A DNA stretch of 64,000 bases from Hyphomicrobiaceae bacterium. GTDB lineage: Bacteria > Pseudomonadota > Alphaproteobacteria > Rhizobiales > Hyphomicrobiaceae. The stretch lies in the NCBI GenBank assembly GCA_022844275.1, contig JALHMB010000003.1, positions 186,001-250,000 on the forward strand, read 5' to 3'. A model generated the notes under the pieces. That model had not been told where the DNA came from. It did not search any database and saw only the letters and a list, made by a program, of their open reading frames with translations. Numbering within the stretch: position 1 is the stretch's first letter; every line of letters begins with the position of its first letter. A program made the position numbers and the translations under genes. Shown piece after piece: positions 1 to 64,000 of this stretch.

Positions 1-84
1 TACGATTTCACGCAACCAGCCACCCGAGCCGGTCTCTGCCGGTTCTTCGAGAGCGTCGGCGTTATATGCCGCGGTATGTGTCAT
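1..84 (-). CDS. N-terminal fragment of a gene leaving the left edge
   Basis: On the minus strand an ATG at 84 opens a frame that runs without a stop to base 1 (28 codons). The peptide is acidic and ends in Gly-Gly-Trp-Leu-Arg-Glu-Ile-Val. That is how the cytoplasmic tail before the first membrane segment of signal peptidase I often looks, but so do other membrane proteins, so LepB is only a guess. A GGAGG lies about 13 bases upstream, longer than ideal. It follows uup in the same direction, about 115 bases downstream of the uup stop. Confidence 0.35.
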   Translation of the reverse strand, partial: MTHTAAYNADALEEPAETGSGGWLREIV

Positions 85-198
85 GCCCGCACGCCCGCCT
101 CCAGTGATTCGACCCACGACGAGTCTTTCTCGCCATGTCGGCGATTCGCAATCCACAGGCCCGGACTGCCACCAGGAAAAGGCTCGAAAGCGGGCGTT

Positions 199-2037
199 TC
201 AGCGCTTTGGTACTGGGCGGTGTTGCGCAATCTCATCACGCAGGATTTCGAGCTCCAGCCAGGCGGTCTCGGCCTTGGCAAGCTCGGCCTCAGCCTTGGC
301 GAGGCGCGTGGTGGCGGAGTTGAACGCCGCAGGGTCGCGCACGAACAGATCGGCGTCCGATAGCCGGCGACCGATTTCGGCAATTTCCTTCTCGAGCGCA
401 GCCATTTGCCTGGGCAGGGCTTCTAGAGCCTGCGTCTGCTTGTAGCTGAGCTTGCGCTGAGGCGACGGCCGCGCCGACTCGCGGGCTTGCCCGTCGGTTG
501 TATCGACCGAACGCGATGCGGAGCGAGTCTTGGCGGCGGCTTCCGGTCTTGCCCCACGCTGCGCCAGCATGTCGGAATAGCCACCCGCATATTCGAGCCA
601 GCGCCCCTCGCCCTCCGCCGCGATCACACCCGTCGCAACGCGGTCGAGGAAATCGCGATCGTGGCTCACGAGGAGCACCGTCCCGGCGTAATCGGCGAGC
701 AGTTCCTGCAGCAGGTCCAGCGTCTCGAGGTCGAGATCGTTGGTCGGCTCGTCGAGCACGAGGAGATTCGATGGCCGCGCCAGTGCCCGTGCCAGCATGA
801 GCCGGCCCCGCTCACCACCCGAGAGCACGCTCAGGGGTGTGCGTGCCTGCTCCGGAGCGAACAGAAAGTCCTTCATGTAGCCGATCACGTGGCGCGCGAC
901 GCCATTGACGATCACCTGATCGCCGCGCCCGCCGGTCAGCGCCTCGGCGAGTGTCCAGCTGGGCTTCAGTTGCTCGCGGCGCTGGTCGAGCGTCACCATC
1001 TCCAAGTTCGTGCCGAGCTTCACCGTGCCGCTGTCGGGTGCCAGCGCGCCGGTAAGCAGCGCCAGCAGCGTCGTCTTGCCGGCGCCGTTGGGTCCGATGA
1101 TTCCGAGCCGATCACCGCGTGCGATACGAATCGAGAGATCATCGACGATGGGCCGGCCGTCGAACGCCTTGGCGATGTGCTCGGCCTCGACCACGAGCTT
1201 GCCGGACGTCCCGCCCTCGCTGACCGACAGTTGAACATTACCGACGGGACCGCGCGCGTCCCTGCGCTCGGCACGCAGCTTGTGCAGCTCTGCAACGCGG
1301 CGCACGTTGCGCTTACGGCGTCCGGTGACGCCGCCGTGCATCCAGCTTTCCTCGCGCGCGATCTTGCGGTCGAGCTTGTGGCGCTCGAGTTCTTCTTGTT
1401 CGAGAACCTCATCACGCCAGCCTTCGAACGAGGCAAATCCCCTATCGAGCCGGCGCGCCACACCGCGATCGATCCAGACGGTCGCGCGCGTCAGGTTTTC
1501 AAGAAAGCGGCGGTCGTGGCTGATCAGAACGATCGCAGCGCGCTGGCTCCCCAGCTCCTTTTCGAGCCACTCGATGGCCGGAAGGTCGAGATGATTCGTC
1601 GGCTCGTCGAGCAGCAGGACGTCCGGGCTCGCGGCGAGCGCACGCGCGATCGCGGCGCGCCGCGCCTCACCGCCCGAGAGCTGGGCCGGATCTTCATGGC
1701 CGCTGAGCCCGAGCATTTCGAGCGCCGACTGAGCTAAATAGGCCCCCTCGCCCTCCGCAAGGCCCGACTCGACATAATCGGCGACGCTCGCGAATCCCGA
1801 GAGGTCAGCCTCTTGCGGCAGATAAGCAACACGCGCACCGGGATGGACGAACCGCTCGCCCTGATCGGGCACGACGAGACCCGCCACGATCTTGAGCAGC
1901 GTCGACTTGCCCGAGCCATTGCGCCCGACGAGGCCGATGCGATCGCCTGCGCGGACGCTCAGCTCGGCGCCGGCAAGCAGCGCCGTCGATCCGAAGGTCA
2001 GGTGGATGTCGGAAAGGCGGATGAGTTCGATGGCCAT
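199..2037 (-). CDS. uup: ABC-F family ATPase, Uup type
   Basis: A 612-residue soluble protein with two ABC ATPase domains and no membrane segment, the layout of the ABC-F family. Walker A sites are GRNGSGKST (about residues 38-46) and GPNGAGKTT in the second domain. Signatures are LSGGEARR and LSGGERGR, and both domains have LLLDEPTN/LVLDEPTN Walker B stretches. A charged coiled-coil tail rich in Lys, Ala and Glu fills the last 70 or so residues, which is the mark of Uup rather than EttA. Uup proteins bind branched DNA and ribosomes and affect precise transposon excision and translation. It is the last complete gene of the minus-strand run that starts at ffh, 42 bases after the small membrane protein gene. 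Confidence 0.9.
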   Translation of the reverse strand: MAIELIRLSDIHLTFGSTALLAGAELSVRAGDRIGLVGRNGSGKSTLLKIVAGLVVPDQGERFVHPGARVAYLPQEADLSGFASVADYVESGLAEGEGAYLAQSALEMLGLSGHEDPAQLSGGEARRAAIARALAASPDVLLLDEPTNHLDLPAIEWLEKELGSQRAAIVLISHDRRFLENLTRATVWIDRGVARRLDRGFASFEGWRDEVLEQEELERHKLDRKIAREESWMHGGVTGRRKRNVRRVAELHKLRAERRDARGPVGNVQLSVSEGGTSGKLVVEAEHIAKAFDGRPIVDDLSIRIARGDRLGIIGPNGAGKTTLLALLTGALAPDSGTVKLGTNLEMVTLDQRREQLKPSWTLAEALTGGRGDQVIVNGVARHVIGYMKDFLFAPEQARTPLSVLSGGERGRLMLARALARPSNLLVLDEPTNDLDLETLDLLQELLADYAGTVLLVSHDRDFLDRVATGVIAAEGEGRWLEYAGGYSDMLAQRGARPEAAAKTRSASRSVDTTDGQARESARPSPQRKLSYKQTQALEALPRQMAALEKEIAEIGRRLSDADLFVRDPAAFNSATTRLAKAEAELAKAETAWLELEILRDEIAQHRPVPKR

Positions 2038-2079
2038 GCCGCGTATCTAGCGCGGCGAGCGGGGCGACACCAACAGATC

Positions 2080-2664
2080 TTACCTGCGGCGAGTCATCTC
2101 GTCGGCCGTGATCTCCGGCAGCCCAAGGCGTGCGATCATCGAGGCCGGCGTGACGGGCGGCTCCATGCGATCGAGTGCGATGACGACATCGCGGCGCACA
2201 TCGGGATGGACGAGAACGATCTCATGACGGACGCCGGACAGCGTCGTGCGAACGCGATGGGAGATGCCGCGATAGGCATCGAGGGGCTCGCGAAAGCTCC
2301 GCGCAGAGAAGAGACCCTTCTCTGCGACGCTGACCACATTACCCTCGATCTCGACCACACCCCTGCGGCCAACGTCTGCGACCAGCCGGCGCACGGGCAC
2401 GAGCAGAAGCGCAGACAACATGACGATGCCGGCCACAACCTGGAACGCCGCCATCGGCTGGGCCATGGCAAGGCTCAAGGCCTCCGGCTTGCTCAGGGCC
2501 TCGTTCGTCAGGAGGAACATGCCCCCGAAGAGCGAAAGGGCCATCACACCGGCAGCGGCAAGGCCGAACACCCTGCTCCAGCGCGCCGTGGACCGCTCGA
2601 CCCGCACGAGGCAGACGTCATCATTCGAGGCATTCAGGAGAAGATTGTCGGCGTGCGCGAGCAT
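2080..2664 (-). CDS. small membrane protein, unknown function
   Basis: A 194-residue protein I do not recognise as a named family. Two hydrophobic segments are visible: about residues 30-53 (VFGLAAAGVMALSLFGGMF) and 72-90. A soluble C-terminal half of beta-rich appearance follows, with a Gly-Val-Val-Glu-Ile-Glu-Gly stretch and a run resembling bacterial PH-like membrane domains (DUF2244-like in general plan). It lies between rimM and uup on the same strand. In many relatives trmD and rplS follow rimM, and this gene sits in their place. Function cannot be assigned; inner-membrane location is inferred from the two segments. Confidence 0.7.
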   Translation of the reverse strand: MLAHADNLLLNASNDDVCLVRVERSTARWSRVFGLAAAGVMALSLFGGMFLLTNEALSKPEALSLAMAQPMAAFQVVAGIVMLSALLLVPVRRLVADVGRRGVVEIEGNVVSVAEKGLFSARSFREPLDAYRGISHRVRTTLSGVRHEIVLVHPDVRRDVVIALDRMEPPVTPASMIARLGLPEITADEMTRRR

Positions 2665-2828
2665 TGGCGGGGGTCCGGAAGCTTTGTTCAGATGGCAGAA
2701 TGTAGGAGCGGCGGCTTAACGCACGACTAATCGATCCGTTCCGTTCGTGATTATTCGGTGGCGCAAGCGACAGTTGTCGCCGCGGCCCGGATCGGAGCGG
2801 ATTGTCAGGTTAACGCGTGAAGCTGGAA

Positions 2829-3371
2829 CTATCCTTGCGGAGGCTCGTCCTCGTCGGACGGCTCCGGCAAGCTGACCACGATCTTGCCAGCGGCCAAATC
2901 AACCTCCGGCACGAAGCTATCATTGAAGGGTAAGTGTTCGGTTTGCCGCGAAGCCGCAAGGGCGATCTCGATCAAATCGCCGGCACCGAAGTTGTGAACG
3001 GCGACGACGCGGCCAACCTCGCTACCGTCCGGCGCGACGGCGGCGAGCCCAATCAGGTCGGCATAGTAGAACTCTCCCTCGCCAGCCACTGGCAGTTGGG
3101 CGCGATCGACGTAGAGATCGGTTCCCGCCAGCGCCTCGGCCGCGTTGCGGTCGGCAATGCCGGCGATCCGCGCGACGACGCCTTTGGGCGTCACGCGCAA
3201 GACTCGCAGCTCGAACTTGCGGCCGCCTGCGGCTGCCGAAAGCGGACCATAGGCGCCGATCGCCTCGGGCGCGGCGGCGTAGGAGCGCACGAGAACCTCG
3301 CCGCGCACGCCATGGGCAGCGACGATCCGGCCGAGCAGGATGCGCCCGCCCCGATCTTCACCGCCCGGCAT
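2829..3371 (-). CDS. rimM: 16S rRNA processing protein RimM
   Basis: RimM helps 30S subunit maturation by binding ribosomal protein S19 near the 16S rRNA head. The N-terminal RimM domain is clear (GRIVAAHGVRGEVLVRSY, then a Leu/Tyr-Val-Asp-Arg segment). It is followed by the PRC-barrel half (FYYADLIGLAAV, VHNFGAGDLIEI, PFNDSFVPEVDL). I chose the ATG at 3371, with GGAG 8 bases upstream, over the longer frame that would begin with a TTG at 3395. The gene begins about 34 bases after the rpsP stop, as in the common rpsP-rimM order. The usual next genes trmD and rplS are absent here. Confidence 0.93.
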   Translation of the reverse strand: MPGGEDRGGRILLGRIVAAHGVRGEVLVRSYAAAPEAIGAYGPLSAAAGGRKFELRVLRVTPKGVVARIAGIADRNAAEALAGTDLYVDRAQLPVAGEGEFYYADLIGLAAVAPDGSEVGRVVAVHNFGAGDLIEIALAASRQTEHLPFNDSFVPEVDLAAGKIVVSLPEPSDEDEPPQG

Positions 3372-3382
3372 GCGCTGTCTCC

Positions 3383-3408
3383 GTACTGGCCTCAAGTACT
3401 GGCCTCAG
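3383..3408. repeat. 13-bp tandem duplication between rpsP and rimM
   Basis: The unit GTACTGGCCTCAA is present twice head to tail (3383-3395 and 3396-3408, the last base differing). The second copy contains the rpsP stop codon on the minus strand and the first lies just upstream of the rimM start. It looks like a small slippage duplication that lengthened the rpsP-rimM gap. No function is implied. Confidence 0.6.
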
Positions 3409-3776
3409 GCCGCGGCCTCGCCGCTGCTCTCGGCTGCCTTCGCCGCAGCCTCGGCTGCAGCAGCCTCGCGCTCGAGGCGCTTCTTGCCGGGCTTGGCCTT
3501 CTCGGGATTGTTGCGGGCTGTGCGCTTCATGAGACCGGCCGCATCGAGGAAGCGGGCGACGCGGTCGGTCGGCTGCGCACCGACGGACAGCCAATGCTTC
3601 GCACGATCGAGGTCCAGCTTCACGCGGTCGGCGTGATCCTTCGGCAGCATCGGATTGTGGGTACCGATCTGCTCGATATAACGGCCGTCGCGCGGAGCGG
3701 CAGCCTCGGCTACGACGATGTAGTAGTACGGGCGCTTCTTGGCGCCACCGCGCGAAAGGCGGATCTTCACGGACAT
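3405..3776 (-). CDS. rpsP: 30S ribosomal protein S16
   Basis: The first 80 residues are a canonical S16: [23 protein letters not shown], then [14 protein letters not shown] and the VGAQPTDRV segment. A Lys/Ala/Glu-rich tail of about 40 residues follows, a common alphaproteobacterial extension that is probably disordered. S16 is an early-assembling 30S protein binding the 5' domain of 16S rRNA. It is transcribed with rimM downstream. A GNAT gene separates it from ffh upstream, whereas ffh and rpsP are direct neighbours in many relatives. Confidence 0.97.
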
Positions 3777-3821
3777 AGGTCTCTCCTGCTTTCAGTTCGT
3801 TCGATATTTGACAACGTCACT

Positions 3822-4331
3822 TCAGTTCACATTCGCCGGGTGCCGCCAGACGTCGACGACAACACCCCGCATCTCGAAATTTCCATCCCGCTCGGCGCCG
3901 AGCCGCTTCGCTACAGCTTGGGATGGCGTATTCTCGGCCGCGATGTAGCTGACGATCGTCTTCCATCGCAGCTCCTCGTAGGCATAGGCACGGGCGCGCT
4001 GCGCGGCTTCAGTCGCATAACCTCTCCCCTGAAAGGCCGGAGCCAGGCCCCACATCAGCTCAGGCTCCAGCCACCCTTCGGGCTCCCAGAGGCCGCTGTA
4101 GCCCGCAAAAGCGCCGCTCGCCTTGTCCTCGATCACCCAATTTCCGAAGCCGCGCAGCGTCCAGTGCCCAACGAGCATGGCCATGCGCCGCCACGTATCG
4201 TCACGTGAGAAAACACCGCCGACAAAACGCGTCACTACGGGATCAGCCGTGAAGGCCGCGAATGCGTCCAGATCGTCATTGCGCCAGGGCCGGAGCCGCA
4301 AGCGTTCTGCTTCGAGAGTAGGCGCCTGCAT
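3822..4331 (-). CDS. GNAT acetyltransferase, RimJ/RimL-like
   Basis: A 169-residue GNAT protein of the RimJ/RimL type (acetyltransferase_3). It opens with LEAERLRLRPWRNDDLDAFA. It has the acetyl-CoA loop APAFQGRGYATEAAQRARAY (Q/R-x-x-G-x-G/A) near residue 105 and a late VAKRLGAERDG motif, where family members place the Asn or Lys-Leu-Gly signature. The substrate is unknown; relatives acetylate ribosomal protein N-termini, other proteins or small amines. It starts 2 bases after the ffh stop and ends 45 bases before rpsP. It is therefore almost certainly cotranscribed with SRP and ribosome genes, though that alone does not prove a ribosomal substrate. Confidence 0.88.
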   Translation of the reverse strand: MQAPTLEAERLRLRPWRNDDLDAFAAFTADPVVTRFVGGVFSRDDTWRRMAMLVGHWTLRGFGNWVIEDKASGAFAGYSGLWEPEGWLEPELMWGLAPAFQGRGYATEAAQRARAYAYEELRWKTIVSYIAAENTPSQAVAKRLGAERDGNFEMRGVVVDVWRHPANVN

Positions 4332-4333
4332 GA

Positions 4334-5920
4334 CTATTTCTTCTTTCCAGGAATACCCGGAAGGCCTGTGAAGCGCGGTCCGCCGCCGCCCAATCCGGGA
4401 AGTCCCGGCAGGCGCGGCACGGCCTTACCGCCAAGGCCCGGCAATGCAGGCGCCGGCGCTTTCCCGGCCGCGAGCTGATCGCGCACATCCTTCGGCAGCT
4501 GCTCGAGGGCCTTGGGATCGAGGCTTGCCAGCTCTGCCTGCATCTTCTCGATCTCGGCCGCATTGGGCATGGCTCCACCACCCATCCCGAGTGCGCCGGC
4601 CATCCGCTGCATCATGCCCTTGTTCTTGCCCATCATCTTCATCATGTCCGCCATCTGGCGGTGCATCTTGAGCAGGCGGTTGATCTCGTCGGGCCGCGTG
4701 CCAGAGCCAGCCGCAATGCGCCGCTTGCGCTTGCCGTCGAGGATCTTCGGGTGGCGGCGCTCGTACGGCGTCATCGATGAGATGATCGCACCCTGGCGCT
4801 TGATCATCTTGTCGTCCATGGCGCCGGCGGGCATCTGCTGCTTGATCTTGCCCATGCCCGGCATCATGCCCATCAGGCCGCCCATACCGCCGAGCTTTTG
4901 CATCTGCTTGAGCTGCTCGCCGAGATCTTCGAGATCGAACTCGCCCTTGCGCATCTTCTGCGCAATGGCCTGCGCCTTCTCGGCGTCGATGGATTGCGCG
5001 GCCTTCTCGACGAGGCTCACCACGTCGCCCATGCCGAGAATGCGGCCGGCAACGCGCTGCGGATGGAAATCCTCGAGCGCATCCCAGCGCTCGCCGACGC
5101 CGAGCAACTTGATGGGCTTGCCGGTCACCGCGCGCATGGAGAGCGCAGCGCCGCCGCGGCCGTCACCATCGACGCGGGTCAGCACGATGCCGGTGATCCC
5201 GACGCGCTCATTGAAGCTCTTCGCGAGGTTGACCGCGTCCTGGCCGGTGAGGCTGTCGGCGACGAGCAGGGTCTCGTGCGGCCGCGCGATGTCGCGCACA
5301 TCCGCCGACTCCTGCATCAACTCTTCATCGATATGAATGCGGCCCGCCGTATCGAGCAGCACCACGTCATAGCCGCCGAGCTTGGCCGCCTCGATCGCGC
5401 GGGCGGCAATCTGCTTCGGCGTCTGGCCGGCGATGATCGGCAGCGTCGCGACGCCCGTCTGCTCGCCGAGCACGCGAAGCTGTTCCTGCGCCGCCGGCCG
5501 CCGCGTATCGAGCGAGGCCATCAGCACTTTCTTCTTGTCGCGGTCGGTGAGGCGTTTGCCGATCTTGGCGCACGTCGTTGTCTTGCCCGAGCCCTGCAGA
5601 CCAACGAGCATGATGGGCACAGGCGGCGTCGCCGCGAGGTCGATCGGATCCGCGCTGGATCCCAACATCTCGACCAGCTCGTCGTGAACGATCTTGACCA
5701 CCATCTGGCCGGGCGTGACCGACTTGACGACGTTGGCGCCGACGGCCTTGGCGCGCACCTTATCCGTGAACGAGCGCACCACATCGAGCGCCACGTCGGC
5801 CTCGAGCAGCGCCCGGCGTACCTCGCGCATGGCCTCGTTGACATCGCTCTCGCTCAGTGCACCGCGTCGGGTGAGCCTGTCGAGGACACCGGAAAGCCGG
5901 TCGGACAGCGATTGAAACAT
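4334..5920 (-). CDS. ffh: signal recognition particle GTPase Ffh
   Basis: Ffh is the protein part of the signal recognition particle; with 4.5S RNA it targets inner-membrane proteins to FtsY. The N domain is followed by the G domain, with G1 GLQGSGKTTTCAKI (about residue 108), DTAGR, and TRVDGDGRGGAALS. The methionine-rich M domain (about 320-450) carries the SRP54 RNA-binding signature around RIAAGSGTRPDEINRLLKMHRQM. A Pro/Gly-rich tail with PGLPGLGGGG repeats closes the 528-residue protein, as in many alphaproteobacteria. The start at 5920 agrees with the family N-terminus (MFQSLSDRLSGVLDRL). The gene leads the ffh-GNAT-rpsP-rimM run. Confidence 0.98.
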   Translation of the reverse strand: MFQSLSDRLSGVLDRLTRRGALSESDVNEAMREVRRALLEADVALDVVRSFTDKVRAKAVGANVVKSVTPGQMVVKIVHDELVEMLGSSADPIDLAATPPVPIMLVGLQGSGKTTTCAKIGKRLTDRDKKKVLMASLDTRRPAAQEQLRVLGEQTGVATLPIIAGQTPKQIAARAIEAAKLGGYDVVLLDTAGRIHIDEELMQESADVRDIARPHETLLVADSLTGQDAVNLAKSFNERVGITGIVLTRVDGDGRGGAALSMRAVTGKPIKLLGVGERWDALEDFHPQRVAGRILGMGDVVSLVEKAAQSIDAEKAQAIAQKMRKGEFDLEDLGEQLKQMQKLGGMGGLMGMMPGMGKIKQQMPAGAMDDKMIKRQGAIISSMTPYERRHPKILDGKRKRRIAAGSGTRPDEINRLLKMHRQMADMMKMMGKNKGMMQRMAGALGMGGGAMPNAAEIEKMQAELASLDPKALEQLPKDVRDQLAAGKAPAPALPGLGGKAVPRLPGLPGLGGGGPRFTGLPGIPGKKK

Positions 5921-5982
5921 GGCCTCTCAGTTCTCTCTCGGGGAAGACGCCGCCGCGACGCCTTCCTTGACTATCTTAGCTC

Positions 5983-6627
5983 TCAGGCTCCCGGCACCAT
6001 CATGGGCTTGAAGTCAACCATCACATGCGCCTGATAGGCCGGACGTTGCGTGAGCCGCTTGTACCAGACCTCGACATTCGCCAACGGCGGCCGATCGATC
6101 GGCAGATTGAAATAGCGGTACATCTGCGACCCGACCGCGATATCCGCGATCGTGAGCTGCTCACCCAGAATATATGGACGCTGCGAGAGCTGGCGATTGA
6201 GGATCGCCAGTTTTTCGCCGACGCGCCGCGATGCTGTCTCGACGGCAGCATCATTGCGCTCGATCGCGGGCGTGCGCACGAGCTGGATGAAGCACGTCGA
6301 GATGATGTCGGGATAGAGCGTGGAAAGCCCCCAGTCCATCCACTGATCGGCCTTGGCGAACGTCTGCTCGTCGGCGGGTGAGAGCGTGCCGCGGCCATAG
6401 CGCTGCGCGAGATGGCGCACGATGGCGCCCGACTCCCAGAGCACGAAGCCATGGTCGTCGATGGTCGGCACGAGGCGGTTAGGGTTGAGCTGAATGTACT
6501 CCGGCGTATCGGTCTTGCCGAACTCGCCGCCATAGTCGAAGCGCTGGTGCGCGAGGCCGAGCTCGCCCACGGCCCACATGACCTTCTGGACATTCACCGA
6601 CGTCTTGCGTCCCCAGACCTTCAGCAT
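5983..6627 (-). CDS. glutathione S-transferase family protein
   Basis: A 214-residue cytosolic GST. The thioredoxin-like N-terminal domain carries WGRKTSVNVQKVMWAVGELGL (Ser/Asn at the catalytic region), the cis-Pro segment NPNRLVPTIDD and the glutathione gamma-Glu contact WESGAIVRHLA. The all-helical C-terminal domain has the N-capping box ILGEQLTIADIAVGSQMYR. Substrates are unknown; such proteins typically conjugate or reduce electrophiles. It is 62 bases upstream of ffh on the same strand but probably a separate unit. It diverges from the alpha-2-macroglobulin gene across a 503-base gap. Confidence 0.9.
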   Translation of the reverse strand: MLKVWGRKTSVNVQKVMWAVGELGLAHQRFDYGGEFGKTDTPEYIQLNPNRLVPTIDDHGFVLWESGAIVRHLAQRYGRGTLSPADEQTFAKADQWMDWGLSTLYPDIISTCFIQLVRTPAIERNDAAVETASRRVGEKLAILNRQLSQRPYILGEQLTIADIAVGSQMYRYFNLPIDRPPLANVEVWYKRLTQRPAYQAHVMVDFKPMMVPGA

Positions 6628-7130
6628 CGCTACTCACCTTGTCGCTGGCCAATCCGCACCCCGCCGACCGCACCCGCGCATTCCAAACAAAAACGCGCCC
6701 GTGAGCGAACCTTCGCTGACGGACGTTGACCGCATCTGCCTCCGCCGCGAAGGCCGCGGCACGTGCAAACCGGTGGCTCTGGGATCCAGGGCCTGCTTGC
6801 GATGGACGGGTTATGGCCGGAACTCGGGCCGAGTGTCAACCTTGGGGCCATGGTAGCGCCTCCGGCGCGAGCGAGGTCTCGACCCCGCACCCCGATCGGG
6901 GGGGACACCCCAGCCCCCCCGTCTTTTATGAACGAAGCACCCGGGAGCTCACCTAAACTTGCCGGAATTTGCCAGGCTGCTGCCGGCCGCCGTCGCCCCT
7001 TTCCGGGGGGCCATGGACCAAGTCTGAAAGCGCCATTAATTGGTCATCGGCCGGCGCTGAACTCGGTTCTGCCCATCCGAGCAGAACGTGCGCGGACCGG
7101 CCCCTTTTCCTCGCTCCGGGATGACATTCC
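6628..7130. other. divergent intergenic region with repeat copy R1
   Basis: No gene is supported in these 503 bases between gst (minus) and the alpha-2-macroglobulin gene (plus). The short frames here are high-GC noise. The region holds one copy of the GCGCC/GGCGC repeat family (6855-6929), the only copy in the window not directly behind a stop codon. Promoters for both flanking genes should lie here, but I could not fix -35/-10 boxes with confidence. Confidence 0.6.
6855..6929 (+). repeat. dispersed palindromic repeat family R, copy 1
   Basis: Begins with the inverted repeat GCGCC-TCC-GGCGC, then alternating C- and G-runs (ACCCCG..CGGGG), GGACACCCC, and ends in CCCCGTCTTTT. The same order of blocks occurs at 24201, 30905, 35997 and in decayed form at 52775. 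The T-rich end after a hairpin-forming stretch resembles a terminator. Confidence 0.65.
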
Positions 7131-10100
7131 ATGTTCCTCGCCCGCCCGATCGCCTTCGTGCTCGGCCTGCTGCTCCTCGTCAGCCTTCCGGCTCTCGCCC
7201 AGCAGGCGCAGCCGCTCTTCTCGCATCCGGTCGTCAGTAAGGATGCCGAACGGTACGAGGCCTACCTCAAGGGGGCTTTCAAGCCCGGCAAGCAGACCGC
7301 GCGACAACAGCGCGAGGCGGGGCTCAAGATCCTCGCCGACGGCGGCGACGCCCGGGTCGCGGCGCGCCACCTCGCGACGGCCGTCGTGACGGATGCGAAG
7401 GACACCGCCGCCTGGACCGGTCTCGCCAGGGCGCTCATCGGCATGACACCCGATCCGGCGCGACCTGCAGAGCGCTATTCGATCCCCGTGAATGCCTCGG
7501 GCGCCGCCTACCGCGCGCTCGAAACCGCAACGAACGATCAGCAGCGCGCCGAAGCGCTGGCTGCTCTGGGTGAAGCACTCAAGACGCGTTCCATGTGGCG
7601 CCCGGCCATCGAGGCCCTGGCGGCCAGCGTTCGCCTCGTGAATGACGACGAAGTGAGCAGCACGCTTGACGCACTGCGCGCCGAGCACGGATTTCGCGTC
7701 ATCGATTATAAGACCGAGTCCGATGCCATCGAGCCGCGCTTGTGCATCAACTTCTCTGAGCGCCTGCCGAGCGCTGCCGGCGATCTTCAGAAATTCGTCG
7801 CGATCGATGGTCGCGAGCCGCAGAATATGACGATCGAGGGCCAGCAGCTCTGCATCGACGGTCTCGAGCACGGCAAGCGCTACGAGGTGCAGCTCCGCGC
7901 GGGCCTCCCCTCCACCGTCGGCGAGAACCTCGCCAAGGCTTCCGAGATCGCCGTCTACGTGCGCGATCGCGCGCCGTCCGTGCGTTTTGCGGGCCGCGCT
8001 TATGTACTGCCGAACCGCGGCCAGCAGGGCATCCCGCTCGTCTCAGTCAACGCTACGAAGGCCGCTATCGAAATCCTACGCATCGGCGATCGTGCGCTTG
8101 CCGGTGCGACATCGCTCGACGGCTTCCTCAAGCAGGTGCAGAGCTACGAGCTCGAGACCATCCGGGACAGGAGCGGCCAGCGCGTGTGGCAGGGCGAGCT
8201 CGATATCGCGAGCCGCCTCAATGAGGATGTGACGACAGCCATTCCAGTCAGTGACGCCATTCCTGACCTCGCGCCGGGCGTCTATCTGGTCATCGCCTCG
8301 GCCGTCGATGCCAAGCGCAGCGAGTACCAGGCGCCGGCGACGCAGTGGTTCATCGTCTCCGACCTCGGCCTGACCGCACTCTCCGGCGATGATGGCCTCC
8401 ACGCCTTCGTGCGCACGCTCGGCGCGGCGACACCGGCCGGCGACACCGCCGTCCGCCTCGTCGCGCGCAACAACGAGGTGCTGGCGACCGGCAAGACCGA
8501 TGCGCGCGGCTATGTGCGCTTCGATGCCGGCCTCATGCGCGGAACGGGCGGCCTCGCTCCGGCACTCCTCGTCGCCGAAGGCAACAAGGATTATGCCTTC
8601 CTCGATCTCGCGACGGCAGCCTTCGACTTGACGGACCGCGGCGTGAAAGGGCGCGAGCAGCCTGGGCCGCTCGACGGCTATGTCTATGCCGAGCGCGGCG
8701 TGTACCGTCCCGGCGAGCCCGTGCATCTCGTCGCCCTGCTGCGCGATCGTACGGGTGCGGCCTCCGACACGCCGGCGACGCTGATCGTCACGCGACCCGA
8801 TGGCGTCGAGCATCGCCGCATTGTCCTCAATGAGCCACAGCTTGGCGGGCGTGCTGTGACGCTCGCGCTTCCCCCGACCGCGATGACGGGAACGTGGCGC
8901 GCCCGCCTCCTCCTCGACGTGAAAGACAAGGCCCTCGCGCAGACGACCTTCCTCGTCGAGGACTTCCTGCCCGAGCGTCTCGCGCTGACGCTGGAACCGC
9001 AGAGCAAGACCATTGCTATCGAGGAGACAGCATCGATCACCGTCAACGGCCGCTATCTCTACGGCCCGCCGGCCGCTGGCCTCGCCATGGAAGGCGACAT
9101 CAACGTGCGCCCTGCGACGGGAGATCTGCCCGGCCTCGCCGGCTACAAGTTCGGTCTTGCCGGCGAGCAGGTCACGCCCGTTCGCCAGCCGCTCGAAAAT
9201 CTTCCCGCGACCGGCACTGACGGCCGTAGCACGATCGGCGTGCGTCTGCCGGCCATCCCGAAGACGGCGAAGCCCCTCGAAGCCGAGATCATGATCCGCC
9301 TGCGCGAGCAGAGTGGTCGTACCATCGAGCGCAGCGTCCGCCTGCCGGTGGACACGCGTGCTGCCCGCGTCGGTATCAAGCCGCTCTTCAATGGCGGCCA
9401 GATCGGCGAGGGCGAGACCGCGCGCTTCGAAACAGTGCTCGTCGATGCCGATGGCAAGCCGCAAGCTGGCGCCGCACTCAAGTGGGAGATCGTGCAGCTC
9501 AATCAGCGCTGGCAGTGGTACAGCCGCGATGGCCAGTGGAACTACGAGGCCATCACTACGACGAAGCGCATCGCGAACGGCACTGCGAAAGCGGACGGCA
9601 CCACGCCGGCCCGTATCGAAGCGCCTGCTCTCGACTGGGGCCGCTATCGCCTCGAAGTAACGAGTGCCGATCCGAAGGCGCCGGGCGTGGCCAGCATTGC
9701 CTTCAATACCGGTTGGCACGCGAGCGAGGACGCCGAGAGCCCCGAGGTGCTCGATGTCGTACTCGATAAGCCGACCTATAAGGCTGGCGATACGGCGCGC
9801 GTGCGCATCAACACGCGCGCGGCCGGCAAGGTCCGCCTCGCCGTGCTTTCGAGCGGCCTTCTCACCATGCAGGATGCGGACATCGCGGCCGGCGGCGCCG
9901 AGATCACACTGCCCGTCGATGCAAAGTGGATGCCGGGCGCCTATGTCACGGCCATGTTCTATCGCGCTATGGACGAAGGTGCAAAACGCATGCCGAGCCG
10001 TGCCATCGGCGTGCGTTGGCTCGCGCTCGATACGGCCAGTGAGACGTTGAAACTGACGCTCAACGCGCCCGCCAAGATCAAACCAGCGAGCACGCTCACC

Positions 10101-12392
10101 GTGCCGGTGAAGATCGAAGGCCTGAAGGCGGGCGAAGCAGCGCGCCTGACGCTCGCAGCCGTCGATATCGGCATCCTCAATCTGACGCGCTTCGAGGCGC
10201 CCGCGCCCGAACGCCACTTCCATGCCCAGCGTCGCCTCGGCGTCGAGATCCGCGACTTCTACGGCCGCCTGATCGACGGTATGCGGGCGACTCGCGGTTC
10301 GTTGCGTTCGGGTGGTGACGGCGAAGGCGGTGGCGGCATGTCCATGAAGGGCAGCCCGCCTGTCGAGAAGCCGCTTGCGCTCTTCTCCGGCATCGTCGAG
10401 GTCAAGGCGGATGGTACGGCCGAAGTGAAGCTCGAAATGCCCGACTTCAATGGCACGGTGCGCCTCATGGCCGTCGCCTGGAGCGGCGGCAAGCTCGGCT
10501 CGACGGGCTCGGACGTGCTCGTACGTGACGCGCTCGCGCTTACGGTCACGGCGCCGCGCTTCCTGAGTCTCGGCGATGAAGCGAGCCTCGCCATCGACGT
10601 GCACAACATCGAAGGACCAGACACGGGCTACCAGCTGACGGCGGAGCAGGAAAATCCGCAGGGCCTTGCGACCTCGCTTGCCCAGCGCAATCCGCGTCTC
10701 GCGCCGAACCAGCGCCGCTCGGAGCGCGTGGCCATCAAGCCCGCGAGCCTCGGCCGTCACGTCTACAGCGTACGCGTCAACGGCCCAGATGGCATCGAGG
10801 TGCGCCGCCGCGTGGCACTGGAAGTCATGCCGCCGGCTAACGACATCCGCCGCACGACGGTCGCAGACCTCGCGGCCAAGGGCGGACGCTTGAGCCTCTC
10901 GCCGGACCTCCTCTCGGATCTGATCCCCTCGAGTGCACGCATCGCACTCAACGTCGGTCCGTCCGCAGGCATGGACGTGCCGGGGCTTCTCGCTTCGCTC
11001 GACCGCTATCCCTATGGCTGCGCCGAGCAGACGACGAGCCGCGCGCTGCCGCTGCTCTACGTCAATGATGTCGCGAAGCGTATCGGCCTCGCGGAGGAGA
11101 GCCAGCTTAGGGAGCGTGTCGACAAAGCGGTCGCCCGCGTTCTCGAAATGCAGGATTCCTCCGGTGCGTTCGGCATCTGGGGACCGGGCGAGCCCGATCT
11201 CTGGCTCACCGGCTACATCACCGACTTCCTGACGCGCGCCAAGGAGCTTGGTTATGCCGTCCCCGAGCGCTCGCTGACGCAGGCGCTCGACCGGCTCGCC
11301 AACTTCATCTCCTACGCACAGGACTTCGAGAAGGGCGGCGAAGCGCGCGCCTACGCACTCTACGTCCTCGCCCGCAATGGCCGCGCGCCCGTCGGCGAGT
11401 TGCGCTACTACGCCGACACGCGTCTCGAACGCTTCTCGTCGGCACTGGCGCAGGCCCAGCTCGGCGCGGCGCTCGCCATGACCGGCGACAAGCCGCGTGC
11501 CGAGAAAGCCTTTCGTGCGGCGCTTGCCCGAATGGGCGATGACGGTACGGACGAAAGCCGCGCCGACTACGGCTCGCGTCTGCGCGACAGCGCTGCCGTG
11601 CTGACACTCGTCTCGGAAACACGCACGCTCGTCAGTGAGGCGCCGCAGCTCGCGCGCGTCATCGAACGCGCTCAGGCCACGCGGACGTATACCTCGACGC
11701 AGGAACAGGCCTGGATGCTGCTTGCCGCTCGCGCGCTGAGCGATGCCGCATCCGGCACGCGCCTCACGGTGAACGGGGCGGCGCACAGTGGAGAACTGAC
11801 GCGTGCGCTTGCCGCTTCGGATATCGGCCAAGGCGGTCTCGCCATCGTCAACAGCGGCGAGGCACCTGTCTCCGCCGTCGTCTCGGTGACGGGATCGGCC
11901 CTCACGGCCGAGCCCGCGGCCTCCAAGGGCTTCACGATCTCGCGCAGCTATCACACGATCGATGGCACGCCGATCACGGCGGAGAACGCAAAGATGAGCA
12001 TCAAGCAGAACGATCGCGTGGTTGTCGTCCTCAAGATCGAGGGCCAGCACACGGGCGGACGCGTACTGCTCGTCGATCGCCTGCCGGCGGGCTTCGAGAT
12101 CGAGAACCCGCGGCTTGTCGACAGCGGTGAAACAAAGAGCCTCGCGTGGGCGCAGACGGCCGGCAAGCCCGCGCACACTGAATACCGCGATGACCGTTTC
12201 GTCGCCGCCTTCGATTACTTCGATCGCGAGAACGGCACTGGCACGAAGCCCGCCGCAACAGTCGCATACGTCGTGCGCGCGGTAACACCCGGTCGCTATG
12301 TGCATCCGGCAGCTTCGGTCGAGGACATGTATCGCCCCGATCTGCACGCGCGGACCGGCGCCGGCACGCTGGAGGTGACGGTCGCCCAGTAA
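7131..12392 (+). CDS. periplasmic alpha-2-macroglobulin with thioester site
   Basis: A 1753-residue bacterial alpha-2-macroglobulin of the YfhM type. A signal peptide covers residues 1-23 (hydrophobic core, ALA before Gln-Gln). There is no lipobox cysteine, so it is probably soluble in the periplasm rather than a lipoprotein. Helical repeats (about 40-190) precede a long string of macroglobulin beta domains. A Gly-rich segment near residues 1055-1075 sits where a variable bait-like region is expected. The thioester motif is CAEQ at 1297-1300 (YPYGCAEQTTSRALP), followed by an alpha/alpha toroid (thioester domain) and a C-terminal receptor-binding-like domain. These proteins trap attacking proteases by covalent thioester linkage. 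The usual partner pbpC is not adjacent. Confidence 0.92.
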   Translation: MFLARPIAFVLGLLLLVSLPALAQQAQPLFSHPVVSKDAERYEAYLKGAFKPGKQTARQQREAGLKILADGGDARVAARHLATAVVTDAKDTAAWTGLARALIGMTPDPARPAERYSIPVNASGAAYRALETATNDQQRAEALAALGEALKTRSMWRPAIEALAASVRLVNDDEVSSTLDALRAEHGFRVIDYKTESDAIEPRLCINFSERLPSAAGDLQKFVAIDGREPQNMTIEGQQLCIDGLEHGKRYEVQLRAGLPSTVGENLAKASEIAVYVRDRAPSVRFAGRAYVLPNRGQQGIPLVSVNATKAAIEILRIGDRALAGATSLDGFLKQVQSYELETIRDRSGQRVWQGELDIASRLNEDVTTAIPVSDAIPDLAPGVYLVIASAVDAKRSEYQAPATQWFIVSDLGLTALSGDDGLHAFVRTLGAATPAGDTAVRLVARNNEVLATGKTDARGYVRFDAGLMRGTGGLAPALLVAEGNKDYAFLDLATAAFDLTDRGVKGREQPGPLDGYVYAERGVYRPGEPVHLVALLRDRTGAASDTPATLIVTRPDGVEHRRIVLNEPQLGGRAVTLALPPTAMTGTWRARLLLDVKDKALAQTTFLVEDFLPERLALTLEPQSKTIAIEETASITVNGRYLYGPPAAGLAMEGDINVRPATGDLPGLAGYKFGLAGEQVTPVRQPLENLPATGTDGRSTIGVRLPAIPKTAKPLEAEIMIRLREQSGRTIERSVRLPVDTRAARVGIKPLFNGGQIGEGETARFETVLVDADGKPQAGAALKWEIVQLNQRWQWYSRDGQWNYEAITTTKRIANGTAKADGTTPARIEAPALDWGRYRLEVTSADPKAPGVASIAFNTGWHASEDAESPEVLDVVLDKPTYKAGDTARVRINTRAAGKVRLAVLSSGLLTMQDADIAAGGAEITLPVDAKWMPGAYVTAMFYRAMDEGAKRMPSRAIGVRWLALDTASETLKLTLNAPAKIKPASTLTVPVKIEGLKAGEAARLTLAAVDIGILNLTRFEAPAPERHFHAQRRLGVEIRDFYGRLIDGMRATRGSLRSGGDGEGGGGMSMKGSPPVEKPLALFSGIVEVKADGTAEVKLEMPDFNGTVRLMAVAWSGGKLGSTGSDVLVRDALALTVTAPRFLSLGDEASLAIDVHNIEGPDTGYQLTAEQENPQGLATSLAQRNPRLAPNQRRSERVAIKPASLGRHVYSVRVNGPDGIEVRRRVALEVMPPANDIRRTTVADLAAKGGRLSLSPDLLSDLIPSSARIALNVGPSAGMDVPGLLASLDRYPYGCAEQTTSRALPLLYVNDVAKRIGLAEESQLRERVDKAVARVLEMQDSSGAFGIWGPGEPDLWLTGYITDFLTRAKELGYAVPERSLTQALDRLANFISYAQDFEKGGEARAYALYVLARNGRAPVGELRYYADTRLERFSSALAQAQLGAALAMTGDKPRAEKAFRAALARMGDDGTDESRADYGSRLRDSAAVLTLVSETRTLVSEAPQLARVIERAQATRTYTSTQEQAWMLLAARALSDAASGTRLTVNGAAHSGELTRALAASDIGQGGLAIVNSGEAPVSAVVSVTGSALTAEPAASKGFTISRSYHTIDGTPITAENAKMSIKQNDRVVVVLKIEGQHTGGRVLLVDRLPAGFEIENPRLVDSGETKSLAWAQTAGKPAHTEYRDDRFVAAFDYFDRENGTGTKPAATVAYVVRAVTPGRYVHPAASVEDMYRPDLHARTGAGTLEVTVAQ

Positions 12393-12573
12393 GCGGAACA
12401 CTTCCCTCCTTCGAGCGTTTGAAGACGAAAGGCGACAATGGCCGGCCACGCATCAAAAGCGCGGCCGGCCGCAGCACCGTACTGCGGTCTTGCGCCCAAG
12501 CGTGCCAAGCCCTGCACTCCGGGTATGCGCTTCGGCGATGTCGTCCATCCTGACGCATGGAAGGAGACACCCA

Positions 12574-13197
12574 ATGTCATGGAGACGTGTGGGCGCAGGC
12601 GCTGCAGTTCTTGTGGCCGGCGCTTTTTTCACAAGTGCACAAGCAGCCCCGGTTACTGGCGGGGTTGGCACGAAGACGCTGATCGATCCGAGCGCGTTGG
12701 TCCAGAAGACTCAGGTGATCGTGTTCGGCGGCCGGCGCTGGTGCTACTATTGGGATGCCTGGAACGGCCCCGGCTGGTACTGGTGCGGCTATGGCTGGCG
12801 CCGCGGCTTCGGTTGGGGCGGCGGGCCGGGCTGGCATGGCTGGCGCTACCACAGCCGCGACTGGCATCGCCGTCATCGTGACTGGGATCGTGGTGGCGAC
12901 CGACGTCGCGCCAATCGCGGTGATCGCCGCGGTCGCGACGCGGATCGTGGTTCTCGCTCCGATCGACGCAGCGTAGATCGTGGCCGATCGGGTGGCCGTG
13001 ACGGCATGAGCCGTAGCCGCGGTGGTGGCGGAGATCGCGGCTTGAGTGGCCGCGGCGGTGGCGGCGGTGACCGTGGCATGAGCCGTGGCGGCGGCGGCGG
13101 CCGCGAGAGTGGCGGTGGCGGACGCGGCGGTGGTGGAGGCGGCGGCGGTGGTGGTCGCGGCGGCGGCGACGGAGGCGGTCGCGGCGGCCGTGGCTAA
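12574..13197 (+). CDS. secreted Trp-rich, Arg/Gly-repeat protein
   Basis: No named family is recognised. I chose the ATG at 12574 because AAGGAG lies 7 bases upstream and a signal peptide follows at once (RRVGAGAAVLVAGAFFTSAQA). The mature protein has three parts. First comes a short hydrophobic region. Then a Trp/Tyr/Gly-rich patch (about residues 45-80) carries repeated Trp-Tyr and Gly-Trp pairs and two cysteines. Finally a very basic tail of Arg-Gly-Asp-rich repeats runs into almost pure Gly/Arg over the last 60 residues. Similar Gly-rich secreted proteins are common and unstudied in Hyphomicrobiales. Extracytoplasmic location is inferred. A strong terminator follows. Confidence 0.75.
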   Translation: MSWRRVGAGAAVLVAGAFFTSAQAAPVTGGVGTKTLIDPSALVQKTQVIVFGGRRWCYYWDAWNGPGWYWCGYGWRRGFGWGGGPGWHGWRYHSRDWHRRHRDWDRGGDRRRANRGDRRGRDADRGSRSDRRSVDRGRSGGRDGMSRSRGGGGDRGLSGRGGGGGDRGMSRGGGGGRESGGGGRGGGGGGGGGGRGGGDGGGRGGRG

Positions 13198-13226
13198 TCC
13201 ACACTGAAACCTACCTACAAAATGCG

Positions 13227-13257
13227 ACGACCGCTTCGGACCAACCGAAGCGGTCGT
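13227..13257. terminator. bidirectional hairpin terminator
   Basis: A 13-bp perfect stem (ACGACCGCTTCGG pairing with CCGAAGCGGTCGT) with the 5-base loop ACCAA lies between two convergent genes, the Gly/Arg-rich protein and the monooxygenase. A weakly T-rich TGTTATGTT follows on the plus strand and an A-rich stretch precedes it, so it could stop transcription from both sides. Confidence 0.8.
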
Positions 13258-13285
13258 TGTTATGTTCGCGCAAGCCGTGTGGGGG

Positions 13286-14983
13286 CTATTCCGCCGCCTC
13301 GGCGCGTGCTTGCGATGTGAGCACGAAGCCCTCATACCCCTTCGCAGCGACTTCATCGCACTCCTGGCGATAGACACCGACACCGCCGATGTACGGCATG
13401 AAGACGCGCGGTTTGCCGGCGACGTTCGCCCCCATGTACCAGGACGCGGCCTTGACATAGAGCGTGCGATGGCCAGCCTCGTTCACATGGTGGCCCCAGG
13501 AAACTTCTGCATCAGCTGTCGGCTCGATCGTCGTAATCCCATTCTTCTGCATGTGCGCCAGCGCATCGATCAGCCAGTCCACATGCTGCTCGATGGACAC
13601 GATCATATTGCTCAGCACCGACGGGCTACCGGGGCCAGTGATCATGAAAAGGTTCGGGAGCCCGGCGCACATCAGCCCGAGATAGGTCTGTGGGCCGTCT
13701 GCCCACTTGTCGCGCAGCGCCAGTCCCTTGCGGCCGCGGATGTCGATTTTCATGAGCGTACCGGTCATGGCATCGAAGCCGGTCGCATAGACGATGGCGT
13801 CGAACTCGCGCTCACCGTCCGTGGTGCGGACGCCCCTCGGCGTGATGGCCTCGATCGGCGTCGCCTTGAGATCGATGAGCTCGACGTTGGGCCGGTTGTA
13901 GGTCTCGAAGTAGTTCGTATCGACGCAGATGCGCTTCGTACCGATGGGGTAGTCCTTGGGGCACAGGATCTCCGCCGTCGCTGGATCCTTCACGATCTCG
14001 CGGATCTTCGAGCGCACGAACTCGGAGGCCGTATCATTCGAGGCTTGGTTGGTGATCAAGTCGTTGAAGGCCGCCATGAACGACGTACCGCCGGTCTCCC
14101 AACGCGCCTCGTAGACGCGCCGGCGCTCCTCCTCGGACACCGCCATCGCCGAGACGTCATTGATACCGAAATTCGCATCGCTCGCGTCGTAGAGAATGCC
14201 CGTGCGCATGGTGCGCGCCTTGGCGCGGCGGGGCTCATAGCTCGATTTCCACGGTCCCTCGTAGTCCGGGGTCATCGGTCCGTTGCGCGAGGGAATGGAA
14301 TAGTTAGGCGTGCGCTGGAAAACGGTCAGATGCGTAGCCTGCTCGGCCATCACGGGAATGGCCTGGATGGCCGACGAGCCCGTGCCGATCACCGCGACCC
14401 TGAGGCCGGTGAAGTCGACGCCTTCGTGCGGCCAGTAACCGGTGTGATACGTCGCGCCCTTATAGGAATCCCGTCCTTCGATCTCCGGCAGCTTGGCCGT
14501 CGACAGGCAACCTGTCGCCATCACGCAGAACCGCGCCAAGAACTGCTCGCCACCGTCCGTGAGGATCTGCCAGCGATTGGCCTTCTCGTCGTAGTGCGCG
14601 GCCGTCACCCGTGTTTCAAACTGGATATCGCGCCTGAGATCGAAGCGGTCCGCGACGTGATTCGCATAGGCGAGGATCTCGGGCTGGGCGGCAAAGCGCT
14701 CGCTCCACGACCACTCCTGCTGCAGTGCCGGCGAAAAGGAGAACGAATACTGCATGCTTTCGACATCGCAGCGCGCGCCTGGATAGCGGTTCCAGTACCA
14801 GGTGCCGCCGACGCCGGTCGCGGCCTCGAGAATGCGGGCGCTGAGACCTAGCTCGCGCAGCCGGTGCAGCATGTACATGCCGCCAAAACCGGCACCGACA
14901 ATGATGACGTCGTAACCCGCGGTGCGGCCGTCGCCCTTCCCCGCTTGCACCTGCCCGACCTGCGGCGTGCTCGTGCCCAACAC
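13286..14983 (-). CDS. Baeyer-Villiger flavin monooxygenase
   Basis: A 565-residue class B flavoprotein monooxygenase inserting oxygen next to a ketone with NADPH and O2. The FAD Rossmann site is GAGFGG at residues 30-35. The BVMO-specific YPGARCD follows at about 68-72. The fingerprint reads YKG-x3-HTGYWP at 174-185, with Tyr in place of the usual first Phe. The NADPH Rossmann site GTGSSA is at 200-205, and an ATG site (MATGC) precedes it. Start is a GTG at 14983 with GGAGG 8 bases upstream. The substrate is unknown; relatives act on cyclic, aryl or steroid ketones. The gene stands alone, convergent with the Gly/Arg-rich protein. Confidence 0.9.
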   Translation of the reverse strand: MLGTSTPQVGQVQAGKGDGRTAGYDVIIVGAGFGGMYMLHRLRELGLSARILEAATGVGGTWYWNRYPGARCDVESMQYSFSFSPALQQEWSWSERFAAQPEILAYANHVADRFDLRRDIQFETRVTAAHYDEKANRWQILTDGGEQFLARFCVMATGCLSTAKLPEIEGRDSYKGATYHTGYWPHEGVDFTGLRVAVIGTGSSAIQAIPVMAEQATHLTVFQRTPNYSIPSRNGPMTPDYEGPWKSSYEPRRAKARTMRTGILYDASDANFGINDVSAMAVSEEERRRVYEARWETGGTSFMAAFNDLITNQASNDTASEFVRSKIREIVKDPATAEILCPKDYPIGTKRICVDTNYFETYNRPNVELIDLKATPIEAITPRGVRTTDGEREFDAIVYATGFDAMTGTLMKIDIRGRKGLALRDKWADGPQTYLGLMCAGLPNLFMITGPGSPSVLSNMIVSIEQHVDWLIDALAHMQKNGITTIEPTADAEVSWGHHVNEAGHRTLYVKAASWYMGANVAGKPRVFMPYIGGVGVYRQECDEVAAKGYEGFVLTSQARAEAAE

Positions 14984-15217
14984 TATCTATTCCTCCTTGG
15001 TGTGGTCCCTTGGTTTGGCGCGTTGTGGCGCCCACGGACTCTCAACGCTAGGTGAGGTTCTGCGTCCGGCAAAGTCAATATGTCAGAGCGCAGACCCCTA
15101 TGCGGGTGTGTTGGATCGCGGCCACGGCGTGTGGGATGAAGTCCGGCGCCGTCTTGATCGTGTGGACGGGGAGGTGCATACATTTCTGCCGAATAATCAC
15201 CCTCGGGAGCCTCGCCC

Positions 15218-15703
15218 ATGCATTTGATCGCATTGCTTTTCGCCTTGGTGATTTCGGTAGGTCCAGCCCTCGCGCAATCCGGTCAGCCCTCGTGCTCCAA
15301 CGTCGTCGATGGCGGCGACCCCTCCCGCATCTTCCATCTCGCGCGCGGTCACGGCTCGGCCGAGATCGGCACCGATAACCGCGGTGATCCCAAGATTGAC
15401 GGGCGGATGCACGGCGCGCGCTATCAGATTTATTTCTATGGCTGCAAGAACGGCGAGCAGTGCACTTCGGTCCAGTTCCGCGCCGGCTTTACCCAGAACG
15501 TCAAGCAGACCGTCGAGCGCATGAACGAGTGGAACGTATCGAAGCGCTTCGGCAAAGCCGCCATCGACAAGGATGGCGACGCGACGATCGAAATGAACGT
15601 CAACCTGAAGGGCGGCGTCTGCAATGCAAACTTCGACGAGACGGTCGGCTGGTGGTCGACCGTGCTGCGCGAGTTCCTCGAGTTCATCAAGTTCAAGACC
15701 TAG
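15218..15703 (+). CDS. YbjN-domain secreted protein
   Basis: A 161-residue protein with a signal peptide (about residues 1-20, ending ALAQS) and one YbjN-like domain. The recognisable parts are GDPKIDGRMHGARYQIYFYGC, then the alternating strand/helix pattern around FRAGFTQ and MNEWNVSKRFGKAAID. The domain ends at the GWWSTVLREFLEFI helix. YbjN domains resemble type III secretion chaperones in fold, but the periplasmic versions have no proven role. Two of the three mature cysteines (GC-x-NGEQC) may pair. It lies alone between the divergent monooxygenase and the convergent MaoC gene. Confidence 0.8.
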   Translation: MHLIALLFALVISVGPALAQSGQPSCSNVVDGGDPSRIFHLARGHGSAEIGTDNRGDPKIDGRMHGARYQIYFYGCKNGEQCTSVQFRAGFTQNVKQTVERMNEWNVSKRFGKAAIDKDGDATIEMNVNLKGGVCNANFDETVGWWSTVLREFLEFIKFKT

Positions 15704-15721
15704 CGGTCACCGGCGGGTTAC

Positions 15722-16582
15722 CTAACCCGCTATCCGCGCGAGCCCATTGTTGAGGATCACGACGTCCCGCTCGACGCAGCGCGAGCGGAAGGAGATCTCG
15801 GCTCCATTGCGCCAGACCTCCGTGCGGATGGTCTCGCCCGGATAGATGGGCGAGGAAAAGCGCACCTGCATGTGCTCGATCCGGCTCGCGTCGCCACCAC
15901 AGGCGAGCTTAGCCAGCGCACGGCCGGCAACACCGAACGAGCAGAGCCCGTGCAGAATGGGCGCGCGGAACCCAGCGACCGCGGCGACCTTGGGATCGGC
16001 ATGCAGCGGGTTCATGTCGCCGGAAAGTCGGTAGATGAGTGCTTGGCGCGGCAGCGTCGGAATGTCGAGCGTGGCGTCGGGCGTCTTCTCGGGCAGCGTA
16101 TGCCCTGCGGGCGTCGGCCCGGAAGGCCCGCCAAAGCCGCCATCGCCCCGCAGGAAGCTCGTCGAGACGAGCGTCGCGACATGCGTGCCGCTCTCCTTGG
16201 CGATGATATCGCGCTCGGAGATGAGCAGCGCGCCGCGGTCCTTGCCCTTGTCGACGAGGCCGGTGATGCGCGAGCGGCCGATGAACGTGCCGGAGGTCGG
16301 CACGGGCGCGTGGATGGTGATGGACTGCTCACCGTGCACGACCTTGCGCCAGTCGACACCCGTGCCGCTGTCCTTGAGCCAGAAGCCCTGATAACCGAGC
16401 ACCGTCACCATGGTCGGCAGCGCGACGAGATCGTCCTCGTAGACGTAGCGCAGTTCGCTCTCGTCGAGCGGATCGCCGCCGCAACCGACGCCCAGCGCAT
16501 AGAGCATGGTGTCGCGCTTGGTGAACGTGTGGATGACGTCGTCGAACTTCCAGTTGCGCAGCTTCTCGGCGTCCATGGCCAT
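15722..16582 (-). CDS. MaoC-like enoyl-CoA hydratase (hydratase 2 type)
   Basis: A double hot-dog protein like the hydratase half of peroxisomal multifunctional enzyme 2. The N-terminal hot-dog (about 1-140) is degenerate. The C-terminal one carries the hydratase 2 motif, RLSGDMNPLHADPKVAAVAGF followed by APILHGLCSFG, with the catalytic Asp and His in place. It should hydrate trans-2-enoyl-CoA to the (R)-3-hydroxyacyl-CoA. I favour the internal ATG at 16582 because GAGGA lies 8 bases before it; the frame could begin 15 bases earlier. It is the last gene behind dctQ-dctM-dctP, so the imported acid may be metabolised as a CoA ester. Confidence 0.88.
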   Translation of the reverse strand: MAMDAEKLRNWKFDDVIHTFTKRDTMLYALGVGCGGDPLDESELRYVYEDDLVALPTMVTVLGYQGFWLKDSGTGVDWRKVVHGEQSITIHAPVPTSGTFIGRSRITGLVDKGKDRGALLISERDIIAKESGTHVATLVSTSFLRGDGGFGGPSGPTPAGHTLPEKTPDATLDIPTLPRQALIYRLSGDMNPLHADPKVAAVAGFRAPILHGLCSFGVAGRALAKLACGGDASRIEHMQVRFSSPIYPGETIRTEVWRNGAEISFRSRCVERDVVILNNGLARIAG

Positions 16583-16708
16583 GGGCGGAGTCCTCATCCG
16601 TCGCGACGATGATCCATTGAGAGTGCCATGCCCCCTCCGGCCCGGTCAAACCGTGCCGGAGAGGACGGTTGCGATCCCCCTTATCGCTCTTCCAACCAGG
16701 ATCGGCCG

Positions 16709-17755
16709 TCAGCGCCCGAGTACGGTGGCACGTTCCTTGGCGACGTCGGCCTCGGCGGAAGCCACGGCCTTCTCGGCCTTTTCGACCCACTCCGGACCAT
16801 ATTTTTCGACGAACCACTTGCGCATGTGATCTTTGGCGACGGTGAAGGTCTTGCGCTGCTCATCCGTGGGTATATGGATCTTGCCGCCGGACTTCGCGAA
16901 TACCGCGAGGCTCTTGCCCTCGTACTCCTTGTTGTACTGGAACTGCACGTCGGCCATCTGGACGAACGCGTCGGCAACCAACTCCTGCAGATCCTTCGGC
17001 AGCGATTGCAGCCACTTATCGCTGACCCAGTTGAAGCCCCACAGGAAGGCGTGCTCGTCGAGAATCACGAACTTCAGCGAGTCGTGCATGTTCGTCGGAA
17101 CGATGTCGGTCGCGGCATTCTTGGTGCCTTCGACAACGTTGGTCTTGAGTGAGGTGTAGAGTTCTCCCCATACGACGGGCGTCGGATTGCCGCCGAGATA
17201 GCGGACGAACTCGATCTCCAGGGGCGAATCGACCGTGCGCATCTTGACGCCTTTGAGATCGGCCGCCGAATAGATCGGCTTCCTGGTCGTGAAGAATGAG
17301 CGGAAGCGTCCGGTGTTGGTGATCGACATCAGCCGCACGTTACCTGTCTTCTTCAGGACGGCATCCCGGATCTCCTTGAAGAGCGGCCCGCGAGCGAGGC
17401 GCTCGGCAACGAGATCGTTGGGAATGAGATACGGCAGCTCGAGAACCTGGATCTCGGGAAAAAACTGGCCGATGCCACCGACGGAAGTGTGCGTCGCCTC
17501 GATGCCGCCGAGCTGGACCTGCTCGACGTGTGCGCGGAAGTCACCGAGCTGTGAGGCCGGGAAGATCTCGACCTTGATGCGACCGCCCGAGCGACTCTCG
17601 ATGAACGACTTGAGAAAGACCGAGGCCACGTGGTCATCGGAGATGTCTGTCGCCGGACCGACATGGCCGATCTTGAGTGTAAACTGCGCCAGTGCAGGCG
17701 CAGTTGCGGCGAGTGAGAACGCGATCGCCGTCGCGAGTGTCCGCAGCGTCTTCAT
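16709..17755 (-). CDS. dctP: TRAP transporter substrate-binding protein DctP
   Basis: A 348-residue periplasmic binding protein with a signal peptide (about residues 1-23, ending PALAQ). It has the TRAP DctP landmarks: FTLKIGHVGPATD at the mature start, FPASQLGDFR, and the substrate-carboxylate Arg in VKMRTVDSPLE. These proteins bind small organic acids and hand them to DctQM for sodium-coupled uptake. The exact ligand cannot be read from sequence. A Glu/Ala helix closes the protein. It is encoded 39 bases after dctM and 126 bases before the MaoC gene. Confidence 0.94.
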   Translation of the reverse strand: MKTLRTLATAIAFSLAATAPALAQFTLKIGHVGPATDISDDHVASVFLKSFIESRSGGRIKVEIFPASQLGDFRAHVEQVQLGGIEATHTSVGGIGQFFPEIQVLELPYLIPNDLVAERLARGPLFKEIRDAVLKKTGNVRLMSITNTGRFRSFFTTRKPIYSAADLKGVKMRTVDSPLEIEFVRYLGGNPTPVVWGELYTSLKTNVVEGTKNAATDIVPTNMHDSLKFVILDEHAFLWGFNWVSDKWLQSLPKDLQELVADAFVQMADVQFQYNKEYEGKSLAVFAKSGGKIHIPTDEQRKTFTVAKDHMRKWFVEKYGPEWVEKAEKAVASAEADVAKERATVLGR

Positions 17756-17794
17756 GTTTCCTCCATCGCTCCCTTGCAGTTGCTTCTTTTGTAC

Positions 17795-19084
17795 TTAGAG
17801 GCCGAGCACCCTCGGCAGCCAAAGGGCCGTCTCGGGCACGTAAGTCACTACGAGGATTGCAGCGAGGTGCACGAGATAGAACGGCCACATCTGGATTGCG
17901 ATTTTCATGATGCTCTCGCGGCTCATGGCCGAGACCACGAACAGCAGCAGGCCCATCGGCGGCGTCGCGAGGCCGAGCGAAAGATTTACGCACATGACGA
18001 GGGCGAAATGGAGCGGATCCACGCCGAGCTGCGCGAGCGTCGGCCCGAGGATGGGGCCTAAGATGAGGATTGCAGGACCGGCATCGAGGAAGCAGCCGGC
18101 AATCAGCAGCAGCACGTTGACGAGGAACAGCAGCACATAGGGATTTGAGGACAGGGAGAACAGATACTCGCCAATCTTGACCGTGACGCCGGAGAGGCCG
18201 GCAACCCATGAAAAGATCATCGCCGTTCCTACGACGAGCAAGATTGCGGCGGAGATGACCGCGGTACGATAGAGGACTTCGGGCAGCTCCCGCCATGGAA
18301 GCTCTCGCGTCACGACGACCGAGACGATGAAGGCATACAGTACCGCCGCCGCCGCCGCCTCGGTTGGCGTGAAGACGCCGCCCAGAATGCCGCCAAGAAT
18401 GAGGAACGGCGCGACCAATGCCCAGAACGCGCCCTTGAGCGAGAAGGCGATCTCCCGCACAGTCGCGCGCCGCTCCGAAACAGGATAGCCGCGCCGCCTG
18501 GAAATCCAATAGTTCGCCGTCATCAAGCCAGCACCGATGATCAACCCCGGAATGCAGCCGGCGGCAAACAGGGCAGCAACGTTGATCTGCATGATGTAGG
18601 CATAGATCACCATGATGATACTCGGCGGAATGATCGGGCCGAGTACGGTCGCGGCAGCGACGACGGCTGCGGCGTAGTCCTTGTGGTAGCCCTCGCGCGC
18701 CATGCTTGGAATGAGGATCTTCCCGAGCGCCGAGGCATCGGCGACGGCCGATCCGCTGATCCCCGAGAAGACCGTCGCTGACACGATCGTGACGTGGCCA
18801 AGTCCGCCGCGCAGATGACCGACGAGCTTCTGCGAGAAGTCAACGAGACGCTGCGTGATACCGCCGACATTCATAATCTCGCCGGCCAGCACGAAGAGCG
18901 GGATGGCGAGCAGTGGGTAGACGTTGATGCCGACGAAGAGGCGCTGCGGGATGAGGTTCAGGAAGACCGAGCGACCGTCGACCAGGATGCCGACGAGGGG
19001 GCCGAGAGCGAGCGCGAAGACGACGGGGACACCGATGACCATGGTCACCAGAAACACCCAAAGAAAGACGAAACTCACGCGCAA
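17795..19084 (-). CDS. dctM: TRAP transporter large permease DctM
   Basis: A 429-residue, very hydrophobic protein with about 12 membrane segments and the DctM/SiaM signature region. Examples are the first hairpin GVPVVFALALGPLVGI, GGLGHVTIVSATVFSGISGSAVADASALG, and IIPPSIIMVIYAYIMQ. It forms the sodium-driven channel of the tripartite transporter with DctQ. The second half repeats the motif (AILILGPILGPTLAQLGVDP). Its start lies 18 bases after the dctQ stop, so the two are translated as a unit. Confidence 0.95.
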   Translation of the reverse strand: MRVSFVFLWVFLVTMVIGVPVVFALALGPLVGILVDGRSVFLNLIPQRLFVGINVYPLLAIPLFVLAGEIMNVGGITQRLVDFSQKLVGHLRGGLGHVTIVSATVFSGISGSAVADASALGKILIPSMAREGYHKDYAAAVVAAATVLGPIIPPSIIMVIYAYIMQINVAALFAAGCIPGLIIGAGLMTANYWISRRRGYPVSERRATVREIAFSLKGAFWALVAPFLILGGILGGVFTPTEAAAAAVLYAFIVSVVVTRELPWRELPEVLYRTAVISAAILLVVGTAMIFSWVAGLSGVTVKIGEYLFSLSSNPYVLLFLVNVLLLIAGCFLDAGPAILILGPILGPTLAQLGVDPLHFALVMCVNLSLGLATPPMGLLLFVVSAMSRESIMKIAIQMWPFYLVHLAAILVVTYVPETALWLPRVLGL

Positions 19085-19102
19085 ACTCCCTACACTGCGT
19101 TG

Positions 19103-19657
19103 CTACATTCCCTGCGTTGAGATGAAGTCTTCTTCAGCCACCGTCGGTTCGGGAAGGCCGAGGATCGTCAGAAGCATCAGCTCAAGCGCGACGAGCGCCA
19201 TGAGCGCGCATCCGATTGGCATGCAGACGAAGATCCAGAACATCGAGACGTCGCCGATCGTCAGCGCGACCTGCGAGCGCCCATTCCACGCGAATACCCA
19301 TGAGAAGCGCGTAAGCATCACCATCAGCCCGAAGACCGTGGCATGCACGATTGTCCGCATGATCCGCTTCGGCAGAGGCGGGAGCGGCGGCAGCAGCTCG
19401 AGGGACACATGGGCTCCATGGCGGAAGCCAAGCGGAGCTGCGACGAACGTCAGCCACACCATGAGGAACTTAGCTGCGTCCTCGGACCAGGAGAGAGAGC
19501 TGTTGAAGCCATAGCGCATGACCACCGACGCCGAGACAATGATGGCGATCACGGCGACGAGCGTGATGGCGATCCATCGGCACACGAAGAGCAGCGCGCG
19601 GTTGAGACGACCTAGCGCGGCCACCGGCGCCGGCGGGCGCACGGGCTGGTCGGTCAT
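19103..19657 (-). CDS. dctQ: TRAP transporter small permease DctQ
   Basis: A 184-residue four-helix membrane protein of the DctQ family. The conserved segment around SWSEDAAKFLMVWLTFVAAPLGFRHGAHV matches the DctQ core (Glu-Glu/Asp before a hydrophobic stretch, then Gly-x-x-x-Gly-x-His). The frame extends 51 codons further upstream. I chose the ATG at 19657 because GGGGAGGAA lies just before it and the extra residues look like noise. It is the first gene of dctQ-dctM-dctP-maoC and diverges from the kinase gene across about 200 bases. Confidence 0.92.
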   Translation of the reverse strand: MTDQPVRPPAPVAALGRLNRALLFVCRWIAITLVAVIAIIVSASVVMRYGFNSSLSWSEDAAKFLMVWLTFVAAPLGFRHGAHVSLELLPPLPPLPKRIMRTIVHATVFGLMVMLTRFSWVFAWNGRSQVALTIGDVSMFWIFVCMPIGCALMALVALELMLLTILGLPEPTVAEEDFISTQGM

Positions 19658-19853
19658 GGCGAACGTTCCTCCCCGGGAGTTCCGGGCCCTATTGCCGGTC
19701 CACTGGTTGATACGGACAGGCTTGTTTTTTGGAAGTATGTGCCGGAACGCTGCGTCACGCAACAAAAACGCAATCGCACAATTTGGTATGTGAATGAGCT
19801 GAAAGTGCATGTGACGAGCTCATATTGACGACCGTCAAAGCACCCCGACTTGA

Positions 19854-21506
19854 ATGTATTCACTGCTCACGAGGATCGTGCCAACATCGCGGCAATCGAG
19901 AAGGAGCAGAGCCATCGGGCCGGACAAACGCGCACCCCCGATCTCGAGCGAGACGGAAATCACCGCATTCCTCGCCGATCCGGCGTCCTATCCGGAGCGC
20001 CCCGAGCGCGTGAACGTGATCGAGACGCATGCCGCGCGCATTTTCCTGGCCGGCGAGGACGCCTTCAAGATCAAGAAGCATGTCCGCCTCCCCTATCTGG
20101 ATTTCACGACACTCGACGCGCGGGAAGCGACCTTGGCGCGGGAACTGGAGCTGAACCGACCGGCAGCTCCGGACATCTACCTCGGCCTCAAGCACATCAC
20201 CCGCGAGAGCAATGGCGGCCTCGCCTTCGACGGCGTCGGCGAGATAGTCGAGTTCGTGCTGCACATGCGCCGCTTCGAGCAAGACGATCTCCTCAGCCAG
20301 GTGGCCGAGGATGGGCGCATCGATCAGCCCATGGCAAAGGCCATGGCCGATGTCGTGTTCGCCGCGCATGAAGCCGGTTCCATAGCGTCGGACGGCGACG
20401 GCGTCGCGCGATTCGAGAAGATCATCTCCGACATCGCAACGGCGTGCGGTAAGTCCGACGACCCGCGCATCGGCGCTGCCCGATCCGCATTTGCAGACTT
20501 GGCGCGCACACAGTTGGAGCGCGTGCGGCAGCTTCTGGCAGAACGGGCGCGCGCGGGCTTTCGGCGGCGCTGCCACGGCGATCTGCACCTCGGCAACATG
20601 GTGCTCTGGCGCGGGCGGCCTGTGCCCTTCGACGCGCTGGAATTCGACGAGGAGCTCGCGACGATCGACATACTCTACGATCTCGCCTTCCTGGTCATGG
20701 ACCTCGAACACCGTAATCTGCGCGCACGCGCCAACGAAGTGCTGAACCGCTATCTCTGGCGCGCCGACGCGCGCAATCTCGAAGGTCTCGCCGCGCTGCC
20801 CCTGTTCATGGCGCTCCGAGCCGGTATTCGCACGATGGTCGATCTGCATCGGATTGCGGGCGCGGATACGGTGCTGCCGAGCGTGCTCGACGATGCCCGC
20901 CACTATCTCGATCAAGCCGTTCGATATCTGGCTCCGGTCAGCCCTTGTCTCATCGCGGTCGGCGGTCTTTCTGGGAGTGGCAAGTCCACACTCGCTGCGG
21001 CGCTCGCCTCTGGTGTCGGCCTCGCGCCCGCTGCCATCCATCTGCGCAGTGACCTCGAGCGAAAGCGCCTCTTCAGCGTGGGTGAAACCGAACGCCTGCC
21101 GGATGAAGCTTACGCGCGCGCCATCACCGAGACGATCTACGCGACCCTCAACGAAAAGGCGGCTACCGTCCTCGCCACGGGCTACACTGCGATCGTCGAT
21201 GCCGTCCATTCGGCGCCGCATGAGCGCGCAGCCGTCGAGCGGGTCGCGGAAGCGGCGGGCGTTCCGTTCATCGGCCTCTGGCTCGATGCTCCGGGAGGCC
21301 TGCTCAAAGATCGCATCACCGCGCGCAAGGGCGATGCATCCGACGCCACGGCAGATGTGGTAGCTCGCCAGCTCAACTATGATCTTGGGGCTATTTCCTG
21401 GCACCGGCTCGATGCCAGTGGTGCTCTCCAAGCAACGCGCGAGACGGCGCTCGCTCATATTTCTGCGGCGCTCGGCGCCCCGACACCGGAGGATCGCTCC
21501 CCATGA
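19854..21506 (+). CDS. aminoglycoside-phosphotransferase-like / AAA kinase fusion
   Basis: Two kinase-like domains lie in one 550-residue chain. Residues about 35-355 are an APH-like kinase (Brenner motif CHGDLHLGN at 240-248, then FDALEFDEELATIDILYDLAFL in place of the DFG region). Residues about 365-540 are a P-loop kinase (Walker A GGLSGSGKS at 370-378, DLERKRLF) of the zeta-toxin/chloramphenicol-phosphotransferase-like group. The substrate is unknown; drug resistance is not implied. The ATG at 19854 lacks a ribosome-binding site. AAGGAG instead lies 7 bases before an in-frame ATC at 19914, so the true start is uncertain. The last 4 bases overlap the pat gene (ATGA), so the pair is translationally coupled. 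Confidence 0.85.
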   Translation: MYSLLTRIVPTSRQSRRSRAIGPDKRAPPISSETEITAFLADPASYPERPERVNVIETHAARIFLAGEDAFKIKKHVRLPYLDFTTLDAREATLARELELNRPAAPDIYLGLKHITRESNGGLAFDGVGEIVEFVLHMRRFEQDDLLSQVAEDGRIDQPMAKAMADVVFAAHEAGSIASDGDGVARFEKIISDIATACGKSDDPRIGAARSAFADLARTQLERVRQLLAERARAGFRRRCHGDLHLGNMVLWRGRPVPFDALEFDEELATIDILYDLAFLVMDLEHRNLRARANEVLNRYLWRADARNLEGLAALPLFMALRAGIRTMVDLHRIAGADTVLPSVLDDARHYLDQAVRYLAPVSPCLIAVGGLSGSGKSTLAAALASGVGLAPAAIHLRSDLERKRLFSVGETERLPDEAYARAITETIYATLNEKAATVLATGYTAIVDAVHSAPHERAAVERVAEAAGVPFIGLWLDAPGGLLKDRITARKGDASDATADVVARQLNYDLGAISWHRLDASGALQATRETALAHISAALGAPTPEDRSP

Positions 21507-24199
21507 CGCTGCGCAATCTCGACGCGCTTCTGGAGCCGCGCTCGGTGGCGCTCATCGGTGCGAGCCCACGACCCGGCTCGATCGGAAATACCGTCACGCG
21601 CAACCTGATCGGAGGCGGCTTCAAGGGCGATATCTATCTCGTCAATCCGAAGCATACTGCGATCGAGGGCCGCGCCTGCCACTCGACCATCAGGGGTCTC
21701 CCAGCAGCGCCGGATGTCGCCGTCATCGCGACACCGCCCGCGACTGTGCCCGGCATCGTCGCCGAATTGGCCGAACGCGGCACGCGCGCCGCGATCGTCA
21801 TCACGGCGGGCCTCAGCGATGCGCAGAAGATCGCCGCACTCAAGGCCGGACGCGAAAAAATCTTTCGCATACTCGGGCCGAACAACATCGGCCTGATCCT
21901 GCCGCATCTCGGGCTCAACGCGAGTTTCTCGCACATCGCGCCCGCTGCCGGCGACCTCGCACTGCTCTCACAGTCCGGCGCACTGGTGACGGCCATCGTC
22001 GATTGGGCTGCCGAGCGCCGCATCGGCTTCTCGCACGTCGTCTCGCTCGGCGACATGAGCGATGTCGATTTCGGCGACATGCTGGACTATCTCGCCGGCG
22101 ACACGCGCAGCAAAGCCATCCTCCTTTACATGGAGGCCGTCACCAGCGCGCCGAAGTTCATGTCGGCGGCGCGCCGCGCAGCGCGCGTCAAGCCTGTGGT
22201 CGTCGTCAAATCAGGCCGGCACGCCGCGGCAGCCGCCGCCGCGGCATCTCATACGGGCCGGCTCGCGGGAGCCGACAATGCCTATGAGGCCGCCTTCCGC
22301 CGCGCCGGCGTCCTCCGCGTCACCGACCTCGACGAGCTGTTCGAGGCCGCCGAGACGCTGACGCGCGTGCCGCGTCTCGCGAGCGAGCGCCTCATGATCC
22401 TGACCAACGGTGGCGGCGCCGGCGTGCTCGCAGCCGACCGCCTCGCCGACTACGATGGCGAGATGGCCAAGCTCGCTGACGCGACGCGCGACAAGCTCTC
22501 GGCCGTGCTGCCGGCGAACTGGTCCAAAGCCAATCCCGTCGACATCATCGGCGACGCGAGCCCCGAGCGCTACAACGCCGCCTTCGAGATACTGGTCGAC
22601 GATCCCGATCCCTCGGCGCTGCTCGTCATCAATTGCCCGACGGCGCTTGCCTCGAGCACGGACATTGCGGTTCGTCTCATTGATGCGCTCGTGAAGCGTC
22701 GCGGCGCCGGGAAGATCAACAAGCCCGTGCTTACGAACTGGCTTGGCAATCCAGCAGCGGAGGAAGCGCGCCGCCTCTTCTCTGCCGAGCGCATCGCCAC
22801 CTACGAAACCCCGACGGCCGCAGCCCGTGGCTTCATGCAGCTCGTGCGCTACACGCGTGCGCAGAACGAGCTCATGCGTGCGCCGCCGGCCATGGATCGG
22901 AACGTGCGCGTCGACCGTGAAAAGGCGCGCGCCATCATCAAGCGGGCACTGCGCGAAGGCACGGCGATGCTCAATGAGGCTGATGGCAAGGATCTCGTGG
23001 CTGCGTACGGCATTCCGATCGTGCCGACCGAGATCGCCGCAGATGTCGCAGAAGTCCGGTCCATCGCCGAGCGTATCGTCGCCTCGGGCAACAACGTCGT
23101 CCTGAAGATCCTCTCGCCGGACGTAATCCATAAATCGGATGTCGGCGGCGTGCGCCTCAGTATCGCGACGGCCGATGATGCCGTGCGCGAGGCCGAGCGG
23201 ATGCTCGAACGGGTCCGCACCACCGTCCCGCACGCGAGATCCCTGCGCTTCACGATCTCGCCCATGATCCGCCGCCCCGGCGCACATGAGCTGATCCTCG
23301 GCATGAGCGTCGATCAGACCTTCGGACCGCTCATCATGTTCGGTGCCGGCGGTGTATCCGTCGAAGCAGTGGCAGATACGGCGCTCGCGCTCCCGCCGCT
23401 CGATCTCGGACTCGCCGACAGGCTGATGCGGCAGACCCGGATCGACCGGCTCCTGCATGGATATCGCGATCGACCGCCCGCCGACCGCGCCGGCATTGCC
23501 GCAGCCCTCGTCCGCCTCTCCGAGCTCATCGCCGAGAACCCCGAGATCCGCGAGCTCGACATCAATCCCCTGCTGGCCGACGCCAATGGCGTGATTGCCT
23601 TGGATGCGCGCGTCGCGCTCAAATCCGAGCAAAAAGAGCCGCGCGTGCCGATGGCCATTGCGCCCTATCCGGCGGATTGGGAGAAAGAGATCTCCGTCGA
23701 GCATCTCGGCCGTGTCCTGCTGCGTCCCATCAAGCCGGAGGACGAGGCCATCTATCGGGATTACATGGCGCATGTCACCGACGAGGATCGGCGCCTGCGC
23801 TTTCTCGCCCCCGTCAAAGCACTCTCTTTCGGCCTCCTCGCCCGCCTGACGCAGATCGACTACGCACGCGAGATGGCCTTCGTCGCGATCGACCAGCAGA
23901 GCGGCGCCATGCTCGGCGCGGCGCGCTATTCCGCAGACCCCGATCTCGCACGGGCGGAGTACGCAGTGCTCGTACGATCAGATATCAAGGGACGCGGGCT
24001 CGGCTGGACGCTCATGAGCTACCTCATTGCGCACGCCCGGGCGCGTGGCATCGGCGTCATGCACGGCGACGTGCTCACGGAGAACACGACCATGCTCCGC
24101 ATGTGCGCCGATCTCGGCTTCGAGATCAGAGCGGTGCCAGGTGATCCAACCATGCGCGAAGTGGTTCTGCCGCTCGGTGTGGACGTGCCGGCGGTGTAG
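21503..24199 (+). CDS. Pat-type protein lysine acetyltransferase (ACD-like domain plus GNAT)
   Basis: An 898-residue protein with the architecture of bacterial Pat/PatZ. A CoA-binding domain comes first (PRSVALIGASPRPGSIG near residue 12), then succinyl-CoA-ligase-like domains including SHTGRLAGADNAYEAAF. An ATP-grasp domain follows (about 480-700, VLKILSPDVIHKSDVGG), and a C-terminal GNAT domain (about 730-890) has the acetyl-CoA loop RSDIKGRGLGWTLM. RpPat of Rhodopseudomonas palustris has this layout and inactivates acyl-CoA synthetases by acetylating their active-site lysine. The ligase-like part is usually catalytically dead. That role fits the CoA-ester genes nearby. It is translationally coupled to the kinase fusion. 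Confidence 0.9.
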   Translation: MTLRNLDALLEPRSVALIGASPRPGSIGNTVTRNLIGGGFKGDIYLVNPKHTAIEGRACHSTIRGLPAAPDVAVIATPPATVPGIVAELAERGTRAAIVITAGLSDAQKIAALKAGREKIFRILGPNNIGLILPHLGLNASFSHIAPAAGDLALLSQSGALVTAIVDWAAERRIGFSHVVSLGDMSDVDFGDMLDYLAGDTRSKAILLYMEAVTSAPKFMSAARRAARVKPVVVVKSGRHAAAAAAAASHTGRLAGADNAYEAAFRRAGVLRVTDLDELFEAAETLTRVPRLASERLMILTNGGGAGVLAADRLADYDGEMAKLADATRDKLSAVLPANWSKANPVDIIGDASPERYNAAFEILVDDPDPSALLVINCPTALASSTDIAVRLIDALVKRRGAGKINKPVLTNWLGNPAAEEARRLFSAERIATYETPTAAARGFMQLVRYTRAQNELMRAPPAMDRNVRVDREKARAIIKRALREGTAMLNEADGKDLVAAYGIPIVPTEIAADVAEVRSIAERIVASGNNVVLKILSPDVIHKSDVGGVRLSIATADDAVREAERMLERVRTTVPHARSLRFTISPMIRRPGAHELILGMSVDQTFGPLIMFGAGGVSVEAVADTALALPPLDLGLADRLMRQTRIDRLLHGYRDRPPADRAGIAAALVRLSELIAENPEIRELDINPLLADANGVIALDARVALKSEQKEPRVPMAIAPYPADWEKEISVEHLGRVLLRPIKPEDEAIYRDYMAHVTDEDRRLRFLAPVKALSFGLLARLTQIDYAREMAFVAIDQQSGAMLGAARYSADPDLARAEYAVLVRSDIKGRGLGWTLMSYLIAHARARGIGVMHGDVLTENTTMLRMCADLGFEIRAVPGDPTMREVVLPLGVDVPAV

Positions 24200-24200
24200 G

Positions 24201-24274
24201 TCGCGCCTTTGGCGCGAGCGGGGCCGCAGGCCCCACGCCCCGCTCGGTGGACAGCCCCGAACCCCCGTCTTTTT
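24201..24274 (+). repeat. dispersed palindromic repeat family R, copy 2
   Basis: The best-formed copy, starting two bases after the pat stop codon. It has TCGCGCC-TTT-GGCGCGA, then GGGGCC..GGCCCC, a GCCCCGC/GCTCGGTGG block, GGACAG, and CCCCGTCTTTTT. The final T-run after G/C hairpins makes a terminator role for pat plausible. Confidence 0.75.
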
Positions 24275-24320
24275 AAGATTGGGAATGTAGGCCAAGTAAA
24301 ATCCATAAAGGCGGGTGGGT

Positions 24321-24366
24321 CAGGGAGGACGTCCCTCCCTGCGGGAGCGCGAGGGCTGGCCCTCGC
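24321..24366 (-). terminator. two adjacent hairpins downstream of the MaoC gene
   Basis: Two inverted repeats follow the minus-strand MaoC stop: GCGAGGGC-TG-GCCCTCGC (24349-24366) and CAGGGAGG-ACGTC-CCTCCCTG (24321-24341). No T-run follows either, so a classical intrinsic terminator is uncertain. They could instead block 3' exonucleases. Confidence 0.45.
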
Positions 24367-24389
24367 TCGCACCGAAGATGCGATCGAAC

Positions 24390-24875
24390 TTACACCGCAC
24401 GCTTGCGAATGAGATACCGCTGGATGCCGTCCATGACGAGCACGCCGTCCTGGTTGTGGATGGTCGAGGCGAGGCTAAGCACGCCGGTCGTGCGCTGTGG
24501 CTTGATCTCGGCGACGGTCAGCAGCGGATAGAGCGTGTCGCCGACATAGACGGGCGCGAGAAAGCGCGAGGATTGCTCGATGAAGGCGCGCAGGCTCTCC
24601 TGCACCAGAAAGGGAAAGACGCCCGCGCCCGCAGCCGTTTGGATGAGCATCTGGAAGCCGTGAGCGAAGAGATCGCGATGGCCGTGCGACTTGCAGAATT
24701 CGCGGTCGTAATGGATTGGGTGATTGTCCCCCGACGCAAGCTGGAAGGCGGCGAACAGCCCATCCGTCATGGTGCGCGAGGGGATGTAGAACGTCTCGCC
24801 GATCGCGAAATCCTCGAAATAACGCTGCGGACCGAAGTTCTTCGAGGCGAGGCGGTGATGCTCTTCCGGAGTCAT
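24390..24875 (-). CDS. MaoC family dehydratase
   Basis: A 161-residue single hot-dog protein. It has the MaoC signatures FGPQRYFEDFAIGETF at the N-terminus, a central HPIHYDREFCKSHGHRDLFAHGFQM (Asp and His catalytic region) and the DTLYPLLTVAEIKPQR strand. It likely hydrates or dehydrates an acyl-CoA, for example a mesaconyl- or beta-methylmalyl-CoA-like substrate; the precise substrate is unclear. It starts 3 bases after the CaiB transferase stop, so the two form an operon and probably act in sequence on one CoA ester. Confidence 0.88.
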   Translation of the reverse strand: MTPEEHHRLASKNFGPQRYFEDFAIGETFYIPSRTMTDGLFAAFQLASGDNHPIHYDREFCKSHGHRDLFAHGFQMLIQTAAGAGVFPFLVQESLRAFIEQSSRFLAPVYVGDTLYPLLTVAEIKPQRTTGVLSLASTIHNQDGVLVMDGIQRYLIRKRAV

Positions 24876-24878
24876 GGC

Positions 24879-26054
24879 TCAACGTTCCTCGCCGGCCTGC
24901 CGCGCGAGCTTGGCGGCAAGCAGCGTGTCGATGGCCGCGGTGCCCATGCCAGCCTCAGCGAGTAGCGCGCGCGTGTGCTGGCCGATGGCCGGCACTGGTG
25001 CATCGTTCGGCACCTGACCGGGCAGATGCGGCAGCGGCACCTTGCCACCATCCGAGAGTGCGTAAGCGGGCGCGGCCTCGACGGCCTGAATGTGCGGATC
25101 GTCGAGCCAGTCGCCATAGGTATTGATGGCACTCGCGAGTGCGCCTTCCTTGTCGAAGATCGGCGTCCACTCCGCGGTCGTGCGCGCGACCAGCGCCTCA
25201 TCGAGGATCGCGCGCAGAGCCGCGACATTCTCCTTACGGCCGGCAACGCTCGTGAAGCGCGTGTCGGTGATCACGTCAGCGCGACCGATCGCTCGGCAGA
25301 TGGCTTCGAACTGTGCCTGATTGACCAGCGTGACCGCAATGAACCCATCCCGCGTGCGGTAGTTGCCGGCCGGAGGATTGAGCAGGCCGGGTGGGCGTCC
25401 GACAAAGCCGTATTCGAGAATATTCGGCGACTGCACGTGGGCGGCGGACTGCATGAGCGAGATGTCGATGTGGCGGGCGCCGCTGCCCCTCACCTTACCC
25501 CAGAGCGCCATGCTCGCCGCCTGAAAGGCATAGAGGCCCGTGAAGGCATCGATGAACGGCACATCCACTTTGACGGGCGCCCCTTCGCGCGAGCGCGTCG
25601 CGCTCATGAAACCCGAGATGGCCTGACCGATCGTGTCGACCATAGGCCGCTCGCGGTTCGGCCCGAGCTGTCCCCAGCCTGAGACCGAGACGTAGATGAT
25701 GTCCGGATTGCGCGCCTTGAGCGCCTCGAAACCAAGGCCGAGACGATCGAACACACCGGGACGCGCGCTTTCGATCGCGACATCGGCGCGTTCCGCGAAC
25801 TTCAGCGCGACATCGCGTCCTTCGGGCTTGCGGATGTCGATCGCGAGGCTCTCCTTGCCGCGGTTATAGGCAATCGTCTGCGAGGACATGCCGTCGATAC
25901 GCGTGCCGAGATGGCGCATCCAATCGCCCTCGGGCGGCTCGAGCTTGATCACGCGTGCACCGTGCTCGGCGAAGTAGCCGCCACAGGAAGGGCCGGCGAT
26001 GCCCTGGCTCATGTCGAGCACAGTAATGGCGGAGAGAGGACCTGGGCGGGGCAT
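24879..26054 (-). CDS. CaiB/BaiF family III CoA-transferase
   Basis: A 391-residue family III CoA-transferase, moving CoA between carboxylic acids through a glutamyl/aspartyl anhydride. It starts with the usual ITVLDMSQGIAGPSCGGYFAEHGARVIKLEPPEGDW. The catalytic Asp is D140 in MVDTIGQAISGFM. The small-domain motif EPDGRD-like KPEGRDVALKFAERADV is present. The C-terminal region carries the ILDEALVARTTAEWTPIFDKEGA helix typical of the family. It is translationally close to the MaoC gene (3-base gap). The acid substrate cannot be named. Confidence 0.92.
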   Translation of the reverse strand: MPRPGPLSAITVLDMSQGIAGPSCGGYFAEHGARVIKLEPPEGDWMRHLGTRIDGMSSQTIAYNRGKESLAIDIRKPEGRDVALKFAERADVAIESARPGVFDRLGLGFEALKARNPDIIYVSVSGWGQLGPNRERPMVDTIGQAISGFMSATRSREGAPVKVDVPFIDAFTGLYAFQAASMALWGKVRGSGARHIDISLMQSAAHVQSPNILEYGFVGRPPGLLNPPAGNYRTRDGFIAVTLVNQAQFEAICRAIGRADVITDTRFTSVAGRKENVAALRAILDEALVARTTAEWTPIFDKEGALASAINTYGDWLDDPHIQAVEAAPAYALSDGGKVPLPHLPGQVPNDAPVPAIGQHTRALLAEAGMGTAAIDTLLAAKLARQAGEER

Positions 26055-26247
26055 GGAGCACGCTCACAAAACTGTCGTCCGGTGCCTGCACTCTACGGCC
26101 GCGGGCTTGCTTTGCAAGGCTGGCCGCGTAGTGCGCAGTGCAGCATGCGCTGTGGGATGACTTTCGCGCTGTTCGCGATATAAGGCTGCCTACCACCATC
26201 AAGGCGGCGCTGCGGCCCATCGAAATCAGAATGCCCACAGGTTGCTC

Positions 26248-27150
26248 ATGCGCCGCATTCATGCCGATCTTATTCTCGTCTTCGCCGCCATCATCTGGGG
26301 CGTTGCCTTCATTTTCCAGAAGACGGCGATGGATCATGTAGGCCCGCTGCTGTTCGTCGCTGCGCGCTCGATCGTCGCCGCGCTGGCACTGGCGCCGCTC
26401 GCCGTGTACGAAGGCCGCCGCGCGCCGGATCAGTTTCCGACGGGCCTTCTCTCGATCGCGGTGCTCGCGGGTGGGATATTCTTCGTCGGCGCAATCGCAC
26501 AGCAGACAGGCATCATTACAGCCAGCGTCACGAACACCGGCTTCCTGACGGCTCTCTATGTCGTCTTCACGCCCTTCCTCGTCTGGCTCTTCATGCGCCG
26601 CGCCCCCGCTTGGATCGTCTGGCCGGCGGTCGCGATGTCGTTCGCCGGCATGTGGCTGCTCGGTGGCGGCACGGTGGGCGGCTTCGCGCAAGGTGATCTC
26701 CTCGTTGCCATCTCCGCCGTGTTTTGGGCAACGCACGTGGTGATCGTTGCGCAAGCGACGCGACACGCGCGGCCAGTGGCGTTCAGCGCCATCCAGTTCG
26801 CCGTGGTCGGCGTGCTCGGACTCGCCGGCGCGCTGATGTTCGAGACGATCTCATTTTCGGCTCTGGCAAGTGCCTGGCGCGAGATCGCCTATGTCGGCCT
26901 GCTCTCGAGCGCACTCACCTTCACGCTGCTCGCCATTGCCATGAGGTACACCCCACCGACCGAAGCCGCGATCATTGTTTCAAGCGAAACGCTATTCGCC
27001 GCGCTGGCCGCCTACCTCGTTCTTGGAGAGCGGCTTTCGCTCATCGGATGGTGTGGTGCGGGCCTCATTCTGGCGGCCGTTCTGCTGGTTCAGACCGGGC
27101 CTCAGCTCATACACAGATGGCGCAGCGCTGAGGCCGACATAATGCATTGA
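26248..27150 (+). CDS. EamA/DMT-family transporter
   Basis: About 300 residues with ten predicted membrane segments in two EamA repeats (DMT superfamily, RhaT/YdcZ-like exporters). The first repeat starts LILVFAAIIWGVAFIFQKTAMDHVGPLLF. The second ends with the conserved TPPTEAAIIVSSETLFAALAAYLVLGERLS, whose Glu and Pro residues are family hallmarks. I placed the start at the ATG at 26248; a TTG two codons earlier is also in frame. It is a likely inner-membrane metabolite exporter with unknown cargo. It diverges from the CaiB transferase and precedes gyrA. Confidence 0.9.
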   Translation: MRRIHADLILVFAAIIWGVAFIFQKTAMDHVGPLLFVAARSIVAALALAPLAVYEGRRAPDQFPTGLLSIAVLAGGIFFVGAIAQQTGIITASVTNTGFLTALYVVFTPFLVWLFMRRAPAWIVWPAVAMSFAGMWLLGGGTVGGFAQGDLLVAISAVFWATHVVIVAQATRHARPVAFSAIQFAVVGVLGLAGALMFETISFSALASAWREIAYVGLLSSALTFTLLAIAMRYTPPTEAAIIVSSETLFAALAAYLVLGERLSLIGWCGAGLILAAVLLVQTGPQLIHRWRSAEADIMH

Positions 27151-27325
27151 TATAATTGAGATATTTTTGTTTTAAATCCAGCTGCAGAGTGGGCGCTTTC
27201 GCGCCATTGCGGCGGGGCCGCGGCGTGCTATACCTCACCCCAAATTCTGCGCATCACGCATCCGATTCGACGGATCGGAGCGTGTTTCATGCGCCCTCCC
27301 CTTGACCTGCAGCGGGTGACCGAAC

Positions 27326-30112
27326 TTGGCAGACGACAACAAGACTGACGGCGGCGGCGGCTCCGAGCCGAGTGACATCCGCCCCGTGATGATTTCCGAC
27401 GAGATGCGGCGCAGCTACCTCGACTACGCCATGAGCGTGATCGTGTCGCGCGCGCTGCCAGACGTGCGCGACGGCCTCAAGCCCGTGCATCGCCGCATTC
27501 TCTACGGCATGAGCGAGCTCGGGCTCGACTGGAACAAGAAGTACGTCAAGTCGGCCAAGGTCGTCGGCGAGGTGATGGGTAACTTCCACCCGCACGGCGA
27601 CAGCGCGATCTACGACGCACTCGTGCGCCTGACGCAGGAATTCTCGATGAGCGTGCCGCTCGTCGACGGGCAGGGCAATTTCGGCTCGGTCGACGGCGAT
27701 CCGCCGGCGGCCATGCGCTACACCGAATGCCGTCTGCACAAGGTCTCGCAGCACATTCTCGACGATCTCGACAAGGACACCGTCAACTACCAGGAAAACT
27801 ACGACGGCTCGCGCCGCGAGCCGACGGTGATGCCCGCAAAGTTTCCGAACCTGCTCGTCAACGGTGCCGGCGGCATCGCCGTCGGCATGGCGACCAACAT
27901 CCCACCGCACAACCTCGGCGAGGTCATCGACGCCGCGATCGCGCATCTCGACAATCCCGATATCAGCATCGACGAGCTGGTGCAGATCGTTCCGGGGCCC
28001 GATTTCCCGACGGGCGGCCTCATTCTCGGTCAGGCCGGCGCCATGGCCGCTTATCATCGCGGGCGCGGCTCGATCATCATGCGCGCGCGCGTTGAGGTCG
28101 AGGAGCTGCGCAAGGATCGCGAGGCGCTGATCGTCACGGCCATTCCCTATCAGGTCAACAAACGCACGCTGATCGAGAAGATCGCCGATCAGATCCGCGA
28201 GAAGCGGATCGAGGGCATCTCCAATCTCTGGGACGAGTCGAGCCGCGAGGGCATGCGCATCGTCATCGAGTTGAAGCGCGATGCCGTTGCCGACGTCGTG
28301 CTGAACCAGCTCTGGCGCTACTCCGACCTGCAGACCACGTTCGGCGCCAACATGATCGCGCTCAACGGCGGGCGCCCCGAGCAGCTCAATCTCAAGGACA
28401 TGATCCAGGCGTTCAACGCCTTCCGCGAGGAAGTCGTGAGCCGCCGGACGAAGTTCCTGCTCACCAAGGCCCGCAACCGCGCCCACATCCTGGTCGGCCT
28501 CGCCATCGCCGTCGCCAACATCGACGACATCGTGAACCTGATCCGTCGCGCGCCGAGCCCGGCCGTCGCCAAGGAGCAGCTCATGGAGCGCGACTGGCCG
28601 GCGAAGGACGTGGCGCCGCTCGTCGAGCTGATTGCCGATCCGCGCCATCGCGTATCGCACGAGGGCACGACCAAGCTCTCCGACGAGCAGGCAAGCGCGA
28701 TCCTGGAGCTGCGCCTTGCCCGCCTTACCGCGCTCGGCCGCGACGAGATCGGCAATGACCTCGCCAAGATCGCCGAGGAGATCAAGGAGTACCTCGCGAT
28801 CCTCTCTTCGCGCGCGCGCATCATCGACATCATCAAGGGCGAGCTGACCTCGATCCGCGACGAGTTCGCCGTACCGCGCCGCACCGAGATCGTGCCCATG
28901 GAGGGCGATCTCGAAGACGAGGATCTCATCCAGCGCGAGGATTGCGTCGTCACCGTCTCGCTCAAGGGCTACGTCAAGCGCGTGCCGCTGGCGACGTACC
29001 GCGCGCAACGCCGTGGCGGCAAGGGCCGGTCCGGCATGACGACGCGCGACGAGGATATCGTCACGCAGCTCTTCATTGCCTCGACGCACACGCCGCTCCT
29101 CTTCTTCTCTTCGCGCGGCATGTGCTATCGCATGAAGGTCTGGCGGCTTCCCGCCGCGACGCCGCAGGGCACGGGCAAGGCGCTCATCAATCTTCTGCCG
29201 CTCGAGCAGGGCGAGGTCATCACGACCATCCTGCCGCTTCCCGAGGACACGAAAACCTGGGCCGAGCGTGAGCTCATGTTCGCGACGCGCTCCGGCAACG
29301 TGCGTCGCAACAGCCTCGCCGACTTCGAGAACATCAACCGCAATGGCAAGATCGCTATGAAGCTCGACGAGGGCGATCAGATCGTCGACGTCGCGTTGTG
29401 CGCGCCGAGCGACGACGTGCTGCTCACGACAGCGGTCGGCCAGTGCATTCGCTTCCCCGCCGATGACGTGCGCCTCTTCAAGGGTCGCGACTCGACAGGC
29501 GTGCGCGGCATCCGCCTCGATGGCGAGGACGAGGTTATCTCGATGGCCATCCTCGCGCATGTCGAGGCGACGCCCGCCGAACGCGCCGCCTATCTCAAGC
29601 AGGCGAGCGCGGTGCGCCGGGCAACCGGCGAGGGCGTGGAGAATGGTAGCGAGCCGGAGGCGGCACCCGACGTCGAGGCCGAGTCCGAGGAGGCCACGGG
29701 CGAGGAGCTGACGCCGGAACGTTACGCCGAACTTGGCGCGCGCGAGCAGTTCGTATTGACGGTCTCGAGCCGCGGCTTCGGCAAGCGCACGTCCTCCTAT
29801 GAGTATCGCGTCAGCGGTCGCGGCGGCAAAGGCATCCTCGCCATGGTCGTCAACGACCGCAACGGGCCGCTCGTCGCCTCCTTCCCCGTCGAGGAGAGCG
29901 ACCAGATCATGCTCGTCACAGATGGTGGCCAACTCATCCGCTGCCCTGTCGACGACGTGCGCGTCGCCGGTCGCAATACACAGGGCGTGCGCATCTTCCG
30001 AACGGACGAGGATGAGACCGTCGCCTCCGTCGAGCGAATTCCCGACGACGGCGGCGAGAATGGTTCAGAGAATGGCGAGAACGGCGACGACAGCGCGCCG
30101 GCTGCGAAATAG
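27326..30112 (+). CDS. gyrA: DNA gyrase subunit A
   Basis: A 928-residue GyrA that breaks and rejoins DNA with GyrB to introduce negative supercoils. The catalytic tyrosine is Y132 ([10 protein letters not shown]). The quinolone-determining region reads [10 protein letters not shown], with Ser93 and Asp97 matching the susceptible residues Ser83/Asp87 of E. coli. The C-terminal beta-propeller includes a GyrA box-like [11 protein letters not shown] (about residues 563-573). An acidic insert of roughly 35 residues (about 770-805) interrupts the propeller, as in many alphaproteobacteria. Translation starts at a TTG (27326); relatives align from the following residues. Confidence 0.98.
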
Positions 30113-30141
30113 GTCGGCCGCTACTGCAGGAGCGCGCCCTC

Positions 30142-30903
30142 ATGCGTACCAATCAGATGAAGGCGCGGCTCCAGGCGGGCAAGCCCGCGCTCGGCTGCTC
30201 GATCATGATACCCTCGCCGCAGATGGTCGAGATGGCGGCGCACGCCGGTTTCGACTGGGTGCTCATCGACATGGAGCACGGCACGATCGGGCTCGAGACG
30301 GCCGAGCTGATGTGTATGGCGGCCGAAGCACGAGGGATTACACCCATCGTGCGCCCGCGCAGCAATGCTTCCGCTGAAATCACATCCGTCATGGATCGCG
30401 GCGCCGCCGGCGTGCAGGTGCCGCACATCAATACGGCGGACGATGCACGCCGCGCCCTCGCTGCCGTGAAATTCGGCCCCGGTGACAACAGAGGTCTCGC
30501 AGCAGGCACGCGCCCTGACAGCTATGGCCTTGCCAAAGCCATGCCCGATTTCGTGCGCGACGCCAACGCGCAGAGTCTCGTCTGCATTCAGCTCGAGCAC
30601 GCCAAGGCCATCGAGAACGTCGATGCGCTGCTCGCCGTCGACGACATCGATGTCTATTTCATCGGGCCGTCCGACCTCTCGCAGTCCATGGGACACCCGG
30701 GAAATACCAAAGCACCGCCCGTCAAGGACGCCATCGACAAAACACTCGCGCGCATCGTAGCGGCGGGAAAAGCACCGGGAATGCCCGCGACCGCCGACAA
30801 TCTCCAGCAGGTCATCGCGAGCGGGGTGCGGTATATCTATACGCACCTGCCAAAGCTGTTTGGTGCCGGCGCCAACGCGTTTCTTGCCAAGGGGCGGCAG
30901 TAG
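30142..30903 (+). CDS. HpcH/HpaI family aldolase
   Basis: A 253-residue class II (metal-dependent) pyruvate aldolase of the HpaI family. Seen are PALGCSIMIPSPQMVEMAAHAGFDWVLIDMEHG with the catalytic His, the Arg in PIVRP, the metal-binding region GAAGVQVPHINTADDAR, and a late YFIGPSDLSQSMG. Such enzymes cleave 4-hydroxy-2-oxo acids from aromatic or sugar-acid breakdown into pyruvate and an aldehyde. The natural substrate is not readable. It begins 29 bases after gyrA, perhaps by read-through. It is followed at once by repeat copy 3. Confidence 0.92.
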   Translation: MRTNQMKARLQAGKPALGCSIMIPSPQMVEMAAHAGFDWVLIDMEHGTIGLETAELMCMAAEARGITPIVRPRSNASAEITSVMDRGAAGVQVPHINTADDARRALAAVKFGPGDNRGLAAGTRPDSYGLAKAMPDFVRDANAQSLVCIQLEHAKAIENVDALLAVDDIDVYFIGPSDLSQSMGHPGNTKAPPVKDAIDKTLARIVAAGKAPGMPATADNLQQVIASGVRYIYTHLPKLFGAGANAFLAKGRQ

Positions 30904-30904
30904 A

Positions 30905-30978
30905 TCGCGGCTTCGCCGCGAGTGGGCTAGCCCCACACCCCATCGGGAAGGACACCTTCCCGAACCCCATCCGTCGTT
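30905..30978 (+). repeat. dispersed palindromic repeat family R, copy 3
   Basis: Starts two bases after the aldolase stop codon. It has TCGCGGC-TTC-GCCGCGA (the arms changed symmetrically from GCC/GGC to GGC/GCC), then TGGGCTAGCCCCA, CATCGGGAAGGACACCTTCCCGA and ACCCCATCCGTC. The GGGAAGG..CCTTCCC arm is another self-complementary block. Confidence 0.7.
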
Positions 30979-30990
30979 ATGAAATAAGCA

Positions 30991-31016
30991 AGCGGCCCGG
31001 AGCCAGCTCCGGACCG
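30991..31016. terminator. hairpin terminator between aldolase and small secreted gene
   Basis: A stem GCGG(C)CCGGAGC-CA-GCTCCGG(A)CCGC with one internal mismatch is followed on the plus strand by CATGTTTTCC. It lies between the plus-strand aldolase and the minus-strand 76-residue gene, which converge. Termination from both sides is plausible. Confidence 0.65.
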
Positions 31017-31047
31017 CCATGTTTTCCTCAGTTATGCTGCGAGCCGA

Positions 31048-31278
31048 TCAGGGCTTCGCGACCGTGATGTCCGGGAAGACCGTCTCGGTGAATGGGACGG
31101 CATCGCGATGCTCGTCGCCGCTGATCACCGAGCGAGGCAGAGCCTGACGATAGTCGTCATTGCTGAACTCGGAACGCGGCAGAGCCTGCGCCGGATCGTT
31201 GAAGGGATTGAAGGTCTCGGCGTGCGCGGCACCAGCCAGAACGCCGAGGGCGAGAAGGGTGCTCAGGATCGTCTTCAT
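31048..31278 (-). CDS. small secreted ALPRS-repeat protein, copy 1
   Basis: A 76-residue protein of no family I recognise. A signal peptide (residues 1-20, cut after AHA) leaves a mature part of about 56 residues. That part is a threefold 14-residue repeat: 32-45 (starting ALPRSEFSNDDYR), 46-59 (starting ALPRSVISGDEHR) and a looser third unit 60-73 starting AVPFTETV. A CGGAG ribosome-binding site lies 8 bases before the ATG. It is a tandem paralogue of the next gene: 62 of 76 residues are identical, with the C-terminal half almost unchanged. It is acidic and has no mature cysteines. Function unknown; a periplasmic or secreted role is inferred from the leader. Confidence 0.8.
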   Translation of the reverse strand: MKTILSTLLALGVLAGAAHAETFNPFNDPAQALPRSEFSNDDYRQALPRSVISGDEHRDAVPFTETVFPDITVAKP

Positions 31279-31326
31279 GGGAGTTCTCCGTTTTCTTTAG
31301 AGGTCAGGGATGGGGTTAGGGTTTGT

Positions 31327-31557
31327 TCAGGGCTTCGCGACTGTGATGTCCGGGAACACCGTCTCGGTGAACGGGACGGCATCGCGGTGCTCGTCACCGC
31401 CGATCACCGAGCGGGGCAGAGCCTGACGATAATCGTCATTGCTCATCTCGGAGCGTGGCAGGGCGAGGCTCGGATCGCGGAATGGGTCGTAGGACTGGGC
31501 GTGGGCGGTGCTGGCGAGGACGCCGGCGAGGATGAGGGTGCTCAGGATCGTCTTCAT
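31327..31557 (-). CDS. small secreted ALPRS-repeat protein, copy 2
   Basis: Paralogue of the preceding feature, also exactly 76 residues, with its own leader (cut after AHA) and its own CGGAG ribosome-binding site. A longer frame reaches 31731, but the ATG at 31557 gives the signal peptide and aligns with copy 1 from the first residue. The mature start differs most (QSYDPFRDPSL against ETFNPFNDPAQ), while residues 39-76 differ at a single position. The two genes are 48 bases apart and copy 2 is upstream in transcription. This suggests a recent duplication or gene conversion of the 3' part. Confidence 0.8.
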   Translation of the reverse strand: MKTILSTLILAGVLASTAHAQSYDPFRDPSLALPRSEMSNDDYRQALPRSVIGGDEHRDAVPFTETVFPDITVAKP

Positions 31558-31760
31558 TTGTTTTCTCCGTTGAATTTCTTTGCCGCTTGAGCTGGGCGAT
31601 CCGGGCTGCGGTCTGTGCCCTAAGATCGTCACCAGCTCGTCTCGGCCGGTGAGGAGAAGATGCCCCCAAACCCCTGCCGCCGACATTCTACGGGAGGTCA
31701 TTCCGATAACGTTCGGGTTTGCCCGGCACATACCCGGGTATAGGGGGCCATATAAAAAAA

Positions 31761-31779
31761 GCGGCCCACGCGGGGCCGC
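31761..31779 (-). terminator. intrinsic terminator of the alcohol dehydrogenase gene
   Basis: On the minus strand, 44 bases past the stop codon, GCGGCCCC-GCGT-GGGCCGC forms a G/C hairpin and is followed directly by seven T residues. This is the best classical Rho-independent terminator in the window. Confidence 0.85.
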
Positions 31780-31822
31780 AAAATTGAATAAAAACCGGAG
31801 TTGTGGGGCGCTCGCAGCGCGA

Positions 31823-32947
31823 TCAAGGCACCAGGATCATCCGCACTGTGCCGCCGTCCGCGAGCTTATCGAAGCCCTCGTTGATCTCCTCGAGCTTGAT
31901 GCGCTCGCTCATCAAGCGATCCACGGGCAGAAGTCCCTGCTGATAGAGCGAGATGAAGCGCGGGATATCGCGCGAAGGGATGCACGATCCGACGTAGCTG
32001 CCTTTGACGGTGCGTTCCTCGGCGACAAGGTGCGTGCCCGGCAGCGGCATGGTGTGTGTCGGGTGCGGCAGGCTCGCAGTGACAGTGGTACCGCCGCGCT
32101 TGGTGATCTTGTAGGCGAGCTCGAGCGCTTTGATGGAGCTTGCCATCTCGAAGGCGAAATCGACGCCGCCGCCAGTGAGATCCTTCACCTGCTCGACGAC
32201 GTTGGGATCGCGCGCGTTGACCGTGTGCGTCGCGCCGAGCTGCTTGGCGAGCTTCAGCTTGTCATCGAGCATGTCGATGGCGACGACCTGCCGGCAACCG
32301 GAGAGTTTCGCGCCGAGCATGGACATGAGGCCGACGCCACCGAGACCGACGACCGCGGCGGTCGTGCCCGGTGGCACCTTCGCCGTGTTGATGACGGCGC
32401 CCGCGCCCGTGATGACCGCGCAGCCGAAGAGCGCTGCTTCCTCAAAGGGCAGGGACTTGTCGATTTTCACGACACTGCAGCGCGAGACGACGGCATATTC
32501 CGAGAACGCTGACACGCCGACGTGGTGATAGACGGTCTTGCCGTTGCGCGAGAGGCGCGTCACGTCGTTGAGCAGCTTGCCGGCGCTGTTCGCCTTGAAG
32601 CCCGGCTCGCAGAGTGCGGGGCGACCTTCCTGGCAGGGCGCGCAGCGGCCGCAGTTCGGCACGAACACGAGAATGACGTGATCGCCGACGGCGAGATCCT
32701 TCACGCCGGGGCCGAGTTCCATGACCTCGCCGGCTGCCTCATGGCCGAGCACCATGGGCAGCGGGCGCGGACGGTCGCCGTTGATGGTCGAGAGGTCGGA
32801 GTGGCAGAGGCCAGCGGCGCGGATGCGCACCAGGATCTCGTCCTCGCCCGGCGGATCGAGATCCAGCGTCTCGATCACCATGGGCTTGGACTGGGCATAG
32901 GGGCGCGGCTTTTCCATCTCGTGGATGACGGCGGCGCGGGTTTTCAT
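31823..32947 (-). CDS. zinc-dependent alcohol dehydrogenase
   Basis: A 374-residue MDR-superfamily alcohol dehydrogenase. Catalytic-zinc ligands are Cys48 (GLCHSD), His69 (GHEAAGE) and Cys176 (FGCAV). The structural-zinc cysteines are 99, 102, 105 and 113 (NCGRCAPCQEGRPALCEPG). The NAD site is GLGGVG at 201-206, with an acidic residue after beta-2 (AIDMLDD) pointing to NAD rather than NADP. It oxidises an alcohol to an aldehyde or the reverse; the closest general group is the class III-like, FrmA-type enzymes. I chose the ATG at 32947 (AGGGAG upstream) over a 92-codon longer frame. Separate unit, with its own terminator. Confidence 0.92.
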   Translation of the reverse strand: MKTRAAVIHEMEKPRPYAQSKPMVIETLDLDPPGEDEILVRIRAAGLCHSDLSTINGDRPRPLPMVLGHEAAGEVMELGPGVKDLAVGDHVILVFVPNCGRCAPCQEGRPALCEPGFKANSAGKLLNDVTRLSRNGKTVYHHVGVSAFSEYAVVSRCSVVKIDKSLPFEEAALFGCAVITGAGAVINTAKVPPGTTAAVVGLGGVGLMSMLGAKLSGCRQVVAIDMLDDKLKLAKQLGATHTVNARDPNVVEQVKDLTGGGVDFAFEMASSIKALELAYKITKRGGTTVTASLPHPTHTMPLPGTHLVAEERTVKGSYVGSCIPSRDIPRFISLYQQGLLPVDRLMSERIKLEEINEGFDKLADGGTVRMILVP

Positions 32948-33097
32948 GGGGCGGCTCCCTGGGCGTTCGGTGTCTGTTACGGCGGATGATAGCCGCCTGT
33001 GGCCAGCCGGCAACCGGTACTTGTGGCATTGGCGCCGGCACGGCATGATGCCCGCGCTGGTGGGGTCTATTTGGACCATTACTTGGGGGTAGCAATC

Positions 33098-33337
33098 ATG
33101 CGGATGATGAAGATCGGACTGGCATTGGCGTTCGCGCTCGGTATGAGCGCACCGGTAATGGCACAGAGCCAGACAAAGGCGCCGGTGGTAAAGGCCGGCA
33201 AGGGCGAGAAGGTCTGTCGCCATACGTTCCCGAGCGGCGAGAAGCGCGCCTGGGTGTGCAAGCAGGAGGAACCCTGCTGCGCCTGGGACCTCATCAACTA
33301 CGTGAAGTGCGGCTCGACAATCACGAAGTGCCTCTAG
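33098..33337 (+). CDS. small secreted six-cysteine protein
   Basis: A 79-residue protein with a signal peptide (residues 1-23, cut after MAQ) and a mature part of about 56 residues. It has exactly six cysteines: 40, 54, 60, 61, 71 and 78, spaced C-x13-C-x5-CC-x9-C-x6-C. The C-C-CC-C-C order is that of knottin-type cystine-knot peptides, although the first loop is long. No family is recognised. I chose the ATG at 33098, preceded by GGGGGT, since the longer frame lacks a leader. The TAG stop codon is part of the CTAG end of palindromic repeat A1, so the repeat defines its C-terminus. Confidence 0.75.
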   Translation: MRMMKIGLALAFALGMSAPVMAQSQTKAPVVKAGKGEKVCRHTFPSGEKRAWVCKQEEPCCAWDLINYVKCGSTITKCL

Positions 33338-33412
33338 TGTCCTGATGCCGAAGTTCGCCCCACCCCGATGCGAGGTCAGCGAGCAAACTTCGGCATCCGG
33401 TCAGGACACTAG
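33334..33412. repeat. palindromic element A, copy 1
   Basis: A 79-bp near-perfect inverted repeat bounded by CTAG at both ends. The left arm begins CTAGTGTCCTGA and continues TGCCGAAGTTCGCC; the right arm is its complement with a CCGG insertion and one change. The CTAG/TA ends suit an IS630-type miniature element. Together with element B1 (14 bases away) it forms a composite repeated in opposite orientation at 41710-41876. Confidence 0.85.
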
Positions 33413-33426
33413 AGTTCTCTTGCCTG

Positions 33427-33501
33427 CTCGTGTGATTCAGATCGAGAAATTCGCTCGCACAGTATTGCGAGCCTTGGCGAATTTCTCGATCATCACACGA
33501 G
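33427..33501. repeat. palindromic element B, copy 1
   Basis: A 75-bp inverted repeat. The left arm is CTCGTGTGATTCAGATCGAG plus AAATTCGC; the right arm is its complement without the CA insertion. Here the ends are CTCG/CGAG where copy 2 has CTAG/CTAG, both arms having changed together. It ends 43 bases before the atuA start. Confidence 0.85.
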
Positions 33502-33544
33502 GCGCACTTACGCTGAAACTGGCACCACATATCGGGAGGATGCA

Positions 33545-34873
33545 GTGCTGAGGCTCGGATGTGGCGCCGGCTTTTCGTCGGATCGGCTGGAGCCGGCGAT
33601 CGATCTCGCCGAAAAGGGCGCGCTCGACTATCTCGTGTTCGAGACGATCGGCGAGCGCACGCTGGCGTTCGGTCATCGCGATCGTCAGCTCGATCCGAAG
33701 CGCGGCTATAATCCGCAGCTCGCGGCGCGGATGCGCGGCGTGCTCGGCCACTGCAAGCGCAATGGCACGCGCATCGTCACGAACATGGGCGTCGCGAATG
33801 TTGCAGCGGCAGCGGATGTCGTCGTCGATGTCGCGCGGTCGCAGGGCCTCAGCGGCCTGACGGTGGCGGCCATCGAGGGCGATGATGTCTCCGATCTCAT
33901 CGGCCCCGATACCGTCCTCTTCGACAATCACAACAAGACGGTCGCCGAAATCGGGCGCCCCGTTGTCGGCGCCAATGTCTATCTCGGCATTGACGCCATA
34001 ATTCCCGGCCTCGAGAGCGGCGCCGATGTCGTGATCACTGGGCGCGTCGCCGATCCCTCGCTCTTTCTCTCGCCGCTCGTGCATCGCTACGGCTGGAAGC
34101 GCGACGACTGGCAGAAGCTCGGCCAGGGCACACTCGTCGGGCATCTTCTGGAATGCGGCATGCAGATCACGGGCGGCTACTTCGCCGATCCCGGCCGCAA
34201 GGATGTGCCGCGTTTAGCCGAGTGCGGCTACCCGATCGCCGAAGTGGATGAGCGCGGAAACTGCGTCATTACCAAGCTCGCCGATGCCGGCGGCATGGTG
34301 ACACCACGGACGGTCAAAGAGCAGCTCATGTACGAGGTGCATGATCCGGCGGCCTATCTCACGCCGGATGTAACGGCCGATTTCAGCCGCGCCACCGTGC
34401 AGGAAGCCGGACGCGACCGCGTGGCGGTCGCGAACGGCAGCGGTCACAAGCGCCCCGACAAACTCAAGGTCACGGTTGGCTTCGACGGCGGCTTCTTCGG
34501 CGAGGCGGGCGTGAGCTACGCAGGCCCCAATGCGACGGCACGCGCGGCGCTCGCACGCGACATACTGCGCGAACGCCTCGCACACCGCCCTGGCTTCGAG
34601 GCGCTGCGCATCGATCTCATCGGCATCAATTCGCTGCATGCGACGGCGCACGGCCCCCGCGCGGAGAGCGCCGACGTGCGCGTGCACGCCGCCATGCGCT
34701 CGGCCACTCGCGACGACGTCGCGACGATGCTCTGGGAGGTCGAGTCGCTACTGTGCTGCGGGCCGGCGGCTGGCGGTGGCTATCGCGGCCAGATCACGCC
34801 GAGCGTCATCACACATTCGGCGCTCATCGACCGCGGCGCAGTGCGCTCCAGCGTGAAGGTGCTCCGCGCATGA
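33545..34873 (+). CDS. AtuA-like protein (DUF1446), large part
   Basis: A 442-residue protein of the acyclic terpene utilisation AtuA family. Characteristic stretches are LRLGCGAGFSSDRLEPAIDLAE at the start, DYLVFETIGERTLA, GADVVITGRVADPSLFLSPL, and the Gly-rich CGPAAGGGYRGQITPS near the end. AtuA is required for citronellol/geraniol catabolism in Pseudomonas, but most homologues occur outside that pathway and the reaction is not established. Start is a GTG at 33545 with GGAGGA just upstream; an ATG five bases earlier meets a stop after three codons. It overlaps the next gene by 4 bases (ATGA). Confidence 0.88.
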   Translation: MLRLGCGAGFSSDRLEPAIDLAEKGALDYLVFETIGERTLAFGHRDRQLDPKRGYNPQLAARMRGVLGHCKRNGTRIVTNMGVANVAAAADVVVDVARSQGLSGLTVAAIEGDDVSDLIGPDTVLFDNHNKTVAEIGRPVVGANVYLGIDAIIPGLESGADVVITGRVADPSLFLSPLVHRYGWKRDDWQKLGQGTLVGHLLECGMQITGGYFADPGRKDVPRLAECGYPIAEVDERGNCVITKLADAGGMVTPRTVKEQLMYEVHDPAAYLTPDVTADFSRATVQEAGRDRVAVANGSGHKRPDKLKVTVGFDGGFFGEAGVSYAGPNATARAALARDILRERLAHRPGFEALRIDLIGINSLHATAHGPRAESADVRVHAAMRSATRDDVATMLWEVESLLCCGPAAGGGYRGQITPSVITHSALIDRGAVRSSVKVLRA

Positions 34874-35205
34874 GCCGCCACATCAAGCTGCACGAGATCG
34901 CGCATGCGCGCGCCGGCGACAAGGGCAACACGTCGAACGTATCCGTCTGGGTGTATGATCCGGGTGACTATCCTCTGCTCAAGGAGCAGCTCACGCCCGA
35001 GCGCATCAAGGCAGCCTATCCGGCCCTCATCCAGGGCGCCGTGAAGCGCTATACCCTCGATCATCTGCACGGCCTGAACTTCGTTATGCAGGATGCCCTC
35101 GAAGGCGGCGTCAATACCTCGCTGGGCCTCGACAGCCACGGCAAATCGTGGAGTTTCCTCGTCCTGGACCTGGATGTAGAGGTACCCGACAACCGAGCGG
35201 GATAA
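34870..35205 (+). CDS. AtuA-like C-terminal ferredoxin-fold protein
   Basis: A 111-residue protein matching the small C-terminal domain found fused to AtuA in longer homologues: IKLHEIAHARAGDKGNTSNVSVWVYDP, later VKRYTLDHLHGLNFVMQDALEGGVNTSLGLDSHGKS. The Ala-Gly-Asp-Lys-Gly stretch and the final Leu-Gly-Leu-Asp-x-His-Gly-Lys are strongly conserved in this group. The ATG at 34870 lies inside the end of the large gene, so the two halves are coupled and probably form a complex. Catalytic role unknown. Confidence 0.87.
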   Translation: MSRHIKLHEIAHARAGDKGNTSNVSVWVYDPGDYPLLKEQLTPERIKAAYPALIQGAVKRYTLDHLHGLNFVMQDALEGGVNTSLGLDSHGKSWSFLVLDLDVEVPDNRAG

Positions 35206-35351
35206 GGCCCTCACAATCTCATAACTCGTGGGATGGGCGGGACCAGATGGCGCAGCCCGATCATGAACCTGGACATACTTGTGTCGTAGTGCTGATGAAC
35301 ATCGGCGCCGGCTGGCCGGCGAGCCACCCCACCGCACCGCTGGAGCACTGA

Positions 35352-35990
35352 ATGAAGCAAGCAGGCAGGATCATCGCCGCCCTCTGGCTTGTCGTCGCAG
35401 CCGCCTCGGCAGCGCGGGCGGACAGCAATGCGGCCGACTGCCTGAGCGACGACAACGAGCGGCGCATCCTCGGCTGCTCCATCATTATCGAAAATCCCGC
35501 GACGCCGCCCCTCGAGCGCAGCAACGCGCTTGCCATCCGCGGTCTCGCGCTGGCCATCAAGGGCCTGCTCGACCGCGCAATCCACGACTACGACGCCGCC
35601 CTCGCCATCAATCCCAACTCGCCCTCAGCTCTCAATAACCGCGCGTGGGCCTATTTCCGTTCCGGTCGCGGCCCCGATGGACTACCCGATGTCGAGCGCT
35701 CGCTCCTGCTCAATCCCGACAGCGAGCACTCCTGGGACACACGTGCCCACATCCGCCAGCTCATGGGCAACTCCGAGGGGGCAATCCGCGACTACGAGAT
35801 GGCCGTCCACCTTGGTGGCGAGCGCATGGTCAAGCTCTACCAGTGCGGCCTCGCCGAGCGCGGGCTGTACCGTGGGCAGATGGACGGCATCTATAATGCC
35901 GAGACCAAGACGGCACTGCACACCTGCGCGCGCGATCGAGATTGCGATCCCCTGCCGGCCGACGAGCAGTGCAGGCTGCCGACATCGTAA
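35352..35990 (+). CDS. secreted TPR protein with peptidoglycan-binding-like end
   Basis: A 212-residue protein with a signal peptide (about residues 1-23, cut near ARADS). It has at least three TPR units (ALAIRGLALAIKGLLDRAIHDYDAALAINP, the next starting SALNNRAWAYFRSGR, then SWDTRAHIRQLMGNSEGAIRDYEMAVHLG). The C-terminal segment LAERGLYRGQMDGIYNAETKTAL resembles the peptidoglycan-binding domain 1 helix set. Several cysteines flank the domains. It is likely periplasmic and could scaffold a cell-wall complex. No partner gene is adjacent. Repeat copy 4 follows 6 bases after the stop. Confidence 0.8.
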   Translation: MKQAGRIIAALWLVVAAASAARADSNAADCLSDDNERRILGCSIIIENPATPPLERSNALAIRGLALAIKGLLDRAIHDYDAALAINPNSPSALNNRAWAYFRSGRGPDGLPDVERSLLLNPDSEHSWDTRAHIRQLMGNSEGAIRDYEMAVHLGGERMVKLYQCGLAERGLYRGQMDGIYNAETKTALHTCARDRDCDPLPADEQCRLPTS

Positions 35991-35996
35991 ACGACG

Positions 35997-36060
35997 TCGC
36001 GCCTCCAGCGCGAGCGGCTGACTTTACAGCGGCCCGCAACACCCAGAACCGCTGTCTTTC
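35997..36060 (+). repeat. dispersed palindromic repeat family R, copy 4
   Basis: Six bases after the TPR gene stop codon. It has TCGCGCC-TCC-AGCGCGA, then a diverged middle (GCGGCTG..CAGCGGCC..ACACCCAGAACC) and the GCTGTCTTTCT end. The right arm has one mismatch (A for G), and the middle hairpin is largely lost. Confidence 0.6.
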
Positions 36061-36183
36061 TCTGAAATTTTGAAGATCGCGCTTGGATGCAGGTCGACCC
36101 TGCGCCATGAGCCCTCGCGCGCTCCGCGTGGGGAGTGATAGGCTCGCTGATCCGCCAGCATCACGATCTGGAGCCGTGAGCCT

Positions 36184-37545
36184 ATGTCCAAGTCCCCGAA
36201 AGCCGCCACCGGTGCGATTACCGCCACCGTCGAGAAGACGCTCGACGCCGCAGAAGCGGCCAACAAGAAGCTCCACGCGCTCGCCCAGATCACACGCGAG
36301 AGCGCCCTCGCCGAGGCGCGGCTCGCCGATGTACGCACGTCCGAAGGCGCGGCACACGGGCTGCTCCACGGAATGCCGGTCGGCATTAAGGACATTGCCG
36401 ATGTCGTGGGGCTCGTCTCCGGCTGCGGATCGCTGACACGCAAGCAGGCTGAGCCGGCGACGCGGGACGCGCACGTCGTGACCAAGCTGCGCACCGCCGG
36501 CGCCATCGTCGTCGGCAAGACGCACACGGTCGAATATGCCTTCGGCGGCTACGGCACGAACGAGACCGTCGGCACGCCGTGGAACCCATGGGATCTCAAT
36601 GTGCACCGCATTCCCGGCGGCTCATCGAGTGGCACGGGCTCGATCGTCGGCGCGGGCGTACTGCCGGGCGGACTTGGCACCGACACGGGCGGATCGGTGC
36701 GCATTCCAGCCGCGCTCTGCGGCTGTGTCGGCCTCAAGACCTCGATCGGGCTCATCGGCCGCTCGGGCATCGCGCCGCTCTCGCAGACGCTCGATACGGC
36801 CGGTCCGCTCGCGACGGACGTGACGACTACGGCACGCATGTTCGCTGCCATGCTCGGGCATGATCCCGAGGATCCATCGACCGAGGATTTCCGCGCGATC
36901 GATCCGCTGCGCGATCTCGAAAAGGGTGTAGCAGGTCTGCGCATCGGCCGCGTCGTCGATGAGGACCTGGGCGCGATCACAAGTGACGAGGTAAAGGCCG
37001 ATCTCGCCAAGGCCGCCGCGACGCTCGAGAAGCTCGGCGCGCGCGTAGAACCCTTCAAGATGCCCCAGTCCTTCGACAGTTTCACGCGATCGACCGGCAT
37101 CATCATCGCATCCGAGGGCTATGCGAACTGGCGCCGTCATGTCGACGATGCGAAGTCGGGTATGGCCAATCCGATCCGCACGCGCTTTCTCGGTGGCAAG
37201 TCGATCTCCGCCGCCGACTATCTCGATGTGATGGCGGAGCGGAAGAAGTCGATCGACAGCTTCCTCTCGGCCATGGACCGGCTCGATGCCATCATCCTGC
37301 CGACCATTCCGTTCCCGGCGATCCCGGTCGCCGAGGTCGACGAGACGAAGTCGCCCATGGCCCATTTCACTCGCTGGGCAAACCTCCTCGCGCTGGCAGG
37401 CCTTGCGATCCCGACGGCGCTCAGCAAGAGCAAGTTGCCCATGAGCCTGCAGATCGTCGTCCGTCGCTTCGACGACGCGCTGGCGCTGCGCATCGGTCGT
37501 GCGTTTGAGAAATCGCGTGGTGCCTTCCCGGCGCCGAAGCTCTGA
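36184..37545 (+). CDS. amidase signature enzyme
   Basis: A 453-residue amidase (GatA/AmiE-type signature family) that hydrolyses carboxamides through a Ser-cisSer-Lys triad. The residues are Lys69 (VGIKD), Ser147 (PGGSSSGTGS) and Ser171 (GTDTGGSVRIPA), at the normal spacing of 24 between the serines. It is not the tRNA amidotransferase GatA, since gatB/gatC are absent and the C-terminus is short. The substrate is unknown. It starts about 190 bases after the TPR gene and 11 bases before the next gene, so it is likely cotranscribed with the hydrolase and CoA genes downstream. Confidence 0.92.
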   Translation: MSKSPKAATGAITATVEKTLDAAEAANKKLHALAQITRESALAEARLADVRTSEGAAHGLLHGMPVGIKDIADVVGLVSGCGSLTRKQAEPATRDAHVVTKLRTAGAIVVGKTHTVEYAFGGYGTNETVGTPWNPWDLNVHRIPGGSSSGTGSIVGAGVLPGGLGTDTGGSVRIPAALCGCVGLKTSIGLIGRSGIAPLSQTLDTAGPLATDVTTTARMFAAMLGHDPEDPSTEDFRAIDPLRDLEKGVAGLRIGRVVDEDLGAITSDEVKADLAKAAATLEKLGARVEPFKMPQSFDSFTRSTGIIIASEGYANWRRHVDDAKSGMANPIRTRFLGGKSISAADYLDVMAERKKSIDSFLSAMDRLDAIILPTIPFPAIPVAEVDETKSPMAHFTRWANLLALAGLAIPTALSKSKLPMSLQIVVRRFDDALALRIGRAFEKSRGAFPAPKL

Positions 37546-37556
37546 GGCGAGGCGAG

Positions 37557-38627
37557 ATGACCGCCACAACCGACGAAGTCCTGATCCGCGTCGAAGGCAA
37601 GGCCGGGCGCATTACGCTGAACCGGCCGAAGGCGCTCAATGCTCTGACGCTCGGCATGGTCCGCGCCATTTGGCCGGCGTTGCTCGCGTGGAAGGACGAT
37701 CCGGCCGTCGAGCTCGTCATCCTGGACGGTGCCGGCGAGCGCGGGCTGTGTGCTGGCGGCGATGTCCGTTGGCTCTATGACTCACGCACGCGAGGGATCG
37801 ATGACGCGCTGGCCTTCTGGCGCGAAGAGTATCCGCTCAATGCACTGATCCACCGCTATCCCAAACCCCTCGTGCCTATCATGGACGGCATTGTCATGGG
37901 CGGCGGCATCGGACTTTCCGCGCACGTGCAGGGCGGCACGCGCATCGTTACCGAGCGCTCGCAGCTTGCTATGCCGGAAACCACCATCGGGCTCATTCCC
38001 GACGTCGGCGGCACATGGTTGCTCGGACGCGCGCCCGATTCATTCGGCGAGTATCTCGGCCTCGTCGGCGAGCGCATGCATGGCGCGGGTACGATCTTTT
38101 CCGGCTTCGCCGATGCTTTCGTGCAGTCGGCAAAGCTCGATGAGCTGCGCACGGCCCTATGCGAAGCACGCGCAGCAGATGTCAACGGCGTGATCGCGCG
38201 CTTCAGCGAGCCCCCGCCGCATTCAAATCTCGCCGAGCGCGCGGAAGAAGTCGGGCGTACGTTCTCGAAGCCCACGGTGCCGGCCATCATCGAGGCGCTG
38301 GCGCAGGAAGAGAGCGAGTGGGCGCTCAAGACACGCGAGGCGCTGCTGACGCGCTCGCCGAAGGCGCTCGCGGCGACGCTTGCCGCGGTCCGGCGATCGC
38401 GCAAACTCGGATCGCTCGAGGAAGCACTCAACGTCGAGCTTCGACTTTGCATTCACCTCTTTGAGGACGGCGAATTCTCGGAAGGCGTACGCGCGCTGCT
38501 CGTCGACAAGGACAAGAACCCTCGCTGGAAACCGCCGACGCTCGCCGAACTCGACGACGCGGTGGTGGAGGCGTTGTTTGCACCCCTGCCGGCCGAGCAG
38601 GAGCTGGGCTTGCGAGCACCTGCCTGA
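37557..38627 (+). CDS. 3-hydroxyisobutyryl-CoA hydrolase-like protein
   Basis: A 356-residue crotonase-fold protein of the HIBYL-CoA hydrolase group, longer than plain enoyl-CoA hydratases. Landmarks are GLCAGGDVRWLYD (oxyanion loop), PLVPIMDGIVMGGGIGLSAH, and METTIGLIPDVGGT-type PETTIGLIPDVGGTWLL. A C-terminal region also follows, with EFSEGVRALLVDKDKNPRW. The HIBCH hallmark FSEGVRA-x-L-x-DKD-x-P-x-W is intact. In valine catabolism it releases 3-hydroxyisobutyrate. Ribosome-binding GAGGCGAGG precedes the ATG. It sits between the amidase and a CoA-transferase. Confidence 0.92.
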   Translation: MTATTDEVLIRVEGKAGRITLNRPKALNALTLGMVRAIWPALLAWKDDPAVELVILDGAGERGLCAGGDVRWLYDSRTRGIDDALAFWREEYPLNALIHRYPKPLVPIMDGIVMGGGIGLSAHVQGGTRIVTERSQLAMPETTIGLIPDVGGTWLLGRAPDSFGEYLGLVGERMHGAGTIFSGFADAFVQSAKLDELRTALCEARAADVNGVIARFSEPPPHSNLAERAEEVGRTFSKPTVPAIIEALAQEESEWALKTREALLTRSPKALAATLAAVRRSRKLGSLEEALNVELRLCIHLFEDGEFSEGVRALLVDKDKNPRWKPPTLAELDDAVVEALFAPLPAEQELGLRAPA

Positions 38628-38674
38628 TCGGGCAGGCTTGGATAAACGATTTAAGAACAATACCCGGAGGCATC

Positions 38675-39913
38675 ATGTCACAGAATAAGCGCCGCGGCCC
38701 TCTCACGGGAATGCGCGTCATCGACCTCTCACACGTCATGGCGGGGCCGACCTCGGCGCGCATGCTCGCCGACATGGGGGCCGACGTCATCAAGGTCGAG
38801 AAGGCCGATGGCGGCGACGACACGCGGCGGATGTTGCCGCCCGACATCAAGGGCGAGCCGGCGGCTTACATGATGATGAACCGCAACAAGCGCGGCATCG
38901 TTCTCGATCTCAAGAAGCCCGCGGGGCGCGCGGCTTTGAAGCGTCTGCTGAAGGACGCCGACGTTCTCATCGAGAACTATCGCCACGATACGCTCGACAA
39001 GCTCGGCCTCGGCTACGAGGCCCTGCACAAGGAATTTCCGGGCCTCATATACTGCGCCGTCTCGGGCTTCGGCCGCAGCGGACCCTACGCCGATCAGGGC
39101 GGTTACGACCTCATTGCACAAGGCATGTCGGGCCTCATGGCCATCACGGGCGAAGGTCCGGGACGACCGCCGGTCAAAGTCGGCTCGCCGGCGTGCGACA
39201 TCACGGCCGGCATCATCGCTGCGATGGCCATGTGCGCCGCCTATGCCCACAAACTCAAAACCGGCGAAGGGCAGTTCGTCGATACCTCGCTGCTCGAGGC
39301 CGGCATCACGCTGACGTACTGGCAGTCGGCAATCGCGTTGGCGACAGGTGTGTCACCGGGGCCCATGGGCTCGCGCCATCCGCTCAACGGACCTTATCAG
39401 GCCTTCGAGACCAGCGACGGCTACATCAACGTCGGGGCATCGAACCAGAAGATGTATCCCATGCTGTGCGATGTCCTCGGCTGTCCCGAGCTCGGCAAGG
39501 ATCCGCGCTTCCTCACCGGGCACGACCGCATGGCCAACCTCGATACGTTGATCGACTTGCTCAACGCGCGCTTCCGCAAGCAGGGTACCGCGCATTGGTT
39601 GGAGAAGCTTGAGGCCGTCGGCATACCGTGCGGTCCAGTTCTCTCCATCAACGAGATGCTCGTGCATCCGCAGACGCGTGCGCGCGACATGGTCGTCGCC
39701 GTGAACCATCCCGTTGCCGGCAAGGTCGAGACGATCGGGATGCCGGCGAAGTTCTCGGGCACACCAACGGAGATCGCTATGCCGGCGCCCCTGTATGGCC
39801 AGCACACGCGCGAAGTGCTGAGCGAGGCCGGTTTCACGCCAGCCGAGATCAATGCGCTGCTCGCCGAAGGAGCTGCCAAAGAGACCGAGCTGCCCAAGGT
39901 CGCAGCCGAATAG
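38675..39913 (+). CDS. CaiB/BaiF family III CoA-transferase
   Basis: A 412-residue CoA-transferase. It begins GMRVIDLSHVMAGPTSARMLADMGADVIKVEK and contains NRNKRGIVLDLKKPAGRAALKRL. Asp145 (GGYDLIAQGMSGLM) is the catalytic acid. It has the usual small-domain segments GSRHPLNGPYQAFETSDGYINVG and AVGIPCGPVLSINEM. It is distinct from the transferase at 24879, which lacks the long NKRGIVLDLKK stretch. An AGGAGG-like CCGGAGG precedes the ATG. It precedes the MDR oxidoreductase by 11 bases and likely activates the acid used in this block. Confidence 0.93.
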   Translation: MSQNKRRGPLTGMRVIDLSHVMAGPTSARMLADMGADVIKVEKADGGDDTRRMLPPDIKGEPAAYMMMNRNKRGIVLDLKKPAGRAALKRLLKDADVLIENYRHDTLDKLGLGYEALHKEFPGLIYCAVSGFGRSGPYADQGGYDLIAQGMSGLMAITGEGPGRPPVKVGSPACDITAGIIAAMAMCAAYAHKLKTGEGQFVDTSLLEAGITLTYWQSAIALATGVSPGPMGSRHPLNGPYQAFETSDGYINVGASNQKMYPMLCDVLGCPELGKDPRFLTGHDRMANLDTLIDLLNARFRKQGTAHWLEKLEAVGIPCGPVLSINEMLVHPQTRARDMVVAVNHPVAGKVETIGMPAKFSGTPTEIAMPAPLYGQHTREVLSEAGFTPAEINALLAEGAAKETELPKVAAE

Positions 39914-39924
39914 CGGAGGCTTTC

Positions 39925-40929
39925 ATGGCCACGAACCGCCAAGTCATTCTCGCCAAGCGCCCGTCGCCGGGCCTCGTCACACCGGATGTATTCACCGTCA
40001 AGGATGCACCGCTCGCCGAGCCAGACGAAGGCGAAGTGCGCGTGAAGATCGCGTATGTCTCGCTCGATCCAGCCATGCGCGGCTGGATCAACGAGGGGCG
40101 TTCCTACGTGCCGCCGGTCGCGATCGGTGGTGTGATGCGCTCGTTCTCCGTCGGCATTGTCGATGCCTCGAAGCATCCCGCCTTCAATGTCGGCGATGCC
40201 GTGCAGGGCATGATGGGCGTGCAGCAGTACGCGATCTCGGACGGCAAAGGCCTCGTGAAGGTCGATCCTTCGGCGGCCCCGCTCGAACGCTGGGTCGGCG
40301 GGCTCGGCATGCCCGGCTGGACGGCCTATTTCGGGCTCCTCGAAGTGGGTCAGCCCAAGGCCGGAGAGACGGTCGTCGTCTCCGCGGCTTCGGGCGCCGT
40401 CGGCTCGATCGTCGGCCAGATTGCCAAGATCAAGAGGTGCCGCGCGGTCGGCATTGCCGGCGGCACGGAGAAATGCCGCTACGTCGTCGATGAACTCGGC
40501 TTCGATGCCTGCATCGACTACAAGAGCGGCAATCTCGCCGAGCAGCTCAAAGCCGCCTGCCCTCAAGGCATCGACGTCAACTTCGAGAATGTCGGCGGCG
40601 AGATCTTCGATACGATCCTGATGCAGATGAACGTGCACGGGCGCATCGCGCTCTGCGGTCTCATCTCCGCGTACAATGCGACGAAGATGCCCGAAGGTCC
40701 GAAGAACCTGCGCGCCGTGCTCACACAGCGGCTGACCATGCGCGGTCTCATCGTGCTGGATTGGGCCGATCGCGTACCCGAGGCGATCGCGCAGCTCGGG
40801 GCCTGGCACCGCGAGGGCAAACTGAAAATCCGAGAGGATGTGCGTACTGGCGGCCTCGAAAGCTTTACCGACACCCTCAATCTGCTCTACACCGGCGGCA
40901 ACAACGGCAAGCTCGTCCTCAAGGTCTGA
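39925..40929 (+). CDS. NADP-dependent MDR oxidoreductase (CurA/LTB4DH-like)
   Basis: A 334-residue zinc-free medium-chain reductase of the leukotriene B4 dehydrogenase/CurA type. It has VSLDPAMRGWINEGRSYVPPVAIGGVMR near the N-terminus (the Arg-Gly-Trp pattern of the group) and the cofactor loop SAASGAVGSIVGQIAK. The late CGLISAYN segment completes the fold. Relatives reduce the double bond of alpha,beta-unsaturated ketones with NADPH. The ATG at 39925 has CGGAGG 7 bases upstream; the longer frame runs back into the transferase gene and is rejected. It is followed 3 bases later by the phosphatase. Confidence 0.93.
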   Translation: MATNRQVILAKRPSPGLVTPDVFTVKDAPLAEPDEGEVRVKIAYVSLDPAMRGWINEGRSYVPPVAIGGVMRSFSVGIVDASKHPAFNVGDAVQGMMGVQQYAISDGKGLVKVDPSAAPLERWVGGLGMPGWTAYFGLLEVGQPKAGETVVVSAASGAVGSIVGQIAKIKRCRAVGIAGGTEKCRYVVDELGFDACIDYKSGNLAEQLKAACPQGIDVNFENVGGEIFDTILMQMNVHGRIALCGLISAYNATKMPEGPKNLRAVLTQRLTMRGLIVLDWADRVPEAIAQLGAWHREGKLKIREDVRTGGLESFTDTLNLLYTGGNNGKLVLKV

Positions 40930-40932
40930 TCC

Positions 40933-41526
40933 GTGCTCAAGGCTGGTATTACGCTTTATTTCGTCCGCCATGGCGAGACGGACTGGAATGCGGTGCGCCG
41001 CTATCAGGGCCAGACCGACACGCCGCTCAATGACAAGGGTCGCGGGCAGGCCGCGCGCAACGGCCGCGAGCTCGGCCGCATTCTCGACGGCAAGGCAGAG
41101 AGCTTCGATTTCGTCGCGAGCCCGCTCTCGCGCACATCCGAGACCATGCAGATCATCCGCCGCGAGATGGGCCTCGACCCCGATGCCTTCGCCCGTGACG
41201 ACCTGCTGAAGGAGATCAACTTCGGGCATTGGGAAGGCCAGATCTGGGACGATCTGCCAAATAACGACCCCGAGGAGTTCGCTGCCCGCAAGGCGGATCC
41301 CTATCGTTGGCGGCCTCGCAACGGCGAGAGCTACGAGGATCTAGCGAGGCGGGTCGGAAACTGGATTGCGAGCCTGGAACGGGATACGGTCGCCGTGTCG
41401 CATGGGGGCGTCAGCCGGGTCGTGCGCGGGCACATTCTCGGCCTCGACTGGGGGGAGATCCATGCCCTCGACGTGCCCCAGGACAAGATCTTGCGGCTCA
41501 GGCGTGGCGAGCAGGCTTGGCTATAA
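40933..41526 (+). CDS. histidine phosphatase family protein
   Basis: A 197-residue phosphoglycerate-mutase-like phosphatase. The catalytic motif is VRHGETDWN at about residues 11-19. Family signatures QTDTPLNDKGRGQA, ASPLSRTSETMQII and the second catalytic His in VAVSHGGVSRVVRGHILG are present. Starting at a GTG (40933) 3 bases after the oxidoreductase stop, it is probably cotranscribed. The substrate is unknown; close relatives act on sugar phosphates or nucleotides. It is the last gene before the B2/A2 palindromic composite. Confidence 0.92.
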   Translation: MLKAGITLYFVRHGETDWNAVRRYQGQTDTPLNDKGRGQAARNGRELGRILDGKAESFDFVASPLSRTSETMQIIRREMGLDPDAFARDDLLKEINFGHWEGQIWDDLPNNDPEEFAARKADPYRWRPRNGESYEDLARRVGNWIASLERDTVAVSHGGVSRVVRGHILGLDWGEIHALDVPQDKILRLRRGEQAWL

Positions 41527-41709
41527 GCCGGCTGCGACCATTGCGCCCCTCTGTCGCCCTGCCGCCACGGTGGGTAACGCGAACGAGCCACGGCCCTAAT
41601 TGCGGCGGATTGTGGTAGTCAACGGACGCATAAGGGGGGTCCCCAGGCAGCGCGTCCGTTGCATCTGCGGATTTACCGTCCGCTGCGTCACTCGCGAACC
41701 GGAGCCGGA

Positions 41710-41785
41710 CTAGTGTGATGATCGAGAAATTCGCCAGATCAGGCCGCGCGGTACCGAGCGAATTTCTCGATCTGAATCACACTAG
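41710..41785. repeat. palindromic element B, copy 2
   Basis: A 76-bp inverted repeat with CTAG at both ends. The left arm is CTAGTGTGATGATCGAG plus AAATTCGCC, and the right arm is its complement with a CA insertion. It is inverted relative to copy 1 (the arm carrying the CA insertion is on the other side) and the loops share little sequence. Confidence 0.87.
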
Positions 41786-41798
41786 CAAGATTATGATT

Positions 41799-41876
41799 CT
41801 AGTGTCCCTTTTGCTTCCGAAGTTCGCTCGGGACACCAGCATCGAGATCGGGCGAACTTCGGAAGCGGGACACTAG
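41799..41876. repeat. palindromic element A, copy 2
   Basis: A 78-bp inverted repeat with CTAG at both ends. Arms are CTAGTGTCCC..CTTCCGAAGTTCGC and the complement. Where copy 1 has TGCCGAAG in both arms this copy has TTCCGAAG, a paired change that keeps the stem. The second CTAG is followed directly by the lolC ATG, so the element supplies the ribosome-binding region of that gene. Confidence 0.87.
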
Positions 41877-43163
41877 ATGATGACGACCACATCGGGCGCC
41901 GCCAGCGTCGACACGCGCCCCTTTGCTCCGTTCGAGTGGCTGCTCGCGCGCCGCTATCTCAGGGCACGGCGCAAGGAAGGCTTTATCTCCGTCATCGCCG
42001 GCTTCTCGTTCATCGGCATCATGCTCGGCGTCGCGACGCTGATCATTGTCATGGCTGTCATGAACGGCTTTCGCAGTGAGCTCATCCAGAAGATCCTCGG
42101 CGTCAACGGCCACGTGATCGTCTATCGCATCGCCGATCCCTTTACGGACTACGACGAGGCGACCGCACGCCTCTCGCAGGTGCCCGGCGTCAAGGCCGTC
42201 CTGCCGCTCATCGAGGGGCAGGCCATGATCACCTCGAGCTCGGTATCGCTCGGCGGCCTCATCCGCGGTGTGAGCGAAGGCGCCCTGCGCCAGATGCCGC
42301 TTGTCGCAGACAATGTGCGCTACGGCACGCTGGATAACTTCGACAACAGCGAGTCCCTGGCCATCGGCATCCGGCTCGCCAACATGCTGCGCGTCACGGC
42401 CGGCGACGCCATTACGCTCGTCTCGCCGCGCGGAGCCGCGACACCTTTCGGCACGGCGCCGCGGATCAAGCGCTACAACATAGCGGCCATCTTCGAGCTC
42501 GGCATGTCCGAGTACGACAAGGCCATGATCTTCATGCCGCTGAAGGAGGCGCAGCGCTATTTCTCGCGCCCAGAGCAGGTCGACGTGATCGAGGTGCTGC
42601 TGGAAGAGCCCGAGAACGTCGAGCAGATTTTGGGGCCGTTGCAGGCCGCCGGCGGCGATACGCTGCACTTCACGGACTGGCGCAAACGCAACGAGACGTT
42701 CTTCACGGTGCTCCAGGTCGAGCGCAATGTGATGTTCATCATCCTGTCGCTGATCGTGCTGGTGGCGGCGCTCAACATCATCTCCGGCCTCATGATGCTG
42801 GTGAAAGACAAGGGCCGCGACATCGCCATCCTGCGCACCATGGGCGCGACGAAAGGTGCGATGATGCGCGTCTTCCTGATCACCGGCGCCTCGATCGGCA
42901 TTGTAGGCACCATCGCTGGGCTCATTCTCGGCATCGTTTTCTGCTGGAATATCGAGGGCATACGTCAGCTCGTGCAGCGCATTACCGGCACGACGCTGAT
43001 GGATCCGACAGTCTATTACCTCTCGCGCATGCCCGCCGAGATCGATGTTCGCGAGACGACGGCGATCGTGATCATGGCGCTCGTGCTATCCGTTCTCGCA
43101 ACGCTCTATCCGTCGTGGCGCGCCTCGCGCCTCGATCCGGTCGAAGCGCTCCGCTACGAGTGA
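41877..43163 (+). CDS. lolC: lipoprotein-releasing ABC permease LolC/E
   Basis: A 428-residue FtsX-type membrane protein. The N-terminal segment PFEWLLARRYLRARRKEGFISVIAGFSFIGIMLGVATLIIVMAVMNGFR leads into a periplasmic domain of about 230 residues. Three C-terminal membrane helices follow, with the conserved AILRTMGATKGAMMRVF and the coupling ASRLDPVEALRYE tail. LolC/E with LolD extracts outer-membrane lipoproteins to LolA. Alphaproteobacteria have a single LolC/E-type permease. The ATG at 41877 directly follows element A2; GGGA in the element, 6 bases upstream, is the only visible ribosome-binding site. The quoted segment is longer than a short motif but spans residues 18-66 of the chain. 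Confidence 0.94.
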   Translation: MMTTTSGAASVDTRPFAPFEWLLARRYLRARRKEGFISVIAGFSFIGIMLGVATLIIVMAVMNGFRSELIQKILGVNGHVIVYRIADPFTDYDEATARLSQVPGVKAVLPLIEGQAMITSSSVSLGGLIRGVSEGALRQMPLVADNVRYGTLDNFDNSESLAIGIRLANMLRVTAGDAITLVSPRGAATPFGTAPRIKRYNIAAIFELGMSEYDKAMIFMPLKEAQRYFSRPEQVDVIEVLLEEPENVEQILGPLQAAGGDTLHFTDWRKRNETFFTVLQVERNVMFIILSLIVLVAALNIISGLMMLVKDKGRDIAILRTMGATKGAMMRVFLITGASIGIVGTIAGLILGIVFCWNIEGIRQLVQRITGTTLMDPTVYYLSRMPAEIDVRETTAIVIMALVLSVLATLYPSWRASRLDPVEALRYE

Positions 43164-43171
43164 GGCAACCC

Positions 43172-43903
43172 GTGCAAGACTTCACATCCGAGCGCGGCGA
43201 GCCTTTCGAGACGGCTGTCCTCCAGCTTGTCGACCTTCGGCGCACCTTCCACCAGGGCTCACGCCGCATCGACGTGCTGAGCGGCGCCTCGGCCGTGCTG
43301 AGGGGCGGCGAGGCCGTTGCCCTGGTGGGCCCCTCGGGCGCCGGCAAGTCCACGCTCCTGCACGTTGCCGGGCTGCTGGAGACACCGGACAGCGGCCAGG
43401 TGATCGTGTCCGGCCATGACTGCGCGCGCATGAACGACGATGCGCGTACACGCGTCCGGCGTGCGCAGATGGGTTTCATCTACCAGTTCCACCAACTCCT
43501 GCCCGAGTTCTCGGCCGTCGAGAACGTGGCTATGCCCCAGCTCATCCAGGGCCGATCGAAACGCGAGGCTCACGCGCGCGCGACGGAACTGCTGACATCG
43601 CTCGGTCTTGGCGATCGCCTCGAACACCGACCGGCTGAACTATCGGGCGGCGAGCAGCAGCGGACGGCGATCGCCCGCGCGCTCGCCAATACGCCACGTC
43701 TCCTGCTCGCCGACGAGCCGACAGGCAATCTCGACCCTCGGACGGCCGATGTGGTCTTCGAGGAGTTCATCGAGCTCATCCGGGTGAAGCGCGTCGCGGC
43801 TCTCATCGCAACCCACAATCTCGAGCTTGCGGCACGCATGGATCGCGTCCTGCGCATGGAAGGCGGACAGCTCATTGAGCTCGAGCCGCAGAGCCTGACC
43901 TGA
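43172..43903 (+). CDS. lolD: lipoprotein-releasing ABC ATPase LolD
   Basis: A 243-residue ATP-binding subunit of the Lol transporter. Walker A is GPSGAGKST (about residue 52), Q-loop FIYQFHQLLPEFSAVENVAMP, signature [15 protein letters not shown] and Walker [13 protein letters not shown]. The FHQLLPEF stretch is typical of LolD rather than MacB. Start is a GTG at 43172, 8 bases after the lolC stop, so the two genes are translationally linked. In many relatives dnaE follows; here a non-coding 660-base stretch and rpsT follow instead. Confidence 0.95.
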   Translation: MQDFTSERGEPFETAVLQLVDLRRTFHQGSRRIDVLSGASAVLRGGEAVALVGPSGAGKSTLLHVAGLLETPDSGQVIVSGHDCARMNDDARTRVRRAQMGFIYQFHQLLPEFSAVENVAMPQLIQGRSKREAHARATELLTSLGLGDRLEHRPAELSGGEQQRTAIARALANTPRLLLADEPTGNLDPRTADVVFEEFIELIRVKRVAALIATHNLELAARMDRVLRMEGGQLIELEPQSLT

Positions 43904-44565
43904 CCGCGTCAGATCGAGATCGCGGCAGGTTCTCGCGCGTTTGCAGGCCCGGCTGGAGCTGCCCCATAGATCACGTATCGGTTCCACGGCTGCCAGCGGC
44001 GGCGCGGCAATCACTGTTCAATGACTTCTGTGATGCTCGTGTCGAACCGGTGAGATCCGCATCGGCGCGGATCATCATTGCCCAGCATGAGACGACCCGC
44101 CCGGAATTTGTGCCTCACCGTGGCCCGGCGACATGCGACACGGGAGCACGGCAACGTCCGTCGGCCGACGCAAAGCCAAGCAGCCGCGGTTTCAGGCCCC
44201 ATGCGGCCTCAAAACTCACGGACGTTTGAAGCCACGCGAGCAGCAGTTCGACGCTTTAGGCTTCTCCAGCGTCCCCGTTGCCCACCCCGCGACAAGACTG
44301 CGGCACAACGGCAGGCCACTCGCGTTGTAGGGGAGGTTACCGTCGGCGACCGCCAGGACGGCGGCGCTCCCCACCGTGCCCCGTTGACCGTCTCCTGCCC
44401 GGTCTCTATACGGTTGCCCAGCAAACCGCCCTGGCCATGCGCGCCATGGGCGGCGCATCTGTTTGATGCGCGGTACGGGCCTCGCGGCAAGGTTTACAGC
44501 GAGCTCTACCGCGCCGACCAGCTTCGACAACCGACCAGCTTCGATCACAAAGAAGGACTATCAGA
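43904..44565. other. 662-base non-coding stretch before rpsT
   Basis: No gene is supported between lolD and rpsT. Short frames exist but have no ribosome-binding sites or recognisable motifs. A direct repeat CGACCAGCTTCGA-CAAC-CGACCAGCTTCGA lies at about 44515-44545, just before the AAGGA ribosome-binding site of rpsT. I see no hairpin followed by a T-run after lolD. The rpsT promoter and leader must be here but were not fixed. Confidence 0.6.
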
Positions 44566-44841
44566 ATGGCCAATACCAGCTCGGCACAGAAGGCGGCCCG
44601 CCAGACGGCGCGGCGGACGGCAGTAAACAAGACCCGGCGCTCGCGCTTGCGGTCGACCGTTCGCGACGTCGAGGCCGCCATTGCTGCCGGCGACAAGGCC
44701 GCTGCCGAGCAGGCGCTGAAGACCGCCGAGCCGGTCATGATGCGCTCTGCGCAGAAGGGCGTTGTCCCCAAAAAGACGATGTCGCGGAAGGTTTCCCGCC
44801 TCGCCGCCCGGATCAAGTCGATCGGCGCGACTGCCTCCTGA
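44566..44841 (+). CDS. rpsT: 30S ribosomal protein S20
   Basis: A 91-residue Lys/Arg-rich protein with the S20 pattern: [27 protein letters not shown] at the start, then [23 protein letters not shown] and the [18 protein letters not shown] helix. S20 binds the 5' domain and helix 44 of 16S rRNA. AAGGACTATCAGA precedes the ATG. It lies upstream of dnaA with one rhodanese gene between, an order found in many Hyphomicrobiales around the chromosome origin. Confidence 0.96.
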
Positions 44842-45487
44842 TCGCTGGTCAGCGGGCCGGGTGCCAGACGCCCGGACTATGTGGCGGAAAGAGCACAACG
44901 GCGACTCGCGAGGGATGAGAGGCGCCTCCTTCAATGGCTTGATAGTTGACGGTTTTGTGTCATCGCAGCCCTTGAAGGCAACTCGACTTCTGCTGTCTTA
45001 TTGAACTCATTCAAGCCAAAACAAGATTCAGATGACGGTCCGGCAGGACCGTCATCGAGGCCTCGGATGGGGGCAATTGCGGTCTGGATTCAGCTCGGAT
45101 TCTCAACGCCCTTGTCCACAGCCCTGACACGTCATCAACAGGGCGCGGGGATTGCCGGCAGCGGCCACGGAGAGTCGCCCGGACACTACCTGGCGCGGCC
45201 CTGACGAAAGTCCGCGCTTGCGCCGACGGCGCCCAACATGGTTAGTATCTGGTTAAGGAGAACGTGCGGGGCCACCCGACACAGCTTTTCCCCAAGTAGA
45301 TCGCAGGCATTCCGGACAGAGGCCAACAGTTTGTCCGGAGACGGGGTTCAACGGCGTCTTGTATTGCGTATTCCATCAGGCGTGTTCGCCCGATGGCGCT
45401 CATTGTACTTGTCTATTGCTTGTAAAGTGGCAGCGCGTACCTGCCGGTAGTGTGCTGTTGCTGTTGTGACTAATGCGGAGACTGTAA
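44842..45487. other. 646-base rpsT-dnaA side intergenic region
   Basis: No gene is supported. The region has a perfect 11-bp stem with a GGCA loop (GATGACGGTCC..GGACCGTCATC, 45031-45056). It also has one DnaA-box-like site, TTGTCCACA at 45112-45120 (one mismatch to TTATCCACA), and several GANTC methylation sites. A weak CCGGGTG/CGCCCGG hairpin sits just after rpsT. That is too little to call a replication origin, but the neighbourhood fits one. Confidence 0.5.
45031..45056. terminator. strong hairpin after rpsT
   Basis: Perfect 11-bp inverted repeat GATGACGGTCC-GGCA-GGACCGTCATC, 190 bases past the rpsT stop. No T-run follows on the plus strand, while the other side is T-rich on the minus strand. 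It could end rpsT transcription in a factor-dependent way, or be a protein-binding palindrome. Confidence 0.5.
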
Positions 45488-45928
45488 GTGGCGTTTGATT
45501 CTGGTGCGGTAGACGACGTACCGGTGCGGGATGTGTGGGGCGCCCTGGCGGCCAACCCCAAGGCTGTTCTGATCGACGTGCGGACGAGATCGGAATGGGC
45601 CTTTGTCGGGATGCCTGACCTTTCGGAGATCGGTGGCAAGCCGGTCCTCGTGGAATGGCAGACCTTTCCAGACAACCGTCTCAACCCGGCCTTCGTGGAA
45701 CAGGTGACGGAGCAGCTTGCCGCGCTTGGTGCGGACAAGGACAGCGAGCTGTTTTTCATCTGCCGTTCCGGTGGGCGCAGCCTGATGGCCGCGCGCGCAC
45801 TCGCAGCCCAAGGCTATGCGCATTGCCACAACGTGGCGGACGGCTTCGAGGGTCCGCTGGATCAGCACCGCCGACGCGGCACGATGGCGGGCTGGAAGGC
45901 CGCGGGCTTGCCCTGGATTCAGGGCTGA
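45488..45928 (+). CDS. rhodanese-like domain protein
   Basis: A 146-residue single rhodanese domain: PVRDVWGALAANPKAVLIDVRTRSEWAFVG, then the active loop FFICRSGGRSLMAA with catalytic Cys92. The six-residue loop CRSGGRS fits sulfurtransferases rather than Cdc25-like phosphatases. It moves sulfane sulfur from a donor such as thiosulfate to a thiol; the acceptor is unknown. The start is a GTG at 45488. It sits 136 bases upstream of dnaA on the same strand, but no common regulation is visible. Confidence 0.92.
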   Translation: MAFDSGAVDDVPVRDVWGALAANPKAVLIDVRTRSEWAFVGMPDLSEIGGKPVLVEWQTFPDNRLNPAFVEQVTEQLAALGADKDSELFFICRSGGRSLMAARALAAQGYAHCHNVADGFEGPLDQHRRRGTMAGWKAAGLPWIQG

Positions 45929-46064
45929 GCCTGCAAAGAGGGCGGGACACGATCGACGCGCGGGAGATTCGGTAGCCGGAGGGTGCGGCGGCGCATCCAA
46001 TTCGGGCCGACATGCGGGATCGGTGTCCTGAGGGCGAACAGAATTTATTGGTGGGGTACGAGCA

Positions 46065-47600
46065 ATGACGCACGACGGCGATCGGCCAGAAGGGCCATCA
46101 GCGGGGCCATCCAGGAAATCGGGAGCAGAGGGCGAGGGCAGCAGCGCGATCAATGCGCGTGGGCAGCGCGTCCGTCAGGCGCTCAAGGCGACACTTGGCG
46201 AAGACGTGTACTCGAGCTGGTTCACGACTCTCGAGTTCGCGGCCTTCGAGAACGGGACACTCACCGTCACTGTTCCGGTGAAGTTTCTCAAGAATTGGTT
46301 CGAGACACACTATCTGGACGCCATCCAACGGTGCGCAGCCATCGAATTCGAGGGCGTCGACCGCATCGAGGTAAAGCTGCGCACGCCTGTCGCGAATGTG
46401 CCGGCAACCCACTCGGGTACCGCGGCATCGCGGCCTGACAAGGGCTTTTCCGCGCCGCATGCCAAGAATGGAGAGGCCAATCCCCTCTCAATGACAGTGC
46501 CGAGCTATACGGCAAGCGTCGGCTCGCGCACGGGCGTCGATGGCCTCGAGGGATCGCCCCTCGACCCGCGCTACACGTTCGACAGCTTCGTCGTCGGCAC
46601 GGCGAACCGGATTGCGCACGCAGGTGCCATGCAGGTTGCCGAAACCGTGCCCGACGAGGCGCGCGGCAACAACCCGCTCTACATCCATGCCTCAGTCGGG
46701 CACGGCAAATCGCATCTCCTGCACGCAATTGCCTGGGAAGTGCGTCGCCGCCAGCCCTCAGCCAACGTCGTCTACATGACGGCCGAACGCTTCCGCTTCC
46801 AGTTCGTCGAGGCGCTGAAGGCGCAGGACGCCATGGCGTTCAAGGAGAGCTTCCGGCTCATCGACCTCCTGCTCATCGACGACCTCGAATTCATGCACGG
46901 CGAGCAGACCGAGCTCGAGTTCGACCACATCATCAACGCGCTGCTCGATGGCGGTCGCCAGCTCGTCGTGGCATCGGCGCGCGCGCCGAGTCATCTGACG
47001 CGCCTCAACGACCGCATGCGCTCGCGCATGCAGCGCGGCCTCGTCACGGAGATCAACAGCCATGACCGCGACCTGCGCCTCAAGATCCTCGAGCGCCGCG
47101 TTCAGGAGAAGCGCGCGGCCGATCCTTCCTTCGAGATCCCGCGCGATGTCATCGATCTACTTGCTGACAAGCTGACCGAGAGCGGCCGCGAGCTCGAAGG
47201 CGCGGTGACGCGGCTCTACGCGACATGGCAATACACGCAGACGCGCATCACGCTCGACCTCGTCGAGACGACGATCCGCGATCTCGTGAACGGCATCGAG
47301 CCGCGGCGCATCAAGATCGAGGACATTCTGCGCCTCATCTCGCGCCACTACGGCGTCTCGAAGTCGGACATCCTCTCGCCCCGTCGGCATCGCTCTGTCG
47401 TGTGGCCACGCCAGATAGGCATGTATCTGTCCAAGCAGCTCACCACGCGGTCGCTGCCGGAGATCGGCCGCCGCTTCGGCGATCGCGATCACACGACCGT
47501 GTTACATGCGATCCGCAAGATCGAGGGCGAGATCAGCAACGACAGCCGTCTCAAGGACGAGATCGAGGAGCTGAAGCGCCAACTCAACGTCGAGCGCTGA
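46065..47600 (+). CDS. dnaA: chromosomal replication initiator DnaA
   Basis: A 511-residue DnaA that opens the origin by binding DnaA boxes as ATP-bound filaments. Domain I (about 25-90) has SSWFTTLEF and is followed by a short linker. The AAA+ domain has Walker A SVGHGKSHLLHAI (the usual leading Gly-Gly is Ala-Ser here) and Walker B LLLIDDLEFM. Domain IV ends with the helix-turn-helix signature FGDRDHTTVLHAIRKIE. The Walker A change keeps the Lys-Ser core, so ATP binding should survive. The region upstream carries no obvious full set of DnaA boxes. Confidence 0.98.
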   Translation: MTHDGDRPEGPSAGPSRKSGAEGEGSSAINARGQRVRQALKATLGEDVYSSWFTTLEFAAFENGTLTVTVPVKFLKNWFETHYLDAIQRCAAIEFEGVDRIEVKLRTPVANVPATHSGTAASRPDKGFSAPHAKNGEANPLSMTVPSYTASVGSRTGVDGLEGSPLDPRYTFDSFVVGTANRIAHAGAMQVAETVPDEARGNNPLYIHASVGHGKSHLLHAIAWEVRRRQPSANVVYMTAERFRFQFVEALKAQDAMAFKESFRLIDLLLIDDLEFMHGEQTELEFDHIINALLDGGRQLVVASARAPSHLTRLNDRMRSRMQRGLVTEINSHDRDLRLKILERRVQEKRAADPSFEIPRDVIDLLADKLTESGRELEGAVTRLYATWQYTQTRITLDLVETTIRDLVNGIEPRRIKIEDILRLISRHYGVSKSDILSPRRHRSVVWPRQIGMYLSKQLTTRSLPEIGRRFGDRDHTTVLHAIRKIEGEISNDSRLKDEIEELKRQLNVER

Positions 47601-47634
47601 AACACACGCGATCGGTCGGCGTCCCAAAACAAAC

Positions 47635-47658
47635 GGGGCCGCAGCAATGCGGCCCCGA
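47635..47658. terminator. terminator between dnaA and the DUF6282 gene
   Basis: A perfect 10-bp stem CGGGGCCGCA-GCAA-TGCGGCCCCG lies between convergent genes. On the minus strand it is followed by TTTGTTTTGGG, and on the plus strand by AATTCATTT, so it likely serves both. Confidence 0.85.
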
Positions 47659-47679
47659 ATTCATTTGACGTGCGCCCTC

Positions 47680-48651
47680 TCAACTATCGAGTCCCAGTAG
47701 CTGTGCGGGGTTCTTGCGCATCATCGTATCGATGTCGGCGTCCGAAATACCTTCTTTCTTCATGGCAGCAATAGCTGCTTCGATGCCATCCGGATGCGTC
47801 ATGTTGGAACTCTGACCGAGATCGCTGGAGACGATGACGCTGCCTGCGCCCAATTCCTTCACCGCCTGCGCCACATGGCGTGCATTGATCTGCGACCAGT
47901 GCGTAAGGAAGGCAAGAGGCGCGTTGGGACCGGCCAGGAATTGCAGGAAGCAGATCTCGATCTTCGCGCCGAGGCTCGTCACCTCCTTAGCTTGAGCCAT
48001 GGTCAACCCTGGCACGGTGGTGAGCGCGTGCGTAATGAGAACGTTTCTGACGCCGAGCTCCTTGCCCTTCTTGACGATGGCGACGATCTCCTCGGGATGC
48101 ACGTGACCGGTCGCGAGCACAAGGTTTTCGCGTGCGATGATCTTGAGGATCTCCTCCATCTCGGGCGAGACTTGGCCGTTCGGAGCCACGGTCAATCCCT
48201 TGGCATCAGGCTTGCCGAAAGTCTTCACATGCTTGTCGGACTCGAAGGTCGGCAGCCACACGACCTTGCCGCGACCACCATAGATCCGATGCATCCACTC
48301 GACGGCACTCGGATTGATCCCGCCGACGGCATTGTTCAAGACGATGCCGCCGAAGATCTCGACACCGGGCACGACTTTCATGACGAGCGCCGCTCGGCTC
48401 GCCGTCTCGCTGATATGATTCTTGATCAGAAGGCCGCGCATTCCGCGGGCCTTGGCAAGCTGGGCGACGTCGATGTCGTCCATGTTGCGTCCGAACACGT
48501 CGGGGTGCGAGTGGACGTGCATATCGATCACGCCCTTGGCAGGACTGACCTTCGGCGGCGGCGGCGGAAATGAAGAACCCTGAGCGTGAGCCGATGGGGA
48601 AATCAGGCAGCCCAATAGCGCTGCCGCCGCAGTGATCGCGACTTTTTTCAT
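47680..48651 (-). CDS. secreted DUF6282 amidohydrolase-like protein
   Basis: A 323-residue protein with a signal peptide (residues 1-23, cut after AHA) and a Pro-rich linker. A TIM-barrel follows with metal-binding candidates in GVIDMHVHSHPDV (about 42-54), the Lys in LLIKNHISET, ATGHVHPEEI and the late SSDLGQ. This is the DUF6282 pattern, related to amidohydrolases and dihydroorotase-like enzymes; no substrate is known. The signal peptide suggests a periplasmic enzyme. It converges with dnaA across the terminator and is not part of an obvious operon. Confidence 0.85.
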   Translation of the reverse strand: MKKVAITAAAALLGCLISPSAHAQGSSFPPPPPKVSPAKGVIDMHVHSHPDVFGRNMDDIDVAQLAKARGMRGLLIKNHISETASRAALVMKVVPGVEIFGGIVLNNAVGGINPSAVEWMHRIYGGRGKVVWLPTFESDKHVKTFGKPDAKGLTVAPNGQVSPEMEEILKIIARENLVLATGHVHPEEIVAIVKKGKELGVRNVLITHALTTVPGLTMAQAKEVTSLGAKIEICFLQFLAGPNAPLAFLTHWSQINARHVAQAVKELGAGSVIVSSDLGQSSNMTHPDGIEAAIAAMKKEGISDADIDTMMRKNPAQLLGLDS

Positions 48652-48846
48652 GTTTCACTCCCTGGATTTTATGCAGTGTGCGGCGCTCCAGCCAAGAATT
48701 CGGCTCGCGCTCTTCTTGTCTCGCAGCACCAGTCTATTGCATCTGCGGCCTGAGAATAAGTCCAATGCGATGCACTCAAATGGGAACGGCGCTTCGCCCT
48801 CACCGATTGACGTGGCCCGCCTGCGTGCCCTACTTAGAGTTCCTCA

Positions 48847-50193
48847 GTGACATGGAGTGGCTTGGACGGAGAAAACACGTCAGCCAGGAATGACGTGATC
48901 GAGCTTCTCATCGTCGTAGCGCTTATTCTCCTCAACGGCGTTTTTGCGCTTTCGGAGCTGGCAGTTGTATCCGCTCGCGTTCCGCGTCTGAGGGCGCTCG
49001 CTGCGACGCACCATCCGGGCGCAGCCTCAGCACTTGCGCTCGCTGCCGATCCTGGTCGCTTCCTGTCAGCCGTCCAGATCGGCATCACGCTGATCGGCAT
49101 CATCAACGGCGCATTCTCGGGCGAGGCCTTCGGCAATCGGGCGGTCGATCTCTTTCTGGGCCTCGGCGTCCCGGCCGGAGCTGCCGCCGTGCTCGGCTAC
49201 GGCCTCGTCATCGTCGTGATCACTTATCTCTCGGTGATCATCGGCGAGCTCGTTCCTAAGAACCTGGCACTGCGCAATGCAGAGCGCATCGCTTGCATGG
49301 TTGCGCCGTTCATGACGGCGGTAGCGGTCAGCGCAAAGCCTGCGGTCTGGCTACTCGACGCCTCGACGCGCCTCGTCTTCCGCATCATGAGACAGACCAC
49401 CGAAAACGGGCATCGAGTCACCGATGAAGAGATTCGCGCGCTCATCCTTGAAGCTGAGACCGCGGGCGTGCTCGAAAGCGGCGAGCGCGAGCTGATCTCG
49501 GGCGTGATGCGCCTCGCCGATCGCGCTGTCGTGGGCTTGATGACACCGCGCACCGATGTCGACTGGATCGACATCTCCGCACCGGAGGCGGAAATCCGCG
49601 AGCGCCTGATCACCACACCTCACTCGCGCCTCCCCGTCGGCGACGGCTCGACGGACGCACTGATCGGCGTTGTCCAGACACGCGAGCTGCTCGCTGCAAT
49701 CCTTGCCGGCAAGACCTTCGAGGTAACGAGCCATATCCGCAAGGCGCCGATCGTGCCGGAGACCATGGACGCGCTGGATGTGCTCTCCGTTCTGCGCGAC
49801 GCCGAGGTGCCTATGGCCCTCATCCACGACGAGTACGGCAATTTCGAAGGCCTGGTCACGCCCGCCGACGTGCTCGAGGCCATTGCTGGCGTGTTCCGCT
49901 CGGACAGTGCCGAGGAAGAGCCGCACGCGGTCGAGCGCGCAGACGGCTCATGGCTGCTTTCTGGAGCGATGCCCGTCGACGAGATGGCGGACAAGATCGG
50001 TATCGTGGTGCCGGAGCAGCGCAACTACGCGACCGTCGCGGGATATGTGCTCGCCCACCTTCAGCACCTTCCGCAGGTGGGCGAACGGGTCGACGCCAAC
50101 GGATGGACCTTCGAGGTCGTCGATCTCGATGGGCGGCGCATCGACAAGGTGCTCGCCAGCCGGCTCAAAGGCGGGCGCCGACTGCGCGGATAG
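48847..50193 (+). CDS. hemolysin/CorC family membrane protein (DUF21-CBS)
   Basis: About 448 residues. The N-terminal DUF21/CNNM membrane domain has four segments (ELLIVVALILLNGVFALSELAVVS, then SAVQIGITLIGIINGAFSGEAFG and VITYLSVIIGELVPKNLALRNAERI). Two CBS domains follow (GLMTPRTDVDWIDI, HIRKAPIVPETMDALDVL, ALIHDEYGNFEGLVTPADVLEAIAG). A CorC/HlyC domain ends the chain (YATVAGYVLAHLQHLPQVGERV). Relatives are Mg2+ or Na+/Mg2+ transporters; hemolysin is a historic name. The GTG at 48847 has no clear ribosome-binding site. A GTG at 48895 preceded by AGGA is an equally good start. Confidence 0.9.
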   Translation: MTWSGLDGENTSARNDVIELLIVVALILLNGVFALSELAVVSARVPRLRALAATHHPGAASALALAADPGRFLSAVQIGITLIGIINGAFSGEAFGNRAVDLFLGLGVPAGAAAVLGYGLVIVVITYLSVIIGELVPKNLALRNAERIACMVAPFMTAVAVSAKPAVWLLDASTRLVFRIMRQTTENGHRVTDEEIRALILEAETAGVLESGERELISGVMRLADRAVVGLMTPRTDVDWIDISAPEAEIRERLITTPHSRLPVGDGSTDALIGVVQTRELLAAILAGKTFEVTSHIRKAPIVPETMDALDVLSVLRDAEVPMALIHDEYGNFEGLVTPADVLEAIAGVFRSDSAEEEPHAVERADGSWLLSGAMPVDEMADKIGIVVPEQRNYATVAGYVLAHLQHLPQVGERVDANGWTFEVVDLDGRRIDKVLASRLKGGRRLRG

Positions 50194-50748
50194 GGGAATG
50201 AGGTGGCACTGCTTCGGACAGCTTTGCGCGGTGCTACAGCAAAATAAGGTGCAACTCGAGTATAAGCGGCGCCGCGATTCGAATCATCTCGACTTACGGC
50301 CCTGCAAAAGCGGATCATCACAGCCGATCGGGTACGATTACAGGTCTCATCTACCAAAATGACGTAAGTTTCAGCAGTTCAATGGAAATCGAACGATGGT
50401 TACCGTGGTTTGGCCAAAATCCGGTCCACCCCACGCCGTAAAGCGCAGCGATAACGTTCGCGTTGCCTCTGGACCCGGTCTTGCAACGTGGTCTCGTATA
50501 TCTCAGCCCCCCAGCCCCACGGGGTCACGCGGCGAGATCGGGTCATGAGAGCCAACACCACACATGGCTGGGGCATGCATGTCGGGTCGGCAGCGCCGGC
50601 CCGTTTGTTGTTTTGAGCGCACGCCCACTCTATCCCCGTGATATCTGAACAGGTCGCAGCTCCTCGCTGGGAAAAAGTTGCGCGATCGGCTTTAATCCGT
50701 GGCCGGCGGTGCTGCGCCGAGAGCAGATCGATCGGAAAGCTATCAAAC
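50194..50748. other. 555-base intergenic region, no gene seen
   Basis: No gene is supported between the CBS protein and the disordered protein. Frames here lack ribosome-binding sites. A GATTCGAATC palindrome at 50276-50285 resembles a tRNA T-loop, but no stems surround it. I see no terminator with a T-run. Confidence 0.5.
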
Positions 50749-51687
50749 GTGGACGACAAGCGCGAAGGGACAGGGACGGCGCCCGACAGCGTGCAGCGTA
50801 TAATCGCCGATCTCGAGGCTATCGACGGAAGACTTGCCTCGCACCGTGCGGCCCACCCGGCGCCCGCGTCCACGCTCCCCATCGACAAGACACGCGTGCT
50901 GCTGCGCGACGCGATCAAGGCGCTGGCGCCTGCGGCTTCGTCCGAAACTGGCGAAGAGGCCGGTTCGACCAAGCGACGGGTCAAGATCAAGGCAGAAAGC
51001 GGGATCGCACCCCCCGAAGAAGGCGCGGACGCGAAGGACGCGTCGAAGCCCACGGGCTCGGCCAAATCTGCAGCGCGCGGCAAGGATGGCGCTCGCAATG
51101 GCCGCCGTCCCGCAACCACTGACAAAACGCCGACAGTCTCGCTCATCGCACGCCTCGGCGCAGCGACCGAAAACACTGCGCCACCGCAGGCCCCTCCACC
51201 GACCCAAGCCGCTCCGCCAGCCGAAATTTCAACCCCCGTCACGGCCGGAGATTCTCTCAAGGCCACGGCCGACCGCCTCGCACAGCTCGAGGCCGAGATC
51301 GCCGACCTCACCGAGGCGGTCACGGCGGCGCCGACAAAGACCGCAGACGATGCTGCGCCGCCCAACGAGGCCGCGGGCGGGACAGTTGGGCGCCTCGATC
51401 CTTCGGGTGTCGGCGACGACCTGGAGGACGACGCGGAGATCACCATCGTCGCCGCAAATGGTGCACCGCGCGAGTCCGCAACCAGGGCAGCGCGCCATTC
51501 CCCCCGGATCCTCCGCGATGAGCCGCTGCCGGAGGAGGAAGAAGCCGAGGTGGAGATTCGCGGCAGCGATGTCGCCGCGACCGTGCGAGGCCGGCCAACC
51601 GGCACGCGGAGTACCACACGCGCACGCGAGAGCATGGCAAAGGGCGGGCAGCTCGGCAAATGGCGGATATTTCGCGGCTCGAGCTGA
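50749..51687 (+). CDS. disordered Ala/Pro-rich hypothetical protein
   Basis: A 312-residue protein I do not recognise. The first 60 residues are ordered-looking (TAPDSVQRIIADLEAIDGRLASHRA, LPIDKTRVLLRDAIKALAP). The rest is a low-complexity mix of Ala, Pro, Thr, Lys and acidic residues, with a helical LAQLEAEIADLTEAVTAAPT stretch around 205-225. The chain ends QLGKWRIFRGSS. No signal peptide or membrane segment is seen. I placed the start at the GTG at 50749, where the conserved-looking region begins; the frame extends 37 codons upstream. It lies 134 bases upstream of the HtrA-like gene in the same direction and could be cotranscribed. Confidence 0.6.
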   Translation: MDDKREGTGTAPDSVQRIIADLEAIDGRLASHRAAHPAPASTLPIDKTRVLLRDAIKALAPAASSETGEEAGSTKRRVKIKAESGIAPPEEGADAKDASKPTGSAKSAARGKDGARNGRRPATTDKTPTVSLIARLGAATENTAPPQAPPPTQAAPPAEISTPVTAGDSLKATADRLAQLEAEIADLTEAVTAAPTKTADDAAPPNEAAGGTVGRLDPSGVGDDLEDDAEITIVAANGAPRESATRAARHSPRILRDEPLPEEEEAEVEIRGSDVAATVRGRPTGTRSTTRARESMAKGGQLGKWRIFRGSS

Positions 51688-51821
51688 GTCCGCCCGCACA
51701 CGCCGCCTTCGGAATGCGCACAATTGAACGGAATGCTTAGCCGTTGTCGCGCTTGCCATCGCGACGTATGTTTATAGGCCGACAATTCCGCTCCCGGCTC
51801 CAACCGGATGGGAGGCCGACC

Positions 51822-52772
51822 GTGCAGCCCAAGCCAGAAGACTACGACTACGATCTCGACCGCGCGCTCGGCGCGATCGTCGGCGTCCGAACGACCATCC
51901 CTGCCGAGGCATTCACCGCCGAGACCCTGGGCACGGAGCGCGCGGGGCACGGCGTCATCATCCGCAATGACGGGCTCGTGCTGACGATCGGCTATCTCGT
52001 GACCGAGGCGGAGACGGTGTGGCTGACGCTCGCCGGCGGCCGCGTCGTGCAGGGGCACGTGCTCGGCTATGACCAGGAGACCGGCTTCGGCCTCGTGCAG
52101 GCGCTTGCCCACATCGACGTGCCGGCCCTCAGCCTCGGCACCTCGTCGAAGGCCAAGGTCGGTGACCATGTCGTCGTTGCAGGCGCCGGCGGCCGCCAGA
52201 ATGCCATCGCGGCGCGTATTGTCGCGAAGCAGGAGTTCGCGGGCTACTGGGAGTATCTTCTCGACGAGGCGATCTTCACCTCGCCTTCGCACCCGCACTG
52301 GGGCGGTACTGGTCTGATCGGGCCATCCGGCGAGTTGCTCGGCATCGGCTCGCTGCAGGTGCAGCAGGGCGGCAGCGAAGGCAACAAGCAGTCTGCCATC
52401 GACATCAACATGATCGTACCGATCGACCTCCTGAAGCCCATCCTTGACGATCTCACCACCATCGGGCGGCCGAGCAAGTCACCGCGCCCATGGCTTGGCA
52501 TTTTCGCCGCCGAGGTCGGCGACCGTATCGTCATCGCCGGCATGTCGCGCAAAGGGCCGGCTAGCAAGTCGAGCCTGCGCGTCGGCGACATCGTGATGTC
52601 CGTCGCCGGCCAGGATGTGCGGGGACTGCCGACCTTCTTCCGCAACGTGTGGGCTCTGGGTCCTGCAGGCGCGCCTGTGCCGCTGACGATCAACCGCAAC
52701 GGCCGCACCATGGACGTCACGGTGCAGTCCGGTGACCGCCGCACATTCCTGCGCGGGCCTGTGCTGCACTGA
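51822..52772 (+). CDS. HtrA-like trypsin-fold protein with PDZ domain, catalytic triad absent
   Basis: A 316-residue protein with the DegP/HtrA plan, a trypsin-like domain (about 14-210) then a PDZ domain (about 215-305, WLGIFAAEVGDRIVIAGM). No signal peptide is present. Aligned with HtrA, all three catalytic residues are replaced. The His position is Tyr58 (LTIGYLV for VTNNHVI). The Asp position is Gly88 (YDQETGFGLVQ for DPRSDIALI). The Ser position is Trp160 (HPHWGGTGL for GNSGGPL). It is therefore probably not a protease but a substrate-binding or scaffold protein; homologues are annotated as S1C proteases. Start is a GTG at 51822 with GGGAGG 6 bases upstream, rather than the ATG 26 codons earlier. 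Confidence 0.85.
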   Translation: MQPKPEDYDYDLDRALGAIVGVRTTIPAEAFTAETLGTERAGHGVIIRNDGLVLTIGYLVTEAETVWLTLAGGRVVQGHVLGYDQETGFGLVQALAHIDVPALSLGTSSKAKVGDHVVVAGAGGRQNAIAARIVAKQEFAGYWEYLLDEAIFTSPSHPHWGGTGLIGPSGELLGIGSLQVQQGGSEGNKQSAIDINMIVPIDLLKPILDDLTTIGRPSKSPRPWLGIFAAEVGDRIVIAGMSRKGPASKSSLRVGDIVMSVAGQDVRGLPTFFRNVWALGPAGAPVPLTINRNGRTMDVTVQSGDRRTFLRGPVLH

Positions 52773-52774
52773 AA

Positions 52775-52837
52775 TCGCGCCTCCGGCGCGAACGGGGGCT
52801 GCGGCCAGGAGCGAAAGCCCCGTCGCGTGGAAGACGG
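52775..52837 (+). repeat. dispersed palindromic repeat family R, copy 5 (decayed)
   Basis: Two bases after the stop of the HtrA-like gene. It has a perfect TCGCGCC-TCC-GGCGCGA, then a middle unlike the others (ACGGGGGCTGCGGCC, AAGCCCCGTCGCG) and an AAGACGGG end. Only the first hairpin is well kept, so this is a degenerate member. Confidence 0.55.
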
Positions 52838-52844
52838 GAATGCG

Positions 52845-53381
52845 TCATCTCTTACGATCCGGCGGCGTCGTATCGCCCGGCCCGAGTGCGCGCTGCATGA
52901 TCACGCTGTCGAGCCAGCGGCCATGCTTAAAGCCGACGGAATGGATCACCCCGCAGTAAGTGAAGCCGAGCGCACGGTGGAGGCCGATCGAGCCTGCATT
53001 GCCGGAGTCGCCGATCACCGCGATCATCTGGCGGAAGCCGAGGCCCGTCATAATGTCGATCAGCTCTTTCAGCAGCGCGCGCCCGACGCCGAGCCGGTGC
53101 GCATCCGGCGAGACGTAGACCGAGTTCTCGGCGCTGTTCCAGTAAGCAGGGCGCGCGCGGTAGAGCCCGGCATAGGCATATCCGAGCACTTTCCCGTCCT
53201 TCTCGGCGACGAGATAAGGGAAGCCAGCGTCGACGACGGCGCGCATCCGCTTCGTCATCTCGGCTTCGCCGGGTGGCTCGACCTCGAAGCTCGCGTAGCC
53301 GTGCAGGACGGCATGGGCATAGATGGCGGCGATGGCAGGAATGTCCGTCTCGCGGACGGGGCGCACATTCAGGGAGGACAT
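52845..53381 (-). CDS. GNAT N-acetyltransferase, phosphinothricin-acetyltransferase-like
   Basis: A 178-residue GNAT of the Bar/MnaT type: VRPVRETDIPAIAAIYAHAVLHGYASFEVEPP at the start, LGYAYAGLYRARPAYWNSAENSVYV, the acetyl-CoA loop HRLGVGRALLKELI, and GNAGSIGLHRALGFTYCGV. Relatives acetylate methionine sulfoximine, phosphinothricin or amino-acid analogues; the native substrate is unclear. The frame extends 43 codons upstream, but the ATG at 53381 fits the family start. It is transcribed away from the HtrA-like gene's end (convergent) and downstream of the Bax-inhibitor gene. Confidence 0.88.
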   Translation of the reverse strand: MSSLNVRPVRETDIPAIAAIYAHAVLHGYASFEVEPPGEAEMTKRMRAVVDAGFPYLVAEKDGKVLGYAYAGLYRARPAYWNSAENSVYVSPDAHRLGVGRALLKELIDIMTGLGFRQMIAVIGDSGNAGSIGLHRALGFTYCGVIHSVGFKHGRWLDSVIMQRALGPGDTTPPDRKR

Positions 53382-53507
53382 GGCGGCACCTGTGGCAAAC
53401 GAGGGCTGTTCGAGCTGCAGGCCCCGGCCGATCCGCGTAGCTCGACCGGGAAAGCGGTGCAAGATCGTGCTGTGCCGAATTCTTGGGCAGCGGCGCCGCA
53501 GCAACGA

Positions 53508-53537
53508 CAAAGGCCCCGCCTTTCGACGGGGCCTTTG
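53508..53537 (-). terminator. terminator of the Bax-inhibitor gene
   Basis: An 11-bp perfect stem CAAAGGCCCCG..CGGGGCCTTTG with an 8-base loop begins 44 bases after the minus-strand stop. The T-rich end is inside the stem, and no longer T-run follows. Confidence 0.75.
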
Positions 53538-53580
53538 CTAACCTACCCAGCCAGTGGCTTTCGCCAGCCGACTGTATTCG

Positions 53581-54363
53581 TTATTCGCGGTTGCCGAAGA
53601 GCGCCAGCATGCCCTGGAACATGTTGATGAAGTCCAGGTACAGGTTCAGCGCACCCATGATCGCGCCCTTGGCCATCATCGTGGCATCGCCAGCGATCTC
53701 GTAATAGTTGTCCTTGATCTGCTGCGTGTCATAGGCGGTGAGGCCCGCGAACACGAGCACGCAGATCGCCGAGATCGCGAAGGACAGCGACGACGACTGG
53801 AGCCAGATGTTGACCAGCGAGGCGAGGATCAGACCGATTACGCCCATGAACAGGAACGTACCCCAGCCCGAAAGGTCCTTCTTCGTCGTGTAGCCGTAGA
53901 GGCTCAGCGCCGCGAACATGGCCGCCGTCACGAAGAAGATCTGCGTGATCGACTGACCCGTGTAACGCAGGAAGATGGTCGACATGGACGCGCCCATGAC
54001 GGCGGCGAACGCCCAGAAGGCGATCTGCGTCGCGCCGACGCTCATGCTGTAAACGCGGAAGGACAGGAAGAAGACGAACGCCAGGGGGGCGAGTATGATC
54101 ACCCACATCAGAGGCGAAGCGTAGACGGAGCGGCCCGCCTCGGTCAGCAGCACGCCGTTCGGCAGCCGCGCGACCGCAAGGCTCGGGTCGGTCGTCGTCA
54201 GCATCGAGAACATGAAGTAGGCAACGATGCCCGTCAGAACGACGCCGGCGGCCATATAGTTGTAGACGCCGAGCATGTAGCTGCGAAGGCCTTCATCCAT
54301 TACGCCAGGCTCGGCGCGCGTCGCGACGCCAAATCGCCCGTAACGCTTGTCGAGTTCAGCCAT
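53581..54363 (-). CDS. Bax inhibitor-1 family membrane protein
   Basis: A 260-residue protein with seven hydrophobic segments and the Bax inhibitor-1/YccA signature: MLGVYNYMAAGVVLTGIVAYFM, VYSMSVGATQIAFWAFAAVMGASMSTIFLRYTG, and GLTAYDTQQIKDNY, whose Asp residues form the pH-sensing dyad seen in the crystallised BsYetJ. These proteins are proton-sensitive calcium leak channels; bacterial members may also modulate FtsH. I chose the ATG at 54363 (AAAGGGAAAC upstream), 18 codons shorter than the maximal frame. It is a single gene with its own terminator. Confidence 0.92.
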   Translation of the reverse strand: MAELDKRYGRFGVATRAEPGVMDEGLRSYMLGVYNYMAAGVVLTGIVAYFMFSMLTTTDPSLAVARLPNGVLLTEAGRSVYASPLMWVIILAPLAFVFFLSFRVYSMSVGATQIAFWAFAAVMGASMSTIFLRYTGQSITQIFFVTAAMFAALSLYGYTTKKDLSGWGTFLFMGVIGLILASLVNIWLQSSSLSFAISAICVLVFAGLTAYDTQQIKDNYYEIAGDATMMAKGAIMGALNLYLDFINMFQGMLALFGNRE

Positions 54364-54540
54364 GAGTTCTGTTTCCCTTTGATCCCATACGCGGCACGTT
54401 GTGTCGTTCGGCCGCACTACACGCCAAATATGTGTGGTGCCGATGGCAGATTCAAGCTGGAAGCATAGCCAGGATCGTTAATTCCTATTCATCTGGCGGA
54501 AAAACCACCCGGAATCGTCTGCATCCGATTACCCTGTGGC

Positions 54541-57120
54541 TCATTCCGAGCGCAAATAGGGCACAGCCGGCGCCCTCAGCACCTGCCACGTACCAAGTCC
54601 GCCGATCAGCGCGATCAGCGCCAGCGATACCCCCAGCGCCTGCATGACGGCCGCCCCCGAGAAGATGAACGGCAGGTCCATGATCTGTGTTGTGACGAGC
54701 CATGCGGAGATGCCGCCAAGCAGCAGCGCGAGCGTGGCCGCTATCAAGGCCAGCAGCCCATACTCGGTCGCGTGGGCCGCGAGAATACGGGCACGGGTCG
54801 CACCGAGGGCCTTGAGAACCACCGCCGTCTGGAGGCGTCGGCGCTGTGCTGCCGCCAATGCGCCGGCAAGGACCAGCGCGCCCGCCAGAAGCGTTACGCC
54901 GCCGGCCGCACGCACCGCCGTGATCACGCGCCGGAAGAGCGTGTTGAAGTTGTTGATGGCATCCTTGACGCGGATGGCCGTCGTCGCTGGGTAGGCCTTG
55001 CCGATCGCGCGGGCGAGGTCTGCTTCGCGGGCGAGCGGCGTCGCGGGATCGAGGCTGATGGTGGCGAGAATGTTGTGCGGCGCTGACTGGAGTGTGTTCG
55101 GCGAGAAGACCATGACGAAATTGATCGCGAGGCTTTCCCAGCGGACATCGCGCAGGTTGGCAATGCGGGCCGTGATGTTGCGGCCGAGCACGTTGACGGT
55201 GACCGTATCGCCGATCTTGAGACCCAGGCCCTTCGCGATGTCCTCCTCGAAGGAAACGAGCGGAGGTCCGGAATAGTCCTTCGCCCACCATTCACCCGCG
55301 ACGACAGTCGAGCCTTCGGGGACATCATCGGAATAGCTGAGGCCCCGATCGCCGTTGAGCACCCAGGCTGCTTCGGGCGGCCCGCGCACTTCCTCGACCG
55401 GCGTATTGCCCAGCGAGACAATGCGGCCACGCAGCATCGGGGCCTGGTTGACTTGAGCGCCGGGAACTTCCTTTTCGACGAGACCGCGGAAGCCGGCGAC
55501 GTCCTCGCGCGGCAGATCGAGCACAAAGAAGTTGGGCGAATTCTTAGGCACGCGGCCATCGAGTTCATTGACGATCGATGCATCGACGAGCGCGACCGCC
55601 ACGAGCAGTGACAGGCCCGAGCCGAGCGACAGCACGACCGCACGTGTCAGCCCGCCGGGCGCACCGAGGCTGCCAAGTGCCAGTGCGAGCGAGGGACGGC
55701 GCGGGCGCGGCATCATACGTGCGAGGCGCGTGACGGCGCTGCCGAGCGCGGCGAAGAGAATGAGAATGCCTGCAGCACCGGCGCAGAAGTAGAGCGCGAT
55801 GCGCTTCGAATCCGAACTCAGCACCGCGAGTGCGAGCAAGAGAATGCCGACGGCGATAGTCGCAGTAATGAATGGCCAGGCCGGCCAGCTGCGCTCTTCG
55901 CTCACCTCATCGCGAAAGAGAACGCTCGGGCGGATCTGCTCGACGCGCCCGAGCGGCCAGATTGTGAAGAGGAGCGCAACGAGCAGACCATAGGCGACTG
56001 CCATGCCGACCGCGAGCGGACTGAATGTCGCCTCGGCGCGGAAGGGAAGTGCATCGCCCGCGAGCCAGTCGACGACCGTCGGCACCATGAGCCCGATGGC
56101 AAGGCCGATCACGATGCCAATGGCGGTGATGGCGACGACCTGGATGAGGTGGAGTGTGAATACCGTGCGCCCTGTCGCGCCGAGACTGCGGAACGTGGCA
56201 ATCACCTTGCGACGGCGGTCGATGTAAGTCGCGACCGCATTCGCGACGCCGACACCGCCGACCAGCAAAGCCGTGAGCCCGATCAGGGTCAGGAACTGGC
56301 GGACGCGCTCGAGTGTCTGGGTGACACGCGGCGAGGGATCGCGCCGGTCGAGGATGCTGAAACCCGATTCCGGCAGCGCCTTCCGGACTTCTCGCGCGGC
56401 AGCGGTGAGACTTCCTTCGGATGCACGGTCTGCATCAGGAAGGCGAACGGCATAGCGCCACTTCGTGAGACTGCCGATATCGGCGAGGCCACTCGCAAGC
56501 AGCGTATCGACCGAGACCATGACGCGCGGCCCGAACGCCAGGCGCTCGGCAATTTTGTCCGGCTCGTTGCGGATCACGCCGCGCAATTCGACCTCGATGG
56601 TGCCGAGCTGGAAGCGGTCGCCCGGCTTGAGTCCGAGCCGCGCGAGCAGGATCGGATCGACGGCGGCACCGCGGCCCGCAAGGGCATCCGCCTGCGTCAC
56701 GCCATCCTCGAGCGCGAGCGTGCCGATCAGCGGATAGGCCGCATCGACGCCCTTGGCCTCAACCAACATCTGGTCGGCGCCATCGAGACGGCGCGCCATG
56801 GCGCGCAGCGAACCCGTCTCGCTGACCGTGCCGAAGCGCGCGATTGCAGCCTGCTCATTGGGCTCGGCACGACGGTTCGGTCGCGCGAAAGTGAGATCGC
56901 CGCCGAGCAGTGTTGCACCCTGGCGCACGAAGCTCGACTGCACGGCATCGGCAAGCGCGCCGACACCGGCAATGACGGCGACGCCGAGCGCAATACAGCC
57001 AACGAAGACATAAAAGCCCGCAAGCCCGCCGCGCAGCTCGCGGAGTGCGAGGCGCAGGAGCGTGAACTGCGGACGGGGCGCGCCATAGCCGGCCCCCGAG
57101 GCGACGGTCTCGGCGCTCAT
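54541..57120 (-). CDS. ABC transporter permease, YbbP type
   Basis: An 859-residue permease with two FtsX blocks of four and three or four membrane helices around large extracytoplasmic domains. Recognisable are the N-terminal GLAGFYVFVGCIALGVAVIAGVGALAD, then YIDRRRKVIATFRSLGATGRTVFTLHLIQVVAI and, in the second block, RRRLQTAVVLKALGATRARILAAHATEYGLL. These carry the FtsX coupling-helix pattern (Ala-Leu-Gly-Ala-Thr). It works with the ATPase encoded upstream, whose stop overlaps its start by 4 bases. As in E. coli ybbA-ybbP, tesA is the divergent neighbour. The cargo is unknown, perhaps a membrane lipid or hydrophobic compound. Confidence 0.93.
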   Translation of the reverse strand: MSAETVASGAGYGAPRPQFTLLRLALRELRGGLAGFYVFVGCIALGVAVIAGVGALADAVQSSFVRQGATLLGGDLTFARPNRRAEPNEQAAIARFGTVSETGSLRAMARRLDGADQMLVEAKGVDAAYPLIGTLALEDGVTQADALAGRGAAVDPILLARLGLKPGDRFQLGTIEVELRGVIRNEPDKIAERLAFGPRVMVSVDTLLASGLADIGSLTKWRYAVRLPDADRASEGSLTAAAREVRKALPESGFSILDRRDPSPRVTQTLERVRQFLTLIGLTALLVGGVGVANAVATYIDRRRKVIATFRSLGATGRTVFTLHLIQVVAITAIGIVIGLAIGLMVPTVVDWLAGDALPFRAEATFSPLAVGMAVAYGLLVALLFTIWPLGRVEQIRPSVLFRDEVSEERSWPAWPFITATIAVGILLLALAVLSSDSKRIALYFCAGAAGILILFAALGSAVTRLARMMPRPRRPSLALALGSLGAPGGLTRAVVLSLGSGLSLLVAVALVDASIVNELDGRVPKNSPNFFVLDLPREDVAGFRGLVEKEVPGAQVNQAPMLRGRIVSLGNTPVEEVRGPPEAAWVLNGDRGLSYSDDVPEGSTVVAGEWWAKDYSGPPLVSFEEDIAKGLGLKIGDTVTVNVLGRNITARIANLRDVRWESLAINFVMVFSPNTLQSAPHNILATISLDPATPLAREADLARAIGKAYPATTAIRVKDAINNFNTLFRRVITAVRAAGGVTLLAGALVLAGALAAAQRRRLQTAVVLKALGATRARILAAHATEYGLLALIAATLALLLGGISAWLVTTQIMDLPFIFSGAAVMQALGVSLALIALIGGLGTWQVLRAPAVPYLRSE

Positions 57121-57824
57121 GCGGCCACGGTTCCGTCTATGGTCTCGATGATGCGCCCGTCGGCCATGCGAATGACGCGGTGGCAGCGTTCGGCGAGACG
57201 CTCGTCATGGGTGACGAGGATCAGCGTCGCGCCACGCCTCGCCTGAAGTGAAAAGAGGAGGTCGACGATCTGGCGGCCGGTCTTGCCATCGAGGTTGCCG
57301 GTCGGCTCGTCGGCGAGGAGAAGGCGCGGACGCGTGACAAGTGCTCTTGCAAGCGCAACGCGCTGTTGCTCGCCGCCCGAGAGCTGGGCCGGGAAATGCG
57401 TGAGGCGATGAGAGAGACCGACCTCGCCGAGCAGCTCGGTAGCGCGCTCGAAGGCATCGGCCTCGCCGCGGAACTGCAGAGGCAGGGCGACGTTCTCCTG
57501 CGCCGTCATGGTCGGCACGAGATGAAAGGACTGGAAGACGATGCCGATGCTGGCACCGCGCGCGAGCGCGAGCCCGTCCTCGCTGAGGTGCGAGAAATCG
57601 TGACCGGCGACCTTGACGTGTCCGGCCGTCGCGCGCTCCAGGCCGGCCATGACCATGAGCAGCGAGGTCTTGCCCGACCCGCTGGGTCCGACGATGGCGA
57701 CGGAATCGCCGGCGGGGATCGAAAGGCTCAGATCGCGCAGGATGGCGACCTGGCCGGCACGGCTGGCAAGGGTAAGATCGACATTCGCCAGCTCGATGAC
57801 GGGTTCGGAAGCGATGACAGGCAC
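57117..57824 (-). CDS. ABC transporter ATPase, YbbA type
   Basis: About 235 residues. Walker A is [10 protein letters not shown]-loop [22 protein letters not shown], signature [15 protein letters not shown] and Walker [17 protein letters not shown]. The family (MacB/LolD/YbbA group) works with FtsX-type permeases. I place the start at the GTG at 57824, where the homology begins ([13 protein letters not shown]). A longer frame reaches 57893 and is possible. It shares a 4-base overlap with the ybbP-type permease and diverges from tesA over about 130 bases. Confidence 0.92.
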
Positions 57825-57951
57825 TCCATAAGTGTGCGGCGCACCTCGGAAAAGCGGCGCCGGCTGTCGGAATTTTCCAATCGACGGTAGCAACTTGCGC
57901 TCAGATACCTATCTGACTGATTCCACTCCGGCACCCAACGCAGGATTCGTG

Positions 57952-58674
57952 ATGGTCCCTCGCACGCACTCAAGGCTTGAGTATGATCCGCCTAGAAAGC
58001 AGATGGGGACTGTACATACTGTCGTCAATCTGTGCCTTGCGCTTTGTCTCGCACTGCTTGCCCACATGAGCGCGGCATCCGCCCGGGAGCGGCCTATTCG
58101 CATCATCGCATTCGGCGACAGCCTGACGGCGGGCTATGGCCTGCCGCCGAAGAATGCCTTCCCCGTGCGGCTCGAAGCGGCACTCAAGGCGCGCGGCCAC
58201 AATGTTGCCGTCGTCAATGCGGGCGTTTCGGGCGACACGACGGCAGGCGGCCTTGCGCGCCTCGACTGGGCCGTGCCCGATGATGCAGATGCGGTGATCG
58301 TCGAGCTCGGCGCCAATGATGCGCTGCGCGCGCTCGACCCGGCAGCGGCGCGCAAGAATCTCGATGCCATTCTCACGCGCATCAAGGCCAAGGGCGCCGA
58401 CATCCTGCTCACGGGCATGCGGGCACCGCGAAACTACGGCTCCGAGTATACAATCCCGTTCGATGCCATCTTTCCAGCCCTCGCGCGGCAGCACGACACG
58501 CTCTACTACCCGTTCTTCCTCGAAGGTGTGGTCCTCAATCAGGCGCTGAACCTCGACGACAGCATCCACCCCAATGCGAAGGGGATCGACATCATCGTCG
58601 AGGGCATCCTGCCGCATGTGGAAGAGCTCATTGCGCGCGTGAAAAAGAGGCAGGCGGCCGCAACGGGCAAGTGA
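57952..58674 (+). CDS. tesA: GDSL esterase TesA (arylesterase/thioesterase I)
   Basis: About 240 residues with the SGNH-hydrolase blocks: FGDSLTAGYG (nucleophile Ser), GVSGDTTAGG (Gly oxyanion), LGANDALRAL (Asn oxyanion) and DDSIHPNAKG (Asp and His). A hydrophobic leader VVNLCLALCLALLAHMSAASA follows the start, so it is periplasmic like E. coli TesA, which hydrolyses acyl-CoA, lysophospholipid and esters. I chose the ATG at 57952 (AGGA 6 bases upstream); an ATG at 58003 nearer the leader is an alternative. Confidence 0.92.
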   Translation: MVPRTHSRLEYDPPRKQMGTVHTVVNLCLALCLALLAHMSAASARERPIRIIAFGDSLTAGYGLPPKNAFPVRLEAALKARGHNVAVVNAGVSGDTTAGGLARLDWAVPDDADAVIVELGANDALRALDPAAARKNLDAILTRIKAKGADILLTGMRAPRNYGSEYTIPFDAIFPALARQHDTLYYPFFLEGVVLNQALNLDDSIHPNAKGIDIIVEGILPHVEELIARVKKRQAAATGK

Positions 58675-58707
58675 TACGTCACATAGTGCCGACGGAATGA
58701 AACGAGA

Positions 58708-59265
58708 ATGCCGCGCCTCTTCACAGCCATCGAGATTCCCGAGATCGTCCGAGCCCAGCTCGACCTTGTGCGCGGCCACTTGGCCGGTGCCAAGTGGGTC
58801 GAGATCGAGGACATGCATCTCACGATCCGCTTTTTCGGCGACATCGGAAACCTCGAGGCCGATGAGCTGGTGAGCGCGCTCTCCCGCGTCGATTTCGATC
58901 CATTCGAGCTGAGGATCACGGACCTCGGCGTATTCGGCGGCCGCGACCCGCGCGTCATATATGCCGGCATCGCCGACAGCGAACCGCTCAACGCGCTCTA
59001 TCGCGCGAGCGAACGCGCAGCGCGTTCCGCCCGGCTGCCGCCCGAGACGCGGACCTTCAAGCCGCATATCACGCTCGCGCGTCTGAAGAACGCCAAGCCG
59101 GAGATGGTTGCGCGCTTCCTGAGCGCCCGCCCGCCACTGCAGGCCTGGCCCTTCACGGTCGACCAGTTCACGCTCATGTCGTCGCGCCCAGGACAGGGCG
59201 GCGGTCCTTACGTGCGCGAGGAACACTTTCACGGCCGCCCGGCCTGGGATGCGGCACTGAAGTAG
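58708..59265 (+). CDS. thpR: RNA 2',3'-cyclic phosphodiesterase ThpR
   Basis: A 185-residue two-histidine phosphoesterase (LigT/ThpR). The twin motifs are H37-L-T (EDMHLTIRFFG) and H120-I-T (FKPHITLARLK), which form the active site. RNA-ligase-like activity in vitro and opening of 2',3'-cyclic phosphates are known for the family; the cell role is unclear. The start (MPRLFTAIEI) fits the family. It begins 33 bases after tesA, so the two are probably cotranscribed. Confidence 0.94.
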   Translation: MPRLFTAIEIPEIVRAQLDLVRGHLAGAKWVEIEDMHLTIRFFGDIGNLEADELVSALSRVDFDPFELRITDLGVFGGRDPRVIYAGIADSEPLNALYRASERAARSARLPPETRTFKPHITLARLKNAKPEMVARFLSARPPLQAWPFTVDQFTLMSSRPGQGGGPYVREEHFHGRPAWDAALK

Positions 59266-59300
59266 ACACGCTACGGGTTCGAAACAAATCGGGAAAGAAG

Positions 59301-59852
59301 ATGCTCAATCGCTCAGCATTCATAGCGGGCAATAGCGGTAAGTGGCGTGTTCTTTCGGTGAGCCCTGTTCGAGGCCAGCCTCTCGATTTCGCCTCACACA
59401 TTGAGGTCACCTCGGCTGAAAACAGTGCGCGTGGTGCGTCAGAGGTCTGGAGGCTCGAAGGTCAGATCAGTAACCTGCGCTATGCCACACGCGGGGAGCT
59501 AAAAGCCTTGAGAAGCAAACAGGAGCCATTGGGGCGTCCCCAGGCGCGATACGCTGCCATGATCCCCATCAGGAAGAGCGCGTCCTGGTGGGACCTGGCT
59601 CAGGACGAGCGAAGAACTATTTTTGAGGAGACGTCCCAGCACACTGCGATCGGTTTGAAGTACCTCCCCGACATTGCGCGCCAACTCTATCACTGCCGGG
59701 ATCTCGGACAGCCGTTCGACTTTATTACGTGGTTCGAGTACGCGCCCGAGCACGCTCAGGCTTTCGAGGAACTCGTCACGAGCCTTCGAGCCACCCATGA
59801 ATGGCAGTTCGTCGAGCGGGAAGTCGACATCCGGCTCGAACTGCAACCGTGA
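59301..59852 (+). CDS. cld: chlorite dismutase, short dimeric (lineage II) type
   Basis: A 183-residue heme b protein of the chlorite dismutase family; it converts chlorite to chloride and O2. The length and the key residues match the dimeric Nitrobacter winogradskyi enzyme as I recall its numbering: Lys92 and Trp96/97 (IRKSASWWDL), proximal His114 (SQHTAIGLKYL), distal Arg127 (DIARQLY) and Glu167 (THEW). The distal arginine is the mark of true chlorite dismutases; coproheme decarboxylases lack it. The N-terminal 70 residues are less conserved. The ATG at 59301 has AAAGAAG nearby. It follows thpR by 35 bases. No chlorate reductase or perchlorate genes are nearby. Confidence 0.88.
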   Translation: MLNRSAFIAGNSGKWRVLSVSPVRGQPLDFASHIEVTSAENSARGASEVWRLEGQISNLRYATRGELKALRSKQEPLGRPQARYAAMIPIRKSASWWDLAQDERRTIFEETSQHTAIGLKYLPDIARQLYHCRDLGQPFDFITWFEYAPEHAQAFEELVTSLRATHEWQFVEREVDIRLELQP

Positions 59853-59970
59853 ACCCTGCGGTTTGCCTTTCGCTGCGATCAGCCGCGAAAGGTCGCGCGG
59901 CACGCGCGATATTGCTATTGTCATTCGCTCGGCAGTGCCAACGACGACACAAGATGCGGACGTGCACCTC

Positions 59971-60429
59971 ATGCCTGAATTGAAATCCGCCTACATCGGC
60001 GAGCTGAAGATCGCCGTCACCGGCACCTATATGCTCGGCGATGGGCCACTCGGCCGCCGCCGTATCGACCTGCTCGGCGCCGGCCAGTTCGAAGGGCCAC
60101 GGATCAAGGCGAAGATCCTTTCGGGCGGCGTGGACCTGCTGCTCGGCGGCAGCGACGGCGCCGTGCGACCGGACGTGCGCCTGCCGCTCGAGCTCGACGA
60201 CGGCCATCCCCTGCTGATCATCTACCGCGGCGTGCGGCACGCCCCCGCCGAGGTCATGGCCCGAATTGCCGCTGGCGAGCGGGTGCCGCCCGAGAGCCAT
60301 TATCTCAGAACCGCGCTCGTCTTCGAGACGGCCTCGCCCAAGTACGAGTGGCTGAACCGCATCGTCGGCATCGGCGTCGGGCGCCGCGAGCCGGAGTTTG
60401 CCGTTTATGACGTATTCGAGGTGCTCTGA
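59971..60429 (+). CDS. DUF3237 family protein
   Basis: A 152-residue protein of the DUF3237 family. Landmarks are ELKIAVTGTYMLGDGPLGRRRIDLLGAGQFEGPRIKAKILSGGVDLLL, then DVRLPLELDDGHPLLIIYRGVRHAP and YLRTALVFETASPKYEWLNRIVGIGVG. The family has a small beta-barrel (lipocalin-like) fold and no proven activity. Members often sit beside aromatic or xenobiotic degradation genes, which fits the FMO downstream. The ATG at 59971 was chosen because the longer frame has no homology. Confidence 0.85.
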   Translation: MPELKSAYIGELKIAVTGTYMLGDGPLGRRRIDLLGAGQFEGPRIKAKILSGGVDLLLGGSDGAVRPDVRLPLELDDGHPLLIIYRGVRHAPAEVMARIAAGERVPPESHYLRTALVFETASPKYEWLNRIVGIGVGRREPEFAVYDVFEVL

Positions 60430-60557
60430 GACTGAAGAAAGAGAGCCGGCCGGCGGGTCGTCATGCACCCCGCGCGGATGACAAGCTCCGCGCACCCCGC
60501 TAACGTCCGGACCATCAAAGTCGCGGGCAAATTTCCGGGAGCGGAAGCAAGATCGCC

Positions 60558-61949
60558 ATGTCGGAACGCAAGTCTATAGGTATCGTGGGGGCCGGTGCCT
60601 CGGGCCTCACCTGCGCCAAGCACATGATGGAAGAGGGCTGGGACGTCACCCTCTACGAGATCGGCAGCCATGTCGGCGGCATGTGGGTCTACAACAACGA
60701 CAATCAGCGCTCGTCGGCGTACCGCACGCTGCACATCAACACCGCACGCGACCTGACGAGCTTCTCCGACTATCCTTTCGATCCGAGCGTGCAGCCGTTC
60801 CCCTCGCACTGGGACATGGCCAAGTATCTCGAGGACTATGGCACGCACTTCGGCATCACCAAGCGCGTTCGCTTCAACACCAAGATCGTCGATCTGAGAC
60901 CGGCACCGTCCTATACGCCGGCAAAGCCGCGCTGGCAGCTCAAGAGCGAAACCGGCGAGGTCTTCGAGCACGACACGGTCGTCGTAGCGAGTGGGCATCT
61001 CACGAAGCCGCTCGAAGTCTCGATGTTCCGTGACGGCTTCAAGGGCGAATACCTACACTCCCACGATTACAAGGAGCCGGCACCCTTCGTGAAGAAGCGC
61101 GTGTGCGTAGTCGGCATCGGTAACAGCGCCCTCGACATCGCGAGCGATCTCGCAGTCGGTGCCGAGCGAACAGTTCTCGTCGCGCGCTCGAGTGCGCTCA
61201 TCATACCGAAGCTCGCATTCGGGCGACCTTTCTGGGACACCATCCAGCCTTTCTACAAGCCATGGATTCCCGCTGCCGTCCGCAATCGCGTGCTGAAGGC
61301 GCTCGTCTATGTCATCCAGGGCGACATGAAGCGTCTGGGCTTTCCCGAGACGTCGAAGCGCGTGCACGCGACGTCGAATGCCAACATCGTCAATCACATC
61401 CACTATCGCCGCGTGATCGTGAAGAACGGCATAGACCGGATCGACGGCAAAACGCTTCATTTCGTCGATGGCACGGCAGAAGAGTTCGACACGCTGATCG
61501 CCGCGACCGGATACGAGATCGATCTCGATTTCGTGCCGCCGGAGATCCTCGCCATCAAGGACAACGGGCTCGATCTCTACATGCGGCTGGTGCCGCCCGA
61601 CTGGAAAGGCCTCTACTTCCTCGCCTTCTTCAACTCGGATACGGCGCTCAATTGGATCTGCGAAGGCCAGACGCGCTGGATCCGCGAGCATGAGGCGGGC
61701 CGCGCTGCTTTTCCGAGCAAGGCCGACATGCTGGCCGAGATCGAGAGCCGCAAGGCCTGGGTGCGGGCCAACTTCAAGGACACGCCGCGCCACGCCATCG
61801 AGGTCGAGCACCTCCCCTATTTCGCCGACCTGAGGAAGACGATGACGGAAGCGCAGAAGCGCGCTGGCAAGCCCGTACGCGACATCGGCATCGGCTTCAA
61901 ACCCAAGAAGGGCGCCAGGCAGCCGCTGCGTGCGGAGGCGGCGGAGTAG
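60558..61949 (+). CDS. flavin-containing monooxygenase (FMO)
   Basis: A 463-residue class B FMO. The FAD site is GAGASG at residues 11-16. The FMO fingerprint is F161-KG-x3-HS168-x2-Y171 (FKGEYLHSHDY). The NADPH site is GIGNSALDI at 186-194, and the GATGY-like IAATGYEIDLDF lies later. FMOs oxygenate nitrogen or sulfur centres, and some bacterial ones (TMM group) oxidise trimethylamine. Substrate not assigned. It differs from the BVMO at 13286 in lacking the YPG-x-x-CD and HT-x-x-WP signatures. It converges with carD. Confidence 0.92.
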   Translation: MSERKSIGIVGAGASGLTCAKHMMEEGWDVTLYEIGSHVGGMWVYNNDNQRSSAYRTLHINTARDLTSFSDYPFDPSVQPFPSHWDMAKYLEDYGTHFGITKRVRFNTKIVDLRPAPSYTPAKPRWQLKSETGEVFEHDTVVVASGHLTKPLEVSMFRDGFKGEYLHSHDYKEPAPFVKKRVCVVGIGNSALDIASDLAVGAERTVLVARSSALIIPKLAFGRPFWDTIQPFYKPWIPAAVRNRVLKALVYVIQGDMKRLGFPETSKRVHATSNANIVNHIHYRRVIVKNGIDRIDGKTLHFVDGTAEEFDTLIAATGYEIDLDFVPPEILAIKDNGLDLYMRLVPPDWKGLYFLAFFNSDTALNWICEGQTRWIREHEAGRAAFPSKADMLAEIESRKAWVRANFKDTPRHAIEVEHLPYFADLRKTMTEAQKRAGKPVRDIGIGFKPKKGARQPLRAEAAE

Positions 61950-61970
61950 ACCCTTCTACCTGCGCAGCAA

Positions 61971-62001
61971 AAAGCCCGGCCAGCGCGCGCTGCCGGGCTT
62001 T
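61971..62001. terminator. bidirectional terminator between FMO and carD
   Basis: The inverted repeat AAAGCCCGGCCAGC-GCGC-GCTGCCGGGCTTT has one bulged C. It lies between the convergent FMO and carD genes, with A-runs before it and T-rich sequence after. The stem ends in AAA/TTT, suiting termination from both directions. Confidence 0.85.
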
Positions 62002-62029
62002 CGCCATTTCAGAACCTGATGTCGCCGTC

Positions 62030-63253
62030 TCAGGCAGCCTGCGTGTCGCCGGCGCTCTCTTCGGTCGAGCGGCGGCCGCGGGCGCTGCGCGAGAGAACGT
62101 CCGTGATGCGCTGCATGGCCGTGCGCTCGTCGAGCTTGTCGACCACCGCGATCTCGCGCGCCATGCGGTCGAGCGCGGACTCATAGAGCTGGCGCTCGGA
62201 GTAAGACTGCTCGGGCTGCGTCTCCGAGCGATAGAGATCGCGAACAACTTCGGCGATCGCGATGAGATCACCCGAGTTGATCTTGGCCTCGTATTCCTGC
62301 GCGCGGCGGCTCCACATGGTCCGCTTGATACGCGCGCGGCCCTTCAGCGTCTCCATGGCCCGCGTCACGATGTTGTCCTCGGCGAGCTTGCGGATGCCGG
62401 CCGTCTCGAGGCGCGCCGTCGGCACGCGCAGCGTGAGCTTGTCCTTCTCGATCTGGATCACGAACAGCTCGAGGGTCATGCCCGCGATCTCCTGCTCCTC
62501 GATCCCGATGATCTGGCCAACGCCGTGGGCCGGATAGACGATCGACTCGCCGATCTTGAAGCCATGACGCGAGTTCACCGGCTTCTTGGGAGCGGCGGCG
62601 AGCATCTGCTGACGCTTCGCCTCGGCAGCCTTCGCCGCCACGTCTTTCGGATTCGCGGCGCGCGGCATGGGCGGCTGAGCGGGCAGTACGGGCATCGCAG
62701 GCGCCGTCATCAGGCGCGACGCAGGCTTATGGACAGCCGCGGGCATGGCGCGCGCAGCCGGGGCCGCGGAAGCAGCCCTGGCACGCGCAGCGAGCAGGGC
62801 TTCAGCGGCTGCCTTGGGCGCAGCGACAGGAGCCTTCACAGCAGCACTTGGCTTCGCAGAGCCCTTGACGGGCGCCGCCTTGGCAGGGGCCGCAGGCTTT
62901 GCTGCCGCGGGCTTGGCCGCAGCAGCGGCGGGCTTGGCATGAGGCCGCTTGTCATCGGCCTTCTTCTTGAGGGCGGCTGGCACTTCGGCTTTGACTTTCG
63001 TATTGGGCGGGGCCGCGGCAACGACCTTCGCCTGGTTTTTGGATTGGGCCTTCACCGGCGCCTTGGCCGACGACTTCTCGGCGGCCTGGGCCTTCGCCGG
63101 GGCGGGCTTGACCTTCGCAGTCTTGGTGGCTGCAGCCTTGCTGTTTGCAGGCTTGGCGGCGACTTTCTTGGCCTGCAGCGCCTTGTCCGGCTTACGAGGC
63201 ACGGTCGGCTTCGCAGCAGACTTCGCCGGGGATTTCTTGCTCTGCGCCATCAC
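62030..63253 (-). CDS. carD: CarD-like transcription factor with long histone-H1-like tail
   Basis: A 407-residue CarD family protein. The CarD/CdnL core occupies about residues 231-395: the RNA-polymerase-interacting domain FKIGESIVYPAHGVGQIIGIEE followed by the helical DNA-binding part (DKLTLRVPTARLETAGIRKL, MWSRRAQEYEAKINSGDLIAIAEVVRDL). Standard alphaproteobacterial homologues are about 170 residues. Here 230 extra N-terminal residues form repeated Ala-Lys-Pro-Ala units, as in histone H1 or Caulobacter-type basic tails. CarD stabilises open promoter complexes at rRNA and other genes. It lies near fdxA, as in many rhizobia. The tail is disordered and very basic. Confidence 0.93.
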   Translation of the reverse strand: MMAQSKKSPAKSAAKPTVPRKPDKALQAKKVAAKPANSKAAATKTAKVKPAPAKAQAAEKSSAKAPVKAQSKNQAKVVAAAPPNTKVKAEVPAALKKKADDKRPHAKPAAAAAKPAAAKPAAPAKAAPVKGSAKPSAAVKAPVAAPKAAAEALLAARARAASAAPAARAMPAAVHKPASRLMTAPAMPVLPAQPPMPRAANPKDVAAKAAEAKRQQMLAAAPKKPVNSRHGFKIGESIVYPAHGVGQIIGIEEQEIAGMTLELFVIQIEKDKLTLRVPTARLETAGIRKLAEDNIVTRAMETLKGRARIKRTMWSRRAQEYEAKINSGDLIAIAEVVRDLYRSETQPEQSYSERQLYESALDRMAREIAVVDKLDERTAMQRITDVLSRSARGRRSTEESAGDTQAA

Positions 63254-63754
63254 TACATCTCACTCCGCGACCAATCACGATCAACCAGACGCCATCTCGA
63301 TCTCGTCACCCACCCAGAGTTGCAGCAGCCGTGACATACCCGCAAACGTCATGCGACAGGCCATGCCTGCACGGCAGCCCCAAATCCCGTCCCGAACAGG
63401 GGTTGCTACGTGCGCAACCCCACCCGCTCATAGTGGAAGAAGAGTTCGTCGCCGTGCCAATGCGCCGGCGCCAACGGCGCTGCGCTAACGGCCTCTAGAG
63501 CGAAAGAGGCATGAATGATCAGGCGACTGTTCACGCAAACCGCTCCCGCTCAGCCTGAATGTCGGCCACCGATCCGAACTCCGGAAGTTGGACTTTTGCC
63601 TCCGAGGGATCTTGTAACACATTTTTCATGCAGAATGAAGCCGTCCGGCACAAAGTTCCCGGACATAGCCTGTCCGAATGCTTAAGCCGACCGCGCAGCA
63701 GTATTCGAAATTCTTAGGATCGTTACTTTACGAGCACCCATGACTTTCGAGTGT
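63254..63754. other. carD-fdxA intergenic region with small hairpins
   Basis: No gene is supported in these 501 bases. A short stem CGGACA-TAGCC-TGTCCG lies at 63660-63676, downstream of fdxA. The inverted repeat GGGGTTGC..GCAACCCC at 63399-63421 lies 146 bases upstream of carD and could be part of its leader. No T-run follows either. Confidence 0.5.
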
Positions 63755-64000
63755 TCAGTCGCCTTCTCCAGGCTCTGCAGTGAAGTATTTTTCATACTTG
63801 TTCTGTTCATCGCGGAAGTTGTCCGCATCAGAGGGCGCGGGCTTCTTGGCGGTAATGTTCGGCCACTTGTCGGCATACTCGCGGTTCAGCTCCAGCCAGC
63901 TCTCTAACCCGGGTTCAGTATCCGGCTTGATCGCCTCGACCGGGCATTCTGGCTCGCACACCCCGCAGTCGATGCACTCGTCAGGGTGGATGACGAGCAT
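63755..64000 (-). CDS. fdxA: ferredoxin FdxA, C-terminal part (cut by window end)
   Basis: The visible 81 residues are the C-terminal part of a 7Fe/8Fe ferredoxin of about 112 residues. The second cluster motif [12 protein letters not shown] lies near the beginning of the visible part, followed by [30 protein letters not shown], the FdxA-specific tail. The first 30 residues, with the other cluster cysteines, lie beyond base 64000, so the methionine at 64000 is internal. It is an electron carrier in the cytoplasm. It is separated from carD by about 500 bases. Confidence 0.9.

What the first reader, a model, noticed from the sequence alone, without database searches (positions are those of the whole stretch)
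33334..33501. Composite two-hairpin palindromic element, seen twice
Element A (79 bp) and element B (75 bp) sit 14 bases apart here. The same pair occurs at 41710-41876 in reverse order and orientation with a 13-base spacer. Each hairpin is a near-perfect inverted repeat and most ends are CTAG, so the flanks of the GTGTCC or GTGTGAT terminal repeats carry TA. Established knowledge: IS630/Tc1-mariner elements target TA, IS630 prefers CTAG. Inference: these are IS630-related miniature elements that travel as one composite. I know of no named family.
Basis: partly seen in the sequence, partly recalled or inferred. Interest (0 to 1): 0.62.

Follow-up and report, generated by a model that had tools for sequence, protein, structure and literature searches.

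The report
Two-hairpin IS630-type mobile DNA repeat
A 167-base piece of DNA made of two hairpins is scattered about 50 times through this bacterium's genome and through many of its relatives; it looks like a gene-less passenger that was spread by IS630-type jumping genes, with an unusual doubled layout of its ends.

Summary
In detail: both copies fold as two hairpins (z -10.7, -9.6). The A-spacer-B unit has 40 full-length places in this genome and occurs in 20 of 60 genomes searched, all 20 among 36 same-family ones. A and B are seldom apart: all 46 A and all 44 B hairpins listed for this genome have a partner, one truncated, one weak; one A alone exists. Relatives show sites without the unit, so it inserts as one piece; TA is visible at 6 of 14 such sites. 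The IS630 idea is supported: alphaproteobacterial IS630 ends match A (up to 23/26) and B (up to 21/26). The odd feature: the inner arm of each hairpin repeats the end with 3-6 extra bases between tip and core, in 134 of 136 A and 130 of 136 B. I infer that only outer ends are cut, which keeps A and B together. This genome has no IS630 over cut-off and no exact autonomous partner was found. Verdict: a new, structurally unusual IS630-type MITE family.

The parts
33334..33412 (+). hairpin A of copy 1 (outer arm first; inner arm carries extra bases between tip and core)
33413..33426 (+). spacer of copy 1 (14 nt)
33427..33501 (+). hairpin B of copy 1 (inner arm first, with TCA insert; outer arm last)
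33334..33337 (+). outer left CTAG; its TAG is the stop codon of the ORF 32999-33337; three relatives without the unit read GTAA here
41710..41785 (-). hairpin B of copy 2
41786..41798 (-). spacer of copy 2 (13 nt)
41799..41876 (-). hairpin A of copy 2; ends directly before the ATG (41877) of a MacB/FtsX-type permease ORF

Best explanation
The unit is a miniature, gene-less IS630-family (Tc1/mariner superfamily) transposon that moves as one ~165-bp piece. Its two outermost arms are the working terminal inverted repeats; in the closest IS630 elements found, the A outer arm resembles the end downstream of the transposase gene and the B outer arm the upstream end. Each end has been doubled into a hairpin by a mirrored inner copy, in which the CTAGTGT tip lies 3-6 bases further from the recognition core. 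SHOWN: dispersal, co-occurrence of A and B, presence/absence between relatives, match of the outer arms to IS630 ends, the inner-arm shift, covariation of the two arms. INFERRED: that an IS630 transposase supplied in trans moves it by cut and paste into TA, that the shifted inner ends bind but are not cut correctly, and that this is why A and B seldom come apart. The transposase that spread the copies in this genome is not there now, or was not found.
For: Empty sites: 14 loci (13 full units, one B-only) where both flanks align in a relative with -6 to 8 bases between them, by extrapolation of the aligned flanks; 6 of the 14 show TA there (CTAG twice, CTAC, GTAA, TA, TTA) and one is ambiguous, against 15 TA per kb in flanking DNA. 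At two loci (G003:C5, place 52411 of the joined stretch, and L015) the base right of the right-hand TA is that of the empty site, so it is not part of the unit. IS630 ends: 23/26 to A and 21/26 to B in G006, 21/26 A and 18/26 B in G029; 22/26 A and 19/26 B in Komagataeibacter, 21/26 A and 19/26 B in Bradyrhizobium CB82, 20/26 and 20/26 in Sinorhizobium. Of the 8 IS630 elements with both ends read, the upstream end is more B-like in 6, tied in 1, more A-like in 1; the downstream end is more A-like in 5, tied in 2, more B-like in 1. 17 of 257,392 windows in the IS630 loci (L236-L282, the G006 loci left out) reach 20/26: 13 distinct IS630 ends, 3 of these fetched twice, and 1 A hairpin; random expectation about 0.02 (4.1e-8 per comparison). 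Outer arms have the tip-to-core spacing of these IS630 ends; inner arms are longer in 134 of 136 A and 130 of 136 B hairpins. Tandem IS630 copies in G006 and tandem units in BRH_c36 share one CTAG.
Against: This genome has no DDE_3 match (that control search rang in only 3 of 14 genomes) and only weak NF033545 matches below cut-off (best 44.6 bits); 12 of the 20 unit-bearing family genomes have no IS630 over cut-off, while 5 genomes without the unit do. None of the IS630 ends read carries the GTGTGAT tip of B. At 7 of 14 comparable sites no TA is visible in the relative; at 41710 three relatives read CC or CG. The upstream-B, downstream-A assignment fails in more distant IS630: of 8 further elements (6 genomes) with both ends found, the upstream end is more A-like in 6 and more B-like in 2. 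The inner-arm asymmetry could be one founder event inherited by all copies. Single hairpins occur: one full A alone in this genome (C1:383862-383939) and about nine other single or truncated hairpins in all fetched sequence.
Confidence: 0.76

Rival explanations
1. A and B are two separate hairpin MITEs of the same IS630 subgroup that once landed 13 bases apart and have since been copied as a compound; each could still move alone.
For: Each hairpin by itself has two mirrored IS630-like ends with CTAG-type feet at all four places. At one locus this genome has A+B, G003 has A only and G002 neither; a B-only place lies in G003 (L198), and A stands alone at C1:383862-383939 of this genome.
Against: Inner ends are shifted by 3-6 bases in nearly all parsed copies, the spacer is 13-14 nt in 132 of 136, and single hairpins are few beside about 50 units in this genome. 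The single-hairpin cases can also be deletions between CTAGs.
Confidence: 0.16
2. REPIN-like element: inverted pairs of hairpins recognised as single strands and moved by a RAYT/Y1 transposase.
For: Hairpins with conserved bulges, arranged as an inverted pair; dimers of palindromes are typical of REPs (PMC3733652, passages seen).
Against: No Y1_Tnp (PF01797) match in this genome, though the control search rang in 6 of 14 genomes; feet are CTAG-type, not GTAG/CGTC; TA/CTAG at 6 of 14 empty sites; arms match IS630 ends.
Confidence: 0.03
3. The hairpins are kept by the host as RNA or DNA structures (terminator, processing site, CcrM-methylation site), and mobility is past history.
For: The arms covary: 17 both-side changes in 8 of 25 A pairs and 11 in 5 of 25 B pairs, 0 of 500 shuffles as high. 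GANTC sites 2.35 per unit against 1.2 per kb in flanks.
Against: Relatives lack the unit at the same place, no Rfam match over 32000-43500, and only 3 of 40 lie between convergent genes in a rough frame-based call, not what terminators would show. Arm-to-arm correction during hairpin formation would also give covariation.
Confidence: 0.12
4. IS5-type element with a 4-bp CTAG (YTAR) duplication instead of TA.
For: Ends are CTAG in 38 of 40 (left) and 26 of 40 (right); two empty sites read CTAG once.
Against: Right ends CTAC/CTAA occur in 5 of 40; at two loci the right-hand base is that of the empty site; the arm sequences match the ends of elements that carry an IS630 transposase gene.
Confidence: 0.04

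Closest known systems
IS630-family MITEs, e.g. RUP of Streptococcus pneumoniae (107 bp, 108 copies, IS630-Spn1)
   Same: Gene-less, intergenic, ends like an IS630, TA target, thought to be moved in trans (PMC2229807, passages seen).
   Different: RUP is described there as one short unit; here two hairpins with shifted inner arms form one unit. RUP's proposed IS is named from the same species; here no partner was found in the same genome.
ISY100 / IS630 proper (mechanism)
   Same: 24-bp imperfect inverted repeats probably suffice in cis; TA target duplicated; cut exactly at 3' ends (PMC2170065, abstract and passages seen).
   Different: ISY100 has single, not doubled, ends.
Sleeping Beauty-type IR/DR ends of Tc1/mariner (recalled, no call)
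   Same: Two transposase-binding sites per end, inner one not the cut site.
   Different: There the inner site is a direct repeat far inside; here it is inverted and forms a hairpin.
REPIN / REP dimers
   Same: Pairs of palindromes in fixed orientation, some with conserved spacers (PMC3733652, passages seen).
   Different: No GTAG tag, no Y1 match in this genome, longer stems, TA/CTAG-type insertion.
RIME of Rhizobium and CIR of Caulobacter (recalled; the CIR paper PMC166474 is not held)
   Same: Alphaproteobacterial intergenic repeats with large palindromes; CIRs carry GANTC.
   Different: No sequence comparison could be made here.

Membership tests
IS630-family MITE | short, no transposase gene, many dispersed copies | tested here: met
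   ~167 bp; 40 full-length places in this genome
IS630-family MITE | termini match those of an IS630 element with a transposase gene | tested here: met
   up to 23/26 (A) and 21/26 (B) with elements in G006, G029 and named plasmids; no exact partner
IS630-family MITE | insertion at TA with TA duplication | tested here: inconclusive
   TA visible in 6 of 14 comparable empty sites, one more ambiguous; 41710 reads CC/CG in relatives
IS630-family MITE | presence/absence at orthologous sites | tested here: met
   14 loci
IS630-family MITE | IS630 transposase in the same genome | tested here: not met
   none over cut-off in G000; 8 of 20 unit-bearing family genomes have one. Not a strict requirement: the source may be lost
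IS630-family MITE | mobilised by an IS630 transposase in experiment | not testable with these tools
   needs a bench assay
REP / REPIN | GTAG (or CGTC) tag and RAYT/Y1 transposase | tested here: not met
   PF01797 0 matches in G000; feet are CTAG-type in the 40 aligned copies
IS5-type MITE (CTAG duplication) | 4-bp CTAG/YTAR duplication | tested here: inconclusive
   5 of 40 right ends CTAC/CTAA and two loci keep the base of the empty site, against it; two empty sites read CTAG once, which fits either; no IS5 transposase was searched for
Caulobacter CIR / Rhizobium RIME | sequence similarity to those repeats | not tested
   sequences not at hand; CIR paper not held

The most novel reading that the evidence does not exclude
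A previously unnamed transposon design: each end of the mobile unit is a hairpin of one working IS630 end and one mirrored copy whose tip is out of register by 3-6 bases. The extra, uncuttable binding sites hold the unit together and perhaps help it outcompete the IS for transposase. The design has persisted through a bacterial family while the core sequences changed with different IS630 partners.
Probability: 0.35. Interest if true: 0.6.

Novelty: new variant of a known kind. Interest (0 to 1): 0.42.

Why it matters
It adds a well-populated natural series (155 distinct full copies collected here from part of the genomes) in which one can read how transposon ends may be doubled and one copy disabled by register. 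It offers a simple test of why compound MITEs stay together. It also supplies a repeat family for annotating Hyphomicrobium-type genomes.

Tried and rejected
RAYT/Y1 transposase and DDE_3 in this genome: no match. Rfam over 32000-43500: no match. Phage records: no match. Plasmid records: one weak match, 57% of the query at 73.5% identity, Agrobacterium sp. T29. IS630 proteins in 397 genomes of the order gave 29 listed places; 23 of them were screened for ends and one, L269; best was 19/26 to A, so no closer partner. First nhmmer run gave no output because of a broken pipe, repeated; first arm-length script parsed 1 of 155 units, repaired, where 19 of 155 units were still not parsed and are left out of the counts. 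MAFFT pair alignments of empty sites were partly misplaced, so junctions were read. The end screens demanded TA, so an end with CA in its place (L268, 21/26 to A) appeared only. Literature: searches listed no paper that, by title or abstract start, names this repeat; only open-licence full texts were searched.

Full report
WHAT IS THERE. The window lies in an unnamed 6.08-Mb genome (G000:C3:186001-250000). Copy 1 is A 33334-33412, spacer 14 nt, B 33427-33501. Copy 2 is the same unit on the other strand, 41710-41876. Both fold as two independent hairpins, z -10.7 and -9.6 against 200 shuffles.

HOW COMMON AND HOW TIED. The first copy finds 40 full-length places in its own genome. Among 60 genomes including its own, 20 have matches, all within the 36 same-family genomes and none in 24 genomes of other families of the order. 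With separate covariance models for A and B the listing for this genome has 46 A rows and 44 B rows (the listing is capped at 150 rows over three genomes, and the raw totals are not used because they include reverse-strand matches of the palindromes). 42 A rows have a listed B row at the usual distance; of the other four, 597275 is a full unit, and 348495, 130513 and 453402 have B (at 453402 B lacks its first half). Of the two B rows without a listed A, 219427 is copy 1 itself and 162028 has a weak A (10.2 bits) with both CTAGTGTCC tips. Two more units, below the listing, are at C1:212185 and C6:27458, so at least 50 units are here. Against this: one full A stands alone at C1:383862-383939. 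In all sequence fetched by then, a crude pairing gave 170 A-B pairs (places fetched twice counted twice) and 45 unpaired rows; I read 24 of these as the halves of 12 diverged units, 6 as another hairpin family, 4 as IS630 ends and 1 as an A whose B is diverged, which leaves 10 single or truncated hairpins.

IT MOVES, OR MOVED. In G002, G003 and G004 the flanks of both window copies align with the unit missing. Over the material fetched, 14 loci have the unit (one, 70921, B only) in one genome and, in another, flanks with -6 to 8 bases between them (the gap is extrapolated where the BLAST pieces stop short of the junction). Dropped: one locus with 27 bases, L024/G003 220799 and L010/L084, where both sides hold a unit, the G003 side of L032, and the G003 alignment of copy 2 (-21). 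Six of the 14 empty sites show TA at the junction: CTAG (L048; 314782 of the joined G003 stretch), CTAC (197066), TA (52411), TTA (L015, with seven further bases unexplained) and GTAA (copy 1). One (309298) is ambiguous. The other seven do not: CCAG (L032), CC/CG (copy 2), CGAG (L031), single bases (278262, 313740, L041), and one with a poor flank (70921). TA occurs 15 times per kb in flanking DNA, so six of 14 is more than chance; but the duplication is not shown for every site. At L032's place this genome has A+B, G003 has A alone and G002 has neither: either stepwise gain, or loss of B by recombination between CTAGs.

WHOSE ENDS ARE THEY. This genome has no DDE_3, no Y1 and no IS630 over the NCBIfam cut-off. 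But 13 of 36 family genomes do: 8 of the 20 with the unit and 5 of the 16 without. The tandem IS630 pair in G006 ends in CTAGTGTCCTGATTCCGAAGTTTTCC downstream and CTAGTGTCCTGATCGATAAATTTCCC upstream of the gene, 23/26 to the A outer consensus and 21/26 to the B outer consensus. IS630 elements on plasmids of Bradyrhizobium sp. CB82, Komagataeibacter oboediens and a Sinorhizobium have a similar pair of ends. Among the 8 elements with both ends read, upstream is more B-like in 6, tied in 1 and more A-like in 1; downstream is more A-like in 5, tied in 2 and more B-like in 1. The Rhodovastum IS630 (L277) has GATCGCGAAATT at both ends, the core of the A hairpins of another subfamily seen in Hyphomicrobium SB8. 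A wider search of 397 genomes gave more CTAG-flanked IS630, several with GAATCTGAAGTTCG-like downstream ends, but no closer partner (23 of 29 listed places screened). There the upstream-B rule does not hold: of 8 loci (6 genomes) with both ends found, upstream is more A-like in 6 and more B-like in 2, and downstream is more A-like in 7 and more B-like in 1. So the link of A to the downstream end is firmer than that of B to the upstream end. None of the ends read has B's GTGTGAT tip.

THE ODD FEATURE. In the outer arms the CTAGTGT tip and the core are spaced as in the IS630 ends. In the inner arms 3-6 bases are added (AAAA-type in A, TCA in B). Of 155 distinct full units 136 could be parsed: the inner arm is longer in 134 A and 130 B hairpins, equal in 1 and 6, and the outer arm is longer in 1 A and no B. 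The spacer is 13 nt in 122, 14 in 10, other in 4. Copies share ancestry, so these are not 136 independent events; but the feature is also seen in subfamilies with different cores (by eye). The arms also change together: 17 cells with both-side changes in 8 of 25 A pairs, 11 in 5 of 25 B pairs, 0 of 500 shuffles as high (that control does not remove relatedness).

MECHANISM. For ISY100, a bacterial IS630-family element, purified transposase inserts into TA, cuts exactly at the 3' ends, and the 24-bp imperfect ends probably suffice in cis (PMC2170065, abstract and passages). If the transposase measures the cut from its bound core, an end with 3-6 extra bases would be bound but cut wrongly or not at all. 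That would make the outer pair the only productive ends and explain why A and B stay together; this step is inference. Why the inner arms are kept complementary is open: correction between arms when the hairpin forms, extra transposase binding, or a host use.

WHAT KIND. It works like an IS630-type MITE, and three defining features were tested and met (short gene-less repeat, IS630-like termini, presence/absence). TA duplication is inconclusive, a resident transposase is not met (not a strict requirement), and movement was not testable. RUP is the closest precedent (PMC2229807, passages). I found no paper naming this family in the listings. New variant of a known kind.

Noticed in passing
L193:19069-19109, L198:11801-11850, L205:13462-13502, L211:1553-1593, L216:15544-15584, L220:9486-9526: A second hairpin repeat family with ends like CTAAAGCAAC...GTTGCTTTAG and a GAAATTCGC-type core, in G000, G002 and G003; perhaps another IS630-type MITE.
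   Followed up: no
units of G000 (L009-L048): GANTC (the CcrM methylation motif, recalled) occurs 2.35 times per unit against 1.2 per kb in flanks; the B insert TCA makes one. Methylation control of transposition is a possibility.
   Followed up: partly
L114:617-951, L124:1-496: Head-to-tail tandem units sharing one CTAG in MAG BRH_c36.
   Followed up: partly
L235:1366-3710: Two identical IS630 copies in tandem sharing one CTAG in G006.
   Followed up: partly
L315:263-340 (G000:C1:383862-383939): A full A hairpin without B, about 1 kb from a complete unit (C1:382754).
   Followed up: partly
G000:C3:309836-309913: CTAGTGTCC tips 78 bp apart without a hairpin core, directly after an ATGAGC; perhaps chance or an exapted end.
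   Followed up: no
window 32999-33337: The 112-aa ORF ends on the TAG of the inserted unit; three relatives end on TAA at the same codon.
   Followed up: partly
G000 loci L009-L048: Rough frame-based context: 29 tandem, 8 divergent, 3 convergent gene pairs.
   Followed up: partly
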